From NCBI GenBank assembly GCA_027491155.1, contig JAIXWR010000043.1, positions 109,356 to 173,355 of the forward strand: a stretch of 64,000 nt of DNA, written 5' to 3'. The notes below the pieces were generated by a model. The model saw only the letters and a program-made list of their open reading frames with translations, did no database searches and was not told the DNA's origin. Shown here in pieces: positions 1 through 64,000 of the stretch. Source of the stretch: Verrucomicrobiaceae bacterium. GTDB lineage: Bacteria > Verrucomicrobiota > Verrucomicrobiia > Verrucomicrobiales > Akkermansiaceae. Every line of letters starts with the position of its first letter. Within the stretch, counting starts at the first letter, position 1. The translations under genes were made by a program, and so were the position numbers.

Positions 1-1
1 C

Positions 2-1039
2 GCGCGGCTGCACCGGGGCAATGCCACCGTGCGCTGCGATGACGGGCTCTACAGCTTCAGCCTGCTGACCCCGACTTCCACCATCATGGACCTGGGCACC
101 GAATTCGGCGTTTCGGTCGAAGCCGACGGCGCCTCGGAAGTCCACGTGCTCGAGGGCGAGATCGAGATCGCCGAACCGGTCGGCATGGAGCACCCCGGCA
201 CCATCTTCCTTGCCGCGGGACAGACGGTGCTGCTCACGCCGGACGGCAACAGCCGCCAGCTCGAAGCATCGACCAAAACCTGGATGCGGGATTACAAGAC
301 CCCGGCCGACCGCGAGATCCTGGCCACGCCGCCGCGGGTGCTGGCACGGGACGTCTTCCCCGCCGACCTCAACGGGGAAAAGCGCTTTTCACTAGGCACC
401 GGCTGGAAGGGTGCCTGGTGGCAGTCGACCCGCGGTCCCAAGGGCGACCACCGCTTTGTCCCGCTGGAACCCTTGGTCAAACGCGACGGGAAAACCGGCA
501 TGGCCCTGCTGGTGGGCGGCGGCGTCGAACTGCGCCGCTCGCTGGCGGAAGCGATCGACCCGACGCAGCCGGGGACCTTCTACCTCGGCTTCTCCCTTCA
601 CCGCGTCAACCCCGCCCTGCGCGACAAAAGCGGCAAGCTCGGCGAGGCAACCGTGATGCTCCGGAACTCGAAGGACCCGACCTCGCGCCTCGGCATGGGG
701 CTGAGCGGCCGGAACTACTGGGTGGTCACCGAGCCCGGCGGCTGGGAGCGCTCGGAACTGCCTGCCGAAGGGTCCGGGCCCTATTTCGTCGTGGCAAAGA
801 TCGAATTCGACCCGCGACGCGGCAACCGGGTTTCAATGGCCGGCTTCACCGATATCGCCGCGGTCCCGTCCGCGGAACCCGCCCAGTGGGACTTCACCAC
901 CCGCCGCCAGCTTGCAGGAGGCTCCGTTCCTTTCGACGTGATCGCCGTGCAAGCCCGCATTTCCGCCTTCAAGTTCGGGGAGATCGCCCTGGGCAACTCG
1001 TGGCAAGCGGTGGTGAACGCGTCGTCGGTCGCACCTTGA
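2..1039 (+). CDS. FecR-domain regulator with C-terminal beta-rich domain, 5' truncated
   Basis: The frame is open from the left edge, so the N-terminus, with the expected cytoplasmic anti-sigma part and membrane helix, lies outside the window; the GTG at 29 is probably internal. The first ~80 visible residues match the FecR core (TIMDLGTEFGVSV, then VHVLEGEIEI and AAGQTVLL). FecR proteins are membrane anti-sigma regulators that relay an extracytoplasmic signal to an ECF sigma factor; Planctomycetes and Verrucomicrobia carry many beside large exoproteins. The remaining ~250 residues are beta-rich (FYLGFSLH, YWVVTEP, YFVVAKIEF) and look like the concanavalin-like sensory domain often appended to such proteins. 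The beta-strand repeat exoprotein at 1258 is a plausible target by position. The partner sigma factor is not visible. Family is fairly sure; the C-terminal assignment is an inference. Confidence 0.75.
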   Translation, partial: ARLHRGNATVRCDDGLYSFSLLTPTSTIMDLGTEFGVSVEADGASEVHVLEGEIEIAEPVGMEHPGTIFLAAGQTVLLTPDGNSRQLEASTKTWMRDYKTPADREILATPPRVLARDVFPADLNGEKRFSLGTGWKGAWWQSTRGPKGDHRFVPLEPLVKRDGKTGMALLVGGGVELRRSLAEAIDPTQPGTFYLGFSLHRVNPALRDKSGKLGEATVMLRNSKDPTSRLGMGLSGRNYWVVTEPGGWERSELPAEGSGPYFVVAKIEFDPRRGNRVSMAGFTDIAAVPSAEPAQWDFTTRRQLAGGSVPFDVIAVQARISAFKFGEIALGNSWQAVVNASSVAP

Positions 1040-1257
1040 CCGGAGGGGGCCGCGGGCAGGCTTGCACCCGTCGCGGGAGGCCGGAAATCCCTCTCCCGGA
1101 CACCCCGGGATCGTGCGCAATTTTGAAGAACTCATGCGCAAACCAGTCTGGCTTTCGATCGAGGGATTCGCGTAGGTTCGACGCTCGTTCTTGCCTCACG
1201 GCGTGTCGCCCGCACGCACCGGCGGCAGACACCGACCCTCGAACCCGAGAATAACCC

Positions 1258-4200
1258 ATGAAAGTCAGAAACAATCCGTTCCTCGTCCTCATCGCCCTCG
1301 CCACCTCCACGCAGGCGGCCGACTACTTCTGGGACGCCAACGGCGCGACCGCCGGCATCGGCGGCACCGGAAACTGGAATGCCACGGCGTGGCGCGACGG
1401 ATCCGCCACCGGCACCCTTGGCCTCTGGGTGGATGGCAATCGTCCCACTTTCGCCACGACCACCGGCATCGTGACGCTGAACCAGAACGTCGCCGTCTCC
1501 GGCCTGAGCTTCACCGTCGCCAACACGGAAATCCGCGGCAACGGGGTCAACACCATGACCTTTTCGGGCGGCACGGCGACCGCGACCAACATTTCGGGCA
1601 TCGACCTCACCGCCCCGCTCGTCGGCAGCCTGATCTTCAACCCGACGGCGGGAACCGTGGCAACCGCCACGACTTTCTTCGTCAAGTCCGACAACACCGG
1701 ACTGACCGCGGTGGAGGTCTCCGCAACGAACAACGACAATAACATGACCATCGACTCCCCCGGTGCCTTCGGGCCGGCTGGAGCCGACGTCAAACTCACC
1801 AAGGGCGTCGTCAACCTCGGGGCCCTTACCAGCGAAGCGATCGGGCAAGCGACAGCCAACGGCTCAGGGGGCAACCTCAGCTTCAATGCCTGGGACCTTG
1901 AGCTCGCCGGAGGATCGATCCGCGGACGCGCCGGAAACAACACCCTGAACGGCCCGGTCACCCTGACCGCGAATAGCAACATTCTCAACCGCGGCGTGGC
2001 AGGCGTGCGGGTGACCCTTTCGGGCACCGCGACCGTGAACCTCAACTCCCACACGCTCCAGCTCTCGCCCACCAACGTTTCCGACGGCATCGTGCTCAAC
2101 GGCGCGATCACGGGCACCGGCGGCATCACCCAGTCCAACTCCGCCCTCAGCGGTGCCGGGGTCGTGGGTGCCAGCAGCACCACCACCCTCGCCGGCGCCA
2201 ACACCTACACCGGCCCCACCACCATCAGCCTCGGCCGCCTCAACCTGACCGGCAGCCTGACCTCGAACATCACCCTGGCGAGCGGCACCGGCCTGCTGGG
2301 CGAGGGCAGCACGACCGGATCCCTGACCTTCGGCACCGCGCCCGCCAGCACCCACGAGTTCTTCCTGGATCCCACCACCACCGCTCCCGGAGCCCACTTC
2401 AAGGCGGCGAGCATCGACGCGACGAACAGCGTCGTGTCGGTGAAACTCACCGCCCCCTCGTCGGCCGTAACCGACATGGTGGTCATGGAATCCACCGGCG
2501 GCCCGATCAGCGGGACGATCTCCAATTTCTCTTTCACTGGCCGCGGTAGCCTCTCCTTCAACCCCGGCGGCACCCAGCTTCTCTTCACCTACACCCCGGC
2601 CTCGCTGGTTTGGAAAGGCGACGACGTGACGAACCCCACCTTCTGGAACCTCTCCACCCCGAACTGGCTCAACGGGGGAACACCGGATGCCTTCCAAAGC
2701 CAGGATGCGGTGCTGTTCAACGACACCGCGTCTTCCTTCACCGTCGCGGCTCAGGGCACTTCGGTCGATCCGGGTGCCATGACCTTCGACAACAGCGCCA
2801 ACAACTACACCCTCGGCGGCAGCCCGGTCGCGGGGCTCGGCAGCCTGACCAAGAACGGCACCGGCAAACTGACCATCACCAATGAGAACACCTACGCCGG
2901 TGGCACCACGATCAACGCCGGCATCGTCGAACTGGGCGATGGCCTGACCGCCAACGGAAGCCTCGGCGCCCCCGCGGCCCCCGTCACCAACAATGCCGCC
3001 ATCGAGGCGAACTACGGCGCCGCCAAGACGCTTTCCAACAACATCGGCGGCACCGGCAGCTTCACCCAGAAGGGAACCGGTATCCTCACCTTCACCGGCA
3101 CCAACAGCTACGCCGGCGACACCACCATCGCGACCGGATCCACCCTGCAACTGGGCAACAACACCCTCACCGGGTCCGTCACCGGGAACATCGTGAACAA
3201 CGGCACCCTGGTCCTCAACCGCGCCGACGGCACCACTCTTTCCAACACCATCAGCGGAACCGGCGGCATCTCCAAGTCCGTCGGCGGTCCGGTGACGCTC
3301 GCGGGGAGCAATACCTTCGACGGCGTGGTCTCGATCGGCGGCACCCGCGTGGTGGCGGTCGCCTCCAACACCGCCCTCGGCTCCACCACCGGTGCCACCA
3401 CGGTCGCCAGCGGCCGGGTCGAACTCGCCAACGGCATCACCGTCACCGGCGAATCGATCACGATCTCCGGCAGCAGCCCGGACTTCAACGGCGCGCTCCA
3501 GGCCCAGGCCGGAGCCACCGCGACCTGGGCCGGCCCGGTCGCTTTCAACAGCGCCGACGCCCGCGTCGGAACGGGAATCGGCGGCAAGCTGATCCTCTCC
3601 GGAGTGCTCGCCAACGGCACCTTCTCCAACCTGAACATCGGCGCAGGCGCGGGCGGGACCGGCACCGTGGTGGTTTCCGGCACCTCCAACACCTACACCG
3701 GCCTCACCAACATCATCCGCGGCACTCTTGAACTCGGTGCCACCGATGCCCTGCCGGTCGGCACCACGCTGGACATCGACACCACCACCGCGGCCGACAA
3801 CTGCACGGTCGACCTCGCCGGCTTCAACCAGACGGTCGCCGGACTCCAGCGCACCAATGCAGGTGGCGGCACCGGCACGGCGTTCCTGACCAACTCCTCG
3901 CTCACCCCGTCCACCTTCACGGTGAACCAGACCGGCTCGACCACCTACGCCGGCCGCATCACCGGGAACCTGTCGCTCGTCCAGACCGGCACCGGCTCCC
4001 TCACCCTGGCCGGCGGCCTCCAGTTCGACCATACCGGGAACACGACCGTGAACGGCAACCTCACCGTCGCCGCCGACAGCCAGCTGACCCTGACCCCCGG
4101 CGCGAATGGCGTGACGAACTCGATCCAGGGCACCGGCAACCTGATCCTCGACGGCAAGATCTTCCTCAATCTCGCTGGCACCGACACCACTCCGGGTAAT

Positions 4201-4875
4201 ACCTGGACCCTGGTCAACACCGCCACTCTCGCCACCGAAGACTACGACCCCGCCACCTTCGCGGTTGCCAGCACGGCCGGCACCTTCACCGAGTCCATCG
4301 TGACTCCCGGCACCTGGAAACTCATCGCCGCCGGCAACGAGTGGACCTTCACCGAGTCCACCGGCCTGCTCGAAGTGGCTGTCGTCAGCGATCCCTTCGT
4401 GGCCTGGATCGACAGTTTCTTCCCGGGTGAAACCAATCCCGCGATCATCGGAAAGACCGCCGACCCGGACAACGACGGCTCCGACAACCTCGCCGAGTTC
4501 GCCTTCAACGGAAACCCCAAGAGCGGCTCCGACAACGGCCTCACCGCCCTGCTGATCCAGGACGCCAGCGCGCCCGCCGGCAACGAGCTCACCCTCGTCG
4601 CAGCGGTCCGCGACGGGGCCGTCTTCGCCACCGGTCCGAACGGCGTCCAGACCGCCACCATCGACGGCGTGGTCTACACCGCACAAGGCTCGCTCGCCCT
4701 GACCTTCCCGGATTCCGCGGTCTCGGTCGGCGCGGCTTCGGATACCGCACCCGCCGCCACCGGCCTCCCGAGCCTGGCCTCCACCGCCTGGGAATACCGC
4801 ACCTTCAAGCTCGATGCCTCCGAAGGCCTGTCCGGCAAGGGCTTCCTCCGCATCAAGACCGACGTCGCGCCCTGA
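1258..4875 (+). CDS. Autotransporter-associated beta-strand repeat exoprotein (1205 aa)
   Basis: A signal peptide (MKVRNNPFLVLIALATSTQAA) precedes many Gly/Thr/Asn-rich repeats of the passenger-associated type, for example TKNGTGKLTITNENTYAGGTT near residue 540 and QKGTGILTFTGTNSYAGDTT near 605. Such repeats fold as right-handed beta-helices in secreted or surface proteins. No C-terminal autotransporter barrel is visible. The last ~165 residues instead hold a calcium-type DPDNDGSDNLAEFAFNG segment and end with WEYRTF...GFLRIKTDVAP. The protein at 9894 has a related ending, so this is probably a lineage-specific anchoring or secretion domain. A 218-nt gap separates it from the FecR gene. Likely an adhesin or carbohydrate-associated surface protein; substrate and function are unknown. 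Confidence 0.85.
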   Translation: MKVRNNPFLVLIALATSTQAADYFWDANGATAGIGGTGNWNATAWRDGSATGTLGLWVDGNRPTFATTTGIVTLNQNVAVSGLSFTVANTEIRGNGVNTMTFSGGTATATNISGIDLTAPLVGSLIFNPTAGTVATATTFFVKSDNTGLTAVEVSATNNDNNMTIDSPGAFGPAGADVKLTKGVVNLGALTSEAIGQATANGSGGNLSFNAWDLELAGGSIRGRAGNNTLNGPVTLTANSNILNRGVAGVRVTLSGTATVNLNSHTLQLSPTNVSDGIVLNGAITGTGGITQSNSALSGAGVVGASSTTTLAGANTYTGPTTISLGRLNLTGSLTSNITLASGTGLLGEGSTTGSLTFGTAPASTHEFFLDPTTTAPGAHFKAASIDATNSVVSVKLTAPSSAVTDMVVMESTGGPISGTISNFSFTGRGSLSFNPGGTQLLFTYTPASLVWKGDDVTNPTFWNLSTPNWLNGGTPDAFQSQDAVLFNDTASSFTVAAQGTSVDPGAMTFDNSANNYTLGGSPVAGLGSLTKNGTGKLTITNENTYAGGTTINAGIVELGDGLTANGSLGAPAAPVTNNAAIEANYGAAKTLSNNIGGTGSFTQKGTGILTFTGTNSYAGDTTIATGSTLQLGNNTLTGSVTGNIVNNGTLVLNRADGTTLSNTISGTGGISKSVGGPVTLAGSNTFDGVVSIGGTRVVAVASNTALGSTTGATTVASGRVELANGITVTGESITISGSSPDFNGALQAQAGATATWAGPVAFNSADARVGTGIGGKLILSGVLANGTFSNLNIGAGAGGTGTVVVSGTSNTYTGLTNIIRGTLELGATDALPVGTTLDIDTTTAADNCTVDLAGFNQTVAGLQRTNAGGGTGTAFLTNSSLTPSTFTVNQTGSTTYAGRITGNLSLVQTGTGSLTLAGGLQFDHTGNTTVNGNLTVAADSQLTLTPGANGVTNSIQGTGNLILDGKIFLNLAGTDTTPGNTWTLVNTATLATEDYDPATFAVASTAGTFTESIVTPGTWKLIAAGNEWTFTESTGLLEVAVVSDPFVAWIDSFFPGETNPAIIGKTADPDNDGSDNLAEFAFNGNPKSGSDNGLTALLIQDASAPAGNELTLVAAVRDGAVFATGPNGVQTATIDGVVYTAQGSLALTFPDSAVSVGAASDTAPAATGLPSLASTAWEYRTFKLDASEGLSGKGFLRIKTDVAP

Positions 4876-5026
4876 CCGCGTCCGCAACGCTTTCCCGGGG
4901 TTGACCACGGCCCCGCCCGAATCTCCACCGATCCGGGCGGGGCCGAACCTTGTGCACCTCCGCCGTCCCGAAGCTCCGCGAAATCCATCGACCGCAGCCC
5001 GTAGAGAAAGCCCATCCCTTCTCCCC

Positions 5027-7372
5027 ATGATCCGCATTCCATTGGCACTCCCGCCCACACTTCTTGCCCTCTCGGCGGCGGCGGCCACCGCCGCCGAGCC
5101 GCTGAAGCCGAAGTCCGCCACCGCGAGCTCCACCCTCGGCGACCTCTCCGCCGCCAAGGCGATCGACGGCAAGGTCAGCGATGCCTCGCGCTGGGTCAGC
5201 AAGCCGTCCTCCGATCCGGCATGGCTTGCCGTCGATCTCGGTTCGGTCCAGCTGCTCGCCGGGATTCACCTCTTCAGCGGCTTCGGGGACTCCGACGCGA
5301 TCTCGGATTTCAAGATCCAGTTCTGGAGCGGCGGCGAGTGGACCGACATCCCTTCGGCCTCGATCCGCGGCAACAAGGCGACCGCCCTCGCCATCCCTTT
5401 CGACCAGACCGTCGCGGTCAAAACCGACAAGCTCCGCCTCTGGGTCCAAGCCAGCCACCAGGGCTACGCCCGCGTCAAGGAACTCGTCGTCTGGCCCGCC
5501 TCGGCCGGCGACCTCCCGCCCCTGCCCAAGGGCCAGCCCGGCGGCTCCAACCAGGCCGACATTCCGCTGATCTATCTCAACCAGAGCGGCTTCAATCTCG
5601 GCAAGCCGAAGCGATTCACCGCGCCGACGCTCGCCGACGGCACCCGCTTCATCGTCCGCCCCGCGAAGGGCGGCGACGCCCTCGCCGAAGGCACGATCAC
5701 CGGCAAGATCGGGGATTTCTCGTCCTTCAACCCCTCCGGCGAAACCGAATACGTCGTCGAAGCCGGCGGCCTGGTCTCCGTTCCCTTCCGCATCGGCCCG
5801 AACTGGCTCGAGCGCGTCAGCTACCAGGACGCGGTCGACTTCATGATCGACAGCCGCCACTACGTCGGCGACCACCGCAACGAATGCCGCGGCTCCTTCG
5901 GCTGGCGCGACGACCACCACTTCGGCTGGGAACTCCACACGTTGGTTCCGCAGTGGCTCTCGAACCCTTCCGCCTACGAGCGCATGCCGCGCCAGGTGAA
6001 GTACGAGAAACCTGGTAACAAGAAGTTGTGGGGCGCCCTCGAGCCCTACCGCGACGACGCGCCCGACCTCGTCAAACTCATCCACTGGGGCGCCGACATC
6101 ATCGTCACCCAGCAGGTCAGCCACGAGCACCTCAAGGCCCAGCTCGCCTACTTCCTCTACGCCTGGCCCACCCTCGAAGCCTGGCTGCCCGAGCAGAACT
6201 ACCAAGCCGTCCGCGACTTCGCCTTCAGGACCTGGGCGGATCCGAAAAAGGACCACTCCTACCCCTACGACGAAAGCCCCGAGCACAACCTGCTCGCCCT
6301 CAAGACGAGGATCGGCAGCACCAAGGGCTCCCTCCCGCCCGGCGCATCCATCGAGCCGAACCTCCTCATGCACGAGGTCGCCAAGCGCGAGAAACGTCCC
6401 GATGCCGCGATCTACCTCGATGCCGCCGTGAAACAGGCCGAATGGATGGTCAAGCACCTCGACTGGAACGACCCGCTCGTCACCAAGGGCCAGCGCATGA
6501 GCGAGTTCATCACCGTCACCGGCCTCGCCCACCTTCTCCGCGAGTATCCCGACCAAGCGCCGGAAGGCCTCCCGAACAAACTCAACGAATGGGCGAAGGT
6601 CCTCATCCGCCGCTCAGGCAACCTCTGGGACTTCCGCAAGCTCGGCGATGAACCGGACAAGTGGACACCCATGGGCGAAAAGCAGCAGATGTGGAACGAA
6701 CCCGGCAACGTCGTCGGCCTGCCCGCACCCATCCTCGCCGCCCGCGGGTTCATCACCGGCAAGGACGATCAGCAGCGCCTCGACCAGCTCGTCTGGTCCC
6801 ACTTCGACAACATGTTCGGCCGCAATCCGGTCGGCCGCCACTTCTCCTTCGACGCCCCGCGCGAGGTCGAAGGCGTCGAGCACGGCTGGTTCCGGTTCTA
6901 CGTCGGCGGCATCGGCCAGCTCGCCGATGCCCGCTTCGTGATCGACGGCTCGCCGAAGAACGGCCACTACCCCTACAACCCCGGTGCCGGCGACATCGGC
7001 TGGACCGAAGGCTGGGTCCAGTTCAACACCGCCTTCAACATCAGCCTCGCCTACCTCGCGTGGAGCGAGTCCAAGGTCGAACTCGCCAAGGAGGGCGACG
7101 AACTCGTCATCCGCCTGACCGCCCCGCTGAACTTCGACTACGGCAAGGCGGAAACCGGCACCGTCACGGTCGCCAGCGGCTTGGGCGACACCGAGCGCGT
7201 CACCGTCACCGAGGATTCCGCCAGCTCCGGCACCTTCACCGGCCGCCTCAAGCTCGCCTCCGGCAAAGCCGCTTCGAAGGGCGATGGCGCGCTCCAGTTC
7301 CAGCCCGGCACCACCGTCCGGGCCAGCCACGGCTTCGGCTACCTCGGCCGCCACGCCACCCTGAAGCCCTGA
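5027..7372 (+). CDS. Secreted GH9-like glycoside hydrolase with N-terminal discoidin domain
   Basis: I chose the ATG at 5027 because it begins a signal peptide (MIRIPLALPPTLLALSAAAATAAEP); the longer frame from 4814 has no such sequence and overlaps the previous gene. Residues ~25-155 look like an F5/8C (discoidin) carbohydrate-binding domain (AKAIDGKVSDASRWVS, WLAVDLGS). Residues ~178-260 resemble the Ig-like N-domain of family 9 cellulases (IYLNQSGFNLGKPKRFTAP). An (alpha/alpha)6-type catalytic region follows, with GWRDDHHFGWE (compare the GH9 GWxDAGD region) and FGRNPVGRHFS near the end (compare the GH9 NPxGxS region). The final ~95 residues are a beta-sandwich. It is the first of three closely spaced hydrolase genes (17 nt to the next), probably one operon acting on an exported polysaccharide. 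GH9 kinship is inferred from motifs; another (alpha/alpha)6 family is possible. Confidence 0.7.
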   Translation: MIRIPLALPPTLLALSAAAATAAEPLKPKSATASSTLGDLSAAKAIDGKVSDASRWVSKPSSDPAWLAVDLGSVQLLAGIHLFSGFGDSDAISDFKIQFWSGGEWTDIPSASIRGNKATALAIPFDQTVAVKTDKLRLWVQASHQGYARVKELVVWPASAGDLPPLPKGQPGGSNQADIPLIYLNQSGFNLGKPKRFTAPTLADGTRFIVRPAKGGDALAEGTITGKIGDFSSFNPSGETEYVVEAGGLVSVPFRIGPNWLERVSYQDAVDFMIDSRHYVGDHRNECRGSFGWRDDHHFGWELHTLVPQWLSNPSAYERMPRQVKYEKPGNKKLWGALEPYRDDAPDLVKLIHWGADIIVTQQVSHEHLKAQLAYFLYAWPTLEAWLPEQNYQAVRDFAFRTWADPKKDHSYPYDESPEHNLLALKTRIGSTKGSLPPGASIEPNLLMHEVAKREKRPDAAIYLDAAVKQAEWMVKHLDWNDPLVTKGQRMSEFITVTGLAHLLREYPDQAPEGLPNKLNEWAKVLIRRSGNLWDFRKLGDEPDKWTPMGEKQQMWNEPGNVVGLPAPILAARGFITGKDDQQRLDQLVWSHFDNMFGRNPVGRHFSFDAPREVEGVEHGWFRFYVGGIGQLADARFVIDGSPKNGHYPYNPGAGDIGWTEGWVQFNTAFNISLAYLAWSESKVELAKEGDELVIRLTAPLNFDYGKAETGTVTVASGLGDTERVTVTEDSASSGTFTGRLKLASGKAASKGDGALQFQPGTTVRASHGFGYLGRHATLKP

Positions 7373-7389
7373 GCCAATCACGCACCACG

Positions 7390-8478
7390 ATGTTCCTCCG
7401 CACCGCCCTGCTGGCCCTCTGCGTCCAAGTCCTGCCCGCGGACGACCTCGACCTCGGTTCCAGGGTGCAGCCGCTTCCCGCCACGAACCGCTTCTCCCTG
7501 CACGATCACTTCGTCTGGTGCGGCGCCCCGGTGAAAGGGCCGGACGGCAAGTATCACCTCTTCTATTCCCGCTGGCCCGTGAAAGCCGGCTTCGCCCCAG
7601 GCTGGGCCCTTCGCTCGGAGATCGCCTACGCCGTCGCCGACCGCCCGGCCGGCCCTTACCGGCACGTCAATGTCGCCCTGCCGCCGCGCGGGACCGATCC
7701 CGCCACCGGCCGGAAGTACTGGGACGCCGACGTGACCCACAACGCCAACGCCTTCTTCCACGACGGCAAATACTATCTCTTCTACATGGGCAACCACGGC
7801 GACGGGAAGAGCTACCCGATGCACCGGAACCACCAGCGCATCGGCGTCGCCTGGGCCGCCAAGCCCGAAGGCCCATGGACCCGCCTCGACCGGCCCATCG
7901 TCACCGTCTCCGAAGACAAGAAGGCCTTCGACTCGCTTTGCGTGACCAACCCCGCCGCCTGCCTGCGTCCCGACGGCGGCGTGCTGCTGATCTACAAGGC
8001 CGTGGAGCACGTCGACGGCAAGGAAATGGGCGGCAAGGTCCGCTACGGTGCCGCCATCGCCGCCCGGCCCGAAGGCCCCTATGTCAAAACTCCCGGCAAG
8101 ATCTTCGAGGCCGACGGAGCCGGCGGCCATTGGATGCTCGCCGAGGATCCCTTCATCTTCCACAGCAGGAAACACGGCAACCGCTACTACGCCGTCACCC
8201 GCGATGTCGTCGGCACCTTCACCGGATCGAAGGGCGGGATCTGCCTGTTCCAATCCGACGACGGGCTCGACTGGAAGCCCGCCGCGCAACCGAAGATCCT
8301 CGGCTCCCGCTTCCTGCTGGCCGACGGCTCTAACAGCATTTCCCAACTCGAGCGCCCCGCGTTGCTGATCGAGGACGGCGAACCGACCCATCTCTTCGGC
8401 GCCGCCGACGGCTACCTGAAGGAAGGCCGGATCAGCAGCAACGTCCAGATCCCCCTCGCTCCTTCCGGCAAACCATGA
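7390..8478 (+). CDS. Five-bladed beta-propeller glycoside hydrolase (GH43/GH117-like)
   Basis: The start at 7390 opens a signal peptide (MFLRTALLALCVQVLPA). The 362-aa protein shows propeller blades typical of clan GH-F and related families: KGPDGKYHLFYSRW, HNANAFFHDGKYYLFYMGN, PDGGVLLIYKAVE and AEDPFIFHSRKHGNRYYAVTRD. The acidic residues in WDADVTHN and LAEDPFIF are plausible catalytic or modulating carboxylates. Related proteins are annotated as alpha-L-arabinofuranosidases, xylosidases or anhydro-galactosidases, and I cannot tell which applies. It lies 17 nt after the GH9-like gene and overlaps the GH16 gene by 4 nt (ATGA), so all three are probably co-translated. Acts in the periplasm or outside the cell. 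Confidence 0.7.
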   Translation: MFLRTALLALCVQVLPADDLDLGSRVQPLPATNRFSLHDHFVWCGAPVKGPDGKYHLFYSRWPVKAGFAPGWALRSEIAYAVADRPAGPYRHVNVALPPRGTDPATGRKYWDADVTHNANAFFHDGKYYLFYMGNHGDGKSYPMHRNHQRIGVAWAAKPEGPWTRLDRPIVTVSEDKKAFDSLCVTNPAACLRPDGGVLLIYKAVEHVDGKEMGGKVRYGAAIAARPEGPYVKTPGKIFEADGAGGHWMLAEDPFIFHSRKHGNRYYAVTRDVVGTFTGSKGGICLFQSDDGLDWKPAAQPKILGSRFLLADGSNSISQLERPALLIEDGEPTHLFGAADGYLKEGRISSNVQIPLAPSGKP

Positions 8479-9734
8479 AGCTCATCCCCCTGTTCTTCCT
8501 CGCCGTTCTCCTTCCGACATTCTCCCAAACACCGCACCCCGCCCCGCGGGCCGACTCCATCCTTCCCGGCGGCGCGGGAAAATGGGAGCTGGCGTGGTCG
8601 GACGAGTTCGAAGGGTCGGAACAGGACCTCGACCGCCGCTGGATCTCCCAGAACGGGCCGAGCACCCACATCCTCAGCAGCCGCTGGCGGGAGAACGCGA
8701 AGGTGGCAAACGGCACCCTGAAACTCATCAACCGCAAGGAACAACGCGGCGGCCAGCAATGGACCTCCGGCAACATCTGGACGCGCGAGCATTTCCAATA
8801 CGGCTACTTCGAATGCCGCTACCGCTACGCCGCCGCCCCCGGCACCAACAATTCCTTTTGGATCATGACCATGGGCAAACAGCCCGCGGGCAAGAAGTCC
8901 TTCGAGATCGATATCAACGAAGGACACTTCCCCAACGAGATCAACACCAACATCCACAACTGGTCCGACATCAAGGTGGTCAACGGCAGGAAGACCCATC
9001 CCACCTCCTCCAAGAGCTTCGCCTTCGGCGTGCGGCCGGATGTTTCCATCCAGCTGGAGACCCCGGTCAAAACCCGCCGCATCCGGCTCACCTCCACCCA
9101 CGGCAGCCACTTCCACCTCGGGGAGTTCCGCGTTTTCAACGCCAACCCCGCCGGCTATCCGGATCCTTTCTCGAAGACCGCCGACACCGACAAGCCGGGC
9201 CTCGTTAACTTTGCCAGGGAACCCGGCACCGCGATCCGCGCGAGCGGCTCCCACAAGCCCGGCACCGACACTTCGCGGCTGATTGCCGACGGGGACCCCG
9301 TCCGCCGCTGGGTCACTCAGGTCGAAGGCACGAAATCCGTGGAAATCACCTTCGCCGGCGAGCGCGTGGTCGGCTGCATCCAGTTCCTCAACGGCTGGCC
9401 GGACAAGGGCAGCTGGAACGGCATGATGGACAACTACCGCATCGAATACCACGACGGCGCGAAGTGGATCGAGATGGCGAAGTTCGACATCCTCGACGGC
9501 CAACACAACTTCGCCCGCGACTTCCACACCTACGGACTCCAGTGGACCGAGAAGGAGCTGGTCTTCTACTTCAACGGCAAGGAGATCCGCCGCGAGAAGA
9601 ACACCTTTTGCCACAGCCCCGCTCCGGTCTGGCTCAGCCTCGCCATCATCGGCTGGGGCGGAAAGATCACCGATGCGATCGACGGCACCTTCATGGAGGT
9701 CGATCACGTCCGGATCTTCCGGCCCCGCCCCTGA
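8475..9734 (+). CDS. GH16 family glycoside hydrolase with an inserted discoidin-like domain
   Basis: A signal peptide (MKLIPLFFLAVLLPTFSQ) is followed by a GH16 start (WELAWSDEFEGSEQDLDRRW). The ExDxxE active-site signature is present as FEIDINEGH, with E144, D146 and E149 as nucleophile, assistant and acid/base. The fold is then interrupted: after NIHNWSD (~163) come about 180 residues of discoidin-like sequence (FAFGVRPDVSIQLETPVKTRRI, RRWVTQVEGTKSVEITFAG). The GH16 strand resumes at NFARDFHTYGLQWTEKELVFYFNGKEI (~345), and the protein ends VDHVRIFRPRP. GH16 enzymes cut beta-1,3 or beta-1,4 glucans and galactans such as laminarin, agar, carrageenan or porphyran; specificity cannot be read here. 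The start overlaps the upstream stop as ATGA, indicating translational coupling. Confidence 0.85.
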   Translation: MKLIPLFFLAVLLPTFSQTPHPAPRADSILPGGAGKWELAWSDEFEGSEQDLDRRWISQNGPSTHILSSRWRENAKVANGTLKLINRKEQRGGQQWTSGNIWTREHFQYGYFECRYRYAAAPGTNNSFWIMTMGKQPAGKKSFEIDINEGHFPNEINTNIHNWSDIKVVNGRKTHPTSSKSFAFGVRPDVSIQLETPVKTRRIRLTSTHGSHFHLGEFRVFNANPAGYPDPFSKTADTDKPGLVNFAREPGTAIRASGSHKPGTDTSRLIADGDPVRRWVTQVEGTKSVEITFAGERVVGCIQFLNGWPDKGSWNGMMDNYRIEYHDGAKWIEMAKFDILDGQHNFARDFHTYGLQWTEKELVFYFNGKEIRREKNTFCHSPAPVWLSLAIIGWGGKITDAIDGTFMEVDHVRIFRPRP

Positions 9735-9893
9735 GCTCCACAGGAGCCATGCATCCGGCCGGCCCTCGGCCTGACGGCCATTCCACGATCGAATCCGAAA
9801 CCGGATTTCGGGCAAGATTATCCATTTCAATTCCCGTGACAAACCACGGAGGCATCACCCAGACTTCTCAAGGTCGATAAAACCCGAAAACCC

Positions 9894-12137
9894 ATGAGAT
9901 CAAGAATTGCCATTCACAAGAAGGACGCGAACCGTGCCATCCCGGTCGCCACCGGGATGATTCTGCTCGCGGCCTTGCCGCAGGATTCCGAAGCGGCGGC
10001 CATCACCTGGGATCCGCCCCAGCCGATCGCCGCGGCCACCGATGTCTCGACCGAAGGCAGCTACTTCGGCTCCTGGGCCCCCTTCAATGGCAACGCCAAC
10101 CAGTTCCCGGTCAATGGCGTGACCTTCCAGGGCTTTGACACCCTCGGCATCACCAACTCCGGCTTTTCCGGCGACGGCGGCCCCTACTTCGGCACCCACA
10201 CCACCAGCGACGCCAATTACAACAACCTCGTCCGCTACGGCGTTTACGCCAACGGCACCAACGCCAGCTTCACGCTCAACGGCAACGGCGCGCGCCCTCT
10301 CACGATCGGCCGCCAGTATCTCGTCCAAGCCTGGGTCAGCGACGCACGGAATCTCGGGGTCTTCCGCTCCCAGACCATCAGCGGCTCGGCCGCGATGGCC
10401 TTCCCCTCCAACGGCTCCGGCATGGGCTCCTGGGTCATCGGACGCTTCACCGCGGACGCATCTTCCCAGCAGTTCGACATCGCCGCCAACCAGAGCGCCC
10501 AGCTCAATCTTCTCCAAGTCCGCGACATCACGCCGACCTCGAACACCATCGCCTACTTCGACGGCACGACCGCGGGGACATGGGACTCCAGCAGTGCCAC
10601 CGTCTGGTCGCTCGCCAGCGGCGGACCTTACACGCAGACTTGGAACGGCACCATCGCCGGCCGCGCCGTCTTCGAAGGCACCGGCAACCCGGTCTTCGTC
10701 GCCGAAGCCCTGACCGTGCGCTCGATCAACTTCACCGCCCCGGGCTACAGCCTGGGCGGAAGCGGCACGATCAGCCTGATCGGCGACTCGACCCTCGACA
10801 CCGGGACATTCGGCGCGACCATCAACTGCGCGATCGGGGGCTCCGGAGGGATCTCCAAGCTTGGAGACAGCACCCTCGTCCTCAGCGCCGCCAACCTCTG
10901 GAGCGGCCCGACCGCCATCCAGGCCGGCGCCCTCGAACTTCAGCGCGAGGTCGCCACCGACTTCGCCGGATCGACCACTTTTAGCGGCAGCGGGATCCTC
11001 CGGAAATCGGGTGCCGGCGAGATCCAGTGGGGTTCCTCGACGGCCGTCTTCGCCCTCGGCTCCGGTTCCAAGATCGAAGTCACCGGCGGCATCCTCAAGG
11101 GCGGCTCGAACGCCAACGATGTCTGGACGAGCAACCTCTCCGATCTCCACGTCACCGGCGGAGCCACCTTCCGCGGCACCGAAGCCAACATCCGGGTCGA
11201 CACCCTGACCGGCAGCGGCACCATCGCCTCCGGCTACCCGGGCGCCGGTTACCAGGCCTTCATCTTCGGCGTCGACGACGGCTCGGGCACCTTCAACGGA
11301 GTCCTCGCCGACGACCTCGCCCCGGGCAACTTCTTCAAGACCGGCACCGGCACCCAGGTCCTCACCGGACTCAACACCTACACCGGGAACACGACCGTCA
11401 ACGGGGGTATCCTGTCCGTGGCCCAGGCCTCGTTCTCCAACACCTCGACGGTCTCCATCGCTTCCTCCGCCATCCTCGACCTCGACCACTCAGGCGCCGA
11501 TGTCATCGGATCGCTGTTCCTCGACAACGTCCAGGCCAGGGCCGGCGTCTGGGGACGCCCCGGCTCCATCAACGACCTCGGTGCCGACTACGAGACCTCG
11601 CTGATCACCGGCGACGGCCTGCTCGACGTGACCACCGGACCCGATCTCCTCGCCCTCTGGCTCGAGGAAAACATCAGCGACATCGACCCGCTCGCCGACG
11701 CCACGGCCACCGGAGATCCCGATGGCGACGGCTTGGACAACATCACCGAGTTCGCCCTGGACGGCGATCCGCTCGGCGGGGCCGGCAGCGGCAAGGTCGT
11801 TGGAAAGGTGATCACCCTTGGCGGAGAGTCCGTGCTCACCCTGACCCTGCCGGTCCGGGGCGGAGCCACCTTCAGCAGCCCCGGCTCGCCCGGCAACCTC
11901 GAGCTGGTCTCCGCAGCCATCGACGAAGTGATCTACCGCATCCAGGGATCCGATGCCACCCTCGCCGACTGGACCCTCGGCGTCACCGAGGCCACCGGTG
12001 CCGAAGTCGATGCCCTCCACCTCACCCTGCCCGCGCTCAGCAGCACGGATTGGGATTACCGCACCTTCCGCACGCCCGGCAGCACCACCGGGGACGAAAA
12101 GGACTTCATCCGCGCCAAGGTCACCGCCGCCCCCTGA
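9894..12137 (+). CDS. Beta-strand repeat exoprotein with an N-terminal domain shared with the next gene (747 aa)
   Basis: The N-terminus is an export signal (MRSRIAIHKKDANRAIPVATGMILLAALPQDSEAAA). Residues ~36-215 form a domain nearly repeated in the PEP-CTERM protein at 12166, with blocks such as GSWAPFNGNANQFPVNGVTF, GFSGDGGPYFG and GSWVIGRFTADA. A middle part carries autotransporter-associated beta-strand repeats (FFKTGTGTQVLTGLNTYTGN). The C-terminal ~170 residues hold GDPDGDGLDNITEFALDGDP and end WDYRTF...DFIRAKVTAAP, like the protein at 1258. The ATG at 9894 is the first codon giving a signal peptide. It is preceded by 159 nt with small inverted repeats. Probably surface-exposed or secreted; the precise role is unknown. 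Confidence 0.8.
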   Translation: MRSRIAIHKKDANRAIPVATGMILLAALPQDSEAAAITWDPPQPIAAATDVSTEGSYFGSWAPFNGNANQFPVNGVTFQGFDTLGITNSGFSGDGGPYFGTHTTSDANYNNLVRYGVYANGTNASFTLNGNGARPLTIGRQYLVQAWVSDARNLGVFRSQTISGSAAMAFPSNGSGMGSWVIGRFTADASSQQFDIAANQSAQLNLLQVRDITPTSNTIAYFDGTTAGTWDSSSATVWSLASGGPYTQTWNGTIAGRAVFEGTGNPVFVAEALTVRSINFTAPGYSLGGSGTISLIGDSTLDTGTFGATINCAIGGSGGISKLGDSTLVLSAANLWSGPTAIQAGALELQREVATDFAGSTTFSGSGILRKSGAGEIQWGSSTAVFALGSGSKIEVTGGILKGGSNANDVWTSNLSDLHVTGGATFRGTEANIRVDTLTGSGTIASGYPGAGYQAFIFGVDDGSGTFNGVLADDLAPGNFFKTGTGTQVLTGLNTYTGNTTVNGGILSVAQASFSNTSTVSIASSAILDLDHSGADVIGSLFLDNVQARAGVWGRPGSINDLGADYETSLITGDGLLDVTTGPDLLALWLEENISDIDPLADATATGDPDGDGLDNITEFALDGDPLGGAGSGKVVGKVITLGGESVLTLTLPVRGGATFSSPGSPGNLELVSAAIDEVIYRIQGSDATLADWTLGVTEATGAEVDALHLTLPALSSTDWDYRTFRTPGSTTGDEKDFIRAKVTAAP

Positions 12138-12165
12138 TCACCGCGAAACCCAACCTTCCTGAACC

Positions 12166-12843
12166 ATGAAAACCCCCACCTTCATCACCTCGGCCGCCTG
12201 CTTTGCCCTCGTCGCATCCGCGTCGATGGCCGCCACCGTGAACTGGGACGCGCCACAGGCCATCAGCGGGGCGTCCGACGTCTCCACCGAAGGCACCTAC
12301 TTCGGCTCCTGGGCGCCTTTCAACGGCAACGCCAACCAGTTCCCGGTCAACGGCGTGACCTTCCAGGGCTTCGACGACCTCGGCATTACCAACTCCGGCT
12401 TCTCCGGCGACGGCGGCCCGTATTTCGGCTCCCACACCACGGGCAACTCGAATTACAACACGCTGATGACCTACGGCGTCTACGCCAACGGCACCACCGC
12501 CAGCTTCACGCTGAACGGCAGCGGCACCGTCCCTCTGGTCATCGGCCGCGAATACCTCGTCCAGGCCTGGGTCAGCGATGCGAGGAATCTCGGCATATTC
12601 CGCTCCCAGACCATCAGCGGCTCCGGGGCGATGGCCTTCCCTTCGAACGGCACCGGCATGGGCTCCTGGGTCATCGGCCGCTTCACGGCGGACGCCGTTT
12701 CCCAGCAGTTCGTCATCAGCGCCAACCAGAGCGCCCAGTTGAACCTGCTGCAAGTGCGGGACATCACCCCGGTGCCCGAACCCTCCGCGGCTCTCCTCGG
12801 CAGTCTCGCGTCCCTGCTGCTCCTGCGGCGTCGCCGGGCTTAG
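12166..12843 (+). CDS. PEP-CTERM sorting-domain exoprotein
   Basis: A 225-aa protein with a signal peptide (MKTPTFITSAACFALVASASMAA) and a C-terminal VPEPSAALLGSLASLLLLRRRRA tail: a PEP motif, a hydrophobic helix and an arginine cluster. This is the PEP-CTERM signal recognised by exosortase for surface or extracellular-matrix sorting; no exosortase gene is in the window. The body (residues ~22-203) is the same domain as the N-terminal part of the protein encoded at 9894, for example GTYFGSWAPFNGNANQF, ITNSGFSGDGG and VSDARNLG. The gene is 28 nt downstream of its paralogue and is followed by a strong terminator. The tandem pair seems to have arisen by duplication with different C-terminal fates. 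Confidence 0.88.
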   Translation: MKTPTFITSAACFALVASASMAATVNWDAPQAISGASDVSTEGTYFGSWAPFNGNANQFPVNGVTFQGFDDLGITNSGFSGDGGPYFGSHTTGNSNYNTLMTYGVYANGTTASFTLNGSGTVPLVIGREYLVQAWVSDARNLGIFRSQTISGSGAMAFPSNGTGMGSWVIGRFTADAVSQQFVISANQSAQLNLLQVRDITPVPEPSAALLGSLASLLLLRRRRA

Positions 12844-12868
12844 CCGCACCAAATGACCCACCGACAGA

Positions 12869-12904
12869 GGCGGCATCCGGCACTCACTCCGGTTGCCGCC
12901 TTTT
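12869..12904 (+). terminator. Rho-independent terminator after the PEP-CTERM gene
   Basis: GGCGGCATCCGG (12869-12880) pairs with CCGGTTGCCGCC (12889-12900), with an 8-nt loop and a following TTTT. It lies 26 nt after the stop and closes the transcript before the beta-helix gene. Confidence 0.85.
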
Positions 12905-12947
12905 CGCGATAACACCCAAGGCTCCTGATCGATTCTCCCATCTTCCC

Positions 12948-15848
12948 ATGTCGCGTCCTCATCCCCTGCTGCTGCTCGTCCTCCTTCCCGCACTCCACGC
13001 CGCGGACTTCCATGTCGCCCTCACCGGGAAAGACTCCAACCCCGGCACAAAAGCAGCACCTTTTCTAACAATCGCCGCCGCCCGCAACGCCGCCCGGCCC
13101 TTCGCCGGCAAGGAAGCCGTCACGGTCACGGTCGGCGATGGCGTCCACTACCTGCCCGAAACCCTGGTCCTGAAGCCTGCCGACTCGGGCTCGGCGAAGT
13201 TTCCAATCGTCTATCAGGCGGAGCATGAAGGAAAGGCGGTCCTCAGCGGCGGCATCGATCTCGGCGGCGGGCTCTCCTGGAAGCAGGACGGGACCACCGG
13301 CATCTGGACCGCCGCCACCCCGGCCGGCCTCACCATCGACCAGCTCTTCATCAACGGCGCCCGCCAGCGGATGGCCCGCTATCCGAATTACGACGCCGCG
13401 CAAACCACCGCCGCGTATCAGGGCTTCTCCGCCGACGCCTTCTCGAAGGAACGCGCCTCGAAGTGGGCCGACCCCGCCGGCGGCTACATCCACGCCATGC
13501 ACTCCGCCCGCTGGGGCGGTTACCATTACCGCATCACCGGCAAGAACCCCGACGGCAGCGTCGCCTACGAGGGCGGCTGGCAGAACAACCGCCAGATGGG
13601 CATGCACAAGGACTTCCGGATGGTGGAAAACATCCGCGAGGAACTCGATGCCCCCGGCGAATGGTTCCACGACGCGAAAGCGAACGTCCTCCACTTCATC
13701 CCGGACGGCCCCTTCGATCCCGCCACGGCGAAAGTCGAAGCCGTCCGCCTCCGCCACCTCGTCGAGCTCCAGGGCAGCTCGAAGTCGCCGGTGAAGCACG
13801 TCACGTTCAAAGGCTTCGTCTTCCGCCACAGCGCCCGGACTTTCATGGACACCAAGGAGCCGCTGCTGCGCTCCGACTGGACGATTTACCGCGGCGGCGC
13901 CGTCCTGCTCACCGGCACCGAGGACGTGGCCATCCTCGACAGCGAGTTCGACCAACCCGGCGGCAACGCGATCTTCGTCAACCACTACAACCGTCGTACC
14001 TTGATCAAGGGCTGCCACATCCACGACACCGGGGCCAGCGGCGTCTGCTTCGTCGGCGACCCCGCCGCGGTCCGCGATCCGCTCTTCGAATACGGCCAGT
14101 CCCAGGACCTGTCCACGATCGACCGCAACCCGGGCCCGAAGACCGACAACTACCCCGCCGACTCGGTGGTCGAGGACTGCCTGATCCACGGCATCGGCCG
14201 CGTCGAGCGCCAGCCCGCCGGCGTGCAGATCTCGATGTCCGCGAACATCACCGTCCGCGACACCTCCATCTACGACTGCGCCCGCGCCGGCATCAACATC
14301 AGCGAAGGCACCTGGGGCGGGCACCTGATCGAGGGCTGCGATGTCTTCGACACCGTGCTCGAAACCCACGACCACGGCTCCTTCAACTCCTGGGGCCGCG
14401 ACCGCTTCTGGACCAGCAACCACCGCGGCGTCTCCCAGCCGGAGGTGAAGAAGGACCCCAAGCTGCCTTACCTCGATGCCGTCAAACCCACCGTCATCCG
14501 CCACTCCCGCTGGCGCTGCGACCACGGCTGGGACATCGACCTCGACGACGGCTCCTCGAACTACGAGATCCATCATAATCTGATGCTCGCCGGCGGTCTC
14601 AAGTTCCGCGAGGGCTACGGCCGCAAGGCCTGGAACAATGTCCTGGTCAACAACGGCTTCCACCCCCACGTCTGGTTCGACGACAGCGGCAGCGAGTTCC
14701 GCTCGAACCTCGTCATGGCCGCCCACGCCCCGATCGGCCAACCGGAAGGCTGGGGCAAGCAGACCGACCGGAACTTCTTCACCGCCGAGTCCGACCGTCT
14801 CCGCCACGTGAACTCCGGCGCCGATGCCAACTCGCTCTCCGGCGACCCGCAGTTCGTCGACCCCGCCGCCGGCGACTTCCGCGTGAAGGACGGCTCGCCC
14901 GTCTTGAAGACCGGCTTCGAGAACTTCCCGATGGACCGCTTCGGCGTGAAGAAGCCCGCGCTCAAGGCAATCGCCAAAACACCGGTCATCCCCGAACTCA
15001 AGTCCGCCACCCGCCAAGCCTCTAACAACTCCCCCGCCGCCCCGCTCCAATGGCTCGGTGCCGCCCTTCACGGCCTGCAAGGCGAGGAGTTCTCCGCCTT
15101 CGGCACCGCCAAGGAAGACGGCGGCGTCCAACTCGTCACCGTCCCCGAAGGCTCCGCCGCGGCGAAAGCAGGCTTCAGGAAGAACGACCTCGTCCAGGCG
15201 ATCAACGGCCGCAAGGTCACCGGCACCGCCGACCTCTTCAAAGCCCTCGCCACCCTCGGCGACGCACCGCTCGTCGTGAAGATCGTCCGCAACCAGGCCC
15301 CACTCGAACTCAAGCCTGCCGCCGCACCCTTCACCCTCGTCGAAAGCGCGGACAACGCCGCCGGCTTCACCCGGCTCGCCCTCCCCGCCGCCCCCGCCGG
15401 CAGGATCCTGACCCGCTCCGCCACGAAGAACGACCCGCCCGCCATCCTCACCGATGGCAAGCTCGCCGAAACCTACGGCCCGGTCTTCGACAACGGCATC
15501 CGCGACGGTGCCTACAAGCTCGACCTCGGCTCCAACCTGCCGCTCGCCGCGATCACTTCCTGGTCCTTCCACCAGAACTCCAACCGCGGTCCGCAGTCCG
15601 TCAGCCTCTTCGGCAGCAACGCCACCAGCGACCCCGGCTGGAACACCGCCGACGCCACCCGCTTCACCCCGCTCGGCAGCCTCGACACCACCGCCCAGCC
15701 CGCCGGCAAGTTCAACGCCGCCTCTCTCCGCGCCCGCCCCGGCCAAACCCTCGGCACTTTCCGCTGGATCGTCTGGACCACCACTCCCGTCACTCCCGCC
15801 GGCGAAAACACCGCCTTCCAGGAACTCGCCGTGGAACCGGTACGCTGA
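12948..15848 (+). CDS. Secreted right-handed beta-helix protein with PDZ and discoidin-like domains (966 aa)
   Basis: The signal peptide is MSRPHPLLLLVLLPALHAA. It is followed by the start typical of polysaccharide lyase/hydrolase-like beta-helices (DFHVALTGKDSNPGTKAAPFLT, TVTVGDGVHYLPETL). Parallel beta-helix coils run to about residue 660 (VAILDSEFDQPGGNAIFVN, GCHIHDTGASGVCF, ITVRDTSIYDCARAGINIS). A PDZ-like domain follows at ~705-790 (TVPEGSAAAKAGFRKNDLVQAINGRKVTG), then a discoidin-like C-terminus (AILTDGKLAETYGPV, YKLDLGSNLPLAAITSW). Beta-helix enzymes of this type act on complex glycans; relatives include GH141-type and lyase-type enzymes, and I cannot assign one. The location beside three hydrolases supports a role in the same degradation system. 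It has its own transcript, since a terminator precedes it. Confidence 0.75.
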   Translation: MSRPHPLLLLVLLPALHAADFHVALTGKDSNPGTKAAPFLTIAAARNAARPFAGKEAVTVTVGDGVHYLPETLVLKPADSGSAKFPIVYQAEHEGKAVLSGGIDLGGGLSWKQDGTTGIWTAATPAGLTIDQLFINGARQRMARYPNYDAAQTTAAYQGFSADAFSKERASKWADPAGGYIHAMHSARWGGYHYRITGKNPDGSVAYEGGWQNNRQMGMHKDFRMVENIREELDAPGEWFHDAKANVLHFIPDGPFDPATAKVEAVRLRHLVELQGSSKSPVKHVTFKGFVFRHSARTFMDTKEPLLRSDWTIYRGGAVLLTGTEDVAILDSEFDQPGGNAIFVNHYNRRTLIKGCHIHDTGASGVCFVGDPAAVRDPLFEYGQSQDLSTIDRNPGPKTDNYPADSVVEDCLIHGIGRVERQPAGVQISMSANITVRDTSIYDCARAGINISEGTWGGHLIEGCDVFDTVLETHDHGSFNSWGRDRFWTSNHRGVSQPEVKKDPKLPYLDAVKPTVIRHSRWRCDHGWDIDLDDGSSNYEIHHNLMLAGGLKFREGYGRKAWNNVLVNNGFHPHVWFDDSGSEFRSNLVMAAHAPIGQPEGWGKQTDRNFFTAESDRLRHVNSGADANSLSGDPQFVDPAAGDFRVKDGSPVLKTGFENFPMDRFGVKKPALKAIAKTPVIPELKSATRQASNNSPAAPLQWLGAALHGLQGEEFSAFGTAKEDGGVQLVTVPEGSAAAKAGFRKNDLVQAINGRKVTGTADLFKALATLGDAPLVVKIVRNQAPLELKPAAAPFTLVESADNAAGFTRLALPAAPAGRILTRSATKNDPPAILTDGKLAETYGPVFDNGIRDGAYKLDLGSNLPLAAITSWSFHQNSNRGPQSVSLFGSNATSDPGWNTADATRFTPLGSLDTTAQPAGKFNAASLRARPGQTLGTFRWIVWTTTPVTPAGENTAFQELAVEPVR

Positions 15849-15862
15849 TCATCCTCCACACT

Positions 15863-15884
15863 GGGAGCGCGGAATCCATTCCGC
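15863..15884. repeat. GGGAGCGC-headed intergenic hairpin, copy 1
   Basis: Fifteen nt after the beta-helix stop, GGGAGCGC runs into a GCGGAAT/ATTCCGC hairpin. The same 8-mer heads short, often palindromic segments at 34906, 43077, 46099 and 57185, each within 25 nt of a stop codon. It has the look of a small dispersed repeat family. Confidence 0.5.
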
Positions 15885-15996
15885 AGCAAGCCGCTAACCA
15901 CCCTCCCAGACCCGCACCACCCGAACGCCGCCTCTTCGGACAATCACGAAGCAGTGCTCATGGCATTCCCCGAAACCGGTTGACTTCCCGAGCCAA

Positions 15997-16011
15997 GTAA
16001 TGAAGCATTAC
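15997..16011. promoter_or_regulatory. Palindromic operator candidate for the toxin-antitoxin operon
   Basis: A perfect inverted repeat, GTAATG-AAG-CATTAC, lies just before the antitoxin start chosen at 16015 and covers the alternative ATG at 16000. Type II antitoxins usually repress their own operon by binding such palindromes. A TTGACT -35-like hexamer is at 15980-15985, but no good -10 is visible at normal spacing. Confidence 0.45.
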
Positions 16012-16014
16012 ATC

Positions 16015-16263
16015 ATGAAAGCCCTCGACACCTTGACCATCACCGAGAAAGGACAAGCTCAATTCCCGGCGAGCTGGCGCAAACAAGCAGGATTGATGCG
16101 AGGCGGCCCCTGCGACGTCCGCGTGCTGGACGACGGGCGGCTGAGCCTGCTGATTACCCCGCGTCCGCAGAAGCGCCGGGGCGCGGTGGGTCTGCTCGCG
16201 CATCTGGAAGATCAGACGGTCGCCTTTCCCAAGGTGAACCGCCACACCATGCCGTTCAAATGA
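16015..16263 (+). CDS. AbrB/SpoVT-type antitoxin (VapB-like)
   Basis: An 82-aa protein from ATG 16015 (87 aa from ATG 16000). The N-terminal half has the swapped-hairpin AbrB signature ITEKGQAQFPASWRKQAGL, a DNA-binding fold that also carries the operator specificity in VapB antitoxins. The C-terminal part (KRRGAVGLLAHLEDQTVAFPKVNRHTMPF) would wrap the toxin. Its stop overlaps the start of the PIN toxin gene as ATGA, the usual antitoxin-first arrangement. I prefer 16015 because the upstream ATG sits inside a perfect palindrome that looks like the operator. A real toxin-antitoxin role is likely but unproven. Confidence 0.75.
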   Translation: MKALDTLTITEKGQAQFPASWRKQAGLMRGGPCDVRVLDDGRLSLLITPRPQKRRGAVGLLAHLEDQTVAFPKVNRHTMPFK

Positions 16264-16679
16264 GCTTTCTGATCGATACCAACCTGATTTCGCTGTGCCA
16301 CAAGAGGCACCTCCCTGCCAAGTTCAAGACATGGCTGCGGAAGAACGAGGCGGACAGCTTCATCAGTTCGGTGACGATCGCTGAGATGCGCTATGGCGTG
16401 GAACTGGCGGATCCCTCGCACCAGCCGCTGCTGAGTCAACGGATCGCTCAAACCGAGGTGGATTTTGCCGAGGCGATCGAACCGGTGGACACCGATTGCC
16501 TGCTCGAATGGAAACGGGTTTTCACGTTCCTAAAGTCCATCCGCCGGACCTTGCCGTGCGAAGACACCTTGCTTGCAGCCCAATGCCTTTCCAAGGGCCA
16601 TACGCTCGTAACGGACAACGCCAAGCACTTTGAACTGCTGCGCCCGCTGAGTTTGAAGGTGGTGAATCCGCTAGACTAA
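16260..16679 (+). CDS. PIN-domain ribonuclease toxin (VapC-like)
   Basis: 139 aa, the usual VapC length. The acidic PIN residues are all present: D6 in FLIDTNLIS, E42 in TIAEMRYGVE, D102 in PCEDTLLAAQ and D119 in LVTDNAKHF. They coordinate Mg2+ for RNA cleavage, typically of tRNA or rRNA in this family. The start overlaps the antitoxin stop by 4 nt. Downstream, a less GC-rich orphan gene suggests this is a small accessory island. The mRNA end has a 19-nt hairpin (16718-16736, ACCGAGA/TCTCGGT) without a T-run. Confidence 0.85.
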   Translation: MSFLIDTNLISLCHKRHLPAKFKTWLRKNEADSFISSVTIAEMRYGVELADPSHQPLLSQRIAQTEVDFAEAIEPVDTDCLLEWKRVFTFLKSIRRTLPCEDTLLAAQCLSKGHTLVTDNAKHFELLRPLSLKVVNPLD

Positions 16680-16764
16680 ACCAACTCAACCCGGCCGCCG
16701 CCCCACCCGGGAGCTCGACCGAGAGGGAATCTCGGTTGGAAGATCAATCCCACGAAAAGCAGGC

Positions 16765-17343
16765 ATGAACAGCACCCGACCAATCATGGAGGTTTACTAC
16801 AAGGAGAAGTGCTGGTCTCTGGTTCCGGGCGGAATCGATGCAAGATCCTACTTCGGAGGCCCCCACTCGGTTCACGTCGAAAGCCTTGTCGAGCTTGAAT
16901 CCGCCATCGTTCACCACATTGCGACGATCAACCTCCCGAAATTCGGTGTCGGCAATCCGCGATTCGGATTCACCCTGCCACTCTTCTACGGCATCTGCCA
17001 CGAGGGCTGCGAGATCGAGTATCGCAAGACCGCAACCGCGGCGGTTGAGTTCACAAGATTAGATCCCGAAGAAGCGGATGAGGGTTACCCTTACCACGGA
17101 TATCCGGCGGTGATTCCGTATTTCGAACTCGGCATCGGAGAAACAAGAGATATCACCGCGTCGCACCTTGAAGACCGGTTCGGGAATACAGGGTGGTCTG
17201 TTCGCGCCGATTGCCTCTACGCCGTTGTCATGCAGCATCCGGCAGTGGGCCACTGCCTCTTCGAGCCGGGGGTCGATGTTGAGATCGTATTCGAATACGA
17301 CCCGGAGACAGGGCACGTTCGAGGCTCAAACCAATGCGGCTAA
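16765..17343 (+). CDS. Hypothetical protein of unusual composition (192 aa)
   Basis: I do not recognise this family. The predicted 192-aa protein is acidic and aromatic, with no signal peptide or membrane helix. It has recurring F/Y-G elements (YFGGPHSVHVES, KFGVGNPRFGFTLPLFYGICHEGC) and PYFELGIGETRDI in the middle. Its codon use is clearly less GC-biased than its neighbours, with many A- and T-ending codons, which suggests recent transfer. It lies between the VapBC pair and the MOSC gene. The 16 nt around its stop resemble the 16 nt around the VapC stop (13 of 16 match), as if the gene had been inserted behind vapC. It could be an immunity or defence-associated protein, but nothing in the sequence shows that. 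Confidence 0.6.
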   Translation: MNSTRPIMEVYYKEKCWSLVPGGIDARSYFGGPHSVHVESLVELESAIVHHIATINLPKFGVGNPRFGFTLPLFYGICHEGCEIEYRKTATAAVEFTRLDPEEADEGYPYHGYPAVIPYFELGIGETRDITASHLEDRFGNTGWSVRADCLYAVVMQHPAVGHCLFEPGVDVEIVFEYDPETGHVRGSNQCG

Positions 17344-17411
17344 ACGGCCTCAACCACGACTTCCAGGGATCCTATCCCTTGGCTTTGAGCCTACGTTGAA
17401 AGATATTCCCC

Positions 17412-17873
17412 ATGCCCCGCCTCATCGAAATCCTCATCGCCGGCAGCCCGTCCTCACTCATGACCCCGCAGCCCCAGGCCCGCGCGGTCCCCGGACTCGG
17501 CCTCGAGGGCGATCGCTACTTCTCCGGCACGGGCACCTTCTCGCCGGACCCGCGGAAGCCGGACTTCGAGCTGACCCTGATCGAAAGCGAGAAGATCGAA
17601 GCCTTCGCCCGCGAGTCGGGACTCCCCTTCACCGCCGCCCTCGCCCGACGGAACCTGGTCACCGAAGGCGTCGACTTGAACGCGCTGGTCGGCCGGGAGT
17701 TCCAGGTCGGCGAGGTCCGGGTGCGCGGCATCCGGCTCTGTGAGCCCTGCAACTACCTGGCCAAGGTCACCTTCCCGCAAACCCTCAAGGGCCTCGTCCA
17801 CAAAGGCGGCCTGCGCGCCCAAATCCTCACCGAAGGAATCCTCCGCCCCGGCGATCCCATCACGATCCCGTGA
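17412..17873 (+). CDS. MOSC domain protein
   Basis: 153 aa, a stand-alone MOSC (molybdenum cofactor sulfurase C-terminal) domain. Characteristic elements are GLGLEGDRYFSGTGTF, FELTLIESEKIEAF, ARRNLVTEGVDLNALVGREFQVGEV and the cysteine-containing RGIRLCEPCNYL. MOSC proteins bind sulfur carriers or molybdopterin-type cofactors; in MoCo sulfurases and YiiM/YcbX proteins the conserved Cys is functional. The single-domain form is often linked to molybdenum-cofactor or N-hydroxylated-compound reduction, but no molybdenum gene is nearby. It converges with maf, leaving 10 nt between the two stop codons. Confidence 0.82.
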   Translation: MPRLIEILIAGSPSSLMTPQPQARAVPGLGLEGDRYFSGTGTFSPDPRKPDFELTLIESEKIEAFARESGLPFTAALARRNLVTEGVDLNALVGREFQVGEVRVRGIRLCEPCNYLAKVTFPQTLKGLVHKGGLRAQILTEGILRPGDPITIP

Positions 17874-17883
17874 ACCGCCGCTT

Positions 17884-18441
17884 TCACCCGGCCTTCCCGA
17901 CCACCTCCACCACCTTCGCCACCGGCAGGCCCATGACGTTGTCGAAGGCACCGTCGATGCCCTCGACGATCATTTCGCCGCTGTCCTGGATCCCGTAGGC
18001 CCCCGCCTTGTCGAGCGGGTTGGTCTTCCCGAAGTAGGCCGTGATCAGCTCGTCATCCAGCGGACGGAAACGCACCTCCGTCAGTTCGTGGAAGCTTTCG
18101 CGGCGCCCGCCCGGAAAAATCGCACAGACCCCGGTGCACACGGTGTGGGACCTCCCGCCGAGCTTCCGCAGCATCGCGCGCGCCTCGTCGAGGTCCCGCG
18201 GCTTTCCGAGAGGTTCGCCATCGATCCAGACCAAGGTGTCGGCCCCGATCACCAGCGCGTCCCCGTGCTCCGCCGCCACGGCTGATGCCTTCAGTCCGGC
18301 ATTCAGCTCGCACAGCTCGGCAAGGGGAATGGCCGGATCATGGATCTCCTCCGCTGGGGAAACCACCACTTCAAACAAAAGTCCGGCCGCTTCCAGAAGC
18401 TCCCGCCTGCGAGGCGAAGCCGATGCCAAAATCACGCGCAT
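17884..18441 (-). CDS. maf: Maf-family nucleotide pyrophosphatase
   Basis: 185 aa from the ATG at 18441 (MRVILASASPRRRELLEAAG); the frame extends upstream but without Maf similarity. Conserved blocks are the N-terminal SASPRRREL phosphate loop, VIGADTLVWIDGEPLGKPRD with the metal Asp, LGGRSHTVCTGV, and the C-terminal DKAGAYGIQDSG and NVMGLPV. Maf/YhdE/YceF enzymes hydrolyse non-canonical nucleoside triphosphates (dTTP/UTP or m7GTP) and affect cell division. Transcribed divergently from the zinc-binding protein gene over a 309-nt intergenic region. Confidence 0.92.
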   Translation of the reverse strand: MRVILASASPRRRELLEAAGLLFEVVVSPAEEIHDPAIPLAELCELNAGLKASAVAAEHGDALVIGADTLVWIDGEPLGKPRDLDEARAMLRKLGGRSHTVCTGVCAIFPGGRRESFHELTEVRFRPLDDELITAYFGKTNPLDKAGAYGIQDSGEMIVEGIDGAFDNVMGLPVAKVVEVVGKAG

Positions 18442-18750
18442 GAAGAGCGCTGTAGCGCCCGAATGGACGTTTGAAAACCCCGTTTCCACGGTTATTCACA
18501 GGATATTCAGACGGAAGACTGACCCCGATCGACAATCTAATATTTGATTCAAACCAACGTTCCCCTGAATTTTTTGTTTCCTGCAATCCTTGGATTCAAA
18601 AGGCATTCTCGACCGATCCTCTTCCCCTACCACCCCGTCCTCCCACGCGGCCGAGGGTCGGAGACTCGGACTTCTCCCAAACTTATTCACAATCTCCAAC
18701 TTTTACCGCAATCCACTTGCATGTGCATCAAAGCTCATCAGGTTCCCGCC
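18442..18750. promoter_or_regulatory. AT-richer divergent intergenic region with two DnaA-box-like nonamers
   Basis: This gap between maf and the zinc-binding-protein gene is clearly richer in A/T than the genes around it. It must hold both divergent promoters. TTATTCACA, which fits the DnaA-box consensus TTATNCACA, occurs twice on the + strand at 18492-18500 and 18683-18691. TAATAT at 18538 is -10-like. The segment just before the + gene contains TGCATGTGCA (18719-18728), a possible operator half-pair. A small GCGCT/AGCGC hairpin is at 18446-18457. No convincing ORF is present. I could not identify a Zur box. Confidence 0.5.
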
Positions 18751-19632
18751 ATGCGCTCTCTTCTCGCAAGCATCCTTCTGACCCTCGCCGGACCGCTCGC
18801 CGCCGCGGAACTCAAGGTGGCGACCCTTCACCCGCTGATCACCGATCTTGCCAAGCAGGTCGGCGGCGAGCGGGTCGAAATCATCGATCTCATCGGCCGC
18901 AACGGCGACCCCCACCACTTCGAGCCCAGCCCGGAGGATCTCCAGCGTGCCGCCGATGCACCGCTGTATCTCGCTTCCGGCATGGGCATGGAAAGCTATC
19001 TGGATTCCCTGCGCGAGATCCTCGGCAACAAGGCGGAGATCGTGGAAGTCGGCAAGGACCTGCCGTCGATCGAAGGCAAGTGCGATCACGAAGGCCACGA
19101 CCACGGCGACCACGAACACGCGGTCGATCCTCACTGGTGGCACTCCATCGATCTTTTCCGGCGCGCCACCACGATCACCGCGGATGCCCTCGCCAAGGCC
19201 GATCCCCCCGGCGCGGAGACCTACAAGCGGAACGCCACCGCCTACCGGGCCAAGCTCGACGAACTGGAGCGCTGGACCCGCAAGGAGATTGCGCGGATCC
19301 CCCGCGACAAGCGCCACCTCGCGACCGCGCACGCCGCCTTCGGTTACTTCTGCAAGGACCACGGCTTCGAGCCCATCCCCGTCCAGGGCGTGAACCGCGA
19401 GCAGATGCCGGATCCCAAGAAGCTCGCCGCCCTGATCGCGGAGCTCAAGGAGCACCAGGTCGGCGCCATCTTCCCGGAGAAGGAGTCGAACCCGAAGATC
19501 CTCCAGGCGCTCACCAAGGACACCGGCATCCAGCTCGGCGAGGCCCTGATCGCCGACGGCTCCACCGCCGAAAGCTACGAGGCGATGATCCGGCACAACG
19601 TCAGCGCGATCGTCGCCGGCCTCGCGAAGTAA
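18751..19632 (+). CDS. Zinc/manganese ABC transporter substrate-binding protein (ZnuA-like)
   Basis: I chose ATG 18751 since it begins the signal peptide MRSLLASILLTLAGPLAAA; ATG 18721 in frame would add ten residues without improving it. The 293-aa mature-type protein follows cluster A-I binding proteins: LKVATLHPLITDLAKQVGG, the metal-ligand motif NGDPHHFEPSPEDL (H55/H56), a His/Asp-rich loop at 111-123 and the second ligand in DPHWWHSID (H128). ATAHAAFGYF and GVNREQMPDPKKL follow. The His-rich loop before the second ligand favours zinc. Its likely ATPase and permease partners are not adjacent but 27 kb away (46931-48601). Periplasmic. Confidence 0.88.
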   Translation: MRSLLASILLTLAGPLAAAELKVATLHPLITDLAKQVGGERVEIIDLIGRNGDPHHFEPSPEDLQRAADAPLYLASGMGMESYLDSLREILGNKAEIVEVGKDLPSIEGKCDHEGHDHGDHEHAVDPHWWHSIDLFRRATTITADALAKADPPGAETYKRNATAYRAKLDELERWTRKEIARIPRDKRHLATAHAAFGYFCKDHGFEPIPVQGVNREQMPDPKKLAALIAELKEHQVGAIFPEKESNPKILQALTKDTGIQLGEALIADGSTAESYEAMIRHNVSAIVAGLAK

Positions 19633-19636
19633 GCTT

Positions 19637-20041
19637 TCAATCGCCGGACTCCCACCAGAGCTCCAGTTCCTCGATCCGGATTCCTTCGGCTCCGAAGGTC
19701 GTCGCGGTCAGCAGCACCATCCGGTCGTTGCTGGCCACGCGGACCCGGTCGCCCTTTTCGGCAAACCTCGCCGCCAGGCGCTCCACCACCGCGTCGGCGG
19801 TTTCGCGGGCCTTGGAGTAAACCACCAGGATCCCGTCTTCCGTCCCGCCTTCGTAGCCGCGCTCCGTCTGCCGGCCGTCGAACACCACCACCACCTTCCA
19901 CTCACCGCGGTCGCCGATCTCGCGCAACCGCTTGACCAGCTCCATCCGCGCGATGTGGCGCTTCGGCCCCTGGTGGAGCAGGCGCAGGTCTTCCATCCCG
20001 AAGATCGCGCTGTGGCCGTCGACGATGAGAAGCTGCTCCAC
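19637..20041 (-). CDS. YacP-like NYN domain protein
   Basis: 134 aa. The NYN/PIN-like fold is shown by LLIVDGHSAIFGM at the N-terminus, VVVVFDGRQTERGYEGG, ILVVYSKARETADAVVERL and VRVASNDRMVLLTATTFGAEGI. Conserved Asp residues D8, D55 and D105 (approximate positions) match the metal-binding site of YacP/Rae1-type ribonucleases, which cut mRNA on the ribosome or act in RNA maturation. Its stop lies 4 nt from the convergent zinc-binding-protein stop. It sits downstream of the lysine-rich protein gene, but a terminator lies between them. Confidence 0.82.
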   Translation of the reverse strand: MEQLLIVDGHSAIFGMEDLRLLHQGPKRHIARMELVKRLREIGDRGEWKVVVVFDGRQTERGYEGGTEDGILVVYSKARETADAVVERLAARFAEKGDRVRVASNDRMVLLTATTFGAEGIRIEELELWWESGD

Positions 20042-20054
20042 GCGGCGAAAGAAA

Positions 20055-20086
20055 GAGGGCCGGCTGCTTCACGCAACCGGCCCCCT
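20055..20086 (-). terminator. Rho-independent terminator after the lysine-rich protein gene
   Basis: Read on the minus strand, GGGGGCCGG and CCGGCCCTC arms enclose TTGCGTGAAGCAG and are followed by TTTCTTTC. It lies 24 nt beyond the stop at 20110 and before the NYN gene. Confidence 0.75.
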
Positions 20087-20109
20087 GAAAATTCACGAAT
20101 CCTTGCCGG

Positions 20110-20394
20110 TCACTCCGCGGATTCCGGGGTCTCGGCGCTGTCCACGGTCTCCACGGCTTCCGGAGCCACGGCGTCCTCGCTCTTGGCCGCCTTCTTGGCC
20201 GGGGCCTTCTTCGCGGCCTTCTTGGCGGGGGCCTTCTTGGCCGGGGCCTTCTTCGCGGCGACGGCACCCTCGGCGGACTTCTTGGCCACGGAGCTCTTCT
20301 TCACGGCTCCGCCCAGCTTCACCTGTTCCTTCTTCCGCTTGAGGTAGAGCTTACGACGGCGACGCTTGACGATTGTTTTTGTTTGCTGGCCCAT
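20110..20394 (-). CDS. Small basic lysine/alanine-rich protein
   Basis: 94 aa from the ATG at 20394. The N-terminal 30 residues are strongly basic (MGQQTKTIVKRRRRKLYLKR, then KKEQVK), followed by a low-complexity AKKAPAKK-type stretch like eukaryotic histone H1 tails or bacterial HctA/AlgP-like proteins. The C-terminal ~28 residues are acidic (EDAVAPEAVETVDSAE). The charge pattern points to binding of nucleic acid, rRNA or DNA. I do not know a defined family beyond similar small basic proteins in Verrucomicrobia. The start was chosen because upstream residues lack composition bias and ATG 20394 fits the N-terminus of such proteins. Confidence 0.7.
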   Translation of the reverse strand: MGQQTKTIVKRRRRKLYLKRKKEQVKLGGAVKKSSVAKKSAEGAVAAKKAPAKKAPAKKAAKKAPAKKAAKSEDAVAPEAVETVDSAETPESAE

Positions 20395-20470
20395 GGTGTT
20401 GGTGGCGAGGGGTTTAATCCGCGCCCGGGACGGGTAGCAAGGGGAAATCCCCGCAATTGCCGCCACGAGG

Positions 20471-21799
20471 CTATTTCGGATCGCGATCCCCCGCCGCCGG
20501 CCGGTTCTCGGAACCCCGCGGCCCGAACCAAGCCGGCCGGGAGAAGCCCATCCGCTGGGAGCGGTAGATCCCGCGCCGCCCGCTGCAAAGGAAGGATGCC
20601 GCGCAGGCGATCCCCAGCGGCAGCGCGTATCCCGCGCCGAAAAGCTCCATGCCCATCAGCCAGCAGGCCAGCGGCGTGTTGGCGGCCCCCGCGAAGACCG
20701 CGACAAAGCCAAGTCCCGCGAACAACTCCGGCGGCGCCCCCATGACTCCGGCCAACGCGTTCCCGAGGGCCGCGCCGATGAAGAACAGGGGCGTCACTTC
20801 ACCGCCTTTGAAACCGGCCGCGACCGTGACCACCGTGAACGCGAACTTCCAAGCCCAGCTCCACGGATGGACCCGGTCGGAGGCGAACAAGGATTCCAGC
20901 GACACTGCCTCCGGATCCGGCGACCACACGCCCAGCCCGAGGTAGTCCGCCTCGCCGCAGAGGAAGAACAGCCCGATCACCGCCGCGCCGCCGAAGGCAG
21001 GCCGCAGCACCGGATTCGGCACCGCGCGCTTCAAGCCCGCCGCCAGCCGGTGGCAGGACTCCGCGAAAAGCAGGCCGATCCCGCCGAAAGCGACTCCCGC
21101 CATCGCCACCTTTCCCAGCAGGACGGGATCGAGCCCGCCCGCCGCCAACCACCCGCCTACCGTGGCGATGCCGTCGATAGGATAGTGCGCATGCCCCGCA
21201 CCCCAGGCGAGGCAGGTCCGGTCCCCGATGAACGCGGCCAGCAGGCACAGCGGCAGGGCTCGCAGCTTCGGCCGGCCCACCACCGCCACTTCCACCGCGA
21301 ACACCGCCCCGGCCAGGGGCGTGCCGAACACCGCCCCGAAACCCGCCGCCATCCCGGCCATCAGCAAGGCCTGCAACGCCGCGGCATCCAGCCGCAGATG
21401 CCGCGCCACCCCGCCGGCGATGCTTCCGCCCATCTGCACCGCCGTCCCTTCCCGCCCGGCGGATCCACCGAAGAGGTGGGTCACCAGGGTTCCGAACAGG
21501 ACCAGCGGAGCCATCCGCCGCGGCACGCCGCCGCCGGGATCGTGGATGCGGTCGAGGATCAGGTTGCTCCCCGCTTCCGAATCCCCCCCGTGCCGGTGAT
21601 ACACCCTCGCCACGGCACAGCCGGCGAGCGGCAGCAGGAAGAGCAGCCATGGATGGGCGAAGCGGACGCGGGTCACCGCCTCCAGCGCTGCCAGGAAAAA
21701 CGCGCAGGCGCTGCCGGTCAGCACCGCGGCAAGCACCGCCGCCAACACCAGCCGCCACCCGGCGGATGCCGGCGCGGGATCGGTGGACGGGGCGCTCAT
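20471..21799 (-). CDS. ClC-family channel/antiporter, probably the fluoride-exporting ClC-F type
   Basis: 442 aa from ATG 21799, with about ten hydrophobic segments. The ClC selectivity motifs are GSAGREGTAVQMGGS (the GxEGx region, with Thr where most have Pro) and GFKGGEVTPLFFIGAALGN, a form I associate with the ClC-F fluoride/proton antiporter subgroup. The Glu in GREG is the gating/proton glutamate. ClC-F proteins protect bacteria from cytoplasmic fluoride. No other transport gene adjoins it, and I found no convincing fluoride riboswitch upstream. A chloride-type ClC cannot be excluded. Inner membrane. Confidence 0.83.
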   Translation of the reverse strand: MSAPSTDPAPASAGWRLVLAAVLAAVLTGSACAFFLAALEAVTRVRFAHPWLLFLLPLAGCAVARVYHRHGGDSEAGSNLILDRIHDPGGGVPRRMAPLVLFGTLVTHLFGGSAGREGTAVQMGGSIAGGVARHLRLDAAALQALLMAGMAAGFGAVFGTPLAGAVFAVEVAVVGRPKLRALPLCLLAAFIGDRTCLAWGAGHAHYPIDGIATVGGWLAAGGLDPVLLGKVAMAGVAFGGIGLLFAESCHRLAAGLKRAVPNPVLRPAFGGAAVIGLFFLCGEADYLGLGVWSPDPEAVSLESLFASDRVHPWSWAWKFAFTVVTVAAGFKGGEVTPLFFIGAALGNALAGVMGAPPELFAGLGFVAVFAGAANTPLACWLMGMELFGAGYALPLGIACAASFLCSGRRGIYRSQRMGFSRPAWFGPRGSENRPAAGDRDPK

Positions 21800-22202
21800 C
21801 GGAAGATCGGGAAGTCCGGCCCCACAAGCAGCCGCCGGTCCAGACAAGCCGCCGCCGCCTTTCCCCGTCAAGCACCGCAAAGGATTTCGGAAATGGGTTG
21901 CCAGCCGAGGTTACCCGCCTAGAGTCACCGGCGACTGCTGTGTGCGTCCGTTCAGGTTGCGTGCCCGGACCGATGTATTAAAACGGGGAGAAAAAACCGA
22001 ATCCGAAATCATGGTCATGCCTTCTCAGGACGACCTCACCGGATCGGCACTCCCACTTGTTGAGCAACTGGAACGTGGCTCACTGCACCTAGGACGGCAC
22101 AGCGGTTTCCCCCTGTACGGATGACGGGACCGCCGCCGCCCCCGGCGGCCGACACTCCGCACTTGCACCGGCCCCGTTCCCCGCCTATCCCCCCGTCCCA
22201 CT
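21800..22202. other. Intergenic region between clc and efp
   Basis: A 403-nt divergent spacer. The left 150 nt are GC-rich leader for the clc gene. At 21976-22010 there is an A/T-rich patch (TATTAAAACGGGGAGAAAAA) that could be a -10 element and purine-rich leader reading rightward toward efp. A 37-codon frame from ATG 22011 to 22124 is open but unrecognised, and I do not call it a gene. The segment before efp is C-rich without visible structure. Confidence 0.4.
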
Positions 22203-22766
22203 ATGGCCAGCACGCCCGTCATCAACCTCCGCAAAGGACACGCCGTCCGTCACAACAACGACGTCTGCGTCGTGATCTCCCACGAACTCAAGACGCCGCC
22301 GCGCATGGCGTCCTACGTGGTGATGTCGATCCGCAGCGTCGCCAACAAGAAGGTCTCCAATCTCCGCCTCACCTCGAACGACTCGATGGAGTCCGTGCTG
22401 CTCGAGCGCATCCCTCACGAATACTCCTACAAGGATTCCGGCGGCTACCATTTCCTCAACAACGAGACCTACGACGACGTCGCCGTCCACGACGAGATCA
22501 TCGACTCCGTCCGCGACTACCTGATCGAAGGCAACACCTACACCCTGCTCTTCGCCGACGGCCTGGTCGCCGACATCGAGCTTCCGCCCTCGATGGTGAT
22601 GGTCGTCGCCGATTCGCCGGAAGGCGTGAAGGGCGATTCCGCCAGCAACGCCTACAAGTCGGCCACCATGGAGACCGGCCTCGTGGTGCAGGTGCCGCTC
22701 TTCATCAATCCGGGCGAGAAGCTCATCATCAAGACCGACGACGCGTCCTACCTCGGCCGCGCCTGA
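22203..22766 (+). CDS. efp: Elongation factor P
   Basis: 187 aa, standard EF-P length, with three beta-barrel domains: an N-terminal KOW-like domain (INLRKGHAVRHNNDVCVVISHE), the OB domain (YHFLNNETYDDVAV, PPSMVMVVADSPEGVKGDS) and the C-terminal domain (ATMETGLVVQVPLFINPGEK, ending YLGRA). EF-P relieves ribosome stalling at polyproline. The loop that carries the modified lysine in E. coli (KPGKGQA) reads KTPPRMA here, so there is no Lys34; an Arg is nearby. I recall the same loop in other Verrucomicrobia. A strong terminator follows. Confidence 0.93.
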   Translation: MASTPVINLRKGHAVRHNNDVCVVISHELKTPPRMASYVVMSIRSVANKKVSNLRLTSNDSMESVLLERIPHEYSYKDSGGYHFLNNETYDDVAVHDEIIDSVRDYLIEGNTYTLLFADGLVADIELPPSMVMVVADSPEGVKGDSASNAYKSATMETGLVVQVPLFINPGEKLIIKTDDASYLGRA

Positions 22767-22787
22767 TCGTTCCGCACCTTTTTTCCA

Positions 22788-22821
22788 AAGGCCGGACCCC
22801 GCCACGGGTCCGGCCTTTTTC
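22788..22821 (+). terminator. Rho-independent terminator after efp
   Basis: AAAGGCCGGACCC (22787-22799) pairs with GGGTCCGGCCTTT (22806-22818) around a short loop, followed by a T-run. It lies about 20 nt after the efp stop. Confidence 0.88.
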
Positions 22822-22929
22822 GTGCCGCGACCCCGCTTCCCCTCCGGATGTTTGCATTCGCCGCCCGCTTCGGTTAGGCAAGCCGGCCATGCGGACCCGC
22901 GGCGATTCCCGCCCGGCCCGGCTACCCCG

Positions 22930-24099
22930 ATGAGCTCCCGTTGCCCGCTCCTGATCGCCTCGTTCCTGGCCCCCGCCCTGCGGGCCCACGGAGAACTGCC
23001 GCCGCAGGAGTATGAATACGGCTTCCAACTCTATCAGGAGGACGACAACCGCATCCGCGTCGAGGCCGAATACCTCCGGGCGCGGATGGAACTGAACCCC
23101 GAGACCGCGATCCGCTTCCAGTATCTGCGCGATGCCGTGAGCGGCTCCTCCCCGACCGGCGCGCTTCCGGGAAGCGCCCAGCCGTTCCTTTCCCCGCTCG
23201 AGGACGTCCGGCGCGGCATCCTCGGCGCCATCTCACGACAGTTCGGCGACCACCGCGCGGAGATCGAGTTTTCCTGCAGCGAGGAAGACGACTACGTCTC
23301 CCGCGGGATCGCCCTCACCGATACCCTCGAGCTCAACCAGAAAAACACCACGCTGCGCTTCGGGCTCAATTACCTCGACGACACGGTGCTCGTCCCCGGA
23401 CTCGGCGACCGCGACAAACGGACCACCGACTTCTTCGCCGGCGTGAGCCAGTTGCTCGATGCGAACACGGTGCTCACCGCCAACCTCACCCTCGGCCACG
23501 CCCAAGGCTATCTGAACGACCCCTACAAGCTGGTCCAGCGCACCGAGTTCATCTCCCTGCCCGACGGCAGCGGCGGCACCATCGACGTGCCGGTGGTGAA
23601 GGTTTACCGCGAGAACCGCCCGGATTCCCGCTTCCGCCAGGTGCTCCAGCTCGGCGCCCGGCACTACATCGAGCCGGCCGACGCGGCGATCGATGGCATC
23701 CTGCGGCTGTCCCACGACAGTTTCGGAGTCTTCTCCCAAACCGTGCAGGTCGAATGGCGGCAGCAGATCGGCAAGAAGTTCCAGGCCGTTCCCTTCGTCC
23801 GTTACTATCACCAGAACGAGGCCGACTTCTTCACCAACACGATCGACGCCTTCCCCGGCACGCCATCCTCCAATCCCAACGGCAGCGGCCCGAACTACTC
23901 GGCGGACTACCGCTTGTCGTCCTTCGACTCCATCAGCGGCGGGCTCCGGCTGAGCTACCAGATCACCGCGAATTTCTCCGCGACCGCCGCCTACGAGCGC
24001 TACGTCATGGACGGAACCGGCGGGAACTCCGCCACCTCGCCCGACCCGGCCTACCCGGCCGCGGACATCTGGACTTTCGGAATCCAAGCGGCATTTTGA
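22930..24099 (+). CDS. DUF3570 outer-membrane beta-barrel protein
   Basis: 389 aa from ATG 22930, whose N-terminus is a signal peptide (MSSRCPLLIASFLAPALRAHG). The body is beta-rich with alternating aromatic strands and ends in a terminal aromatic residue (WTFGIQAAF), as outer-membrane barrels do. DUF3570-like elements are YQEDDNRIRVEAEYLRAR, AIRFQYLRDAVSGSSPTGALP and YHQNEADFF. The DAVSGSS segment (D68-S74) resembles the D-x-x-[ST]-G-A-[ST] FMN-attachment motif. It is the first gene of a four-gene set with apbE, DUF4266 and an Ig-like protein (gaps of 4, 6 and 5 nt). Its function in the family is undefined; a link to flavinylation is an inference. Confidence 0.75.
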   Translation: MSSRCPLLIASFLAPALRAHGELPPQEYEYGFQLYQEDDNRIRVEAEYLRARMELNPETAIRFQYLRDAVSGSSPTGALPGSAQPFLSPLEDVRRGILGAISRQFGDHRAEIEFSCSEEDDYVSRGIALTDTLELNQKNTTLRFGLNYLDDTVLVPGLGDRDKRTTDFFAGVSQLLDANTVLTANLTLGHAQGYLNDPYKLVQRTEFISLPDGSGGTIDVPVVKVYRENRPDSRFRQVLQLGARHYIEPADAAIDGILRLSHDSFGVFSQTVQVEWRQQIGKKFQAVPFVRYYHQNEADFFTNTIDAFPGTPSSNPNGSGPNYSADYRLSSFDSISGGLRLSYQITANFSATAAYERYVMDGTGGNSATSPDPAYPAADIWTFGIQAAF

Positions 24100-24103
24100 T
24101 CCG

Positions 24104-25075
24104 GTGAGCGCGCCTGCCAGCGATCCGAGCCTGTCGCCCGATCCCCAGGGGATCAGGCGCGTGGCATTCCGGGCCTTGGGGACGAACTGCTCGATCCAGT
24201 TCCGGCTCGACGACGACCGCGCCGCCCTCGAGTTCGCCGCGCGGGCGCTCGGCTGGCTCGGCGACTTTGAAGCAAAGTTCTCCCGCTACCGGCCGGACTC
24301 GATGATTTCCCGCATCAACCGCGAAGCCGGTAGCGGCTGGGTCGCGACCGATCCGGAGATGGACGCCATGCTGGATCTGGCCGAAGAGGTCCACCGCCGC
24401 AGCGATGGCATCCTCGACGCGACGCTGCTCCCCCTGGAGCAGGTTTGGGACTGGAAACAGGTGCACCTCGCGCTTCCACCGGCCGACCGCGTGCGCGAAG
24501 CTTTGGCACTGACCGGCTGGGACAAGGTCGAGCGACGCCCCGGGGCGGTCCGCCTCCCGCTTGCCGGCATGGGCCTCGATTTCGGCGGCTTCGGCAAGGA
24601 ATACGCCGTGGACAGCATCGCGTGGATGGCCCGGCAGCACGGCATCCGCGACGCGCTGGTCGATCTCGGCCGCGACCTTCATGCGCTCGGCGGAAACGGC
24701 AGGCACCCCTTCTGGCACGTCGGCATCGAGGACGGCTGCCACCCCGGCACCTGCTGGGGCGGCCTTGCCGTCAGCGACCAGGCCGTCTCTGCCTCCGGCG
24801 ACTACGCCCGTTACTTCGTCCACGACGGGGTCCGCTACGGCCACATCCTTGACCCTCGGACCGGCTGGCCGGTCGCAAACGGAATGCGCGCGGTGACCGT
24901 GATCGCCCCGACCTGCCTCGACGCCGGCATCTACAGCACCTCCGTATTTGTCCTAGGTCCCCGCGACGGTCTTCACCTTGCGTCGCTGGCCTTCGGCGTG
25001 GAAGTATGTGCGCAATCCGAGTCCGGCATCGAAACCTCCCGCGCGTTCGGCAGTTTCCTTGTCCAAGCCGCTTGA
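24104..25075 (+). CDS. apbE: FAD:protein FMN transferase (ApbE family)
   Basis: 323 aa from a GTG at 24104, 4 nt after the DUF3570 stop. ApbE transfers FMN from FAD to Thr or Ser of target proteins outside the cytoplasm. Visible blocks are FRALGTNCSIQF, FEAKFSRYRPDSMISRINR, EEVHRRSDGILDAT, the flavin-binding DFGGFGKEYAVDSI (family usual DLGGIAKGYAVD), ALVDLGRD, AVSASGDYARYF and HILDPRTGWPV. The metal region is CLDAGIYSTSVFVLG, where most members have ADALATALFVLG. No clear signal peptide is seen: the N-terminus is short and polar, so an upstream start or another export route may exist. Its genetic partners suggest a dedicated target in the same operon. Confidence 0.9.
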   Translation: MSAPASDPSLSPDPQGIRRVAFRALGTNCSIQFRLDDDRAALEFAARALGWLGDFEAKFSRYRPDSMISRINREAGSGWVATDPEMDAMLDLAEEVHRRSDGILDATLLPLEQVWDWKQVHLALPPADRVREALALTGWDKVERRPGAVRLPLAGMGLDFGGFGKEYAVDSIAWMARQHGIRDALVDLGRDLHALGGNGRHPFWHVGIEDGCHPGTCWGGLAVSDQAVSASGDYARYFVHDGVRYGHILDPRTGWPVANGMRAVTVIAPTCLDAGIYSTSVFVLGPRDGLHLASLAFGVEVCAQSESGIETSRAFGSFLVQAA

Positions 25076-25081
25076 ATCACC

Positions 25082-25303
25082 GTGAAACCCATCCTCACAC
25101 TTCTGGCCGTCGCCACCCTGCTGCCCGCCTGTTCCCCGGCCCTCGTCCGGGTGAAGCCCTACGAACGCGGCACGCTGGCACGGCCGGTCATGGCCGATAG
25201 CCTCGACCCTCTCGGCACCGCGATGACCGATCACGCCTACTATTCCCGCGAAGGCAGCTTCGGCGGCGGCGGCGTGGGCGGCGGCGGCTGCGGATGCAAT
25301 TGA
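25082..25303 (+). CDS. DUF4266 small lipoprotein
   Basis: 73 aa from GTG 25082, 6 nt after apbE. The N-terminus is a lipoprotein signal (KPILTLLAVATLLPAC, lipobox LPAC at C17). The mature part carries the family core VKPYERGTLARPVM and HAYYSREGSFGGGG. It ends in a Gly-rich tail closed by CGCN, with two cysteines in the last four residues. DUF4266 genes commonly occur beside DUF3570 and apbE, but their function is not established. The Cys pair could bind a metal or a cofactor or form a disulfide. Its stop precedes the Ig-like gene by 5 nt. Confidence 0.85.
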   Translation: MKPILTLLAVATLLPACSPALVRVKPYERGTLARPVMADSLDPLGTAMTDHAYYSREGSFGGGGVGGGGCGCN

Positions 25304-25308
25304 ACCCC

Positions 25309-28005
25309 ATGCACCCCGTCCTTCCATCGAGGATCCTCCGGCGCCTTCCCTTCCTGCGGGGCCTGACGTCGAAGCTCGGCTCCCTGCTCCTGCTGTTCCA
25401 GCGTTCCCCGCTGGTCCAGATGCTCTTCCCCGAAGCGAAGCTGCTGGGCGGCGCGGGCATGGGAGAAGCCATGAAATGGACGGTCCGGACCGTCGCAGGC
25501 CTCGGGACCTTCGATTCGGTCGCCGGCGCGACCGAGATCAGCCAGGTGATCCCGGACCAGGGTGCCGGCGAAATAAACGCAATCGCCGGCAGGTTCCTCA
25601 ACGTCCTGGTCCAGGTCACCGGCACCCCCAGCGACGACGAAGTGAGTTGGAGCGTCGATGGACTGCCCGCGGGCTTGAACCAGATCGACCAGGGGGACGT
25701 GTCGACCCACCTCATCAGCGGCACTCCGCAGGAAGCGGGACAGACAACGGTCACCGTCACCGCCTGGCAGTTTCCGAACCAGACGGGCGAATCGTTTTCC
25801 CGGGAGTTCCTGTTCATCGTCGCGCCTCCCATCATCGCCACCCAGCCCGCCTCGGTCGCCATTCCGGAGAACACCACCACGACGCTGAGCGTGACCGGGA
25901 ATCCGAACGAGAGCACGCTGACCTACCGCTGGTATCGGGGAAATTCCGGCAACACCTCGAATCCCGTGACCGGCAGCGCGGGCAGCGCGGACACCTTCAC
26001 GACGCCCGTCCTCAACTCCTCCAACACCCCCGCCAGCTATTGGGTCCGCGTCACCCGCGACGGCGTTTCCCAGGATTCCAACACCGCGACGGTGACGATC
26101 GCGTCCCCCCCCGGAATCACCAGCCAGCCGGCATCCACCACCATCGTCACCGGCAGCAGCGCAAGCCTTAGCATCGGGACTTCCGGCACGGTGACCTCCA
26201 TCCAGTGGTATCAGGGCGATTCGGGCGACACCTCGAATCCGGTCTCCGGCGCGATCACCGCTTCCTTCAATACCCCCGCACTCACGGCGACCACCCGCTA
26301 CTGGGCCAGGGTCGCCAACACCAGCGGGTTCACCGATTCCAGCACCGCGGTCGTGACCGTCGCGGAGAACATCGTCGCCCCTGTGATCACGCAACAACCG
26401 GCATCGGTCACCATCGACAGCGGCGGCACGGCCACCCTGTCGGTCACCGCTTCCGGCACTACCCCCGCCTTCCAATGGTATATCGGGCTGACCGGCGACA
26501 CCTCGTTGCCGGTGCCGGGAGCCTTCTCGGCAAGTTTCACCACGCCGGCGCTCTCCACGACCACCCGCTACTGGGTCAGGGCCTCGAATTCCGCCGGGGA
26601 TGCCGATTCCGACGCCGCACTGGTCACGGTGAATCCTCCGCCGCCCCCGGGGGCCGGTCCCTTCAAGCTGGGGGAAGCCGTCACGGTCGATCTCAACGGA
26701 CTGAAGGAGGGCAGCCAAACGCTGAAACTGGTCGGCAAGCTGCCGAAGGGCCTCAAGTTTAGCGCCACCACCGGGCGGATCACGGGCACCGTCGGCGGCA
26801 CCACCGGAACCTACCCGCTCAAGGTCCAGGTGTTTCAGGGCAAAACCCTCGTCGAAACGATCGACTACCCGATCGTGATCGCCGGGTCGCTCTTCTTCGA
26901 AGGCCGCTACGAAGCCCTGCTGGAAGTCGCGGCCGGCATTCCCGCCGGGGTGCTCAAGATTACCTTCAAGAAGGGCAACGCCTGGCAGGCGACGCTGCAG
27001 TCGCCCGGGGCCAAGGCCCGCAAGGCGTCCGGCAAGCTCGTCGTCACGCCGGGCACCACCGCCGGCACCGTCAGCGCCGCTTTCCCGGCGAGCGGAAGCG
27101 CTCCGGCCGTCGCCCTCACCGCCACGCTCGATCTCGAGAGTCCGACGTTCTCGGGCACCTACAACGCGGGAACGCTGCGCGGATTCCGCATGGCCCGCGG
27201 GTCCGAACTCCCCGCCTCCGGCACCCCGCTCGGCCTCGTTTTTGAAACCGGCCCCCACGACGGCATCACCCTTCCCGGCGGCCTCGGCTGGGCCGGCGGC
27301 GTGATCGGCCCCGCCGGGACGGCCACTTTCAGCGGGGTGCTCGGCGACGGCACCGCGATCGAACTCCCCCTCCAGCTCTCCGCTTCGGGACAAGCCATCC
27401 TTTGGTCACAACCCAACGCGGATCCGCGCTCCTACTTCGGCGGCATCGTCACCTTGCCCGATCTCGGGCAGACCGTCGCCGGCAGTCCGCCCCTGGAGCC
27501 GAATGTCTGGTGGTTCAAGGCCGCCGATGCCAGGTCGCCCAGCTATCCCGCCGGCTTCCCCGCGATGGAGGTCAGCGTCGGCGGCAGCCGGTGGACGGTG
27601 CCCGCCAGTGCCGCCGCGCTCGGGGCCTCCCTCGGTTGGGAGAATGGCAGCGATGCCTCCGTGGAGATCGACGGCGCCGGCCTCTCCAATGCCGCGCCGC
27701 AATCGACCAACCCGGTCCTTCCGACCGGCTTCGCCTTGGACGCGTCGTTCCAACTGAACGCCCCCGTCGCGCCCTCGATCGTGCCATGGACCGGCAAGGT
27801 GAATCCCGCCGACGGCACCTTTTCCGGCAGCTTCGCGCTTCCCGCCGGTCTCGCGCCCGACGGCATCGCCGGCGGGGCCGCCACCAGCGGCATCCTCCTG
27901 CAGTCGGATGCCTGGGGCACCATCACCGGATGCGGCCTGATCAAGGTTCCCGTGGCCGGCCCCAAGGGATCCTTCCGGACCGCCGCCATCGTCCTCCGGC
28001 AATAG
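25309..28005 (+). CDS. Ig-like domain exoprotein with flavinylation-like motif (898 aa)
   Basis: ATG 25309 gives MHPVLPSRILRRLPFLRGL; an in-frame ATG at 25294 would overlap the DUF4266 gene by 10 nt. The N-terminus is basic and amphipathic with a short hydrophobic run (LGSLLLLF), not a standard signal peptide. A distinctive module follows, ending GLGTFDSVAGATEISQ: DSVAGAT is close to the ApbE target motif D-x-x-[ST]-G-A-[ST], with T75 as the would-be acceptor. Three Ig-like repeats of ~85 residues come next (QPASVAIPENTTTTLSV, QPASTTIVTGSSASLSI, QPASVTIDSGGTATLSV), then a putative-Ig module (LPKGLKFSATTGRITGTV) and a ~370-residue beta-rich C-terminus. It closes the apbE set. Flavinylation is my hypothesis. 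Confidence 0.7.
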   Translation: MHPVLPSRILRRLPFLRGLTSKLGSLLLLFQRSPLVQMLFPEAKLLGGAGMGEAMKWTVRTVAGLGTFDSVAGATEISQVIPDQGAGEINAIAGRFLNVLVQVTGTPSDDEVSWSVDGLPAGLNQIDQGDVSTHLISGTPQEAGQTTVTVTAWQFPNQTGESFSREFLFIVAPPIIATQPASVAIPENTTTTLSVTGNPNESTLTYRWYRGNSGNTSNPVTGSAGSADTFTTPVLNSSNTPASYWVRVTRDGVSQDSNTATVTIASPPGITSQPASTTIVTGSSASLSIGTSGTVTSIQWYQGDSGDTSNPVSGAITASFNTPALTATTRYWARVANTSGFTDSSTAVVTVAENIVAPVITQQPASVTIDSGGTATLSVTASGTTPAFQWYIGLTGDTSLPVPGAFSASFTTPALSTTTRYWVRASNSAGDADSDAALVTVNPPPPPGAGPFKLGEAVTVDLNGLKEGSQTLKLVGKLPKGLKFSATTGRITGTVGGTTGTYPLKVQVFQGKTLVETIDYPIVIAGSLFFEGRYEALLEVAAGIPAGVLKITFKKGNAWQATLQSPGAKARKASGKLVVTPGTTAGTVSAAFPASGSAPAVALTATLDLESPTFSGTYNAGTLRGFRMARGSELPASGTPLGLVFETGPHDGITLPGGLGWAGGVIGPAGTATFSGVLGDGTAIELPLQLSASGQAILWSQPNADPRSYFGGIVTLPDLGQTVAGSPPLEPNVWWFKAADARSPSYPAGFPAMEVSVGGSRWTVPASAAALGASLGWENGSDASVEIDGAGLSNAAPQSTNPVLPTGFALDASFQLNAPVAPSIVPWTGKVNPADGTFSGSFALPAGLAPDGIAGGAATSGILLQSDAWGTITGCGLIKVPVAGPKGSFRTAAIVLRQ

Positions 28006-28198
28006 AACTTCCGTTCTGGCCACCGCACTGCCCTGGAACCGAATGCGGTACGTGAATCTCCGCAAAGCCAAACTTTCCGCTGGCTTCCCCTTAGACCTTC
28101 TGGCATGCGATCAAGCGTTCACCTCCCCTAACAGTTGATGTCCCGTGGCAGATTTCCCACTGCCCCCCCGCGGACAGGTTTCCTTCCAACCAGCCGCC

Positions 28199-31100
28199 AT
28201 GCACCCTTCTTTCCGTCTCGCCGTACTCGCCGCCTGCCTTTGCGCACCTGTCCGCGCCGACCTCGATCTGGACTCCAACAATCTCGGGGATGTCTGGGAA
28301 GCCAAGTTCCAGCCCACCGTCTTCCAACCCGGAGCGGATAACGATGGCGACGGACGCACCAACCGTGAGGAATTCGAAGCCGGCACCGATCCCCTGCGCG
28401 CGGAGGATGTCTTCGCCATCCGGGAAATGCAGTCGAGCGGTGGAAATCTGGTGCTGAAATGGCCGAGCCAAACCGGCAAGCGTTACCAGATCCAATCGAC
28501 CGAGAACCCGGGACAAGCCGGCTCCTGGACCAATCTTCCCGGCCAACACTCCGGCAACAACGGGGACCTCACGGTGCCCGTGCCGCGACCCTCCTCCGGC
28601 AAGGCATTCTTCCGGGTGATCGCCGCCGACGTCGACTCGGACGGCGACGGCCTGACCGACTGGGAGGAAATCCAGGCAGGCTTCAATCATCAGGGCGGCA
28701 ACGATCTCGCCGCCCTCACCGCCGCCCTCGAAAGCGATCCCGTGGTGAGCATCGTCGCCACGGACGCCGAGGCCGCCGAACCCGGCCAGTCCTCCAATGC
28801 CGATTCCGGCAACTTCCGCGTCCAGCGCAGCGGCGGCATCGGGCGGATCGTGGTCAACCTTTCCGCAAGCGGCAGCGCGGGTCCCGGCGACCACACCGGG
28901 CTGCCATCCTCGGTCACCTTGCCGATGACGGTCAACGAAGCCCCCGTTCCACTGGTTCCGGTCGCCGATTCGGTGGTCGAATCCGACGAACTGGCGGTCG
29001 TTTCGGTCTCGCCCGGCACCGGTTACACCACGGGCGCCTCCACCACGGCCGGGGTGCTGATCAAGGATCTGGTCCAACCGAACGGAACCGGCCTTCGGGG
29101 CGAGTATTGGAAGCATCCGACCAGCGCATCGAATTCCCCCTATTTCGGCGGTGCCGGCAACTTGCCGCCCAACATCTCCCGGATCGATCCCCAGGTGAAC
29201 TTCGACAATACGGTCGCCACTTGGCCGGGTGGCTTGCCGGTCGCGCCCGGCACGGTCGCATCGGATTACTTCTCGAGCCGTTGGAGCGGAGAAATCCTTC
29301 CCGAGTTCTCCCAGACCTACACCTTCTTCACCAATACCGACAACGGCGCCCGGCTTTGGGTGAACGGCCAACTGATCATCAACAACTGGCCGCCGGCCTC
29401 GGTGACCACCAGTGAAGTCTCCGCGATTTTCACGATGGAAGCCGGGAAGCGCTACTCGGTGGTCTTCGAGCACTACAACAACACCTCGGCCCATCGAGCC
29501 ATCCTATCCTGGCAGTCGACCAGCCAGGCAAAGCAGGTGATCCCGCAGGCCCGCCTGTTCCCCAACACCCCGCCGCGCATCTTCGCCCCGCTCGACGCTT
29601 ACGCCTTCGTCGGCGGCCCTGCCCTGAGCTTCCAGATCAATGCCAGCGGCTCCCCCACTTCCTACTCCGCCGCGAACCTTCCCGCCGGCTTCACGATCAA
29701 CTCCTCCACCGGCGTGATCTCCGGCAATGCCAGCGTGCCCGGTGAATGGAAGGTGATGGTCACCGCGACCAATGCCCAGGGTTCCGGATCCGCCTTCCTC
29801 AATCTCACCGTTCTCCAAACCAGCGGCGGCATCACCCAGGAACTCTGGACCGGCGTGCCGGGCTCGACCGTCGGGCAGATCCCGCTCGGCCAGGCACCCT
29901 CCTCCTCTTCCCTCCTGACCTCGCTTCAAAGCCCCGCCGACAGCGGCGACGACTTCGGCGTGCGGATCCGCGGCTTCCTGACCGCTCCCGAAAGCGGCGA
30001 CTACCGGTTCTATCTCCGTGCCGACGAGGCCGCCGAGTTCTACCTCTCCGATGATGAGGAGCCCGTGAACTCGTGGAAGCGCGCCGAACTGGCCGCACCC
30101 GTGACCTCCGCCGATTGGTCGGCCGCCGCTCCGACAACCCTCCTCCGCCTCGAGGCCGGCCGCCGCTACTACCTTGAAGTGCGCCACAAGGAAGCCACCG
30201 GCAGCGACCACCTCGCCGTCGGCTGGGTGACACCTTCCGAGTCCACCAAGACCACACCGGTCATCACCACCGTCCCCGGCCATGTCCTGACCCGCTACGA
30301 GGATGTCACCCTCGGCACCTGGCCGGCCTTCACTCCCCCGGCCCCGGCCCCCGACTGGACCGCTGAAGCCGGCACCTCGAATACCAACGCCAACGCCGCC
30401 GCCCGCTTCCTCCAGCAGGCGACCTACGGCGCCAGCCCGGCGGACATCGCGGCCCTTCAGGCGATGCCCTCGTTCGAAGCCTGGATCGATGCGGAGCTCC
30501 TGAAGTCTCCGACTTACCACCGGCCCTACGTCGAGCAGTTCCGCACCGTCACCAATCCGAACAGCCCGACCTACCCCGAGACCCTCTCCTACAACTCCTG
30601 GTGGAAGCACTCCATCCAGGCGGACGACCAACTCCGCCAGCGGGTCGCCTTCGCGCTCAGCCAGATCATGGTGGTGTCCGGAAACGTTCCGCTGGATGAC
30701 CGGGCGGACACGGTTTCGGACTACTACGACATGCTGCTCGACAATGCCTTCGGCAATGTCCGCGATCTCCTCGAGAACGTCACGCTGCATCCGGCAATGG
30801 GCCGCTACCTCGACATGCTGCGCAACGACAAGCCCAGCCTGACCGCCGGACGCATCCCGAACGAGAACTACGCCCGCGAAATCCTCCAGCTGTTCTCGCT
30901 CGGCCTTTACCGCATGAACCCGGACGGCTCCCAGATGCTCAACTCCAAAGGCGAGTTGATCCCCGTCTACGACCAGGAAGCCATCATCGGCCTCGCCCAT
31001 GTCTTCACCGGCTGGGATTACTTCTACACCGGAAACTATCGCACCACCCTGGGCGCCGGCTCCAACTGGGTCGATCCGATGCGTGAAGTCCCCGCCCGCC

Positions 31101-32830
31101 ACTACACCGGCAGGAAGCGCCTGCTCAACAATGTCGTCCTCCCCGGCATCCCGGTGCTCAACGGCACGCCGCTCAATCCATACGGCGATCACAGCGGATC
31201 GACCATCGCCAACAATCCCGAGTTCCAGGCCCTGCCCACGCTCGAACTGGATGCCGTCCACGACCAGATCTTCCAGCACCCCAACATCGGCCCCTTCCTT
31301 TGCCACCAGCTGATCCAGCGCCTGGTCACCTCCCATCCGAGCCCGGGCTACATCTACCGAGTGGTCAGCAAGTTCAACGACAACGGCTCCGGCGTCCGCG
31401 GCGACCTGAAGGCCGTCATCAAGGCGATCCTCCTCGACCACGAGGCCCGCTCGATCGCGCTGGCGAACACCGAGGAAACCTTCGGCAAGCAGCGCGAACC
31501 GGTGCTCCGCGTCACCCAGCTCGCCCGCGCCTTCCGGCCAGCCAACAGCTTCGCCGGCACCTATGCCCAGGACGGCGGGCTCATCACGGTCAACACCGGA
31601 GCGGTCAACCATCGGTTGAGCAATGGCCAGAAGACGCTGCTCGGCTTCTCGGGAGCCGGCATCCAGGCTTCCGACGCAGACTATTCCGTGAGCAGCGCCC
31701 TGCCTACGACTGCCAACTCGTTCACGGTCCGCACCAGGGATGTCGTTCGCGGAACCTGGTCGATCCCCGCCGACTCGGCGACCATGACGGTAACCGCAGG
31801 TAGCAGCCACGGTTTAGCCACCGGCCAGTCGGCTTATCTGCGCTTCCGCACCGGCGGCGGCGGTGCCTTGCTGGACGGGGTTTATGCCGTAACCGTGACC
31901 TCCAGCACCGTCTTCACCATCCCGGTGACACCGGATACCGTCCTCCGCAGCGGCGACATCGACGTGGCTTGGCTGCGTGGGAGCTACTCGCAGAGCTACA
32001 GCAGCACGACAGGGGTGACCACCCTCACCGTGACCTGCGGCACCCTTCCCGGCCAGGTCGTGGGGAACAAGCTGACCCTGAGCTTCACCTCGTCCAATAC
32101 CCTGTCAACACCTCCGAACGGCGTTTACACGATCGCGACGATCAGCGCCACGGAACCCCGGCGCTTCACGCTTACCCCGGACAGCGGGATCCAATCCACG
32201 CTCAACGGCAGGTCCGGCACCTTCAATGCCGCCCCGCACACTCCGGTGCTCGACCGCAGCGGCGATGTGACCGCGGGCTATTCGGACTGGAACGTCGGAA
32301 ACACCGACACAGTTCTCGGCCAGACCCCGCTGGGGGCCCCCACCGTCTTCAACTTCTTCGAGCCGACCTACAAGTTCCCCGGCGAACTCGCGGATGCCGG
32401 GCTGACCACGCCCGAGTTCCAGATCAGCTCGGACACGAATGTCATCCGTCAGGCGAACTTCTTGTTCGGGGGGATCTACAGCAGCACCTCCAGCTTGACT
32501 TCGGGAGGATACTCCAACGGCTTCGGCAGCTTCCGTGACGGTCTCGGAGACATCACGATCGATGTCTCGCCCTGGATGGGACCCCGGACCACCGGCACCA
32601 ACTATTGGACGAACACCGTCAATCTCCGCGACCTGATCCGGGAAATGTCGAAGCTGCTCATGGCCGGCCAGATGAGCCAGGCCATGGAGGACCAGATCTA
32701 CAATCACGTCTCCAACACCGCGAACGTGGCCTATAACGCCACGACTCCCACCGACTCCGAAAGACGCAACCGCATCCGCGGCATCATCTACTTCATCGCC
32801 GTTTCCCCCGAGCACGCGATCCAACGCTGA
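28199..32830 (+). CDS. DUF1800 exoprotein with two PA14 domains and an insertion in the DUF1800 region (1543 aa)
   Basis: ATG 28199 starts a signal peptide (MHPSFRLAVLAACLCAPVRA); the frame opening at 28145 begins at a GTG and lacks one. Residues ~20-190 contain calcium-type repeats (DNDGDGRTNREEFEAGTDP, DSDGDGLTDWEEIQAG). PA14-like domains lie at ~298-430 (YTFFTNTDNGARLWVNGQ) and ~543-680 (YRFYLRADEAAEFYLSDDE), with a putative-Ig module between (FTINSSTGVISGNA). DUF1800 starts near 730 (AARFLQQATYGASPADI) and includes RIPNENYAREILQLFSLGL. It is interrupted at ~1128-1345 by beta-repeats, then resumes at GQTPLGAPTVFNFFEP. DUF1800 proteins pair with DUF1501 proteins, as here (14 nt downstream). 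Probably extracytoplasmic; the reaction is unknown. Confidence 0.85.
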   Translation: MHPSFRLAVLAACLCAPVRADLDLDSNNLGDVWEAKFQPTVFQPGADNDGDGRTNREEFEAGTDPLRAEDVFAIREMQSSGGNLVLKWPSQTGKRYQIQSTENPGQAGSWTNLPGQHSGNNGDLTVPVPRPSSGKAFFRVIAADVDSDGDGLTDWEEIQAGFNHQGGNDLAALTAALESDPVVSIVATDAEAAEPGQSSNADSGNFRVQRSGGIGRIVVNLSASGSAGPGDHTGLPSSVTLPMTVNEAPVPLVPVADSVVESDELAVVSVSPGTGYTTGASTTAGVLIKDLVQPNGTGLRGEYWKHPTSASNSPYFGGAGNLPPNISRIDPQVNFDNTVATWPGGLPVAPGTVASDYFSSRWSGEILPEFSQTYTFFTNTDNGARLWVNGQLIINNWPPASVTTSEVSAIFTMEAGKRYSVVFEHYNNTSAHRAILSWQSTSQAKQVIPQARLFPNTPPRIFAPLDAYAFVGGPALSFQINASGSPTSYSAANLPAGFTINSSTGVISGNASVPGEWKVMVTATNAQGSGSAFLNLTVLQTSGGITQELWTGVPGSTVGQIPLGQAPSSSSLLTSLQSPADSGDDFGVRIRGFLTAPESGDYRFYLRADEAAEFYLSDDEEPVNSWKRAELAAPVTSADWSAAAPTTLLRLEAGRRYYLEVRHKEATGSDHLAVGWVTPSESTKTTPVITTVPGHVLTRYEDVTLGTWPAFTPPAPAPDWTAEAGTSNTNANAAARFLQQATYGASPADIAALQAMPSFEAWIDAELLKSPTYHRPYVEQFRTVTNPNSPTYPETLSYNSWWKHSIQADDQLRQRVAFALSQIMVVSGNVPLDDRADTVSDYYDMLLDNAFGNVRDLLENVTLHPAMGRYLDMLRNDKPSLTAGRIPNENYAREILQLFSLGLYRMNPDGSQMLNSKGELIPVYDQEAIIGLAHVFTGWDYFYTGNYRTTLGAGSNWVDPMREVPARHYTGRKRLLNNVVLPGIPVLNGTPLNPYGDHSGSTIANNPEFQALPTLELDAVHDQIFQHPNIGPFLCHQLIQRLVTSHPSPGYIYRVVSKFNDNGSGVRGDLKAVIKAILLDHEARSIALANTEETFGKQREPVLRVTQLARAFRPANSFAGTYAQDGGLITVNTGAVNHRLSNGQKTLLGFSGAGIQASDADYSVSSALPTTANSFTVRTRDVVRGTWSIPADSATMTVTAGSSHGLATGQSAYLRFRTGGGGALLDGVYAVTVTSSTVFTIPVTPDTVLRSGDIDVAWLRGSYSQSYSSTTGVTTLTVTCGTLPGQVVGNKLTLSFTSSNTLSTPPNGVYTIATISATEPRRFTLTPDSGIQSTLNGRSGTFNAAPHTPVLDRSGDVTAGYSDWNVGNTDTVLGQTPLGAPTVFNFFEPTYKFPGELADAGLTTPEFQISSDTNVIRQANFLFGGIYSSTSSLTSGGYSNGFGSFRDGLGDITIDVSPWMGPRTTGTNYWTNTVNLRDLIREMSKLLMAGQMSQAMEDQIYNHVSNTANVAYNATTPTDSERRNRIRGIIYFIAVSPEHAIQR

Positions 32831-32844
32831 AACCCACCAAAGCC

Positions 32845-34371
32845 ATGTCCAACATCGACCAGGACCGCGCCCGCCTCCTCCGCACCCGCCGCAGCTTCTT
32901 CCGCACCGTCGGTGGGGCCGCACTGGGATCCGCCGCCATTTCCACCACTCTCCGGGATTTCAGGCTCATCAACTCCGCGCTCGCCCAAGGCCCGGGCGCC
33001 GCTGGCTTCGACGACTACAAGGCGCTCGTCTGCATCTTCCTCAACGGCGGCAACGATAGCAACAACCTGATCGTGCCGCGCGGAGCGGTCGCCCATGCGA
33101 ATTACGCCGCGATCCGAGGGAATCTGACCATCCCGGAATCCTCGCTGCTGCCCATCACGCCCGACAACAACGACGGCAACGAATACGGTTTCCATCCGCT
33201 CTGCACGGAAATGGCAAACCTGTTCCAAGCCGGAAAACTGGCCACGGTCTTCAATGTCGGCCCGCTGCTCTTCCCCACCACGCGGGTCCAGTATCAGAAG
33301 AAGACCATCGCCCTGCCGCCCCAGCTCTTCTCCCACTCCGACCAGGTCACGCATTGGCAGACCTCCCTGCCCGACCAACTGCCCCGCTCCGGATGGGGCG
33401 GCCGCATTGCCGATTTCCTGCATCCCTACCAGAAGGAACTCCTCGCCGAGGCCGACCGGGCGAAAATCGCCCTCTGCACCAGCATCGCCGGGTCCAATAC
33501 CTTCGAGGTCGGCAACTCCGTCCAGCAGTTCCACGTTTCCACCAGCGGTGCCGTGGTGCTTGCGGGTGCCGCCACCGGTTCCGCCCGCGAGAACCTCGTC
33601 CGCAGCCTCGCCAACCTTCCGAACAGCAACCTTCAGGCAAAGGCCTTCGGCGACGTGATCGACAACGCCATCGCCGCCGGAGCCTTCCTGAACGACGCGA
33701 TCGGGGAAACCTCCCCCAGCGCCCCGGCCAACTGGGTCTGGAACACCCCCTTCCCGAGCGGCTCGCTTGGCGACCAGTTGAAGATGGTGGCCCGCATCAT
33801 CGCCGGGCGGAAAGAACTCAAGATCAAGCGCCAGATCTTCTTCGTCACCGTCGGGGGCTACGATACCCACACTTCGCAGATGGGCCTCAACAACGATGCC
33901 TTAACCGGCTCCCACGCCAACCTGCTCGGCACCCTCAGCAAGGCCATCGGTGCCTTCCAGGCCGCCATCGAACAGATCGCCGCCCATCCCGTCCTCGGCG
34001 ACGGCCCGGCGGGCAATACCAAGGTGGCCAACAATGTGGTGGGGTTCACCGCGTCCGACTTCGGCCGCACCTTCCCGACCAACAGCCAGGGCAGCGACCA
34101 CGGCTGGGGCGGGCACCACATCGTCTTCGGCGGCAATGGCAACCCGGCGAACGGGGCCGTCATCGGCAAGAAGACCTACGGCCGTTTCCCGGTCCACCAG
34201 ATCAACGGTCCCGACGATACCAGCACCGGCCGCTGGATCCCATCGACCAGCGTGGACGAATACAGCGCCACCCTGGCGAAATGGTTCGGGGTGTCGCCGA
34301 CCTACATGGACGACGTCTTCCCCAACCTGGGCCGCTTCGCCACACCCGACATGGGGTTCATGAGGTCGTGA
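32845..34371 (+). CDS. DUF1501 family protein with Tat-type leader
   Basis: 508 aa. The N-terminus carries a twin-arginine-like leader (RTRRSFFRTVGGAALGSAAIS). DUF1501 core features are KALVCIFLNGGNDSNNLIVP, YGFHPLCTEMANLFQAGKLA, FSHSDQVTHWQTS, IFFVTVGGYDTHTSQ, VVGFTASDFGRTFPTNSQGSDHGWGGHHIVFGG and a C-terminal LAKWFGVSP. The fold is related to alkaline-phosphatase/sulfatase enzymes, and the Asp/His-rich GSDHGWGGHH could hold a metal. DUF1501 and DUF1800 genes are widely paired in Planctomycetes, Verrucomicrobia and some Proteobacteria. The pair's function is not known. Confidence 0.9.
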   Translation: MSNIDQDRARLLRTRRSFFRTVGGAALGSAAISTTLRDFRLINSALAQGPGAAGFDDYKALVCIFLNGGNDSNNLIVPRGAVAHANYAAIRGNLTIPESSLLPITPDNNDGNEYGFHPLCTEMANLFQAGKLATVFNVGPLLFPTTRVQYQKKTIALPPQLFSHSDQVTHWQTSLPDQLPRSGWGGRIADFLHPYQKELLAEADRAKIALCTSIAGSNTFEVGNSVQQFHVSTSGAVVLAGAATGSARENLVRSLANLPNSNLQAKAFGDVIDNAIAAGAFLNDAIGETSPSAPANWVWNTPFPSGSLGDQLKMVARIIAGRKELKIKRQIFFVTVGGYDTHTSQMGLNNDALTGSHANLLGTLSKAIGAFQAAIEQIAAHPVLGDGPAGNTKVANNVVGFTASDFGRTFPTNSQGSDHGWGGHHIVFGGNGNPANGAVIGKKTYGRFPVHQINGPDDTSTGRWIPSTSVDEYSATLAKWFGVSPTYMDDVFPNLGRFATPDMGFMRS

Positions 34372-34384
34372 CGACCGCCGACTG

Positions 34385-34900
34385 ATGCGAGCCTTCGCCG
34401 CAATCCTTCTGGCCATCCTGCTCGTGGCGCTGCTGCTGTGGCGTCCTTGGGAAAAGTCACAGCCCGACGCAACGCAGGGCGGGTCGTCTCCCACGGCCGT
34501 TTCCGCACCCCCGTCCCTACCTCAGGGCGGGGTGGTCGTCGAGCCGGAATCCCCACCTGCCATCACACCGCCGCCCGAGCCAAAGGGCCTGACCCCGCAG
34601 GAAGTCCAGACCGTCCGCGACGCGATCGACAACCTCGAGTTCGTGTTCCGCGACTTCGCGACGTCGGTCGGGGGCAACCCGGTCGGCACCAACGCGGAGA
34701 TCACCGCCGCCCTCCGTGGCGACAACGAGAAGCAGGTGAAGCTCGAGATACCCGCCGGGTCCACCGTGAATCCGCAAGGCGAACTCTGCGACCCCTGGGG
34801 CACGCCCTGGTTCTTCCACCAGCTCAGCCGCCTCAAGATGGAGATCCGCTCGGCCGGCAAGGACCGGGAACTCTACACCGAGGACGACTTCGTGCGCTGA
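34385..34900 (+). CDS. Membrane-anchored pseudopilin-like protein
   Basis: 171 aa. An N-terminal hydrophobic helix (FAAILLAILLVALLLW) is followed by a Pro/Ser-rich linker (~25-65). A small domain then has TVRDAIDNLEFVFRDFATSVGGNPVGTN and a C-terminus LCDPWGTPWFFHQL...AGKDRELYTEDDF. The DPWGTPW-then-D-x-x-xYTEDD pattern recalls the calcium-binding C-terminus of type II secretion pseudopilins (GspG-like), but the N-terminus lacks the prepilin cleavage motif. It starts 13 nt after the DUF1501 gene and is probably the third gene of that operon. Role unknown. Confidence 0.65.
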   Translation: MRAFAAILLAILLVALLLWRPWEKSQPDATQGGSSPTAVSAPPSLPQGGVVVEPESPPAITPPPEPKGLTPQEVQTVRDAIDNLEFVFRDFATSVGGNPVGTNAEITAALRGDNEKQVKLEIPAGSTVNPQGELCDPWGTPWFFHQLSRLKMEIRSAGKDRELYTEDDFVR

Positions 34901-34905
34901 ACGCC

Positions 34906-34929
34906 GGGAGCGCCGGTCATCAGACCGGC
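34906..34929. repeat. GGGAGCGC-headed intergenic hairpin, copy 2
   Basis: Six nt after the preceding stop, GGGAGCGC runs into GCCGGTC-ATCA-GACCGGC, a perfect 7-bp stem without a T-run. See copy 1 at 15863. Confidence 0.5.
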
Positions 34930-34967
34930 CCCCATGAACGTTCCCACCGCTGCCGGCGCCCCCGGGC

Positions 34968-37274
34968 CTACTTCCTCTTGGCCTGATTCAGCGCCTGGCT
35001 GAACCAGTCGTTGTTGCCCCCGCCCTGCTGAGGTCTCGCATCACGCCGCGGTTCCGGGCGCTGGCCGCGGGAATCCCCACCACCAGCCGGCGCGCGGCGC
35101 GGCTCCATGTCGGGCTTCGACTTCATCGACAGGGAGATCCGGTTCCGCGCGATGTCCACCTCCATCACGGTGACCTGCACCTTCTGCCCGACCTTCACCA
35201 CCTCGCTCGCGTCGCGGATGAAATGATCCGCCAACTGGCTGACGTGGACCAGCCCGTCCTGATGGACGCCGACATCGACGAAGGCGCCGAAGGCCGCGAC
35301 GTTGGTGACGATGCCCGGCAGCTTCATTCCTACCTTCAGGTCGGAGGGCTTCTCGACGCCCTCCGCAAAGGAGAACAACTCGAACTGTTTGCGCGGATCG
35401 CGCCCGGGCTTGGCGAGCTCGGAAAGGATGTCCTGGAGCGTCGGCAGGCCGACGTCGCCGTCGACGTATTTCTTGAGATCGATCTTCTTGCGCAGCGCCT
35501 CGTTGGTCATCAGGTCGGCCACCTCGCAACCGGCATCGGCTGCCATCCGCTCGACCAGCCCGTAGCGCTCCGGGTGGACCGCCGAGGCGTCCAGCGGGTG
35601 CTTGCTGTCGCGGATCCGCAGGAAGCCCGCCGCCTGTTCGAAGACCTTCTCGCCGAGCCGCGGGACCTTCTTCAATTCGTCGCGCGAGGTGAAGCCGCCC
35701 TTCTCGGTTCGGAAGGCGACGATGTTCTCGGCCAGCGACGCATTGAGTCCGGAAACGTAGGCGAGAAGCTGCTTCGAGGCGGTGTTGAGTTCGACGCCGA
35801 CCGCGTTCACCGAGTTGGTCACGGTGTCGTCGAGGCTGGCCTTGAGCAGACGCTGGTCGACATCGTGCTGGTATTGCCCGACCCCGATCGCCTTCGGATC
35901 GATCTTCACCAGCTCCGCCAGCGGGTCCATCAGGCGGCGGCCGATGCTGACCGCGCCGCGCACGGTGACGTCCTCGTTCGGGAACTCCTCGCGCGCGACC
36001 TCGGAGGCCGAATAGACCGACGCGCCGGACTCATTGACCATGATGATCGGAATCGACGACGGCAGCTTGAGCTTCCTCACGAACGCTTCCGTCTCGCGGC
36101 TGGCGGTGCCGTTGCCAATGGCGATGGCCTCGATCTTGTATTTCGCGATCAGCCCGGTGAGTTCGACCGCCGCTTCATAGAGCTGGTTGTTCGAGCCGGC
36201 GGTTGCGTAGAGCACCGTGTGATGCAGCAGCGCGCCCTGGGCATCGAGGACCACCGTCTTGCAGCCGGTGCGGAAGGCCGGATCGATCGCCAGCGTGCGC
36301 TTGCGGCCGAGCGGCGAGGCCAGCAGCAATTCGCGGAAGTTGTCGGCAAAGACCCGGATTGCGGTTTCGTCGGCGGCCTTCTTCCCGGCGAGACGCATTT
36401 CGGTTTCCATCGACGGCATGAGCAAGCGCTTGCAGCCGTCCTCCACTGCCATCCGGACCTGCTCGGCAGCCGGGCCGCGGCCGGTGACCCATTCGGGCTC
36501 GGCGAGGCGGCTGACACGGTCGAGCGGGACCTCGATCCGCATGATGAGGAAGCTCTCCTTCTCCCCGCGTCGAATCGCCAGCATGCGGTGCGACGGGATC
36601 GTTTTGAAGGGCTCGCTCCACTCGAAGTAGTCGCGGTATTTCGCGGCTTCGGGGTCGGTGTCTTTGCCATACATCACCTTCGAAGCCACCGTCGCCTCCT
36701 CCTCGTAAATCCTTCGCACCCGGCCGCGCAGCGCAGCGTCGTCGGCCACGCGTTCGGCGATGATGTCGCGGGCTCCCGCCAGCGCGTCGTTGGCGTCGGG
36801 GACTTCCTTCTCCGCATCGACATATTTCGCGGCCTCGTCCGCCGGATCCGCGGCCTGGTTGGCGAGAAGCCAGTCGGCCAGCGGTTCGAGGCCCTTCTCC
36901 TTCGCCTTGGTCGCACGGGTGACGCGCTTCGGCCGGAAGGGCGCGAAGATGTCCTCCAGCACGGTCATCGTCAGCGCGGCGTCGATCTTCTTCTTCAGCT
37001 CGGGCGTCAGCAGGTTGCGCTCCTCGAGCGACTTGAGGATGGAGACGCGGCGGCCATCGAGTTCGGCAAGCTGCACCATCCGGTCGCGCACCGCCTGGAT
37101 CTGCACTTCATCGAGCGAGCCCGTGGCCTCCTTGCGGTAGCGGGAAATGAAGGGAACCGTCGCGCCTTCGGCCAGCAGCTTGGCGGTCGCCGCGACGGAA
37201 GTCGCGGAGAGACCGAGATCCTTGGAAATCGTGGCAATGTGCTGGGCGGCTGCTTCGTTCGGGACGTCACTCAT
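34968..37274 (-). CDS. tex: Tex RNA-binding transcription accessory protein
   Basis: 768 aa, full length for Tex. Order: N-terminal helical domain (VPFISRYRKEATGSLDEVQIQAVRDR), YqgF-like domain (LAIDPAFRTGCKTVVLD ... AIAIGNGTASRETEAFV), helix-hairpin-helix motifs (NTASKQLLAYVSGLNASLAENI, LKKVPRLGEKVFEQAAGFLRI) and a C-terminal S1 domain (LPGIVTNVAAFGAFVDVGVHQDGLVHVSQL). A basic glutamine/glycine-rich tail follows the S1 domain. Tex is a conserved cytoplasmic factor that associates with RNA polymerase and RNA and influences stress tolerance and toxin expression in several species. It is preceded on the same strand by folE2 but separated by 61 nt. Confidence 0.96.
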   Translation of the reverse strand: MSDVPNEAAAQHIATISKDLGLSATSVAATAKLLAEGATVPFISRYRKEATGSLDEVQIQAVRDRMVQLAELDGRRVSILKSLEERNLLTPELKKKIDAALTMTVLEDIFAPFRPKRVTRATKAKEKGLEPLADWLLANQAADPADEAAKYVDAEKEVPDANDALAGARDIIAERVADDAALRGRVRRIYEEEATVASKVMYGKDTDPEAAKYRDYFEWSEPFKTIPSHRMLAIRRGEKESFLIMRIEVPLDRVSRLAEPEWVTGRGPAAEQVRMAVEDGCKRLLMPSMETEMRLAGKKAADETAIRVFADNFRELLLASPLGRKRTLAIDPAFRTGCKTVVLDAQGALLHHTVLYATAGSNNQLYEAAVELTGLIAKYKIEAIAIGNGTASRETEAFVRKLKLPSSIPIIMVNESGASVYSASEVAREEFPNEDVTVRGAVSIGRRLMDPLAELVKIDPKAIGVGQYQHDVDQRLLKASLDDTVTNSVNAVGVELNTASKQLLAYVSGLNASLAENIVAFRTEKGGFTSRDELKKVPRLGEKVFEQAAGFLRIRDSKHPLDASAVHPERYGLVERMAADAGCEVADLMTNEALRKKIDLKKYVDGDVGLPTLQDILSELAKPGRDPRKQFELFSFAEGVEKPSDLKVGMKLPGIVTNVAAFGAFVDVGVHQDGLVHVSQLADHFIRDASEVVKVGQKVQVTVMEVDIARNRISLSMKSKPDMEPRRAPAGGGDSRGQRPEPRRDARPQQGGGNNDWFSQALNQAKRK

Positions 37275-37335
37275 GGTCGGACGGCGAAACTAGCGGGTCC
37301 GCCTCCGCGGTGGCAAGCAGCGGGAAATTGCAAGC

Positions 37336-38115
37336 CTAAGCCTTCTCAATCACCGCATACGCGTTGTGATTGTGGATCGACTCGAAATTCTCCGCCTCGA
37401 CCCGGTACCACACGATGTCCTCATGCGCGTTCGACCTTGAAGCCACGTTCCGCACCAGGTCCTCGACGAACACCGGATTGTCATAGGCCCGCTCGGTCAC
37501 CGCCTTTTCATCCGGCCTCTTGAGCAGGCTGTAGAGTTCACAGCTCGCCGAGCGCTCGACCAGTTCGATCAAATCCTCGATCCACACCGGCTCCTTGCAG
37601 CGGACGGAGTAAGTCACCACGCCCCGCTGATTGTGCGCCCCGCGATCGCTGATCTGCTTGGAACAGGGGCAAAGCGTGGCCACCGGGACCATGACCGTGA
37701 CGATGAAATCCAGCGGGCCGCCCTGTTCCGCTTCGACCTCGAAGCGGACCTCGTAGTCCATCAGGCCGATCTGGCCGGTCACCGGCGCGGGCTTGGAACG
37801 GAAGAACGCGAACTGGAACTCGACGTGCGCCTTGCGGGCGTCCAGCCGCTTCAGCAGCTCGCGCGGCAGGCTGGCCATCGTGCGGACGTCGAGGCAGCCG
37901 CCGTGCGAATTGAGCACTTCCACGAAGCGGCTCATGTGGGTGCCCTTGTAGTGGTGGGGCAGATCCACGGCGAGGGCGACGGTCGCCACGGTGCGCTGGG
38001 CGCTGCCGTTCTTGTCGCGGACCTCCACCGGAAATCGCAGTCCTTTCACGCCGACCCGGTCGATGGCCAGGTTGCGGTCGTCGCGCTCGTTCTGGGTATC
38101 CTTCAGTTCCTTCAT
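37336..38115 (-). CDS. folE2: GTP cyclohydrolase FolE2 (type IB)
   Basis: 259 aa from ATG 38115; a TTG at 38133 in frame would add six residues but lies in the terminator before the gene. FolE2 converts GTP to 7,8-dihydroneopterin triphosphate for folate and queuosine synthesis and, unlike FolE, does not need zinc. Signature blocks: RFPVEVRDKNG, LPHHYKGTHMSRFVEVLN, TGQIGLMDYEVRFE, VMVPVATLCPCSKQISDRGAHNQRG with the metal-site Cys, and VEAENFESIHNHNAYAVI. In many bacteria folE2 is induced under zinc limitation. Here it lies directly behind zinc-ligand-free bS18 and bL33. A strong terminator ends about 15 nt before its start codon, so its expression may depend on read-through. Confidence 0.95.
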   Translation of the reverse strand: MKELKDTQNERDDRNLAIDRVGVKGLRFPVEVRDKNGSAQRTVATVALAVDLPHHYKGTHMSRFVEVLNSHGGCLDVRTMASLPRELLKRLDARKAHVEFQFAFFRSKPAPVTGQIGLMDYEVRFEVEAEQGGPLDFIVTVMVPVATLCPCSKQISDRGAHNQRGVVTYSVRCKEPVWIEDLIELVERSASCELYSLLKRPDEKAVTERAYDNPVFVEDLVRNVASRSNAHEDIVWYRVEAENFESIHNHNAYAVIEKA

Positions 38116-38130
38116 CGCAGCGTTTGAAAA

Positions 38131-38165
38131 CAAAAGAAGCCCGCCCGGTTTTCGGGCAGGCTTCC
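38131..38165 (-). terminator. Terminator or attenuator between rpsR and folE2
   Basis: On the minus strand GAAGCCTGCCCG and CGGGCGGGCTTC form a long stem closed by AAAAC, followed by TTTTGTTTT. It lies 30 nt after the bS18 stop, and its T-run ends only ~12 nt before the folE2 ATG. This leaves no room for a separate promoter, which makes an attenuation role possible. Confidence 0.85.
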
Positions 38166-38194
38166 GGTAAAGCGTTGCAAGGACCCGGTGCCGA

Positions 38195-38437
38195 TCAGGG
38201 CATCAGGTTGACCGCGCGCGACCGCTTGATCGAGCGGGTGATCCTGCGGTGCAGCTTGGCCGACACGCCGGTCACGCGGCGGGGAAGGATCTTGCCGGTC
38301 TCCGAAGTGAACTTCGAAAGCAGATCGGGATTGAGGTAGTTGACGCCGTCCGCCGGGATATCGTGGCGGCGGCTGGTCATTTTCCGGTTCGACTTGCGAA
38401 AGGCGATCCGGCGTTCGACGGTCTTCGGTTCAGGCAT
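38195..38437 (-). CDS. rpsR: Ribosomal protein bS18, zinc-ligand-free form
   Basis: 80 aa. The bS18 core is clear: [51 protein letters not shown]. It is a 30S subunit platform protein that binds bS6. No cysteine is present, so this is the C-minus type, which does not bind zinc. It is encoded 6 nt after bL33 in the same direction, which is a common ribosomal paralogue arrangement, and is followed by a terminator. Whether another copy exists elsewhere in the genome cannot be seen. Confidence 0.93.
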
Positions 38438-38443
38438 GGGAGA

Positions 38444-38617
38444 TTAGCGGAGTTCGCGGTGGATGGTGCGGCGCTGGAGCGAGGGATTGAACTTCACCTT
38501 TTCCAGACGACCCGGGGTGCGCAGGCTCTTCTTGTTGCGCGTGGTGACGTAGCGGGAGGGCGGCTTGCCCTCGGCACGGGCTTCCGTGCATTCGAGAATG
38601 ATGATATCGCGTGGCAT
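38444..38617 (-). CDS. rpmG: Ribosomal protein bL33, reduced zinc-ligand form
   Basis: A 57-aa gene found by reading the spacer between bS18 and the DksA-like gene. It starts MPRDIIILECTEARAEGKPP and continues SRYVTTRNKKSLRTPGRL, EKVKFNPSLQRRTIHRELR. The TTRNKKS and KFNPSLQRRTIHRE blocks match bL33 (compare TTKNKR and KYCPxLxxHTxHxE). Of the four cysteines in zinc-binding bL33 only the first (C10) is left; the others are replaced (CTEA for CTEC, FNP for YCP). It is a 50S protein near the E site. The stop is 6 nt before bS18, so they are co-transcribed. Confidence 0.92.
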   Translation of the reverse strand: MPRDIIILECTEARAEGKPPSRYVTTRNKKSLRTPGRLEKVKFNPSLQRRTIHRELR

Positions 38618-38646
38618 AAGCGGGAAGTTGGGGGGCGGAGACTATT

Positions 38647-39420
38647 TCAGTCGTCGTCCTCGTCAAGAGAAACCGTTTCGGAATCTTCATCGTCCTGGTA
38701 ATGCCCGCCGGCGAAGCCGACTTCGTTGGACGGACGGAAGCGCCGGTTGCCGTATTCCTTCTCCCACTGGGCCTGGCATTCGACCGTCAGCCGGGCGAAC
38801 GGGATGGCCTCGAGGCGGGCCTGGGGAATGCTTTTCCCGGACATTTCGCAGATTCCGTAGGAACCTCGGTCGATGCGCCGGAGCGCCTGCTCGATCTCGT
38901 AAAGGGCATCCTGCTCCTTGGCCAGCACGCTGAGGGCGAAGTCGCGATCGTAGGCGTCGCTGCCGGCATCGCCTTGGTGCATCCCGCTCCCGGAGGCCTC
39001 GCTGCCCTCGGGGGCGTTGCGGATTTCCCCGGTCATGCCGGACATCGCGTCGACCAGCTCGTCGCGGAGGTCGAGCAGGCGCTGGCGCTGTTTCAGGACG
39101 AAACCGCTGACCTTGACCGGCGCGGAGGGCCCCGGCTTGGCCGCCGGAACCTTCACCGCTTCGACTTCCGCCGCCTTCTTCTGATTCGGAGCCGGTGCGG
39201 GCTTGGCAGCCGCAACGGGCTTCGCGGCAGGCTTGGCAGCGGCTTTCGGGGCGGGCTTGGCGACCGCTTTGGGTGCCGGCTTGGCCGCGGCTTTCGGGGC
39301 CGGTTTGGCGGGAGTTTTCGGGGCCGGCTTGGCAGCAGCCTTCGAGGCGGGTTTCGCTGCGGGTTTGGACGCAGGCTTGGCGGGAGCCGCCTTCTTGGCG
39401 GGTTGCTTCTTGTCGGCCAT
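38647..39420 (-). CDS. DksA/TraR-family protein with degenerate zinc finger and Lys/Ala/Pro-rich N-terminal extension
   Basis: 257 aa from ATG 39420. Residues 1-~100 are low-complexity AAKPAPK repeats, like histone H1 tails. A coiled-coil region follows (KQRQRLLDLRDELVDAM), with acidic DAGSDAYDRDFALSVL at the tip region, as in DksA. The C-terminal finger reads GICEMSGKSIPQARLEAIPFARLTVECQ: C191 and C215 are kept, but the second and third ligands are S194 and T212. DksA proteins enter the RNA polymerase secondary channel and act with ppGpp. Loss of two ligands recalls zinc-independent DksA2 forms. The C-terminus is acidic (DDEDSETVSLDEDDD). Gap to bL33 29 nt. Confidence 0.82.
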   Translation of the reverse strand: MADKKQPAKKAAPAKPASKPAAKPASKAAAKPAPKTPAKPAPKAAAKPAPKAVAKPAPKAAAKPAAKPVAAAKPAPAPNQKKAAEVEAVKVPAAKPGPSAPVKVSGFVLKQRQRLLDLRDELVDAMSGMTGEIRNAPEGSEASGSGMHQGDAGSDAYDRDFALSVLAKEQDALYEIEQALRRIDRGSYGICEMSGKSIPQARLEAIPFARLTVECQAQWEKEYGNRRFRPSNEVGFAGGHYQDDEDSETVSLDEDDD

Positions 39421-39660
39421 GATGGGGTCGGGGTCGGGAAATCCTTGGCGAATCCGGAATTCTTGCCGGAGATGGCAATTCGGGCGCGGTCGATTAGCGC
39501 TTCGCCGATAGCCGTGCAAGTTGAAATTTCGATCCATCCGGCGGCTCACCCGACACCCGCGCACCTTCGCCGGACGCACCCGCGCGGACGGCCCCGATGA
39601 CACCGGCAAGGTCGGCGCGCTTGAAATGGCCCGCGGCTTTCCTAAGCTCCGCCTCCCGCC

Positions 39661-40377
39661 ATGGAACTGCCCTCGATCATCGAAGCCCTCCTGACCAGTT
39701 CGGACGAGCCCTTGCCCGCCGAAGAACTCGCCCGGCTGGTCCGCGCCCGGGTGGCGGAGGCGGAGGATTCCCGCGCCCGCAAGATCGAGGAAGGCGAAAC
39801 CCCGGCGGAGATCCCCGAATGGCTGGCCGCTCTCGCCGCCGTCTCGTCCGACCAGGTGATCGCGGCCATCGCCCGCCTGAACCACGAATACGAAACCACC
39901 GGCCGGGCCTTCTTGCTGGTGGAGCGCGCCAAGGGCTGGAAGATCTTCACCCGCCCGAGCTACGGCGAATTCGTCCGCCACCTCTTCCCCGGCCGCAAAC
40001 CGGAGCGCCTCAGCGGCCCGGCGATGGAAACCCTGGCCATCATCGCCTACCGCCAGCCCATCACCAAGGCGGCGATCGAAGCGGTCCGCGGCGTGGCCTG
40101 CGACGGCATGCTCCAGAAACTGCTCGACCGCGAACTGGTCCGCATCGGCGGCCGCGCCGAACTCCCCGGCCGCCCGCTCCTTTACGAAACCACCGAGCTG
40201 TTCTACGAGCACTTCGGCATCCGCAGCATCGACGACCTGCCGAATGCCAACGAACTCCGCCGGGTCAAACTCCCCGAAGCCCCGTCGGAAAACCCCGCCG
40301 CCGCCTCGGCCGAGGAACAGCTCGCCCTCAGCGCCACCGGCCCGAAAGCCTCCACTCCCGAAGAAAGCCCCGCGTGA
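39661..40377 (+). CDS. scpB: Segregation and condensation protein B
   Basis: 238 aa. ScpB winged-helix features: MELPSIIEALLTSSDEPLPAEELARLV, IARLNHEYETTGRAFLLVERAKGWKIFTRP, the conserved LSGPAMETLAIIAYRQPITKAAIEAVRGV, and ELVRIGGRAELPGRPLLYETT...FGIRSIDDLPN. ScpB dimers bind ScpA and regulate the SMC complex that compacts and segregates the chromosome. No scpA or smc is seen nearby. The C-terminal ~40 residues are a Pro/Ala-rich tail. The stop overlaps the pheA start as GTGA. Confidence 0.95.
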   Translation: MELPSIIEALLTSSDEPLPAEELARLVRARVAEAEDSRARKIEEGETPAEIPEWLAALAAVSSDQVIAAIARLNHEYETTGRAFLLVERAKGWKIFTRPSYGEFVRHLFPGRKPERLSGPAMETLAIIAYRQPITKAAIEAVRGVACDGMLQKLLDRELVRIGGRAELPGRPLLYETTELFYEHFGIRSIDDLPNANELRRVKLPEAPSENPAAASAEEQLALSATGPKASTPEESPA

Positions 40378-41444
40378 ATCTCGACGACATCCGCAAGCAC
40401 ATCGACGAGATCGATGGCCAGCTCCTCGATCTCCTTTCCGACCGCGCCGACCTCGTCCACCAGGTGGGCGAGGTGAAAAAGCGCGACGGGCTCCAGATCT
40501 ACGCCCCGGAGCGCGAGGAAGCCCTGCTCCGCCGCCTGATCGAGCGCAACAAGGGCCGGCTCCCCGAGAAATCGATCCGCGCCATCTACCGCGAGATCAT
40601 GTCCGCCGCCCTGGCGCTCGAGGACGACCTCAAGATCGCCTACCTCGGTCCCGAAGGCACCTGGACCCACCAGGCGGCGATCAAGAAGTTCGGCCACTCG
40701 GTCGCCTATTCGCCGCAGCCGAACTTCGCCGAGGTCTTCGACCAGGTCACGCGCCGCCAAGCCGATTACGGCGTGGTGCCGATCGAGAATTCCACCGAAG
40801 GCGCGGTCTCCCATACGCTCGACCTCTTCGTCGATTCCCCGCTGCAAATCTGCGCCCAGATCCTGTTGCGCATCGAGAACGGCCTGATGGCTTCCATTCC
40901 GCGCGAGCAGATCAAGACCCTCTATTCGCACCCGCAGGTCTTCGGCCAGTGCCGCAACTGGATCCTGCGGAACTTCCCGGAAGCCGACCTCGTCGAGGTC
41001 TCCTCGACCACCCGAGCGGCCCAGCTCGCCCGCGACAATGCCGCCCAGGGCGCCGCCGCGCTCGGGGGCGCGCTCGCCGCGGAGATGAACGGGCTGACGA
41101 TGCTCGAATCCTCGATCCAGGACCGCGCGACCAACACCACGCGCTTCCTGGTCATCGGTGAAAAAACCTGCCCGCCCACCGGCAAGGACCGCACCTCGAT
41201 CCTGTTCGCGATCCACGACCGCCCCGGCTCGCTGGTCCGCGCGCTCCAGGCCTTCGACCAGTTCCAGATCAACATGTCGAAGATCGAATCCCGCCCTTCC
41301 AAGCGGAAGGACTGGGAATACGTCTTCTACGTCGATCTCTCCGGCCACTGCGACGACCCGGAGTTGAAGAACGCGATCGAGGAGCTCGAGAAGCACTGCT
41401 CGATGGTCAAGTTGCTCGGCTCCTATCCGGACGCCGGCGAGTGA
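40374..41444 (+). CDS. pheA: Bifunctional chorismate mutase / prephenate dehydratase
   Basis: 356 aa from GTG 40374, overlapping the scpB stop by 4 nt. Residues 1-~90 are an AroQ-type chorismate mutase (IRKHIDEIDGQLLDLLSDRADLVHQVGEVKK). Residues ~90-270 are prephenate dehydratase (KIAYLGPEGTWTHQAAIKKFG, YGVVPIENSTEGAVSHTLDLF, SHPQVFGQCRNWI, DRATNTTRFLVIG with the catalytic TTRF). Residues ~280-356 are the ACT domain (RPGSLVRALQAFDQFQINMSKIESRPSKRKDWEYVFYVDLSGH), which binds phenylalanine for feedback inhibition. It catalyses the two steps from chorismate to phenylpyruvate in the cytoplasm. Confidence 0.96.
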   Translation: MNLDDIRKHIDEIDGQLLDLLSDRADLVHQVGEVKKRDGLQIYAPEREEALLRRLIERNKGRLPEKSIRAIYREIMSAALALEDDLKIAYLGPEGTWTHQAAIKKFGHSVAYSPQPNFAEVFDQVTRRQADYGVVPIENSTEGAVSHTLDLFVDSPLQICAQILLRIENGLMASIPREQIKTLYSHPQVFGQCRNWILRNFPEADLVEVSSTTRAAQLARDNAAQGAAALGGALAAEMNGLTMLESSIQDRATNTTRFLVIGEKTCPPTGKDRTSILFAIHDRPGSLVRALQAFDQFQINMSKIESRPSKRKDWEYVFYVDLSGHCDDPELKNAIEELEKHCSMVKLLGSYPDAGE

Positions 41445-41448
41445 AGTC

Positions 41449-42543
41449 TCACGAGGCCGAGAGGTCCTCGTTGAAGAACACCTTGATGAACTTCATCCCC
41501 TTGGCCTCGTCGTAGCCGCGCTCCAGCACCGGCTCCGGCTGCTCGGTGAAGCCCGGCTTGACGTGGATCTCCACGCCGGTGTCGAGCTTCACCACCGCGC
41601 CGATCCGCTTCTTCGCCTTGCTGACGTCCTTCTTGGAAATCTCGAACGATTCCTCGAAGCGCTGCCCCTGCTCTTCCTCGATCCGGCTGCGGTGCTCCTT
41701 GAACTTCGCCACCGCCTCCGGTGTCCGTAGTACTTGCTCCTCGAATTCCTGCAAGCTGAAGTGCTCCTTTTCCTCGAAGTAGGCGAGCGCCTCCTTCGCA
41801 GCGGTGGCCGTTTCCCACGGCGGGCTGTCGTCCGCCTCCCCGGCACCCGCGGCCTTCTTCGCCTTCTCCTCCTCCTTGACGAAGGCCACCGCCATGTCGG
41901 TGTAGCCCTTGGTCAGGAACGGACTGTCGGTGACCGGCACCACGCCCAGGAAATCGCGCACCCAGAAGCGCGAGTCGGAGCCTGAGCGGTCGAAAGTCAG
42001 CACGTAAAAGCCCTTGTGCGGGTGGTGGTTGAGGATGAGGCAGCCCTTGTCGATCTTCTCCGGATTGATCCCCTGCTCGGTGTGAAGCTGGAGGTCGCCG
42101 TCCTTGGTCGAGATGCTGAGGAAAGGCACCACGCTCTCGGATTTCAGGATGCAAATGGCCTGGGTCAGCTCGCCGTTGACCTCCACGTCCTCGATCAAGG
42201 AGATGCATAGGTCGCCCGACTTGATATTCGGGTGGTTCGACTTCGTGTAGAGCCGCTTCGCGATGTCGCAGCCCTTCTCCAGCAGGCCTTCCGGCGAGGT
42301 GAAGATGGCCTTGGCGCAGGAGTTCATCTCGTGCTGGTCAAGCGACGAGTGGTGGTTGAAGCGGTTGCCGGACAGGCTCTTGAAGGCCTTCAGGAAGATC
42401 GCGGTCAGCGCGGGGCGGTCGTCCTCGGGGACCTGGAAGACCTGCTTGGAAGTCTGCAGCGGCTCGTCGCGCTGGGGATGGCCGACCTTGGCGAGGACAA
42501 GTCGGGTGGCGGCGGCGGAAGTGAAGCGGATCTTGACGGACAT
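41449..42543 (-). CDS. Nucleoid-associated protein (NdpA/YejK-like)
   Basis: 364 aa, standard length for the 37-kDa nucleoid-associated family. Matching regions are NHHSSLDQHEMNSCAKAIFTSPEGLLEKG in the N-terminal half, SGDLCISLIEDVEVNGELTQAICILKSES and HTEQGINPEKIDKGCLILNHHPHKGFYVLTFDRSG, plus an EEEKAKKAA linker. The C-terminal part (DTGVEIHVKPGFTEQPEPVLERGYDEAKGMKFIKVFFNEDL) is a basic or acidic module for DNA contact. YejK binds the nucleoid and topoisomerase IV in Proteobacteria. It converges with pheA (4 nt between stops) and is transcribed away from the next gene. Confidence 0.88.
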   Translation of the reverse strand: MSVKIRFTSAAATRLVLAKVGHPQRDEPLQTSKQVFQVPEDDRPALTAIFLKAFKSLSGNRFNHHSSLDQHEMNSCAKAIFTSPEGLLEKGCDIAKRLYTKSNHPNIKSGDLCISLIEDVEVNGELTQAICILKSESVVPFLSISTKDGDLQLHTEQGINPEKIDKGCLILNHHPHKGFYVLTFDRSGSDSRFWVRDFLGVVPVTDSPFLTKGYTDMAVAFVKEEEKAKKAAGAGEADDSPPWETATAAKEALAYFEEKEHFSLQEFEEQVLRTPEAVAKFKEHRSRIEEEQGQRFEESFEISKKDVSKAKKRIGAVVKLDTGVEIHVKPGFTEQPEPVLERGYDEAKGMKFIKVFFNEDLSAS

Positions 42544-42648
42544 GCGGGGGGCGGACGCTAGGAAGACGGGACGCGCGACGCAAGACCGGTTGAAGGATCT
42601 CCCGTGGATGTTAGGCTCTCCTGGCTCCCCGCTTCCTCAAACCCAACG

Positions 42649-43071
42649 ATGTCCGCCGCCCCCGATCCTGCGCCGCTTTCCGAAGAAGGCGAAGCCGACC
42701 TCGCGAAAGTCCGGCGCGTGAACCAGAGCTGGATCGTCCGCGGCCGCCTGAAAGAGAGCGCCGAGGCCTGGCTGACACACCTCCGCGCCACGGATCCCGT
42801 GCGGCTCGAGAAAAACTGCTGGCTGGCTCTCTTCCTGACCCGCTACCGCAAGAGCATCCTCCGCGATCCCAAGCCGCTTTTCTACGGCGGGCTCTTCGCC
42901 TTCGCCTCCCGCAAGGAGATCGGAACCTACCTCGAAGGCCATCCGATGACCCGGGCGATCTGCCTGCTGCTGCACGACGACGACAGCGGCTGCGACGACC
43001 TCGCCTACCCGGCCCGCGAGCTGGCCGAAGGCATCGCCGCCGAGATCCGGGCGATCGTGAACCTGGACTGA
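42649..43071 (+). CDS. Hypothetical soluble protein (140 aa)
   Basis: I do not recognise the family. The ATG at 42649 (MSAAPDPAPLSEEGEADLAK) is preferred to the frame opening at 42604. The predicted 140-aa protein has no signal peptide or membrane segment. It is helical (WIVRGRLKESAEAWLTHLRA, EKNCWLALFLTRYRKSIL) with a central KPLFYGGLFAFASRKEIGTYLEGHPMTRAICLLLHDDDSGCDDLAYP. It is divergent from the nucleoid-associated gene and 62 nt before the methyltransferase gene. GC content and codon use match its neighbours. Confidence 0.6.
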   Translation: MSAAPDPAPLSEEGEADLAKVRRVNQSWIVRGRLKESAEAWLTHLRATDPVRLEKNCWLALFLTRYRKSILRDPKPLFYGGLFAFASRKEIGTYLEGHPMTRAICLLLHDDDSGCDDLAYPARELAEGIAAEIRAIVNLD

Positions 43072-43133
43072 TCCGCGGGAGCGCCGCCACAATTCGGACT
43101 GAACTCTCCCGCCCTCCACGTAGAATCCCCAGC

Positions 43134-43904
43134 ATGTCCCGCCTCGTCCCGCTGCTCGCCGTCCTGATCCTCGCAATCATCGTGTCGTGGGGCTGGTTCC
43201 GAACCCCGGCCCCTGCCGCCGCGTCCCCCGCCCCGGCTTCACCGCCCCCCGCGGTGGAACCGGTCTTCGTCGAATACACCACCGGCCCCGCTTCGCCCGA
43301 CGGCATCGGCAAGTTCTTCCACGGCCGCGAGATCTCCCAGGTGATGGGCCATCGCGGGATCGACTGGCTGGAGCGCAGCAATCGCGAACAGGAGGAAGCC
43401 CCGAGCAGGGCGATCGCCGCCATCGACCTCGCGCCCGACGCCGTCCTCGCCGACATCGGCGCGGGCTCCGGCTACTACAGCTTCCGCCTCGCGGAAAAGG
43501 TTCCGAAGGGCAAGATCATCGCGGTCGACATCGAGCCGAAGATGCTGGAGTTCCTCCGCGCAAGGTCCGCGGAACTCGGTGTCACGAACGTCGAACCCCA
43601 CCTCGGCAGCATCGAGGACGTGAAACTGCCCGCCGCCTCGCTCGACGCGGCGCTCATGGTGGACGCCTACCACGAGTTCTCCCACCCGCGGGAAATGCTC
43701 GCCTCCCTCCGCCACGCCCTGAAACCCGGGGGCCGAATCTTCCTCCTCGAGTTCCGCGGCGAGGACCCGAAGGTGCCGATCAAGCCGCTCCACAAGATGA
43801 CCGAAGCCCAGGCTCGGCTGGAGCTGGAAAGCGCCGGCTTCCGCTTCGTCTCCAACCTCCGCCCGCTGCCCTGGCAGCATTTCATGATCTTCGAGCGGCC
43901 CTGA
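43134..43904 (+). CDS. Membrane-anchored class I SAM methyltransferase
   Basis: 256 aa. An N-terminal helix (LVPLLAVLILAIIVSWGW) and an Ala/Pro-rich linker (~23-43) lead to a methyltransferase fold. Motif I is VLADIGAGSGYYSFRLAEKV; motif II region IIAVDIEPKMLEFLRAR; later DAALMVDAYHEFSHPREML, LKPGGRIFLLEFRGED and SAGFRFVSNLRPLPWQHFMIF. The substrate is unknown. With no lipobox or cleavage site obvious, the helix could be an uncleaved anchor or a signal peptide; the latter would put a SAM-dependent enzyme outside the cytoplasm, which is odd. Related proteins with such leaders do occur in Planctomycetes and Verrucomicrobia. It starts 62 nt after the previous gene. Confidence 0.82.
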   Translation: MSRLVPLLAVLILAIIVSWGWFRTPAPAAASPAPASPPPAVEPVFVEYTTGPASPDGIGKFFHGREISQVMGHRGIDWLERSNREQEEAPSRAIAAIDLAPDAVLADIGAGSGYYSFRLAEKVPKGKIIAVDIEPKMLEFLRARSAELGVTNVEPHLGSIEDVKLPAASLDAALMVDAYHEFSHPREMLASLRHALKPGGRIFLLEFRGEDPKVPIKPLHKMTEAQARLELESAGFRFVSNLRPLPWQHFMIFERP

Positions 43905-43966
43905 CCTGCCGCCCCGCGAGGATCGCCTTGCCCCGCTCCCGCATCCTGCCAAGCTCCCGCACCGCC

Positions 43967-45367
43967 ATGGCCTATCTCGACGAAGAATCCTTCCTGCTCC
44001 ACTCGCCGACCGCCCGCCGCCTGTTCCACGAGGTGGCCAAGGACCAGCCGATCTACGATTACCACTGCCACCTCTCGCCGAAGGAGATCGCGAACAACCA
44101 CCGCTGGGAAAACCTCGCCGACCTCTGGCTCGGCGGCGACCACTACAAATGGCGACTCCTCCGTGCCAACGGCGTGGACGAGGAGTTCATCACCGGCAGC
44201 GCGACCCCGCGGGAGAAGTTCCAGGCCTGGGCCGAAACCGTGCCCTACACCCTGCGCAACCCGATCCACCACTGGACCCATCTCGAGCTCCGCCGCTATT
44301 TCGGCATCGATCTCCTGCTCGGGCCCGACACCGCCGACGAGATCTGGGAGCAGGCGAACTTCCGCCTCGCGGCCCCGGATTTCTGCGTCCACGGGATCCT
44401 CGACCAGTTCCGCGTCGCGATGGTCGGCACCACCGACGATCCCGCCGACCCCCTGACCCACCACCACGCCATCGCCGGCAGCGGCATCGCCACCAAGGTC
44501 TTCCCGACCTTCCGCCCGGACAAGGCCTTCGCCGTCGACCAGCCCAAGGCCTTCAACGCCTGGATCGAAAAGCTGGAAGAAGTCACCGACTCCAGCATCC
44601 ACCACGTCTCCGACCTCTTGCAGGCCTTGCAGCAGAGGCACGACGACTTCCACGCCGCCGGCTGCCGGCTCTCCGACCACGGGCTCGACCGCTGCCCCGC
44701 GATCCCCTGCGACGACGCCGATGCCTCGATCATCTTCGACAAGGCCCGCCGCGGCATCCCGGTGACGTCCGAGGAGAAGGAGAAGTTCTGTTTCTTCCTG
44801 ATGGTTTTCTTCGGCCAGCAGGACGCGGCGAGAGGCTGGACCAAGCAGCTCCACCTCGGTCCTTTCCGCAACGTCAACCCGCGGATGTCGGCGCTGCTCG
44901 GCCCGGACAGCGGGTTCGACACGATTGGCGACGAACGCCAGGGCGCGGCGCTGGTGACCTATCTCGGCACCCTGGCCGAGCGCGGCTGCCTGCCGCAGGT
45001 CATCCTCTACAACATCAATCCGCGGGACAATTACCTCTTCGCCGCGATGACCGGCGCTTTCCAGGACGGCTCCGTGCCCGGCAAGATCCAGTTCGGCTCC
45101 GGCTGGTGGTTCCTCGACCAGAAGGACGGCATGGAGATGCAGCTCGACGCCCTGTCGTCGACCGGCCTCCTCTCCCGCTTCGTCGGGATGCTCACCGACT
45201 CGCGCTCGTTCCTGTCCTTCCCGCGCCACGAATACTTCCGCCGCATCCTCTGCAACCTGATCGGCAGCGAAGCCGACCGCGGCGAACTGCCGGACGACTT
45301 CGACGCCCTGGCCAGGCTCGTCGGCGACGTCTGCAGCGGCAACGCGAGGCGCTACTTCGGGTTCTAA
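43967..45367 (+). CDS. uxaC: Glucuronate isomerase
   Basis: 466 aa, usual UxaC length; ATG 43967 (MAYLDEESFLLHSPTARRLF). Diagnostic parts are IYDYHCHLSPKEIANN with the metal histidines, IHHWTHLELRRYFGID, FCVHGILDQFRVAMVGTTDDPADPL, FPTFRPDKAF, GWTKQLHLGPFRNVNPRM, DSGFDTIGDERQGAAL and FGSGWWFLDQKDGMEMQLDALSS...LSFPRHEYFRRI. The enzyme interconverts D-glucuronate and D-fructuronate (or D-galacturonate and D-tagaturonate), the entry step of hexuronate catabolism. No uxaB/uxuAB gene is adjacent, but uronate use fits the polysaccharide enzymes at the left of the window. It is 62 nt after the methyltransferase gene. Confidence 0.96.
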   Translation: MAYLDEESFLLHSPTARRLFHEVAKDQPIYDYHCHLSPKEIANNHRWENLADLWLGGDHYKWRLLRANGVDEEFITGSATPREKFQAWAETVPYTLRNPIHHWTHLELRRYFGIDLLLGPDTADEIWEQANFRLAAPDFCVHGILDQFRVAMVGTTDDPADPLTHHHAIAGSGIATKVFPTFRPDKAFAVDQPKAFNAWIEKLEEVTDSSIHHVSDLLQALQQRHDDFHAAGCRLSDHGLDRCPAIPCDDADASIIFDKARRGIPVTSEEKEKFCFFLMVFFGQQDAARGWTKQLHLGPFRNVNPRMSALLGPDSGFDTIGDERQGAALVTYLGTLAERGCLPQVILYNINPRDNYLFAAMTGAFQDGSVPGKIQFGSGWWFLDQKDGMEMQLDALSSTGLLSRFVGMLTDSRSFLSFPRHEYFRRILCNLIGSEADRGELPDDFDALARLVGDVCSGNARRYFGF

Positions 45368-45420
45368 CGGGCCGAGGATTCGAGCTTGGCAGCAAGGTCG
45401 GCCGCGGGAAACGTTCCCCC

Positions 45421-46074
45421 GTGTCACCCGCCCGCTTCCTTTCGCCCGAACGGACCTCGCTGAAGATCTGCGGCGTCACCCTCGCCACCGATGCCGAGCG
45501 CCTCGCGGATCTGGGAGTCGATGCCCTCGGCGCGAATTTCTGGCCGAAGTCGAAGCGCTACCTCGCCCCGGAACTCGCCGGCTTCCTCCGCGATCTCGAG
45601 GGCCGCATCCTCCGCGTCGGCGTCTTCGTCAATGCCGGTCCGGACCTGCCGCGCCGGCTTTTCGACGACGGCCTGATCGACGTCATCCAGCTCCACGGCG
45701 ACGAAACCCCGGCCGATGCCCGGCCCTTTGCCGAAGCCGGCATTCCCTTCCTCAAGGCCCTCGGCGTCCGCGGCGTGGAGGACCTCGACTCCGCCCGCGA
45801 TTTCCACGCCTCCGGCATCCTGCTCGATGCCCATGCTCCCGGCGTTTACGGCGGCACCGGCCGGACGATCGACTGGACTTTGGCCCGCACCTTCGTCGAG
45901 CAGCACCCGGACCTGCCGCTCATCCTTGCCGGCGGCATCACCGCTGAGAACGCCGCGGCCGCCATCGAAGCCGTCCGACCCGCCGCCCTCGACATCGCCT
46001 CCGGTGCCGAGTCCAGCCCCGGCGTGAAGGATTTCCACAAGGTCGCCGCCCTCCTCGCCGCCTGCCGGGAATGA
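45421..46074 (+). CDS. trpF: Phosphoribosylanthranilate isomerase
   Basis: 217 aa from GTG 45421; the leader before SLKICGVT is about ten residues. TIM-barrel signatures are LKICGVTLATDAERLADLGVDALGANFWPKSKRYL (C7-like catalytic Cys in KICG), RVGVFVNA, IDVIQLHGDE, GILLDAHAPGVYGGTGRTIDW (catalytic Asp), LILAGGITAENAAAAIE and DIASGAESSPGVKDFHKV. It carries out the third step of tryptophan synthesis, an Amadori rearrangement in the cytoplasm. No other trp gene is near, so it stands alone after uxaC. Confidence 0.94.
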   Translation: MSPARFLSPERTSLKICGVTLATDAERLADLGVDALGANFWPKSKRYLAPELAGFLRDLEGRILRVGVFVNAGPDLPRRLFDDGLIDVIQLHGDETPADARPFAEAGIPFLKALGVRGVEDLDSARDFHASGILLDAHAPGVYGGTGRTIDWTLARTFVEQHPDLPLILAGGITAENAAAAIEAVRPAALDIASGAESSPGVKDFHKVAALLAACRE

Positions 46075-46517
46075 TCGCGTGACCGGCCGGGCCACGCAGG
46101 GAGCGCTGACTTTAGTCGGCGAGTCTTCCGACTCTCGATCCGGCCAGCGTGCCGAAGCCCGATGCCTTTTGTGCCTCAAGCTCGAAGTCACACGTGGAGT
46201 GTGTTCTCGGGCCGGTTTCTCCCCATTCGTCTGAGGAAGTATTCCCCTTAAAGGTTGTGGTCACGGTTGCATCCTTGTGGAGTGCGACGACACGACGTCG
46301 CTTTGGCTACGGGTGGACTCCGCCCCAACCCGCGGCCAGCAGATCAAAGCGCCCGCACCCCAAGCGAAAGCTGCGTCGTGCCGCAGCACTCCACAAAATT
46401 CTGTCGTCCAACCCCCAACACCCCCGGAACACACCCACACATCCCACCCACCGCCCCGCACCTGAACCGCAAACCGCTTGCAACTGCGACGCTCCTGCGC
46501 CAAGGCTTCCCTTGTCG
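46075..46517. other. 443-nt intergenic region with repeat elements
   Basis: This gap holds a GGGAGCGC-headed double hairpin (46099-46134: GCTGACT/AGTCGGC and GAGTC/GACTC) and a larger inverted-repeat element at 46275-46396 (separate entry). The last 80 nt before the next start are C/A-rich with ACACCCACACATCCCACCC-type sequence. I see no convincing gene, though weakly coding frames cross it. Promoters for the following ABC operon would have to lie here. Confidence 0.55.
46275..46396. repeat. MITE- or REP-like inverted-repeat element (122 bp)
   Basis: TTGTGGAGTGC (46275-46285) at the left is matched by GCACTCCACAA (46386-46396) at the right. The arms continue as ACGACACGACGTCGCTTTGG and its imperfect complement around 46361-46385. 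Each arm also folds on itself (CGACG/CGTCG). This looks like a palindromic mobile-repeat pair of the REP/BIME or MITE type. No transposase adjoins it. Confidence 0.6.
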
Positions 46518-46934
46518 ATGCGAGGATCCCCGCTACTGAGAACCCTGGTCGTGCTGGCCGTCCTGCTGCTGGCCGGCTTCGGTCTGGCACGACTGACCGC
46601 TCCGGCGACACCCAGGCCGGTGATCGAGGATCCAAAGCCATCACCCGCTGCCGAAGCCTCCACCGCGACCTTCGAACTCCTCCTTTCCGCCACCGCCAAG
46701 TCCGTCTCTCTCGAAGCCGGCGGCCCCGCCTTCGTCCGCGAAAACCCCGCCGGTCCGATCACCGGCAACCTCGAGGTCGCCGGCGAGCAGCCCGTGATCT
46801 TCCTCAAGATCGAATGGGCCGACGGATCGGCCGGCCACCGCTTCGCCAAGCTCCGCATCGACCGCCCCGGCAAGGAAACCCTCGAGCACGTCTTCAGCGC
46901 GCCGGGCGACATCGACGACCTCTGGGAACCATGA
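46518..46934 (+). CDS. Small membrane-anchored protein preceding the zinc/manganese ABC genes
   Basis: 138 aa from ATG 46518 (MRGSPLLRTLVVLAVLLLAGFGLARL), a hydrophobic anchor or signal peptide, then a Pro/Ala linker and a beta-rich domain: ATFELLLSATAKSVSLEAGGPAF, GNLEVAGEQPVIFLKIEWADGSAGHRFAKLRID. The stop overlaps the ATPase start as ATGA, so it belongs to that operon. It may be a periplasmic accessory protein of the transporter. I do not recognise the family. Confidence 0.65.
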   Translation: MRGSPLLRTLVVLAVLLLAGFGLARLTAPATPRPVIEDPKPSPAAEASTATFELLLSATAKSVSLEAGGPAFVRENPAGPITGNLEVAGEQPVIFLKIEWADGSAGHRFAKLRIDRPGKETLEHVFSAPGDIDDLWEP

Positions 46935-47728
46935 GCGAGGAACACCACGATTGCTGCGCGCACCACTCGCAACACCACGAGTTGGTGATCGACTCGCTGC
47001 GCGTCACCTACCGCAACACCCTCGCCCTCGACGCCGTCTCCTTCGCCACCTCCTGCGGCAACCGCGTCGCGCTCGTTGGTCCCAACGGAGCCGGCAAGAG
47101 CACCCTGCTCAAGGCCATCGCCGGCCTCGTCCCGCGCAGCGCCGGCAGCATCCGCTGGCGCGGCACCGCGGTGAAGCGCTGGTCCAGCGAGTTCGCCTAT
47201 CTCCCGCAGCGCGAGGAAGTCGACTGGTCCTTCCCCATCACCGTCCGCGGCCTCGTCGAAATGGGTCGCTACCCACAGACCGGCTTGTGGGGACGCTTCC
47301 GACCGCAAGATGCCGAGGCCGTCGACAAGGCCCTGGCCTCGCTCGACCTGTTAGAACTCCAGCACCGCCAGATCCGCGAGCTCTCCGGCGGCCAGCAGCA
47401 GCGCAGCTTCCTCGCCCGCGCCCTCGCCCAGGAGGCCCATGTGCTTCTGCTCGACGAACCCTTCACCGGCCTCGACCGCAACGCCTCCCGCCAGCTCGGC
47501 TCCTTGTTAGAGAAACTCGCCCACGAAGGCCGCCTCGTCATCGCCTCCCACCACGACCTGACCACCGCCCCCCGCCTCTTCGACGAAGCCCTCCTTCTCA
47601 AGACCCACCCCATCGCCTTCGGCCCCGCCGCCGAAGCCCTTTCCGAAGCCAACCTCGACCGCGCCTTCGGCCAAACCAGCGACCAAGACGACCGCGCCTC
47701 CACCGTCGCCCCCACCGCCACGCTCTAG
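46931..47728 (+). CDS. Zinc/manganese-type ABC transporter ATPase
   Basis: 265 aa from ATG 46931, overlapping the upstream stop by 4 nt. Walker A is GPNGAGKST at ~50-58, followed by the Q-loop region YLPQREEVDWSFPITVRGLVEMGRY, the signature LSGGQQQR, Walker B VLLLDEPFTGLD and the switch His in IASHHDLT. The DWSFP segment after the Q-loop is typical of metal (Zn/Mn) importers. A His/Cys-rich N-terminus (EEHHDCCAHHSQHHE, ~3-17) could bind metal and sense it. Works with the permease at 47768; the probable binding protein is 27 kb away at 18751. Cytoplasmic face of the inner membrane. Confidence 0.9.
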   Translation: MSEEHHDCCAHHSQHHELVIDSLRVTYRNTLALDAVSFATSCGNRVALVGPNGAGKSTLLKAIAGLVPRSAGSIRWRGTAVKRWSSEFAYLPQREEVDWSFPITVRGLVEMGRYPQTGLWGRFRPQDAEAVDKALASLDLLELQHRQIRELSGGQQQRSFLARALAQEAHVLLLDEPFTGLDRNASRQLGSLLEKLAHEGRLVIASHHDLTTAPRLFDEALLLKTHPIAFGPAAEALSEANLDRAFGQTSDQDDRASTVAPTATL

Positions 47729-47762
47729 CTTTCAGCATTTCAGTTTTCAGCTTTTCAGCATT
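47729..47762 (+). repeat. Short TTTCAG direct repeats between ATPase and permease genes
   Basis: Four TTTCAG units occur in this 34-nt spacer (AGCTTTCAGCATTTCAG then AGCTTTTCAGCATTTCC). It separates two genes that must be co-transcribed. The purpose is unclear; it may have grown by slippage. Confidence 0.5.
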
Positions 47763-47767
47763 TCCCC

Positions 47768-48601
47768 GTGGATCTCCTCTCCAACCCCTTCTACCAGCGC
47801 GCCCTAGCCGCCGCCTTGCTGATCGGCTTTGCCAACGGCTTCTTCAGCGGCTTCGTCGTGCTGCGGAGGAATGCGCTATCGGTCAGCGCGCTGTCCCACA
47901 CCATGCTGCCGGGCATCGCGCTCGGCATCCTGATGACGGGCGTCCTGACCCAGGCCAGCGCCTTCCTCGGCGCGCTGTTCGCCGCGCTGATGGTCGGGCT
48001 CGGATCGGTCGCGGTCGCCCGCGGCAACCGGATTGCGCAAGGGACGGCGCTCGCGGTGATCTACACCACCGCCTTCGCCGCCGGCGTCGCGCTGCTGCCG
48101 CGGCTCGATACCCGCCAGGAACTCGAACACTGGCTCTTCGGCGACATCATGGCCGTCGCCAACCCCGACCTCTGGGTGGCCTTCGGCATCGGTTCCTTTA
48201 CCCTGCTCGTCGCCAACCTCCTGATGCGCCCCCTGCTTTTGACGATGTTCGAGCCCAACGTCGCCGCCGCCCAGGGCGTCCCGGTACGAGCCATGCAGTA
48301 CTTGCTCTTCACCCTCCTCGTCCTCTCCCTCGTCGCCTCGCTCCAAGCCGTCGGCTGCGTCCTCTCCGTCGGCATGCTGGTCGCCCCCGCCGCCACCATT
48401 TCCCTGCTCACCGACCGCACCAACGCCCTCTTTTGGGGCGGCGGCGCCCTCGGTGCCGCCGGCGCCGTCGCCGGCGTCCTGCTCTCGGTCTCCCTCGGCC
48501 TCGCCCCCGGACCGGTCATCGTCATGCTCCTCGGCCTCTGCTTCCTCGCCGCCTGGATCTTCAGCCCGCGCTACGGGGTGATCGCGCGGAGGATGAGGTG
48601 A
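47768..48601 (+). CDS. Zinc/manganese-type ABC transporter permease
   Basis: 277 aa from GTG 47768, with about eight hydrophobic helices. ABC-3 family features are ALLIGFANGFFSGFVVLRRNALSVSALSHTMLPGIALG at the start, ALAVIYTTAFAAGVALL, HWLFGDIMAV, PNVAAAQGVPVRAMQYLLF and SVGMLVAPAATISLL. It forms the channel of the importer with the ATPase encoded upstream. The last 23 codons and stop, SPRYGVIARRMR in part, recur in degenerate form 0.7 kb downstream after the Uma2 gene. Confidence 0.9.
   Translation: MDLLSNPFYQRALAAALLIGFANGFFSGFVVLRRNALSVSALSHTMLPGIALGILMTGVLTQASAFLGALFAALMVGLGSVAVARGNRIAQGTALAVIYTTAFAAGVALLPRLDTRQELEHWLFGDIMAVANPDLWVAFGIGSFTLLVANLLMRPLLLTMFEPNVAAAQGVPVRAMQYLLFTLLVLSLVASLQAVGCVLSVGMLVAPAATISLLTDRTNALFWGGGALGAAGAVAGVLLSVSLGLAPGPVIVMLLGLCFLAAWIFSPRYGVIARRMR
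48532..48601 (+). repeat. Direct repeat, left copy: 3' end of the permease gene
   Basis: These 70 nt, the last codons of the permease plus its stop, match 49230-49298 at about 64 of 70 positions with one gap. Together they bracket the Uma2 gene. Confidence 0.85.
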
Positions 48602-48649
48602 GGACCGGAGAGCTTGCGAGCCAAGGGATTCTCGATTAATGGTATCCCC

Positions 48650-49216
48650 ATGGCGCTGGCATTCGCACACGATCGCATCTCCCGGGACGATTACCTCCAA
48701 GGCGAACTCGGATCCGAAGTTCGCCACGAGTATGTCGCGGGAAATGTCTACGCCATGTCGGACGGGACACTCAATCACCAGCGGGTCGCCGGAAATTTCT
48801 TCTACCTCGCCAAGAAGCAACTTGCCGGGAAACCCTGCTTTCCCACCGGCAGCGACTTCAAACTACGCGTGCCGCTCGGCCAAGGAGAGGAAGCCTTCTA
48901 TTACCCCGATGGCATGGTCATTTGCGTGCCGGTGCCGGGCGACGCGCTCTTCACCGATTCCCCGAGCGTCATCCTCGAAGTCCTCAGCCCCCACACCCGT
49001 CGCAACGACGAGATCCAGAAATTCCGCGACTACCTCACCCTTCCGACCCTGGAAACCTACGTCCTCGCGGAAGCCGACGAGCCCTTCCTCACGCTTCACC
49101 GCCGGGAAGGTGCAGGCTTCCGCCGGGAAACCCTCTCCGGACTCGACGCCATCCTTGATCTCCCGGAAGCCGGCATTTCCATCTCCCTCGCCGATCTCTA
49201 CCGGGACGTGGGTTGA
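48650..49216 (+). CDS. Uma2 family (DUF820) putative endonuclease
   Basis: 188 aa from ATG 48650 (MALAFAHDRISRDDYLQGE). Uma2/DUF820 proteins have a PD-(D/E)XK nuclease-like fold. Visible features are ISRDDYLQGELGSEVRHEYVAGNVYAMSD, FYYPDGMVICVPVPG, SPSVILEVLSPHTRRNDEIQKFRDYLTLPTLETYVLAE. The acidic and lysine positions D..ILEVLS...K are the probable active site (D95, E117, K132 approximate). They are most abundant in Cyanobacteria and are also found in Verrucomicrobia, often in transferred islands; their biological role is unsettled. The gene is bracketed by two copies of the permease 3' end, which marks it as an insertion. Confidence 0.82.
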   Translation: MALAFAHDRISRDDYLQGELGSEVRHEYVAGNVYAMSDGTLNHQRVAGNFFYLAKKQLAGKPCFPTGSDFKLRVPLGQGEEAFYYPDGMVICVPVPGDALFTDSPSVILEVLSPHTRRNDEIQKFRDYLTLPTLETYVLAEADEPFLTLHRREGAGFRRETLSGLDAILDLPEAGISISLADLYRDVG

Positions 49217-49229
49217 AGCGTCGGTTCCC

Positions 49230-49298
49230 CGGCCTCCGCTTCCTCGCCGCCTGGATCTTCACCCCCGCTACGGGGTGATCGCAAGGCGGATGAGGTGA
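49230..49298 (+). repeat. Direct repeat, right copy: decayed copy of the permease 3' end
   Basis: Thirteen nt after the Uma2 stop there is a ~69-nt near-copy of the permease tail, with a 1-nt deletion (CCCCCGC for GCCCGCGC) and about five substitutions. It is no longer coding in its own frame. See 48532. Confidence 0.85.
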
Positions 49299-49320
49299 CG
49301 ATTCCACCGCAGTGCACGAA

Positions 49321-49354
49321 AAGAAGACGCCACCGGGCCTTTAGGACCGGTGGC
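49321..49354 (-). terminator. Terminator after the carbohydrate operon (minus strand)
   Basis: GCCACCGG and CCGGTGGC form a perfect 8-bp stem around TCCTAAAGGC. On the minus strand it is followed by GTCTTCTTTT. It lies 75 nt beyond the stop of the oxidoreductase gene. Confidence 0.7.
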
Positions 49355-49429
49355 GATGAAATCAACTTGGCGGATCGGAACCGGAGCGTAGCGGAGATCG
49401 CTGGAGGCAATCCGCCGCTCCTTGGAAGA

Positions 49430-50578
49430 TCAGGCCTTCTTCACGTCGACCCACTGCTTGGTCTTCGCCGACTCCAGCACGGCGTCGCAGACATACTGCG
49501 TGCCGAGGGCGTGGCGGAAGTCGGGGTAGCGCTTCTCGGCCGACGGGTCGTCGAGCGACTTGAAGAACTCCGCCAGCTCGTGGGTGAAGGAGTGCTCGTA
49601 GCCGAGGCAGAGGCCGGGGACCCACCAGTTGCCGGAATACGGATGGTCGCCGTCGGTGGCGTGGATGTTGGTCCAGCCGCGGCGGTCGCCGGGAACGCCG
49701 TGGTCGAAGTACGAGAGGTAGTTCATGTCGTGGAGGTCCCACGCCAGCGACTTCTTCTCGCCGTTGATCTCGAAGGTGTAGAGCGCCTTATGGCCGCGGG
49801 CGTAGCGGGTCGATTCGAAGATCGCCAGCGAGCCGTTCGCAAAGCGGGCGATGAACGCGCAGGCGTCGTCGATGGTGACCGGATGCTTCTCGCCGGTGGC
49901 GGTGTGGACGCGCTCCTTGATGAAGGTCTCGGTCATCGCGCTGACCGACACGATGTCGCCGTTGATCCAGCGGGCGGTGTCGATGCAGTGGGCCAGGAGG
50001 TCGCCGGTCACGCCGGAGCCGGCGGCCGCGGCATCGAGGCGCCAGAGGCCGGCGCCGCCCTGGGGAAGTTCGGCGGAGATCGTCCAGTCCTGCAGGAAGT
50101 TCGCGCGGTAGTGGAACACGCGGCCGAGTTCGCCGGCATCGACGATGTTCTTCGCGAGCGTGACGGCCGGCAGGAAGCGGTAGTTGTACCAGACCAGGTT
50201 CGGCAGGCCGGAAGCTTCGACGGCTTTCACCATCTCCTCGCCCTGCGCGCCGTTAAGAGCCAGCGGCTTTTCGCAAAGGATCATCTTGCCGTGCTTGATG
50301 CACTCCAGCGCGATCTCGGCGTGGGAGTCGTTCGGGGTGCAGATGTCGACGGCGTCGATGTCCTCGCGCTTCACCAGCTCGCGCCAATCGGTTTCGTAGG
50401 AGGCGTAGCCCCATTTCTCGGCGAAGGCGGCGACCTTCTCTTTGTCACGGCCGCAGACCGCCTGGCGGACCGGCACGTGGGTGGTGTCGAAGAAGTGGCT
50501 GAGCTGCGAATAGGCGTTCGAGTGGGTACGGCCCATGAAGCCGTAGCCGATGAGTCCGATGCGAATTTCTTTTTTCAT
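49430..50578 (-). CDS. Gfo/Idh/MocA family NAD(P)-dependent oxidoreductase
   Basis: 382 aa from ATG 50578. The Rossmann fold starts [19 protein letters not shown] (GxGxxG), followed by [35 protein letters not shown] with the family EKP motif. The C-terminal catalytic domain has [16 protein letters not shown] (catalytic Asp/His region), [29 protein letters not shown] and a final [10 protein letters not shown]. Family members oxidise sugars and inositols, often to 3-keto products. It lies last in a four-gene minus-strand set of sugar-type proteins (gaps 49, 42 and 36 nt). Soluble, cytoplasmic. The substrate is not determinable. Confidence 0.9.
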
Positions 50579-50627
50579 GATGGGCAAGAGGGTTCGTCTG
50601 CTGGGTTGATGATGGTTCCAAACGGCG

Positions 50628-51938
50628 TCACGCGGCGCCCGGTGTCCGGGAATGAGCCTGTTGCGGGAAGTCGAAGGTGAGGACGAGCGGTTCATCTCCC
50701 GAGTTCTCGATTTCCACACCGCCGCGATTCAGCGCGGCCTGGGTGATGAATCCGATCTCGGGATAGATTTCGCCGAGCTTCATGCCCTGGTGATAGCGGA
50801 CTTCGAGTTTTCCAACCCGGCCGCGGCCGCCGTTCGTGTGGAACAGCGCGGGGCTTTCCGGGCGGAAGGTCGTCCTAGCTCCGGGGGCGAGGATGAGTCG
50901 GAGAATGGAGCACTTCTGGTCGCCGAGGACCTCGCCGTAAACAATCCACTGCGCGTCCACTCCGTCGCCGGAGAATTCCGCGGCGGTGATGGCCGGACGC
51001 GAGTTCTTCCGCACAAAGTCCGGGTCTTGGTTGGCCGCGAAGTCGAACTTCTCCACCAGGTATTCCCAGTCCTCGTGCTTGTCCTTCGGATAGTCCTCTT
51101 CCCGGCAGGCATAGAACGCGTCGGCCGCGCCGATCCGTCCGTCGAGCGTTCGGTCCTCGGCGAGGAAATGCTCGTCCATCGTGACGTGAAGCTCGTGCGT
51201 GCAAAGGTCCGTCGGCGAGTGCAGCACGCCGTTCGGCATCACGAAGCCGTCATCCAGCTTCATCATCGTGTGCGGCGACAAGTGCCGCACGCCGTTGTAT
51301 TCGCCCTGACCCCAGCGCTTCATGCAGGCAAGGAACTCGTCCTTGGTGACGAAGGGATACAGCCCCATGGCCGTGGTGTGGTAATGCGACGGATTGACTC
51401 CGGGATTGTCGTAGGAATTGATGTCGTAAACCTCCCACTTCGACCAGTGAAGGTGGTGGGGAATGGGGTTCAGGTTGTCGAACTTCTTGGACACGATCGG
51501 CCAGGTGACCCTGCCGAACAGGGACCGGGAAAGCGCCACGAGCTTTTCTCCCATCACGGCCTCGGGATTGGTCTCGATCAGATCCTGAAGCGAGATGACC
51601 TGCCCGCCCGGAGTGAGGACGTGGGCCTCCCCTTCACGGAACGGCGCCTTTCCCGTGCGGGTATCGATGACGCCGGTCACGATCGGCACGGTGCAGCACA
51701 TCCAGACTTCATCGAGGCCGGTTCCACCCATGTAGTCCGGGTAGTAGGACTTCTCATCCAGGCGAAGGCGTTTGCCCGGCGAGCAGAAGGTCCGGCCGGC
51801 GTAGCGGTGCAGCAGTTGCAGCACCCCGTCGTTCTGATTGAGGCAGTCATCGAGAATCGAATCCGATCCTCCGTCGATGACGTCGTGGTGGGGATACTCG
51901 TGAAGTTTCTCCGCGAGAATGGAAGTCGAGGCAGCCAT
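50628..51938 (-). CDS. Cupin-like sugar-metabolism protein (436 aa)
   Basis: 436 aa, likely a bicupin. Metal-binding type motifs are [19 protein letters not shown] (HLH...E) near residue 160, [13 protein letters not shown] near 185 and [16 protein letters not shown] near 245. A second cupin half ends [46 protein letters not shown]. The whole protein is rich in His, Trp and Tyr. Similar proteins neighbour sugar isomerase/epimerase genes, so a keto-sugar isomerase or dioxygenase-like reaction is plausible. I do not recognise a named family. Sandwiched between the TIM-barrel isomerase and the oxidoreductase in the same operon. Confidence 0.6.
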
Positions 51939-51980
51939 GGAATGAATTCTGAAGAATGGGTAATGGAAGTGGCGGCGGCT

Positions 51981-52982
51981 TCAGAGCGCCTCGTCGACTT
52001 CGATCATCTTGCCGAGGATGGTCTCCCAGGTGTGGGCGTCCTCGAGGATCTCGTTGGCGAACATGCAACCGTCCCAGCAGATGTGCTTCATCCCGCGGGC
52101 GGCGGCGTCCTTGAGCCAGAAGGCCGAGCACTTGGCGATGTCGAGCTTGCCGTTCGGGTCGTCGGCGCGGCAGTGGCGGCCGGTCTTGTCGTGGCTGCCG
52201 GTGCCGTGGACCGAGCCGTCGTTCTGGGCGACGTGGAAGTCGATGGTCCAGGGGCGCAGGGCGTCGGTCAGGGTCTTGTAGGCCGGCCAGAATTCCTCGT
52301 CGGTGTAGCCTTCCTTGAGCAGGGCGGCTTCCGGGGCGTTGTAGCCCATGAGGTAAAGATAGGTGTGGGCGAGGTCGGCCTGGAAGCCGACGGTTTCCGG
52401 CATGCCGGTCGCTTCGAGGGTGTCGATCATCGCCTTCCACGAATGCATGCCGCCCCAGCAGATCTCACCTTCCGCGGCGAGGCGCTCGCCGTGCTGTGCG
52501 GCGACCTTGCCGGCCTCGCGCCAGGTTTCGGCGATCTTCTTGGTGTTGCCCGCGGGATCCGCGGCCCAGTCGTGCACGCCGCCGGCGGAGTCGATGCGGA
52601 TCAAGCCATACTCGCGCACGCCGTGGGCCTTGAGGATGTCCGCGATGCGGCAGGCCTTCTCGACGGCGAGGACGAAGTTCTTGCGGTCGTCATCGGAGCC
52701 GAAAGCCGGTCCGCCGACGGTGCCCGGCCAAACCGGGGCCACCAGCGAGCCGACCTTGAGGCCCTTGGCGGCGATCTGGTCGGCCATCGCCTTGATCGCG
52801 TCGTCGGAGGCGTCGGGATCGGTGTGCGGGTGGAACAGGAACAGGTCCACGCCGTCGTACTTGCGGCCCTTGACGGAAGCGGCGGCGGTCATTTCGAGCA
52901 TGCGCTCGAGCGAGATCGGCGGGTGGTCGGTTCCGGGCTCTTTTCCGACAAGACCGGGCCACATGGCGTTGTGAAGTTTCAT
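51981..52982 (-). CDS. Xylose isomerase-like TIM-barrel protein (sugar phosphate isomerase/epimerase family)
   Basis: 333 aa, ATG 52982. It begins [32 protein letters not shown], with a TIM-barrel of the AP endonuclease 2 family: [83 protein letters not shown] and [22 protein letters not shown]. The E, D, H and E residues that coordinate the divalent metal (as in E-W-G, D-L-A-H) appear conserved. Members isomerise or epimerise sugars or inositols. Partners in the operon suggest a keto-sugar pathway. Cytoplasmic. Confidence 0.82.
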
Positions 52983-53018
52983 GATATTGGATGGTAGATG
53001 ATGGATGATGCCTTGATG

Positions 53019-54122
53019 TTAGAGAACGAAATTCCAGTCGATGTCGCTTTCGACCGACGCGCCGGATTCACCGGTGAGGATGACTTTCCCAGTGCCTTCC
53101 GGTCGGATCGAGACGACCTTGCCGAAGCCCGGCGGCACCGCGGCGACAGCCTGCGCGATACGCAGCGAAACGGTCTCGTCTTTGCGGAAATCGCGGGTCG
53201 TCGGGATGCCCTTCCCGGCCAGCCGGTCCTCGCGGGACACGTCGACACCGTCGGAGAAATGCGAGCAGACCTCCTCGACCCCGAGTCTCCCGAAGTGCGA
53301 GCCGTTCCAGGGAGCCGCGTGGCGGCCGCCGTTGGAGATCCAGAACAGGGTCGCGGGGAAATCGGCGGGGTTCTTCAGCGAGAACCAGACGTAACCATCC
53401 ATCACCACCGCCGACCAGGCGAAGGGCTGCTCCGGCGTCGCGGGCTGGTTGACCATCATGACCAGGTCGTCGAAGCCCTGCCGCGCCGGATAGTGCGTCA
53501 GGTCGGTCGTGCCACCATTCGCCAAGGGCACTGCCGCCAGATCGGAAAACTCCCCTGACGGCTTCAGCGCGCCGTATTCGCGGTTCTCGGGATTCGAAAA
53601 GAGCCCGGGATACACCGATGCCCAGCGGAACGGCGAAACGCTGATCCGCGCCTCCCCTTCCCCCATTCCGGCGAAGTCTAGGATTGGGTGGTTGCCATAA
53701 CTGTAGCGGCCTTTCACCCCGGAAATCCGGTGCTCGCAATAAACGGCCGTCTCGCCCTCGCGCAGCGAGACAATTTTCTCCAGCCACCCCCCGCTGTCGG
53801 GATCGTCCATGCCGACATGCAGGCGGTCGTCGCCGCCGGCCACAACCTTCCATTCGGCGTTGGCCGAGACTCCGTGCGGCGGCGCGTCCTTCTGACCACC
53901 GAAAGGGAAGCACAGGAAATCTCCGCGTAAGACCCCCAGCAGCCCGGGCAGCGCCGCGTCGGCTTCTTCCGCCGACCATGGAGCCAGCGCGTAGGGCGAA
54001 ACCGTGCGCTCGCCGAGCTTGAACTCGACCGGTGCCATGTGGCCGCCACGGATCGTCAGCCACAATCGCACCCGATCATGGGAGAGACGCCAGCTCGGCT
54101 CGCCGTGGACAAAATCGTTCAT
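53019..54122 (-). CDS. Galactose mutarotase-like (aldose epimerase fold) protein
   Basis: 367 aa. It is a beta-sandwich protein without a signal peptide. Features resembling aldose-1-epimerase-like proteins are PSWRLSHDRVRLWLTIRGGHMAPVEF, LLGVLRGDFLCFPFGGQKDAPPHGVSANAEWKVV and YSYGNHPILDFAGMGEGEARISVSPF. Mutarotases catalyse anomer interconversion, and related folds act on glycosidic ketoses. It is the first gene of the minus-strand set: 104 nt separate it from the divergent epimerase at 54228, with an A/T-rich patch between them. Family assignment is by pattern and moderate. Confidence 0.62.
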   Translation of the reverse strand: MNDFVHGEPSWRLSHDRVRLWLTIRGGHMAPVEFKLGERTVSPYALAPWSAEEADAALPGLLGVLRGDFLCFPFGGQKDAPPHGVSANAEWKVVAGGDDRLHVGMDDPDSGGWLEKIVSLREGETAVYCEHRISGVKGRYSYGNHPILDFAGMGEGEARISVSPFRWASVYPGLFSNPENREYGALKPSGEFSDLAAVPLANGGTTDLTHYPARQGFDDLVMMVNQPATPEQPFAWSAVVMDGYVWFSLKNPADFPATLFWISNGGRHAAPWNGSHFGRLGVEEVCSHFSDGVDVSREDRLAGKGIPTTRDFRKDETVSLRIAQAVAAVPPGFGKVVSIRPEGTGKVILTGESGASVESDIDWNFVL

Positions 54123-54227
54123 GGGTTGCCCCGATTCAGAAAAAAACTCACAGAAACGGAAGCAAAATCACATTCATCGGAAAAATGGATCGCCGTCCGG
54201 CGTTCCGCCCCTTAGTCAAAATTCACC

Positions 54228-55070
54228 ATGAACATCGGCTTCAACACGCTCCTCTGGGGTCCCGGGCTTTCACTGGACCTGTTCCCCCTGCTCGATTCCC
54301 TGAAGGCCGCCGGCTACGACGGCGTCGAGATCCCCATCTTTGCGGCCGACGTCGCCCACCACAAAATCGTCGGCCAGGCCCTGAAGGACAAGGGTCTCCG
54401 CTCGACCGCCGTGACCGTCATCCCCGACGAGGAGCACAACCCGTGCAGCCCGGTCGCCGCCCACCGGGCCGGCGCGGTGGACTACCTGAAAGGGATCATC
54501 GACACCTGCCACGCCGCCGGCACCGAGATCCTGATGGGCCCCTACCACCAGCCGCTCGGCGTGTTCTCCGGCGACGGCCCGACCTCCGACGAGTGGAACC
54601 GCGCCGCCGAGGTCCACCGCCAGGCCGCCGACTACGCCCAGCAGGCCGGCGTGAAGCTCATCATCGAGTGGCTCAACCGCTTCGAATGCTACTTCATCAC
54701 CACCATGCAGCAGGGCGCCGACTACGCCGCGCTGGTGAATCACCCGAACTTCGGGACGATGTTCGACACCTTCCACGCCAACATCGAGGAGAAGGATCCC
54801 GCCGCCTCGCTGCGCAAGCATATCAAGAGCGTCGGCCACGTGCATATCTCGGAGAACGACCGCGGGACCCCGGGCACCGGCCACGCCGCGATCCGCGAAA
54901 GCATCGCCGTGCTCAAGGAGCACAACTACCAGGGCTGGTTGACCGTCGAAGCCTTCGGCCGCTCGCTCCCAGAACTCGCCGCCGCCACCCGCGTCTGGCG
55001 CGACCTCTTCCCTTCCGCGGAGGAAGTTTACACCGACGGCATCGCCTACATCCGCGAGTGCCTGCGCTAA
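54228..55070 (+). CDS. D-tagatose/D-psicose 3-epimerase-like TIM-barrel protein
   Basis: 280 aa. The family signature is strong: MNIGFNTLLWGPGLSLDLFPLLDSLKAAGYDGVEIPIF, GVKLIIEWLNRFECYFITTMQQG (E for metal, corresponding to E152 of tagatose epimerase), FGTMFDTFHANIEEKD and GHVHISENDRGTPGTGHAAI (HISENDRGTPG), then LTVEAFGRSLPELAAATRVW (second catalytic Glu). Such enzymes epimerise ketoses at C3 through an ene-diolate with Mn2+ or Mg2+. It is divergent from the sugar operon on the minus strand and probably part of the same module. A terminator follows. Confidence 0.88.
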   Translation: MNIGFNTLLWGPGLSLDLFPLLDSLKAAGYDGVEIPIFAADVAHHKIVGQALKDKGLRSTAVTVIPDEEHNPCSPVAAHRAGAVDYLKGIIDTCHAAGTEILMGPYHQPLGVFSGDGPTSDEWNRAAEVHRQAADYAQQAGVKLIIEWLNRFECYFITTMQQGADYAALVNHPNFGTMFDTFHANIEEKDPAASLRKHIKSVGHVHISENDRGTPGTGHAAIRESIAVLKEHNYQGWLTVEAFGRSLPELAAATRVWRDLFPSAEEVYTDGIAYIRECLR

Positions 55071-55100
55071 GTGCGGGCACCCGTCGCTCCTGCCTCTCAC

Positions 55101-55140
55101 CACCCTCGCCGTCCCATCCGGGCGGCCGAGGGTGTTTTTC
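55101..55140 (+). terminator. Rho-independent terminator after the epimerase gene
   Basis: CACCCTCG (55101-55108) pairs with CGAGGGTG (55127-55134) and is followed by TTTTT. It lies 30 nt after the stop. Confidence 0.82.
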
Positions 55141-55219
55141 TTGGATCCAAGCCGGGCGAAGGCCGCCGAATTCAAGCCTCCCCTTGCCTCCGGGCACGGA
55201 AACCGCTTGTCTGGGAGGC

Positions 55220-55840
55220 ATGGTTCACGTCATCGACCACCCCCTCGTACAGGCCGAACTCACGGGGCTGCGCTGCCGGAACTGCCCGGGACCGGAATTC
55301 CGGCAACGGCTGCGGCGGATCGCCTCGCTGATGGTCCCCGCCGTGACCGCCGGGCTCGAAACGCGGATCATCCCTTGCGAGACGCCGCTCGAGGTGACCA
55401 GCGGCGTGAAGCTGGCGCATCCGGTCATCCTGACACCGATCCTCCGGGCGGGACTGGGCTTTCTCGACGGCTTCTTCGACCTGCTGCCCAACGCCGCGGT
55501 CGCCCACATCGGCCTGGCCCGGAACGAGGAAACCCTGCTGCCGGAACCCTATTACCTCAAAACCCCGCCCACCCTGGCGGAGAGCGAGATCATCCTGCTC
55601 GACCCCATGCTGGCCACCGGCGGCTCGGCGGTGGAAGCCGTGCGTCGGCTGGTCGAACTCGGCGCGACCCGCCTCCGCCTCGCCTGCCTGGTCGCCGCAC
55701 CGGAAGGCATCGCCACCTTCGAAGCCGCCTGGCCGGAGGTGCCGGTCTTCACCGCCGCGATCGACCGCGGTCTGAACGACCGCGGCTACATCCTCCCCGG
55801 CCTCGGCGATGCCGGCGACCGGCTCTTCGGCACGGCCTGA
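55220..55840 (+). CDS. upp: Uracil phosphoribosyltransferase
   Basis: 206 aa from ATG 55220. Conserved regions are VHVIDHPLVQAELTGLR, EVTSGVKLAHPVILTPILRAGLGFLDGF, HIGLARNEETLLPEPYYLKTPP, the PRPP loop LLDPMLATGGSAVEAV and the uracil-binding FTAAIDRGLNDRGYILPGLGDAGDRLFGT at the C-terminus. It converts uracil and PRPP to UMP in pyrimidine salvage. It stands alone between a terminator and a long hairpin. Cytoplasmic. Confidence 0.96.
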   Translation: MVHVIDHPLVQAELTGLRCRNCPGPEFRQRLRRIASLMVPAVTAGLETRIIPCETPLEVTSGVKLAHPVILTPILRAGLGFLDGFFDLLPNAAVAHIGLARNEETLLPEPYYLKTPPTLAESEIILLDPMLATGGSAVEAVRRLVELGATRLRLACLVAAPEGIATFEAAWPEVPVFTAAIDRGLNDRGYILPGLGDAGDRLFGTA

Positions 55841-55947
55841 AGTTCCAAGTTGGGAAGTTCCAAGTGCCAAAGGAAAGAAAACAGCCAGCCCCCGGGGCCT
55901 TTCCTTCTCCGGGTTGGCACTTGGCACTTCTTTACTTGGAACTTCTC
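55841..55947. repeat. Long imperfect inverted repeat after upp
   Basis: AAGTTCCAAGT appears twice (55840-55850 and again in 55855-55865), followed by GCCAA and AGGAAAG. On the right CTTTCCT (55899-55905), TTGGCACTTGGCACTTC and ACTTGGAACTTCT are the complementary arms. The whole can fold into a hairpin of about 105 nt with a GC-rich loop. It starts right at the upp stop; it may act as a terminator or be a repeat element. Confidence 0.65.
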
Positions 55948-56026
55948 CATCCGGCGCTTTTCCCCCTTGCCATCCCGCCGCCTCGCCCCTAAAAGCCCCG
56001 CCCGCCTCGCACAACACCACTTTCCC

Positions 56027-56182
56027 ATGTCCAAGCACAACAGTCTCAAAGCAGCCGGTTCCGCCGCAGGCAAACGCTCCGTCATGAAGCGCTTCGAGCG
56101 CGTGAAGCTGATGAAGGAGCGCGGCGTCTGGAAGGACGGTCGCAGCCCGATCGGCCTCCCCAAGACCAAGGGCGAAGCCTGA
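56027..56182 (+). CDS. Chlamydiae/Verrucomicrobia small basic protein
   Basis: 51 aa from ATG 56027. MSKHNSLKAAGSAAGKRSVM is followed by KRFERVKLMKERGVWKDGRS and PIGLPKTKGEA. It matches the small basic protein family restricted to the Chlamydiae-Verrucomicrobia group, with the conserved KRNVLKRFER-like and RGxWKxGxxxxGLPKTK blocks. Its role is unknown, presumably RNA- or ribosome-associated given its charge. It is the best single taxonomic marker in the window. It lies before the pseudouridine synthase gene with a terminator-like hairpin between. Confidence 0.9.
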   Translation: MSKHNSLKAAGSAAGKRSVMKRFERVKLMKERGVWKDGRSPIGLPKTKGEA

Positions 56183-56206
56183 TTCCCGGCGAACCCGCAA
56201 TCCCGC

Positions 56207-56240
56207 AGGCGCGCAGCTCCCGCAAGGGTCTGCGCCTTTT
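56207..56240 (+). terminator. Probable terminator after the small basic protein gene
   Basis: AGGCGCGCAG (56207-56216) pairs with CTGCGCCT (56230-56237), with a 2-nt bulge, followed by TTTTGCGTTT. Moderate strength. Confidence 0.6.
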
Positions 56241-56276
56241 GCGTTTCTGGAACCCCCGCTTCCCGGCCCCGATCCC

Positions 56277-57176
56277 ATGTCCGAAGGCACCCGCTTAAAC
56301 AAGTTCCTCGCCTCCTGCGGCGTCGGCTCCCGCCGCGCCTGCGACGCGCTGGTCCAGGAAGGCCACGTCGAAATCAACGGCAAGCCCGTCCTCAACCCGG
56401 CCCACCGCGTGGAACCGGGCGACTTCGTGAAGGTCGATGGCAAGCGCGTGCAGGCCAAGGAAACCAACACCGTGATGTTCTTCAAGCCGCGCGGCTACGT
56501 CTGCTCGCGCGAGGACGAGCTGGGGCGAGACACGATCTACACGATCCTGCCGCCGGTCCTGCAGCACCTCCACCACGTCGGCCGCCTCGACCGGGACTCC
56601 GAAGGCCTGCTGGTCCTGACCAACGACGGCGAACTCTCGCAGATCCTCACCCACCCGTCGAAGCTGGTGGAAAAGGAGTATCTCGTGACCGCCAACCAAC
56701 CGGTCCTCAACGAGCACCTCGACCTCTTCAAGACGGGCGTTTTCATTGAAAAGACCCGGATGCGCGCCAAAGCGGTCGAACGCCTTTCTTCCCGACGCTA
56801 CCGGATCGTGCTCGAAACCGGCCTCAAGCGCCAGATCCGCCTGATGTTCCAGGCCCTCGGCTACCAAGTGCAGAAACTGGTCCGCGTCCGCATCGGCACG
56901 CTGGGCCTCGACGACCTCCCGCTCGGCGGCTGGCGACCGCTCGACGCCGGCGAGATCGCCCGCCTCCAGGTCAATCCGAAGCCGAAGATCGCCCGCCGCC
57001 CCGGGGTGAAACCGGCCAAGAAAGCCGCCAAGAAGACGACGCGTCAGTCCGCCATCTCCGACCGCTCCAAGTCGCCCGCCAAGCCCTCGCGCCGGGCGCC
57101 GGCCGACTCCCGCCCGCCATCCGCCCGGAAGATCGGGAAGAAGGCGGCAAAGCGGACCCCGAAACGAAAGTTTTGA
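56277..57176 (+). CDS. 16S/23S rRNA pseudouridine synthase of the RsuA/RluB group
   Basis: 299 aa. An N-terminal S4 domain (RLNKFLASCGVGSRRACDALVQEGHVEING) is followed by the catalytic GRLDRDSEGLLVLTNDGELSQ, where D105 is the nucleophilic Asp. Later blocks are EKEYLVTANQPV and GLKRQIRLMFQALGYQVQKLVRVRIGTLGLDDLPLGGWRPL. The last ~65 residues form a Lys/Arg/Pro/Ala-rich tail (RRPGVKPAKKAAKKTTRQ, ending KRTPKRKF) not typical of the family, probably for RNA binding. The precise RNA position cannot be assigned between RsuA, RluB, RluE and RluF types. The final 12 nt and the sequence just after the stop recur at 57721. Confidence 0.92.
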   Translation: MSEGTRLNKFLASCGVGSRRACDALVQEGHVEINGKPVLNPAHRVEPGDFVKVDGKRVQAKETNTVMFFKPRGYVCSREDELGRDTIYTILPPVLQHLHHVGRLDRDSEGLLVLTNDGELSQILTHPSKLVEKEYLVTANQPVLNEHLDLFKTGVFIEKTRMRAKAVERLSSRRYRIVLETGLKRQIRLMFQALGYQVQKLVRVRIGTLGLDDLPLGGWRPLDAGEIARLQVNPKPKIARRPGVKPAKKAAKKTTRQSAISDRSKSPAKPSRRAPADSRPPSARKIGKKAAKRTPKRKF

Positions 57177-57184
57177 GTCGCGCC
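57165..57184 (+). repeat. Direct repeat, left copy: end of the pseudouridine synthase gene
   Basis: CGAAAGTTTTGAGTCGCGCC covers the last codons, the TGA stop and 8 nt beyond. It recurs with one deletion at 57721-57739, and the two copies bracket the small membrane protein gene. Confidence 0.7.
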
Positions 57185-57301
57185 GGGAGCGCCCGAGACT
57201 TGCTTGCGAAGCTCAGCCAATGAGCGGACGACTCCTTCCGGCCTCTTCGCCACCCTGGAACGCCCGGCCGAGTGACTGGCTCAACCGAACTCGCAACGAC
57301 C

Positions 57302-57586
57302 ATGAAACCCTGCTGTCGGCTTGCTGTTTACGCGTGCGTGCTGACGTCGATGACCTTCATCTTCCTGCTCTCGGCTTGGTTTGTGTACACTTTGATCGCC
57401 GATGGTCTCTCGGCTCAAATGATGGGTTTTGAACAGGAACCCGCCGAAGGCTGGGCCTACTGGCGATGGTTCTTCCTCAAGCGGAGCATGTGGAGCCTTC
57501 TGGGCACCGCGGGGTTTTTCCTGATGATCGGAGCACTGATAGCATGGGGATGGGTTGCTGCGATTCGTGATTTCAGGCGGAAGTAG
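57302..57586 (+). CDS. Small hypothetical membrane protein (94 aa)
   Basis: From ATG 57302 (MKPCCRLAVYACVLTSMTFIFLL); an in-frame ATG at 57272 would add ten residues. There are two hydrophobic helices (~8-35 and ~67-88), a short hydrophilic loop between them (GFEQEPAEGWAYWRWFFLKRS) and a basic C-terminus. Codon use is less GC-biased than the flanking genes. Direct repeats of 19-20 nt lie on both sides. No family recognised; possibly acquired. Confidence 0.55.
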   Translation: MKPCCRLAVYACVLTSMTFIFLLSAWFVYTLIADGLSAQMMGFEQEPAEGWAYWRWFFLKRSMWSLLGTAGFFLMIGALIAWGWVAAIRDFRRK

Positions 57587-57720
57587 ATCACCGGGCGGTC
57601 GAGACGCCGCCACCCGTCCCTAAGCTCGGGCTCTGAATCGAAGACCATCGCGACAAGCACTCTTCCCCTGAATGCTCTGCGAAGCCTTTCTCGGAAGGGC
57701 TACCGGACGGCCCACAATAC

Positions 57721-57739
57721 CGAAATTTTGAGTCGCGCC
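57721..57739 (+). repeat. Direct repeat, right copy before acs
   Basis: CGAAATTTTGAGTCGCGCC repeats 57165-57184 with one nt missing. It lies 70 nt before the acs start. Confidence 0.7.
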
Positions 57740-57809
57740 CCGCGAAGGGGGCTTAGTAGTTTTCCGCAGGCCCGGCCATCCGACCCGCCGCCGGGAACCC
57801 AAGGCACCC

Positions 57810-59765
<1,956 letters not shown>

Positions 59766-59768
59766 GGC

Positions 59769-60632
59769 ATGACCACGACCCGCTACATCTTCGCCCGCAT
59801 CGTCCAGGCCTTCGGCGTCAACCGCCGCCAGCGCCGCATGGCCGAGGCGGCGAGTGAAATGCACCTGCTGCGCGAGGCCGAGCAGGTCCTCGGCCAGTCG
59901 GTCTGGGAGCGGGTCGAGGAGGTCGAGGAGCTGGGCGTCGAGTACTGGAACCTGCGCAAGCTGATCAAGGAGCGTGACGAAATCCGCGCCCGGCTCGAGG
60001 AGTGCGAGTCGATCCTCGCCGAGGCCCACGAACAGCGCTCGAACCTGCTGGGGGCCAAGTCGGAGCCGCAACAGGAACTCGAAGATCATCGCTCGGAGCT
60101 GCTCGGAAACCTCGAGAAGCTCGCCAAGGAGCGCGACCAGATCATCCAGCAGGCCCGCGAGATCCGGCGGATTTACGACGGTCTCAAGATGAAGCTCGAT
60201 GTGCTCCAGCGCGAGGGCACCACCGAGGCGATCGAGAAGACCCGCGGCCGCATGCTGGACCTCAAGACCCGCTTCACCTCCCTCAAGGAGGATCGGGACC
60301 GGATCGCCGCGAAGATCGCCGAAGGGGATGCCGAGGTCGACAAGATCGACACCGAACTCGCCGAGGAACGGCAGAAGCACCGCGCCGAAGCTTCCGTCGC
60401 TTTCCAGCAGATCGGCCAGGCCAACCGCGACATCTCCGCGCACAAGGCCCAACTCGGATTGATCGACACCCAGATGCGGCAGCTCTTCAGCGAGATCGGC
60501 CGCCACGTCAGCCGCAACGCCTACGTCAACGAGCAGTGCCGCAGCGCCGCCAAGGGCCACATCCCGATGATCGACGTGATGCGCGCCCTGCGCCGATCGG
60601 TGGCGATGAACCACCGGCTCGCGGGGATGTAA
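59769..60632 (+). CDS. Coiled-coil protein of unknown function
   Basis: 287 aa, highly charged (Glu, Arg, Lys, Gln) and nearly all helical. Coiled-coil heptads run from about residue 45 to 240 (RVEEVEELGVEYWNLRKLIKERDEIRARLEECESILAEAH and EKTRGRMLDLKTRFTSLKEDRDRIAAKIAEGDAEVDKID). No signal peptide or membrane helix. The C-terminal ~30 residues end in IPMIDVMRALRRSVAMNHRLAGM. It starts 3 nt after acs, probably the same operon. I cannot name a family; a scaffold or cytoskeletal role is possible. Confidence 0.7.
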   Translation: MTTTRYIFARIVQAFGVNRRQRRMAEAASEMHLLREAEQVLGQSVWERVEEVEELGVEYWNLRKLIKERDEIRARLEECESILAEAHEQRSNLLGAKSEPQQELEDHRSELLGNLEKLAKERDQIIQQAREIRRIYDGLKMKLDVLQREGTTEAIEKTRGRMLDLKTRFTSLKEDRDRIAAKIAEGDAEVDKIDTELAEERQKHRAEASVAFQQIGQANRDISAHKAQLGLIDTQMRQLFSEIGRHVSRNAYVNEQCRSAAKGHIPMIDVMRALRRSVAMNHRLAGM

Positions 60633-60636
60633 TCTC

Positions 60637-60744
60637 GTAGCCGAACGTCTGCGACGTTCGGGCTTCATGCGCGCCGCCGGAGTCTGACGTCATCGGGTTC
60701 CCCTTCAAACCGCCCCTAACGAAACGACGCAGTCGTTCCGCTAC
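60637..60744. repeat. Pair of GTAGC-GAACG palindromes facing each other
   Basis: GTAGCCGAACGTCTGCGACGTTCGG at 60637 (CGAACGT/ACGTTCG stem) and, on the opposite strand, GTAGCGGAACGACTGCGTCGTTTCG ending at 60720 (AACGAC/GTCGTT stem) share the frame GTAGC-GAACG-CTGCG-CGTT. They are inverted relative to each other, with 50 nt between. The right one covers the mpl stop codon. This appears to be a dispersed palindromic repeat. Confidence 0.6.
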
Positions 60745-62132
60745 AGGAGGGCCAGCCGCTCCAGCAGCTTCTTGTGGATGCCGCCGAAGCCGCCGTTGCT
60801 GAGCACCGCCACCACGTCGCCGGCCACCGCTTCCGCCGCCACCGTGGCGACGATCTCGTCCACCGTGTGGATGTAGCGGCCGCGCCCGCCGTGCCGGGCG
60901 ATGTCCGCCGCCAGCTTGTCGGGATCCAGCCGGTCGTTCTCCGGGATCTTGTGCAAGTCCGGGATTTCCGACACCACGGCCTCGTCCGCCAGCGCCAGCG
61001 CTTCCGCCAGCTCGTTCTGGAACACCGCGCGGCGCGTCGTGTTGGAACGCGGCTCGAAGAGGATCCACAAGCGGCTTTCCGGATACCGCTGGCGCAGGCT
61101 GGCAGCCGCCAGCTTGATCGCCGTCGGGTGGTGCGCGAAGTCGTCGATCACCTTCACCCCGCCGGCCTCGCCGCGCAATTCCTGCCGCCGCGCCACGCCG
61201 TCGAAGCTTTCCAGCCCCGCGCGGATCTCGTCCGGCGACAAGCCGGCGAACGATGCCGCCGCGGCCGCCATCGCGGCGTTGCGCACGTTGAACTCGCCGG
61301 TCATCCGCAGCGAATAGCGCTCGCCGCCCAAGGTGAAGGAACTCCGGTCTTCCTCGTAGCAAACGTCCGCGATGCGCAGCGCGTTGCCCTCGCCCATGCC
61401 GACGCTCTTCACCGGGCAGGGCGCGTTGGACGCCACATCCAGGCAGTTCGGGTCGTCGCCGTTGATGATCGCCAGCCCGGTCCGCGGCACCACGTTGAGC
61501 AGACGGCGGAAGGTCAGCTTGATCTCGTCGAGGCTCGAATAGATATCGGCGTGATCGAACTCGATGTTGTTCACCACCGCCACCTCAGGCAGGTAGTGGA
61601 GGAACTTCGAGCGCTTGTCGAAGAAGGCCGTGTCGTATTCGTCGCCTTCCAGCACGTTGAACTCGGAGTTGGTGAAATTCGCGCCGCGGCCGAGGTTCTT
61701 CGGCAGCCCGCCGATCATCCACCCGGGATCGCGGCCGGCGGAGAGGAACAGCCAGGCGAGCATCGAGCTGGTGGTCGTCTTGCCGTGGGTGCCGGACACC
61801 ACGTAGTTCCGCTTCCCACGCAGGAAGTGCTCCTTCATCACCTCCGGCAGCGACTGGTAAAGCAGCCTGCGGGACAGCGCGGCCTCCGCCTCCTCGTTGC
61901 CGCGGCTGATCGCATTGCCGATGACGATGACATCCGCATCCGCCGGCAGGTTCTCCGCCCGGTAGCCCTCGGTGATCGCGATTCCCTCGGCGCGGAGGAA
62001 GTCGGACATCGGCGGATAGACGTTCTGGTCGGAACCGGTGACCGTGAAGCCCTTGCGCTTCATCGCGACGGCCACGGCTCCCATGGCGGTCCCGCAGACG
62101 CCGGTGAAATGGAAATGCTTCGAGTCGGACAT
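60741..62132 (-). CDS. mpl: UDP-N-acetylmuramate:L-alanyl-gamma-D-glutamyl-meso-diaminopimelate ligase
   Basis: 463 aa. Mur-ligase fold with an N-terminal Rossmann part (HFTGVCGTAMGAVAVAMKRKGFTVTGSDQNVYPPM), ATP loop VSGTHGKTTTSSML, the Mpl-specific FNVLEGDEYDTAFFDKRSKFLHYLP, and a C-terminal domain (KVIDDFAHHPTAIKLA, ILFEPRSNTTRRAVFQ, VLSNGGFGGIHKKLL). Mpl recycles cell-wall tripeptides by joining them to UDP-MurNAc. The presence of LEGDEYDTAFFD distinguishes it from MurC. Cytoplasmic. It lies 67 nt downstream of the HAD gene. Confidence 0.94.
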   Translation of the reverse strand: MSDSKHFHFTGVCGTAMGAVAVAMKRKGFTVTGSDQNVYPPMSDFLRAEGIAITEGYRAENLPADADVIVIGNAISRGNEEAEAALSRRLLYQSLPEVMKEHFLRGKRNYVVSGTHGKTTTSSMLAWLFLSAGRDPGWMIGGLPKNLGRGANFTNSEFNVLEGDEYDTAFFDKRSKFLHYLPEVAVVNNIEFDHADIYSSLDEIKLTFRRLLNVVPRTGLAIINGDDPNCLDVASNAPCPVKSVGMGEGNALRIADVCYEEDRSSFTLGGERYSLRMTGEFNVRNAAMAAAAASFAGLSPDEIRAGLESFDGVARRQELRGEAGGVKVIDDFAHHPTAIKLAAASLRQRYPESRLWILFEPRSNTTRRAVFQNELAEALALADEAVVSEIPDLHKIPENDRLDPDKLAADIARHGGRGRYIHTVDEIVATVAAEAVAGDVVAVLSNGGFGGIHKKLLERLALL

Positions 62133-62199
62133 GTGGGTTTGGGAAAATTCAACTGCCCGGACACCCTATCCATCCGGGTCCAAATTCCTGCGTCAGGGA

Positions 62200-63081
62200 T
62201 TAAAACGTCGGCGCGGCGACGGTGGCGTTCTCCCGTTCTTCGGAGCGGCGGCGCAGGATGCGGTCGGCGATCTCGCGGACCATCTCCGCGAGCAAGAGCC
62301 ACAAATGGCTCCCCTGCCGGTAGTCGGCCGGTGCGATGTGCTTCACCCGCCCGGCATGAGCGGAAAGCTGGTAGCACTTGCGGAAACTGCGCCCGCTCGC
62401 GTCGTCCGGATTGTAAACGGCGATCGCGTGCCCGCCGCTCTTGTTCATCAGGGTGAAGCAGGGCACGTCGGTCGGACCGTCGCCGACATACACGATGTTC
62501 TCGAACGGCACCGGACGGAGGTCGGACGGCATGTGGTCGTTGACGTCCTGGTTGTGCTCCAGCATCCCCTTGTTGATCCGGAACAGGAACTGAGTCTTGG
62601 TCGTGTGCGAGATCGCCCGCTTCGGGAAGCTGATGCAGCCCTGCGAATCCTCGCCGAACTCGCAGCCGAAGATCGCCTTCACCCGCGGCGCCAGCTTGCT
62701 GCCGTCGAGCAGCGCCTTCAGCCCGGAGGAAATGATGTAGAACTCGATCTTCACCCCCGCCAGCTCGTGGTCGTGGCCGAGGCATGAGGAAGGAAGGGAG
62801 TCGAACATTTCCACCACCCCGGGGAAAAAGGTCAGGCCGGCCCCGAGCTGGGTCAGGCGGGCATTCGTCACCTGATCCATCTGGAGGTAGTCCAGGATGC
62901 ACTTCAGGTAGGCCAGTTCGCCGTCCCACTGCTGCTCGGTCACCAGCTTGTTGCACTTCTTCCAGAACTGCGCCGGATCGATCCCGAACTCGGGAAAGAG
63001 CACGTCGTCCTGCATGTAGCGCGGACTCAGCGTCTGGTCGTAGTCGAAGACCAGCGCGATGGTGTTTTGGGGAGCGGCCAT
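62200..63081 (-). CDS. HAD-superfamily phosphatase (phosphoserine phosphatase-like)
   Basis: 293 aa from ATG 63081; the longer frame beyond that has random composition. HAD motifs are [12 protein letters not shown] (D14 and D16 approximate), [14 protein letters not shown]: the Lys in [13 protein letters not shown], and [17 protein letters not shown] helical cap (residues ~25-100) lies between motifs I and II, as in the phosphoserine phosphatase/C1-cap group. The substrate is not clear. It is upstream of mpl on the same strand. The C-terminus is basic ([10 protein letters not shown]). Cytoplasmic. Confidence 0.88.
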
Positions 63082-64000
63082 GGAGCGGCGGGAAGGCAAC
63101 CAGCCGCCAACCGGTGCCGCAAGCGGAATCCCCGGCCCGGCGAGAGGGCTCGGGTGGCCCGCCCGAAACAGTTCCGGCAGGGAATCCCGCCCCTCACCTT
63201 CCACTTGCCTCCAGGCCCCGGGAAAACCGCCGCGCCGGCCAACCGGGCCCGCGCCCGTCGAAAGCCACCCGCCCCGCCGGAACCGGCACGGACCGGCCAC
63301 GCGATGCCCTTCCAAGGTCGCTCCGCGTCCTGCTCCCGCCGCGGCGGGCCGTTCCAGCCCCGGTTGCCGGGAAAGCCCGCCTGGGAAACGCCCGCCACCC
63401 CTTCGCCTCCACCGCCGCCCTCCCCATCCGGCGCCCCGAACTTCAATCCACCGCCATCCCGGGTCCTGCAAAGGCCGCTTCATGGCGTTCAAACGCATCT
63501 TCACCCCGTGCAATCCCTTCCCTTCGCGACACAATGACCCATCCACCCCGATCCATCGCCCTCCCGATCGCCTCCATCCTCTTCCCTTCTCAATCCAACG
63601 CATTCCAACCCTGTTCGGCGGCAAGGGCCGCGGCCGGAATGGAGCGTCCGGTCCTGAATCTCCTCCATCCCGATGCTCCCGCACCTCGACGCGATGGACC
63701 AAGCGCCGTGCCATCGGCCCGGGAGCTGCCTCGAACGGCATCCCCGCCCTGCCCCCTGCAGGACCTGCGGCGCGTGCCGATATCAGCACCCCGGCACCCC
63801 CTCGCCGCGCCCCCGCCCGGCACCGCCTGATAGACGCACCCGGACCGGGAAAAACCTTGCAATATCAAGGCCCCCAGGCAAGAATGGCACGGGATTAAGG
63901 CGGATTTCGTTGAGGGATTCCTTGGAAGATCAAGGCTTCCAGCCCAGCCACCCACTTCGGGAATCCTCGGCGCTGCAATGCTTGCTTGGGAAAACGGCTC
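63082..64000. other. 919-nt terminal region without a supported gene
   Basis: No frame here shows a recognisable family or convincing start; open frames exist on both strands but have shifting, Pro/Arg/Gly-rich composition typical of random high-GC DNA. The plus strand is strongly pyrimidine-rich between ~63440 and 63620. Two related hairpins, CCTTG-caatat-CAAGG (63855-63870) and CCTTG-gaagat-CAAGG (63920-63935), lie near the edge. The first is followed on the minus strand by TTTTT and could be a terminator for a gene beyond the window. Confidence 0.5.
63850..63870 (-). terminator. Possible terminator for a minus-strand gene beyond the right edge
   Basis: On the minus strand CCTTG-ATATTG-CAAGG is followed by TTTTTCCC. 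The stem is short (5 bp) but the T-run is in place. No gene in the window uses it. Confidence 0.4.

Follow-up and report, generated by a model that had tools for sequence, protein, structure and literature searches.

A large Ig-like protein as likely second ApbE substrate in a DUF3570/DUF4266/ApbE-type operon of a Verrucomicrobiaceae bacterium

The 64,000 nt stretch analysed here (the window; contig JAIXWR010000043.1, positions 109,356 to 173,355) carries an operon in which the genes for a DUF3570 protein, ApbE and a DUF4266 protein are followed by one for a large Ig-like protein, which raises the question of what such a protein does in a flavinylation cluster. DUF3570, ApbE and DUF4266 form a described kind of flavinylation cluster (Meheust et al. 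2021, PMC8238504). A preliminary description of this DNA named the three as neighbours in other genomes, with no described function; such clusters are already described and a Chlorobium DUF3570 has been shown to be a substrate of ApbE (PMC8238504). For the Ig-like partner, no description was found in the literature, and the accessible part of PMC8238504 does not mention it. Since its N-terminal part (residues 1-75, here called the module) contains a short, near-unchanging sequence similar to an ApbE recognition site, we consider the Ig-like protein a likely second flavin carrier, i.e. a second ApbE substrate of this operon, with FMN predicted on Thr75.

As read directly from the sequence, the four genes are separated by gaps of 4, 6 and 5 nt, and the matches to PF12094, PF02424 and PF14086 all lie above the Pfam cut-offs, with the three genes side by side (Table 1). 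The sequence and Pfam thus confirmed the coordinates and genes of the four closely spaced same-strand genes noted at the outset. The upstream gene (22203-22766), elongation factor P by Pfam, is not part of the operon, and the next downstream genes, encoding DUF1800 and DUF1501 proteins, were rejected as members of the set, since outside the window they gave just one match each among the fetched loci (L196, L051). A scan for promoters and terminators returned no promoter-like and one terminator-like site, which is no excess over shuffled sequences.

Table 1. Genes of the operon and predicted flavinylation-related features (positions in the window)
Feature	Position	Strand	Details
DUF3570 outer-membrane-type beta-barrel	22930..24099	+	389 aa, N-terminal signal-like stretch; PF12094 206.3 bits
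DUF3570 heptad DAVSGSS (residues 68-74), predicted ApbE site	23131..23151	+	acceptor Ser74
ApbE, FAD:protein FMN transferase	24104..25075	+	GTG start; PF02424 235.7 bits
DUF4266 small lipoprotein-like protein	25082..25303	+	GTG start, 73 aa; PF14086 72.5 bits
Ig-like protein	25309..28005	+	ATG start, 898 aa; Ig_7, Ig_3, He_PIG and related Pfam domains
N-terminal module of Ig-like protein, residues 1-75	25309..25533	+	alignments, column counts
Flavinylation-like heptad DSVAGAT of Ig-like protein, residues 69-75	25513..25533	+	predicted acceptor Thr75
Predicted acceptor Thr75 of Ig-like protein	codon 25531-25533	+	computed position

The window ApbE can be aligned with FMN transferases of solved structure, 4xdt among them. 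On reading the sequences, no signal peptide was seen at its N-terminus or at that of the ApbE proteins of related clusters, which predicts a cytosolic enzyme, so that modification would come before export and not take place outside the cytosol, a correction to the preliminary description. No ApbE was found near DUF4266 in seven loci (L046, L178, L198, L199, L202, L205 and L217), the genomes of which all carry ApbE at other positions; this search was run in eight genomes.

The AlphaFold2 model of the DUF3570 protein (pLDDT 90.3, pTM 0.83) has 18 strands and, together with PF12094, supports the outer-membrane-type barrel proposed initially; in the PDB it most resembles outer-membrane barrels of various types (FadL, OmpG, TonB-type receptors), the TM-scores being around 0.3-0.5. 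The DUF3570 protein of Chlorobium luteolum is an experimentally shown ApbE substrate in which two sites were tested, and a second [ST]GA[ST] site is reported for it (PMC8238504); this second site is absent from the window protein. At the predicted site, 52 of 56 aligned rows show [DN]xx[STAV]G[AS][ST] and four are fragments; this column is probably one of the two tested in C. luteolum. In the window the site is SGSS, ending in GSS where the published motif [S/T]GA[S/T] has GA[ST], with SGAS, SGAT, AGAT, SGSS and VGAT found in relatives. Among the best 120 of 246 wider DUF3570 homologues, the motif lies at one column in 117 and at a second column in 31.

DUF4266 has a lipobox-like start (LLPAC) and ends in GGGCGCN, i.e. 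in a CXC, which together with its Pfam match fits the small lipoprotein ending in CGCN noted earlier. A thioredoxin-like gene, which 69 of the 74 related module-bearing clusters contain, is missing from the window operon, where apbE and the DUF4266 gene lie 6 nt apart; the best thioredoxin-like match in the same genome (39% over 97 of 161 residues) is on contig C14, and the genome has a single DsbD_TM match, on C7, whereas the window is part of C35.

The module comprises two hydrophobic stretches, a QRxP sequence and a heptad ending in GA[T/S], and 80 homologues of this N-terminal part were found. Across 70 non-redundant modules (<70% identity), the last three heptad columns hold Gly in 68, Ala in 70, and Thr in 69 with Ser in one, the change seen in the acceptor column being Thr to Ser. 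By one fixed pattern, the heptad was present in 89 of 98 module ORFs and absent in nine, with a background of 2 in 1726 other ORFs. A full fit to the ApbE motif Dxx[ST]GA[ST], as given in PMC12052999, is found in 10 of 79 module heptads, position 4 being mostly Ala; in the related family f5, position 1 is frequently occupied by His or Asn. The window heptad, DSVAGAT, likewise has Ala at position 4 where the published motif has Ser or Thr, and we therefore claim the Ig-like protein as substrate-like, not as a proven substrate. According to Pfam it has no FMN_bind or DUF2271 domain, and in its AlphaFold2 model residues 1-73 have no confident fold and the first strand begins at residue 76. For some homologues, fusion to a cupredoxin domain was considered and rejected: the Cupredoxin_1 matches (18.1 to 33.6 bits, cut-off 27) lie in proteins full of Ig repeats and are probably Ig cross-matches.

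At position 4, the Ig-like heptad and the DUF3570 site next to it match more often than in any of 20,000 shuffles, kinship being ignored in this count, and the rare Val at position 4 of both sites occurs in four clusters, all of one genus. The count left out repeat fetches (L098, L099, L101, L110 and one copy of the L182/L183 cluster), clusters without a module in reach, and those where one of the two sites could not be read (L103, L104, L120, L127, L180 and L184).

Evidence that the module belongs to the cluster is also given by its occurrence across genomes. In the phylum sample, DUF4266 was present in 15/15 genomes with a strong module match, and a strong match was found in 0/259 DUF4266-negative genomes; weak matches in G242, G262 and G287 (E 0.005-0.008) were counted as noise, and one genome (G234) has the cluster and no module. 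Among 150 genomes of the related family f5, 78 carried module and DUF4266, three the module only, three DUF4266 only and 66 neither; two of the three module-only genomes have DUF3570 and the third a signal-less ApbE. Genome G297 has module and ApbE and no DUF3570 or DUF4266 match. The genome profile search scores only candidates passing a first look, and since the profile includes the heptad columns, strongly deviating modules could be missed.

At the level of loci, the module gene lies downstream in 74 of 96 fetched DUF4266 loci, at most 300 nt away in 61, so that the neighbourhood survey suggested in the preliminary description found the Ig-like gene conserved beside the cluster in relatives. 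The outcome which that description named as refuting, ApbE pairing with a classical target and an unconserved Ig-like gene, was not seen in these surveys. In eight DUF4266 loci of f5 the sequence fetched contains no downstream module, one of these loci being cut short by the fetch limit. A scan with the Ig-like N-terminus yielded 30 loci, which bear on adjacency only because the scan pattern itself required most of the heptad: DUF4266 lies upstream in the same cluster in 27, including one with a tandem module gene in between (L123), and the other three loci start within 113 bases of the module. DUF3570-ApbE-module units without DUF4266 occur in three genomes (L234, L235 and L236), and L237, of which 9 kb were fetched, pairs ApbE with the module and contains no DUF3570 or DUF4266 gene there; in all four the module gene directly follows apbE, and in the window it is part of the same operon.

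Other explanations have to be weighed against these data. Such genomes often encode Ig-like exoproteins, and the downstream DUF1800 and DUF1501 genes are indeed not conserved there, as would be expected if the Ig-like gene were a generic exoprotein gene lying downstream by chance. Conserved adjacency and co-occurrence in the genome surveys contradict this highly improbable reading: the Ig-like gene is no chance neighbour, since its first 75 residues are a conserved module ending in the GA[T/S] heptad. It is also rather improbable that DUF3570 is the sole flavinylated protein and the Ig-like protein a structural partner binding the barrel or DUF4266, with GAT kept for contact. The tight linkage of the module gene with DUF4266 would fit, and DUF3570 alone in the set has a proven flavinylated relative (PMC8238504); however, L237 and G297 combine ApbE and module without a DUF3570 or DUF4266 match, in the case of L237 within the fetched stretch, and GA[T/S] is the very part that is kept, with the acceptor changing from Thr to Ser.

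The main rival, somewhat less improbable but still unlikely, is that the module acts as an extended bipartite signal peptide, in which a charged and a hydrophobic stretch occur twice in turn before the cleavage point, and which signal peptidase I would cut between AGA and T; the Ig-like protein would then be an exported partner of the flavin set without a flavin of its own. Two hydrophobic maxima are seen along the module, column 51 is K/R in 58 of 70 cases, and by hydropathy columns 51-69 show a charged start, an apolar core and small residues at -3 and -1; with A/S/T/V at -3 and A at -1, the putative cleavage point fits signal peptidase I, and the first modelled strand would begin directly after it, at residue 76. 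Signal peptidase I needs small residues at -3 and -1, with -2 and +1 freely chosen. The Gly at -2 in 68/70 and Thr/Ser at +1 in 70/70 modules are, however, unexpected for a cleavage site, and the restriction of the module to genomes with the cluster, the match of its heptad with that of DUF3570, including the Val/Val pairs, and the occurrence of ApbE-module units also speak against this explanation.

We thus prefer the Ig-like protein as second ApbE substrate. In this case, a cytosolic ApbE would attach FMN to Ser74 of DUF3570 and Thr75 of the Ig-like protein before either is exported. Once flavinylated, the barrel would insert into the outer membrane; the Ig-like protein would be exported too, its module keeping it in the envelope. 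Thiol carriers, i.e. the thioredoxin-like protein in most relatives and the CXC tail of DUF4266, may then pass electrons to the two flavins, and these to an acceptor outside, with electron transfer in the cell envelope as the presumable purpose. Of the dedicated surface flavoprotein system initially suggested, the dedicated flavoprotein set is supported, and transfer outside the cytosol is not. If true, these proteins would be a further ApbE substrate class without a known flavin-binding domain, made up of N-terminally marked large surface-type proteins; DUF3570/DUF4266 clusters would gain a candidate outward partner, flavin-based envelope electron transfer would be extended in widespread soil and water bacteria, and the question would arise how an FMN-bearing chain gets exported. 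More tentatively, and with the balance slightly against it, it is tempting to speculate that the module is a natural, portable N-terminal flavin tag of Verrucomicrobia, by which a cytosolic ApbE marks the barrel and a class of Ig-like envelope proteins before export. This picture also includes some Ig-like proteins whose genes lie at a distance from the cluster and which ApbE would serve in trans, and a flavin relay from cell to surface.

Like the module, the extended signal peptides found on large surface proteins place two charged/hydrophobic segments ahead of a cleavage-like site; in contrast to them, -2 and +1 are nearly fixed in the module and its occurrence tracks the ApbE cluster. With the known ApbE substrates (FMN_bind proteins such as NqrC, RnfG and others; DUF2271; DUF3570) the Ig-like protein shares a heptad of the Dxx[ST]GA[ST] kind near or beside ApbE, but its heptad is N-terminal, before the Ig-like domains, and has mostly Ala at position 4. 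The DUF3570-ApbE-DUF4266 clusters of PMC8238504 have in common with the window ApbE, the conserved heptad of DUF3570, the CXC end of DUF4266 and the tight order, whereas the window lacks the thioredoxin-like gene and has the Ig-like partner; unlike the DsbD systems presented there, the window cluster has no DsbD gene, the DsbD_TM match being on another contig. Finally, with the engineered flavin-tag (PMC12052999) ApbE likewise needs no more than a short terminal motif; that tag is artificial, whereas the Ig-like heptad would be a natural terminal tag.

The four closely spaced same-strand genes of the preliminary description were confirmed by direct reading (see the table). They lie on C35, one of the 46 contigs that make up a 5.73 Mb genome, with an elongation factor P gene upstream of DUF3570, and the same genome harbours two further ApbE loci, on contigs C8 and C3. 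The stretch 28145-34371 encodes a PA14-containing DUF1800 protein and then a DUF1501 protein, a pair not conserved beside the flavin cluster.

Genes of the flavin cluster in the window
Gene	Position	Strand	Remark
DUF3570	22930-24099	+	first of four consecutive genes
ApbE	24104-25075	+	4 nt after DUF3570
DUF4266	25082-25303	+	6 nt after ApbE
Ig-like protein, 898 residues	25309-28005	+	5 nt after DUF4266

The Ig-like protein begins with a module (residues 1-75) of two hydrophobic stretches, a QRxP motif and a flavinylation-like heptad (DSVAGAT, 69-75, predicted acceptor Thr75). Of 288 genomes sampled across the phylum, 29 have DUF4266, and the 15 genomes with a strong module match all fall within these 29; three weak module matches in DUF4266-negative genomes were set aside. 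Among 150 genomes of one related family (f5), module and DUF4266 were each found in 81, both in 78 and neither in 66 (Fisher p 8e-35, kinship ignored). The module-only genomes are G297, G307 and G369, the latter two with DUF3570; a search of G297 (81 % complete) found no DUF3570, and a signal-less ApbE is present there. DUF4266 alone occurs in G298, G310 and G320, with partial or weak matches in G298 and G320. The cluster occurs without the module in G234, which belongs to a sister family; within the window's own genus, three genomes have neither module nor DUF4266.

The pairing of the Ig-like gene with DUF4266 was borne out by a neighbourhood survey, i.e. the module lies downstream on the same strand at 74 of 96 distinct DUF4266 loci, within 300 nt at 61, at 301-1000 nt at 3 and further away at 10. 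The 22 loci without it belong to other families of the phylum (13), G234 (1) and f5 (8, one of which merely ends at the edge of the stretch examined). A scan of genome contigs placed DUF4266 upstream in the cluster at 27 of 30 module loci; at the other three, the sequence begins at most 113 bases from the module. At locus L127 the module protein follows DUF4266 and precedes DUF3570; L092-L095 carry module copies, with GAT kept, on stretches without cluster genes, and G403 holds five copies. Two tandem module genes stand behind one cluster at L107:9860-14295 and L123:6709-12943, and L042:2005-9819 is a module protein with a 2604-codon frame in which an almost unchanged repeat of some 90 residues recurs many times. 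In Opitutus-type clusters (L055, L037, L182, L216, L185, L190, L195, L202, L205, L206), DUF4266 and the module gene are 4-7 kb apart, with response-regulator-like, sensor-like, small secreted and further barrel-like proteins in between, as named by eye from translations.

In 15 cluster N-termini, the others being 24-74 % identical to that of the window, Gln31, Arg32, Pro34, Gly66 and Gly73-Ala74-Thr75 (window numbering) are common to all. Residues 1-90 found 80 of 5.8 billion proteins, including the window's own (P0001); the named homologues come from Luteolibacter, Prosthecobacter and other Verrucomicrobiota, and relatives on genome contigs from Verrucomicrobiaceae, Akkermansiaceae, Prosthecobacter and the like, which makes a verrucomicrobial host most likely. 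The 79 heptads read by script were DSVAGAT (37), DTVAGAT (29), DSVSGAT (7), DTVSGAS (2) and, once each, DTVTGAT, DRVAGAT, DAVAGAT and the degenerate NSVSRAT; P0022, missed by the script, has DGVAGAT. The published ApbE motif Dxx[ST]GA[ST], in which, according to PMC12052999, changing Asp has minor effects and changing Thr abolishes labelling, is matched in full by 10 of the 79. Counting columns in 70 modules of mutual identity below 70 % (from 177 aligned rows, very gapped rows removed) gave D 31, H 26, N 11 and Q 2 in column 1, A 55, S 10, V 4 and T 1 in column 4, and G 68, A 70 and T 69 plus S 1 in the last three, the residue directly after being free. One fixed pattern, applied to the first 160 residues of six-frame ORFs of at least 200 residues, found the heptad in 89 of 98 module ORFs and 2 of 1726 others. 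One of these two is likely module kin (L096:9192-10220, a frame of 342 codons well away from the cluster, with a truncated module without QRxP, an NSMAGAT end and then an Ig-like part); the other, a secreted-looking protein at 12163-12843 of the window with QAISGAS near its start, is probably due to chance.

DUF3570 is an ApbE substrate with two [S/T]GA[S/T] sites in C. luteolum, as stated in PMC8238504; the window protein has DAVSGSS (68-74). Of 56 aligned rows, 52 show [DN]xx[STAV]G[AS][ST] at this site and four are fragments, and among the best 120 of 246 wider homologues, 117 show [ST]GA[ST] in one column. Where both sites could be read (69 clusters), the residues at position 4 of DUF3570/module were S/A in 22, A/A in 19, T/A in 14, S/S in 7, V/V in 4 and T/T, S/T and A/S in one each, an association reached by 0 of 20,000 shuffles for all 69 or for the 43 f5 clusters, kinship ignored. 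Val never occurred in one partner alone (0/69); all four V/V clusters belong to genus g39, and the second cluster of three of these four genomes has Ala in both partners. We read this as one enzyme probably selecting both sites.

The module is also linked to ApbE directly. At seven f5 loci no ApbE was found close to DUF4266 on the same strand (L046, L178, L198, L199, L202, L205, L217); all seven genomes harbour ApbE elsewhere, in four of them directly preceding a module gene. G370, G290 and G349 (L234-L236, one genus) have DUF3570-ApbE-module without DUF4266, and in G395 (L237) a module gene follows ApbE while the 9 kb fetched there contain no DUF3570 and no DUF4266, so that the module gene adjoins ApbE, not DUF4266, in L234-L237. 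The stretches fetched from G283 and G404 showed no such pairing; two of the three ApbEs of G404, the two fetched, have signal-like starts.

The window ApbE aligns with solved FMN transferases, and its stretches asgdyaryf, yghildprtg and cldagiyst match conserved ones, within which the catalytic Ser, His and Asp named in PMC12052999 probably lie. Its core is preceded by 23 residues that include no apolar stretch, the upstream frame is not signal-like, and the frame of many relatives does not open until about 25-60 codons ahead of the core. Over this part, the top hydropathy of any cluster ApbE is 1.8 vs a median of 2.1 (lowest 0.9) for 89 DUF3570 N-termini, a scale that alone does not separate every case. 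The ApbE on C8 and those of the divergent loci L061 and L062 reach 1.9 to 2.4. The simplest scenario would be a cytosolic enzyme modifying its targets before export; the window genome's other ApbEs might instead act outside. The ApbEs of clusters L061 and L062 have signal-like starts; L061, L062 and L063 have a divergent DUF4266 ending GGGCGC[YF], and no close DUF3570 was matched there.

The AF2 model of DUF3570 (pLDDT 90.3) has 18 strands and its PDB matches are outer-membrane barrels; the heptad falls within strand 3 (59-78), and the order of the strands would place the loop that follows on the outside. In the model of the Ig-like protein (mean pLDDT 66.9), residues 1-73 form low-confidence helices and the first strand starts at 76, so that the heptad would sit at the border between module and folded part, a place suited to an exposed tag and also to a signal peptide's end. 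Indeed, the module's second half resembles a signal peptide, with the would-be cut at AGA|T. This reading is unlikely, given that position -2 is almost always Gly and position +1 Thr/Ser, that the module is restricted in distribution, that its heptad matches that of DUF3570 and that ApbE-module units exist. Both could also be partly true, e.g. FMN on the +1 residue leaving the signal uncut. We consider it fairly probable that the Ig-like protein is an ApbE substrate.

In the literature searched, DUF4266 was found in PMC8238504 only, no paper combined flavinyl*, ApbE and immunoglobulin, and PMC11334425 gave no match for immunoglobulin or Ig-like. The proposed dedicated flavoprotein set is partly supported: the Ig-like partner is conserved with the cluster and linked directly to ApbE. 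The cluster type itself is already known, and no published description of the Ig-like partner was found. By analogy with the known kind of cluster, electron transfer would run from thiol carriers via flavins on the barrel and the Ig-like protein to an outside acceptor. The usual neighbours are, according to Meheust et al. 2021 (PMC8238504), a DUF4266 with a CXC motif and a thioredoxin-like gene, with DsbD present or absent. In 69 of 74 related clusters, a thioredoxin-like gene separates ApbE from DUF4266; the window operon lacks it (25075-25082), and therefore another reductant would serve there; the sole DsbD_TM match of the genome is on contig C7 and its best thioredoxin match, a partial one, on C14. 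The thioredoxin-like gene of the cluster is also missing in L104, L126, L129 and L127. Compared with the known clusters, the novel part is the conserved Ig-like partner with its ApbE-like N-terminal site and direct link to ApbE.
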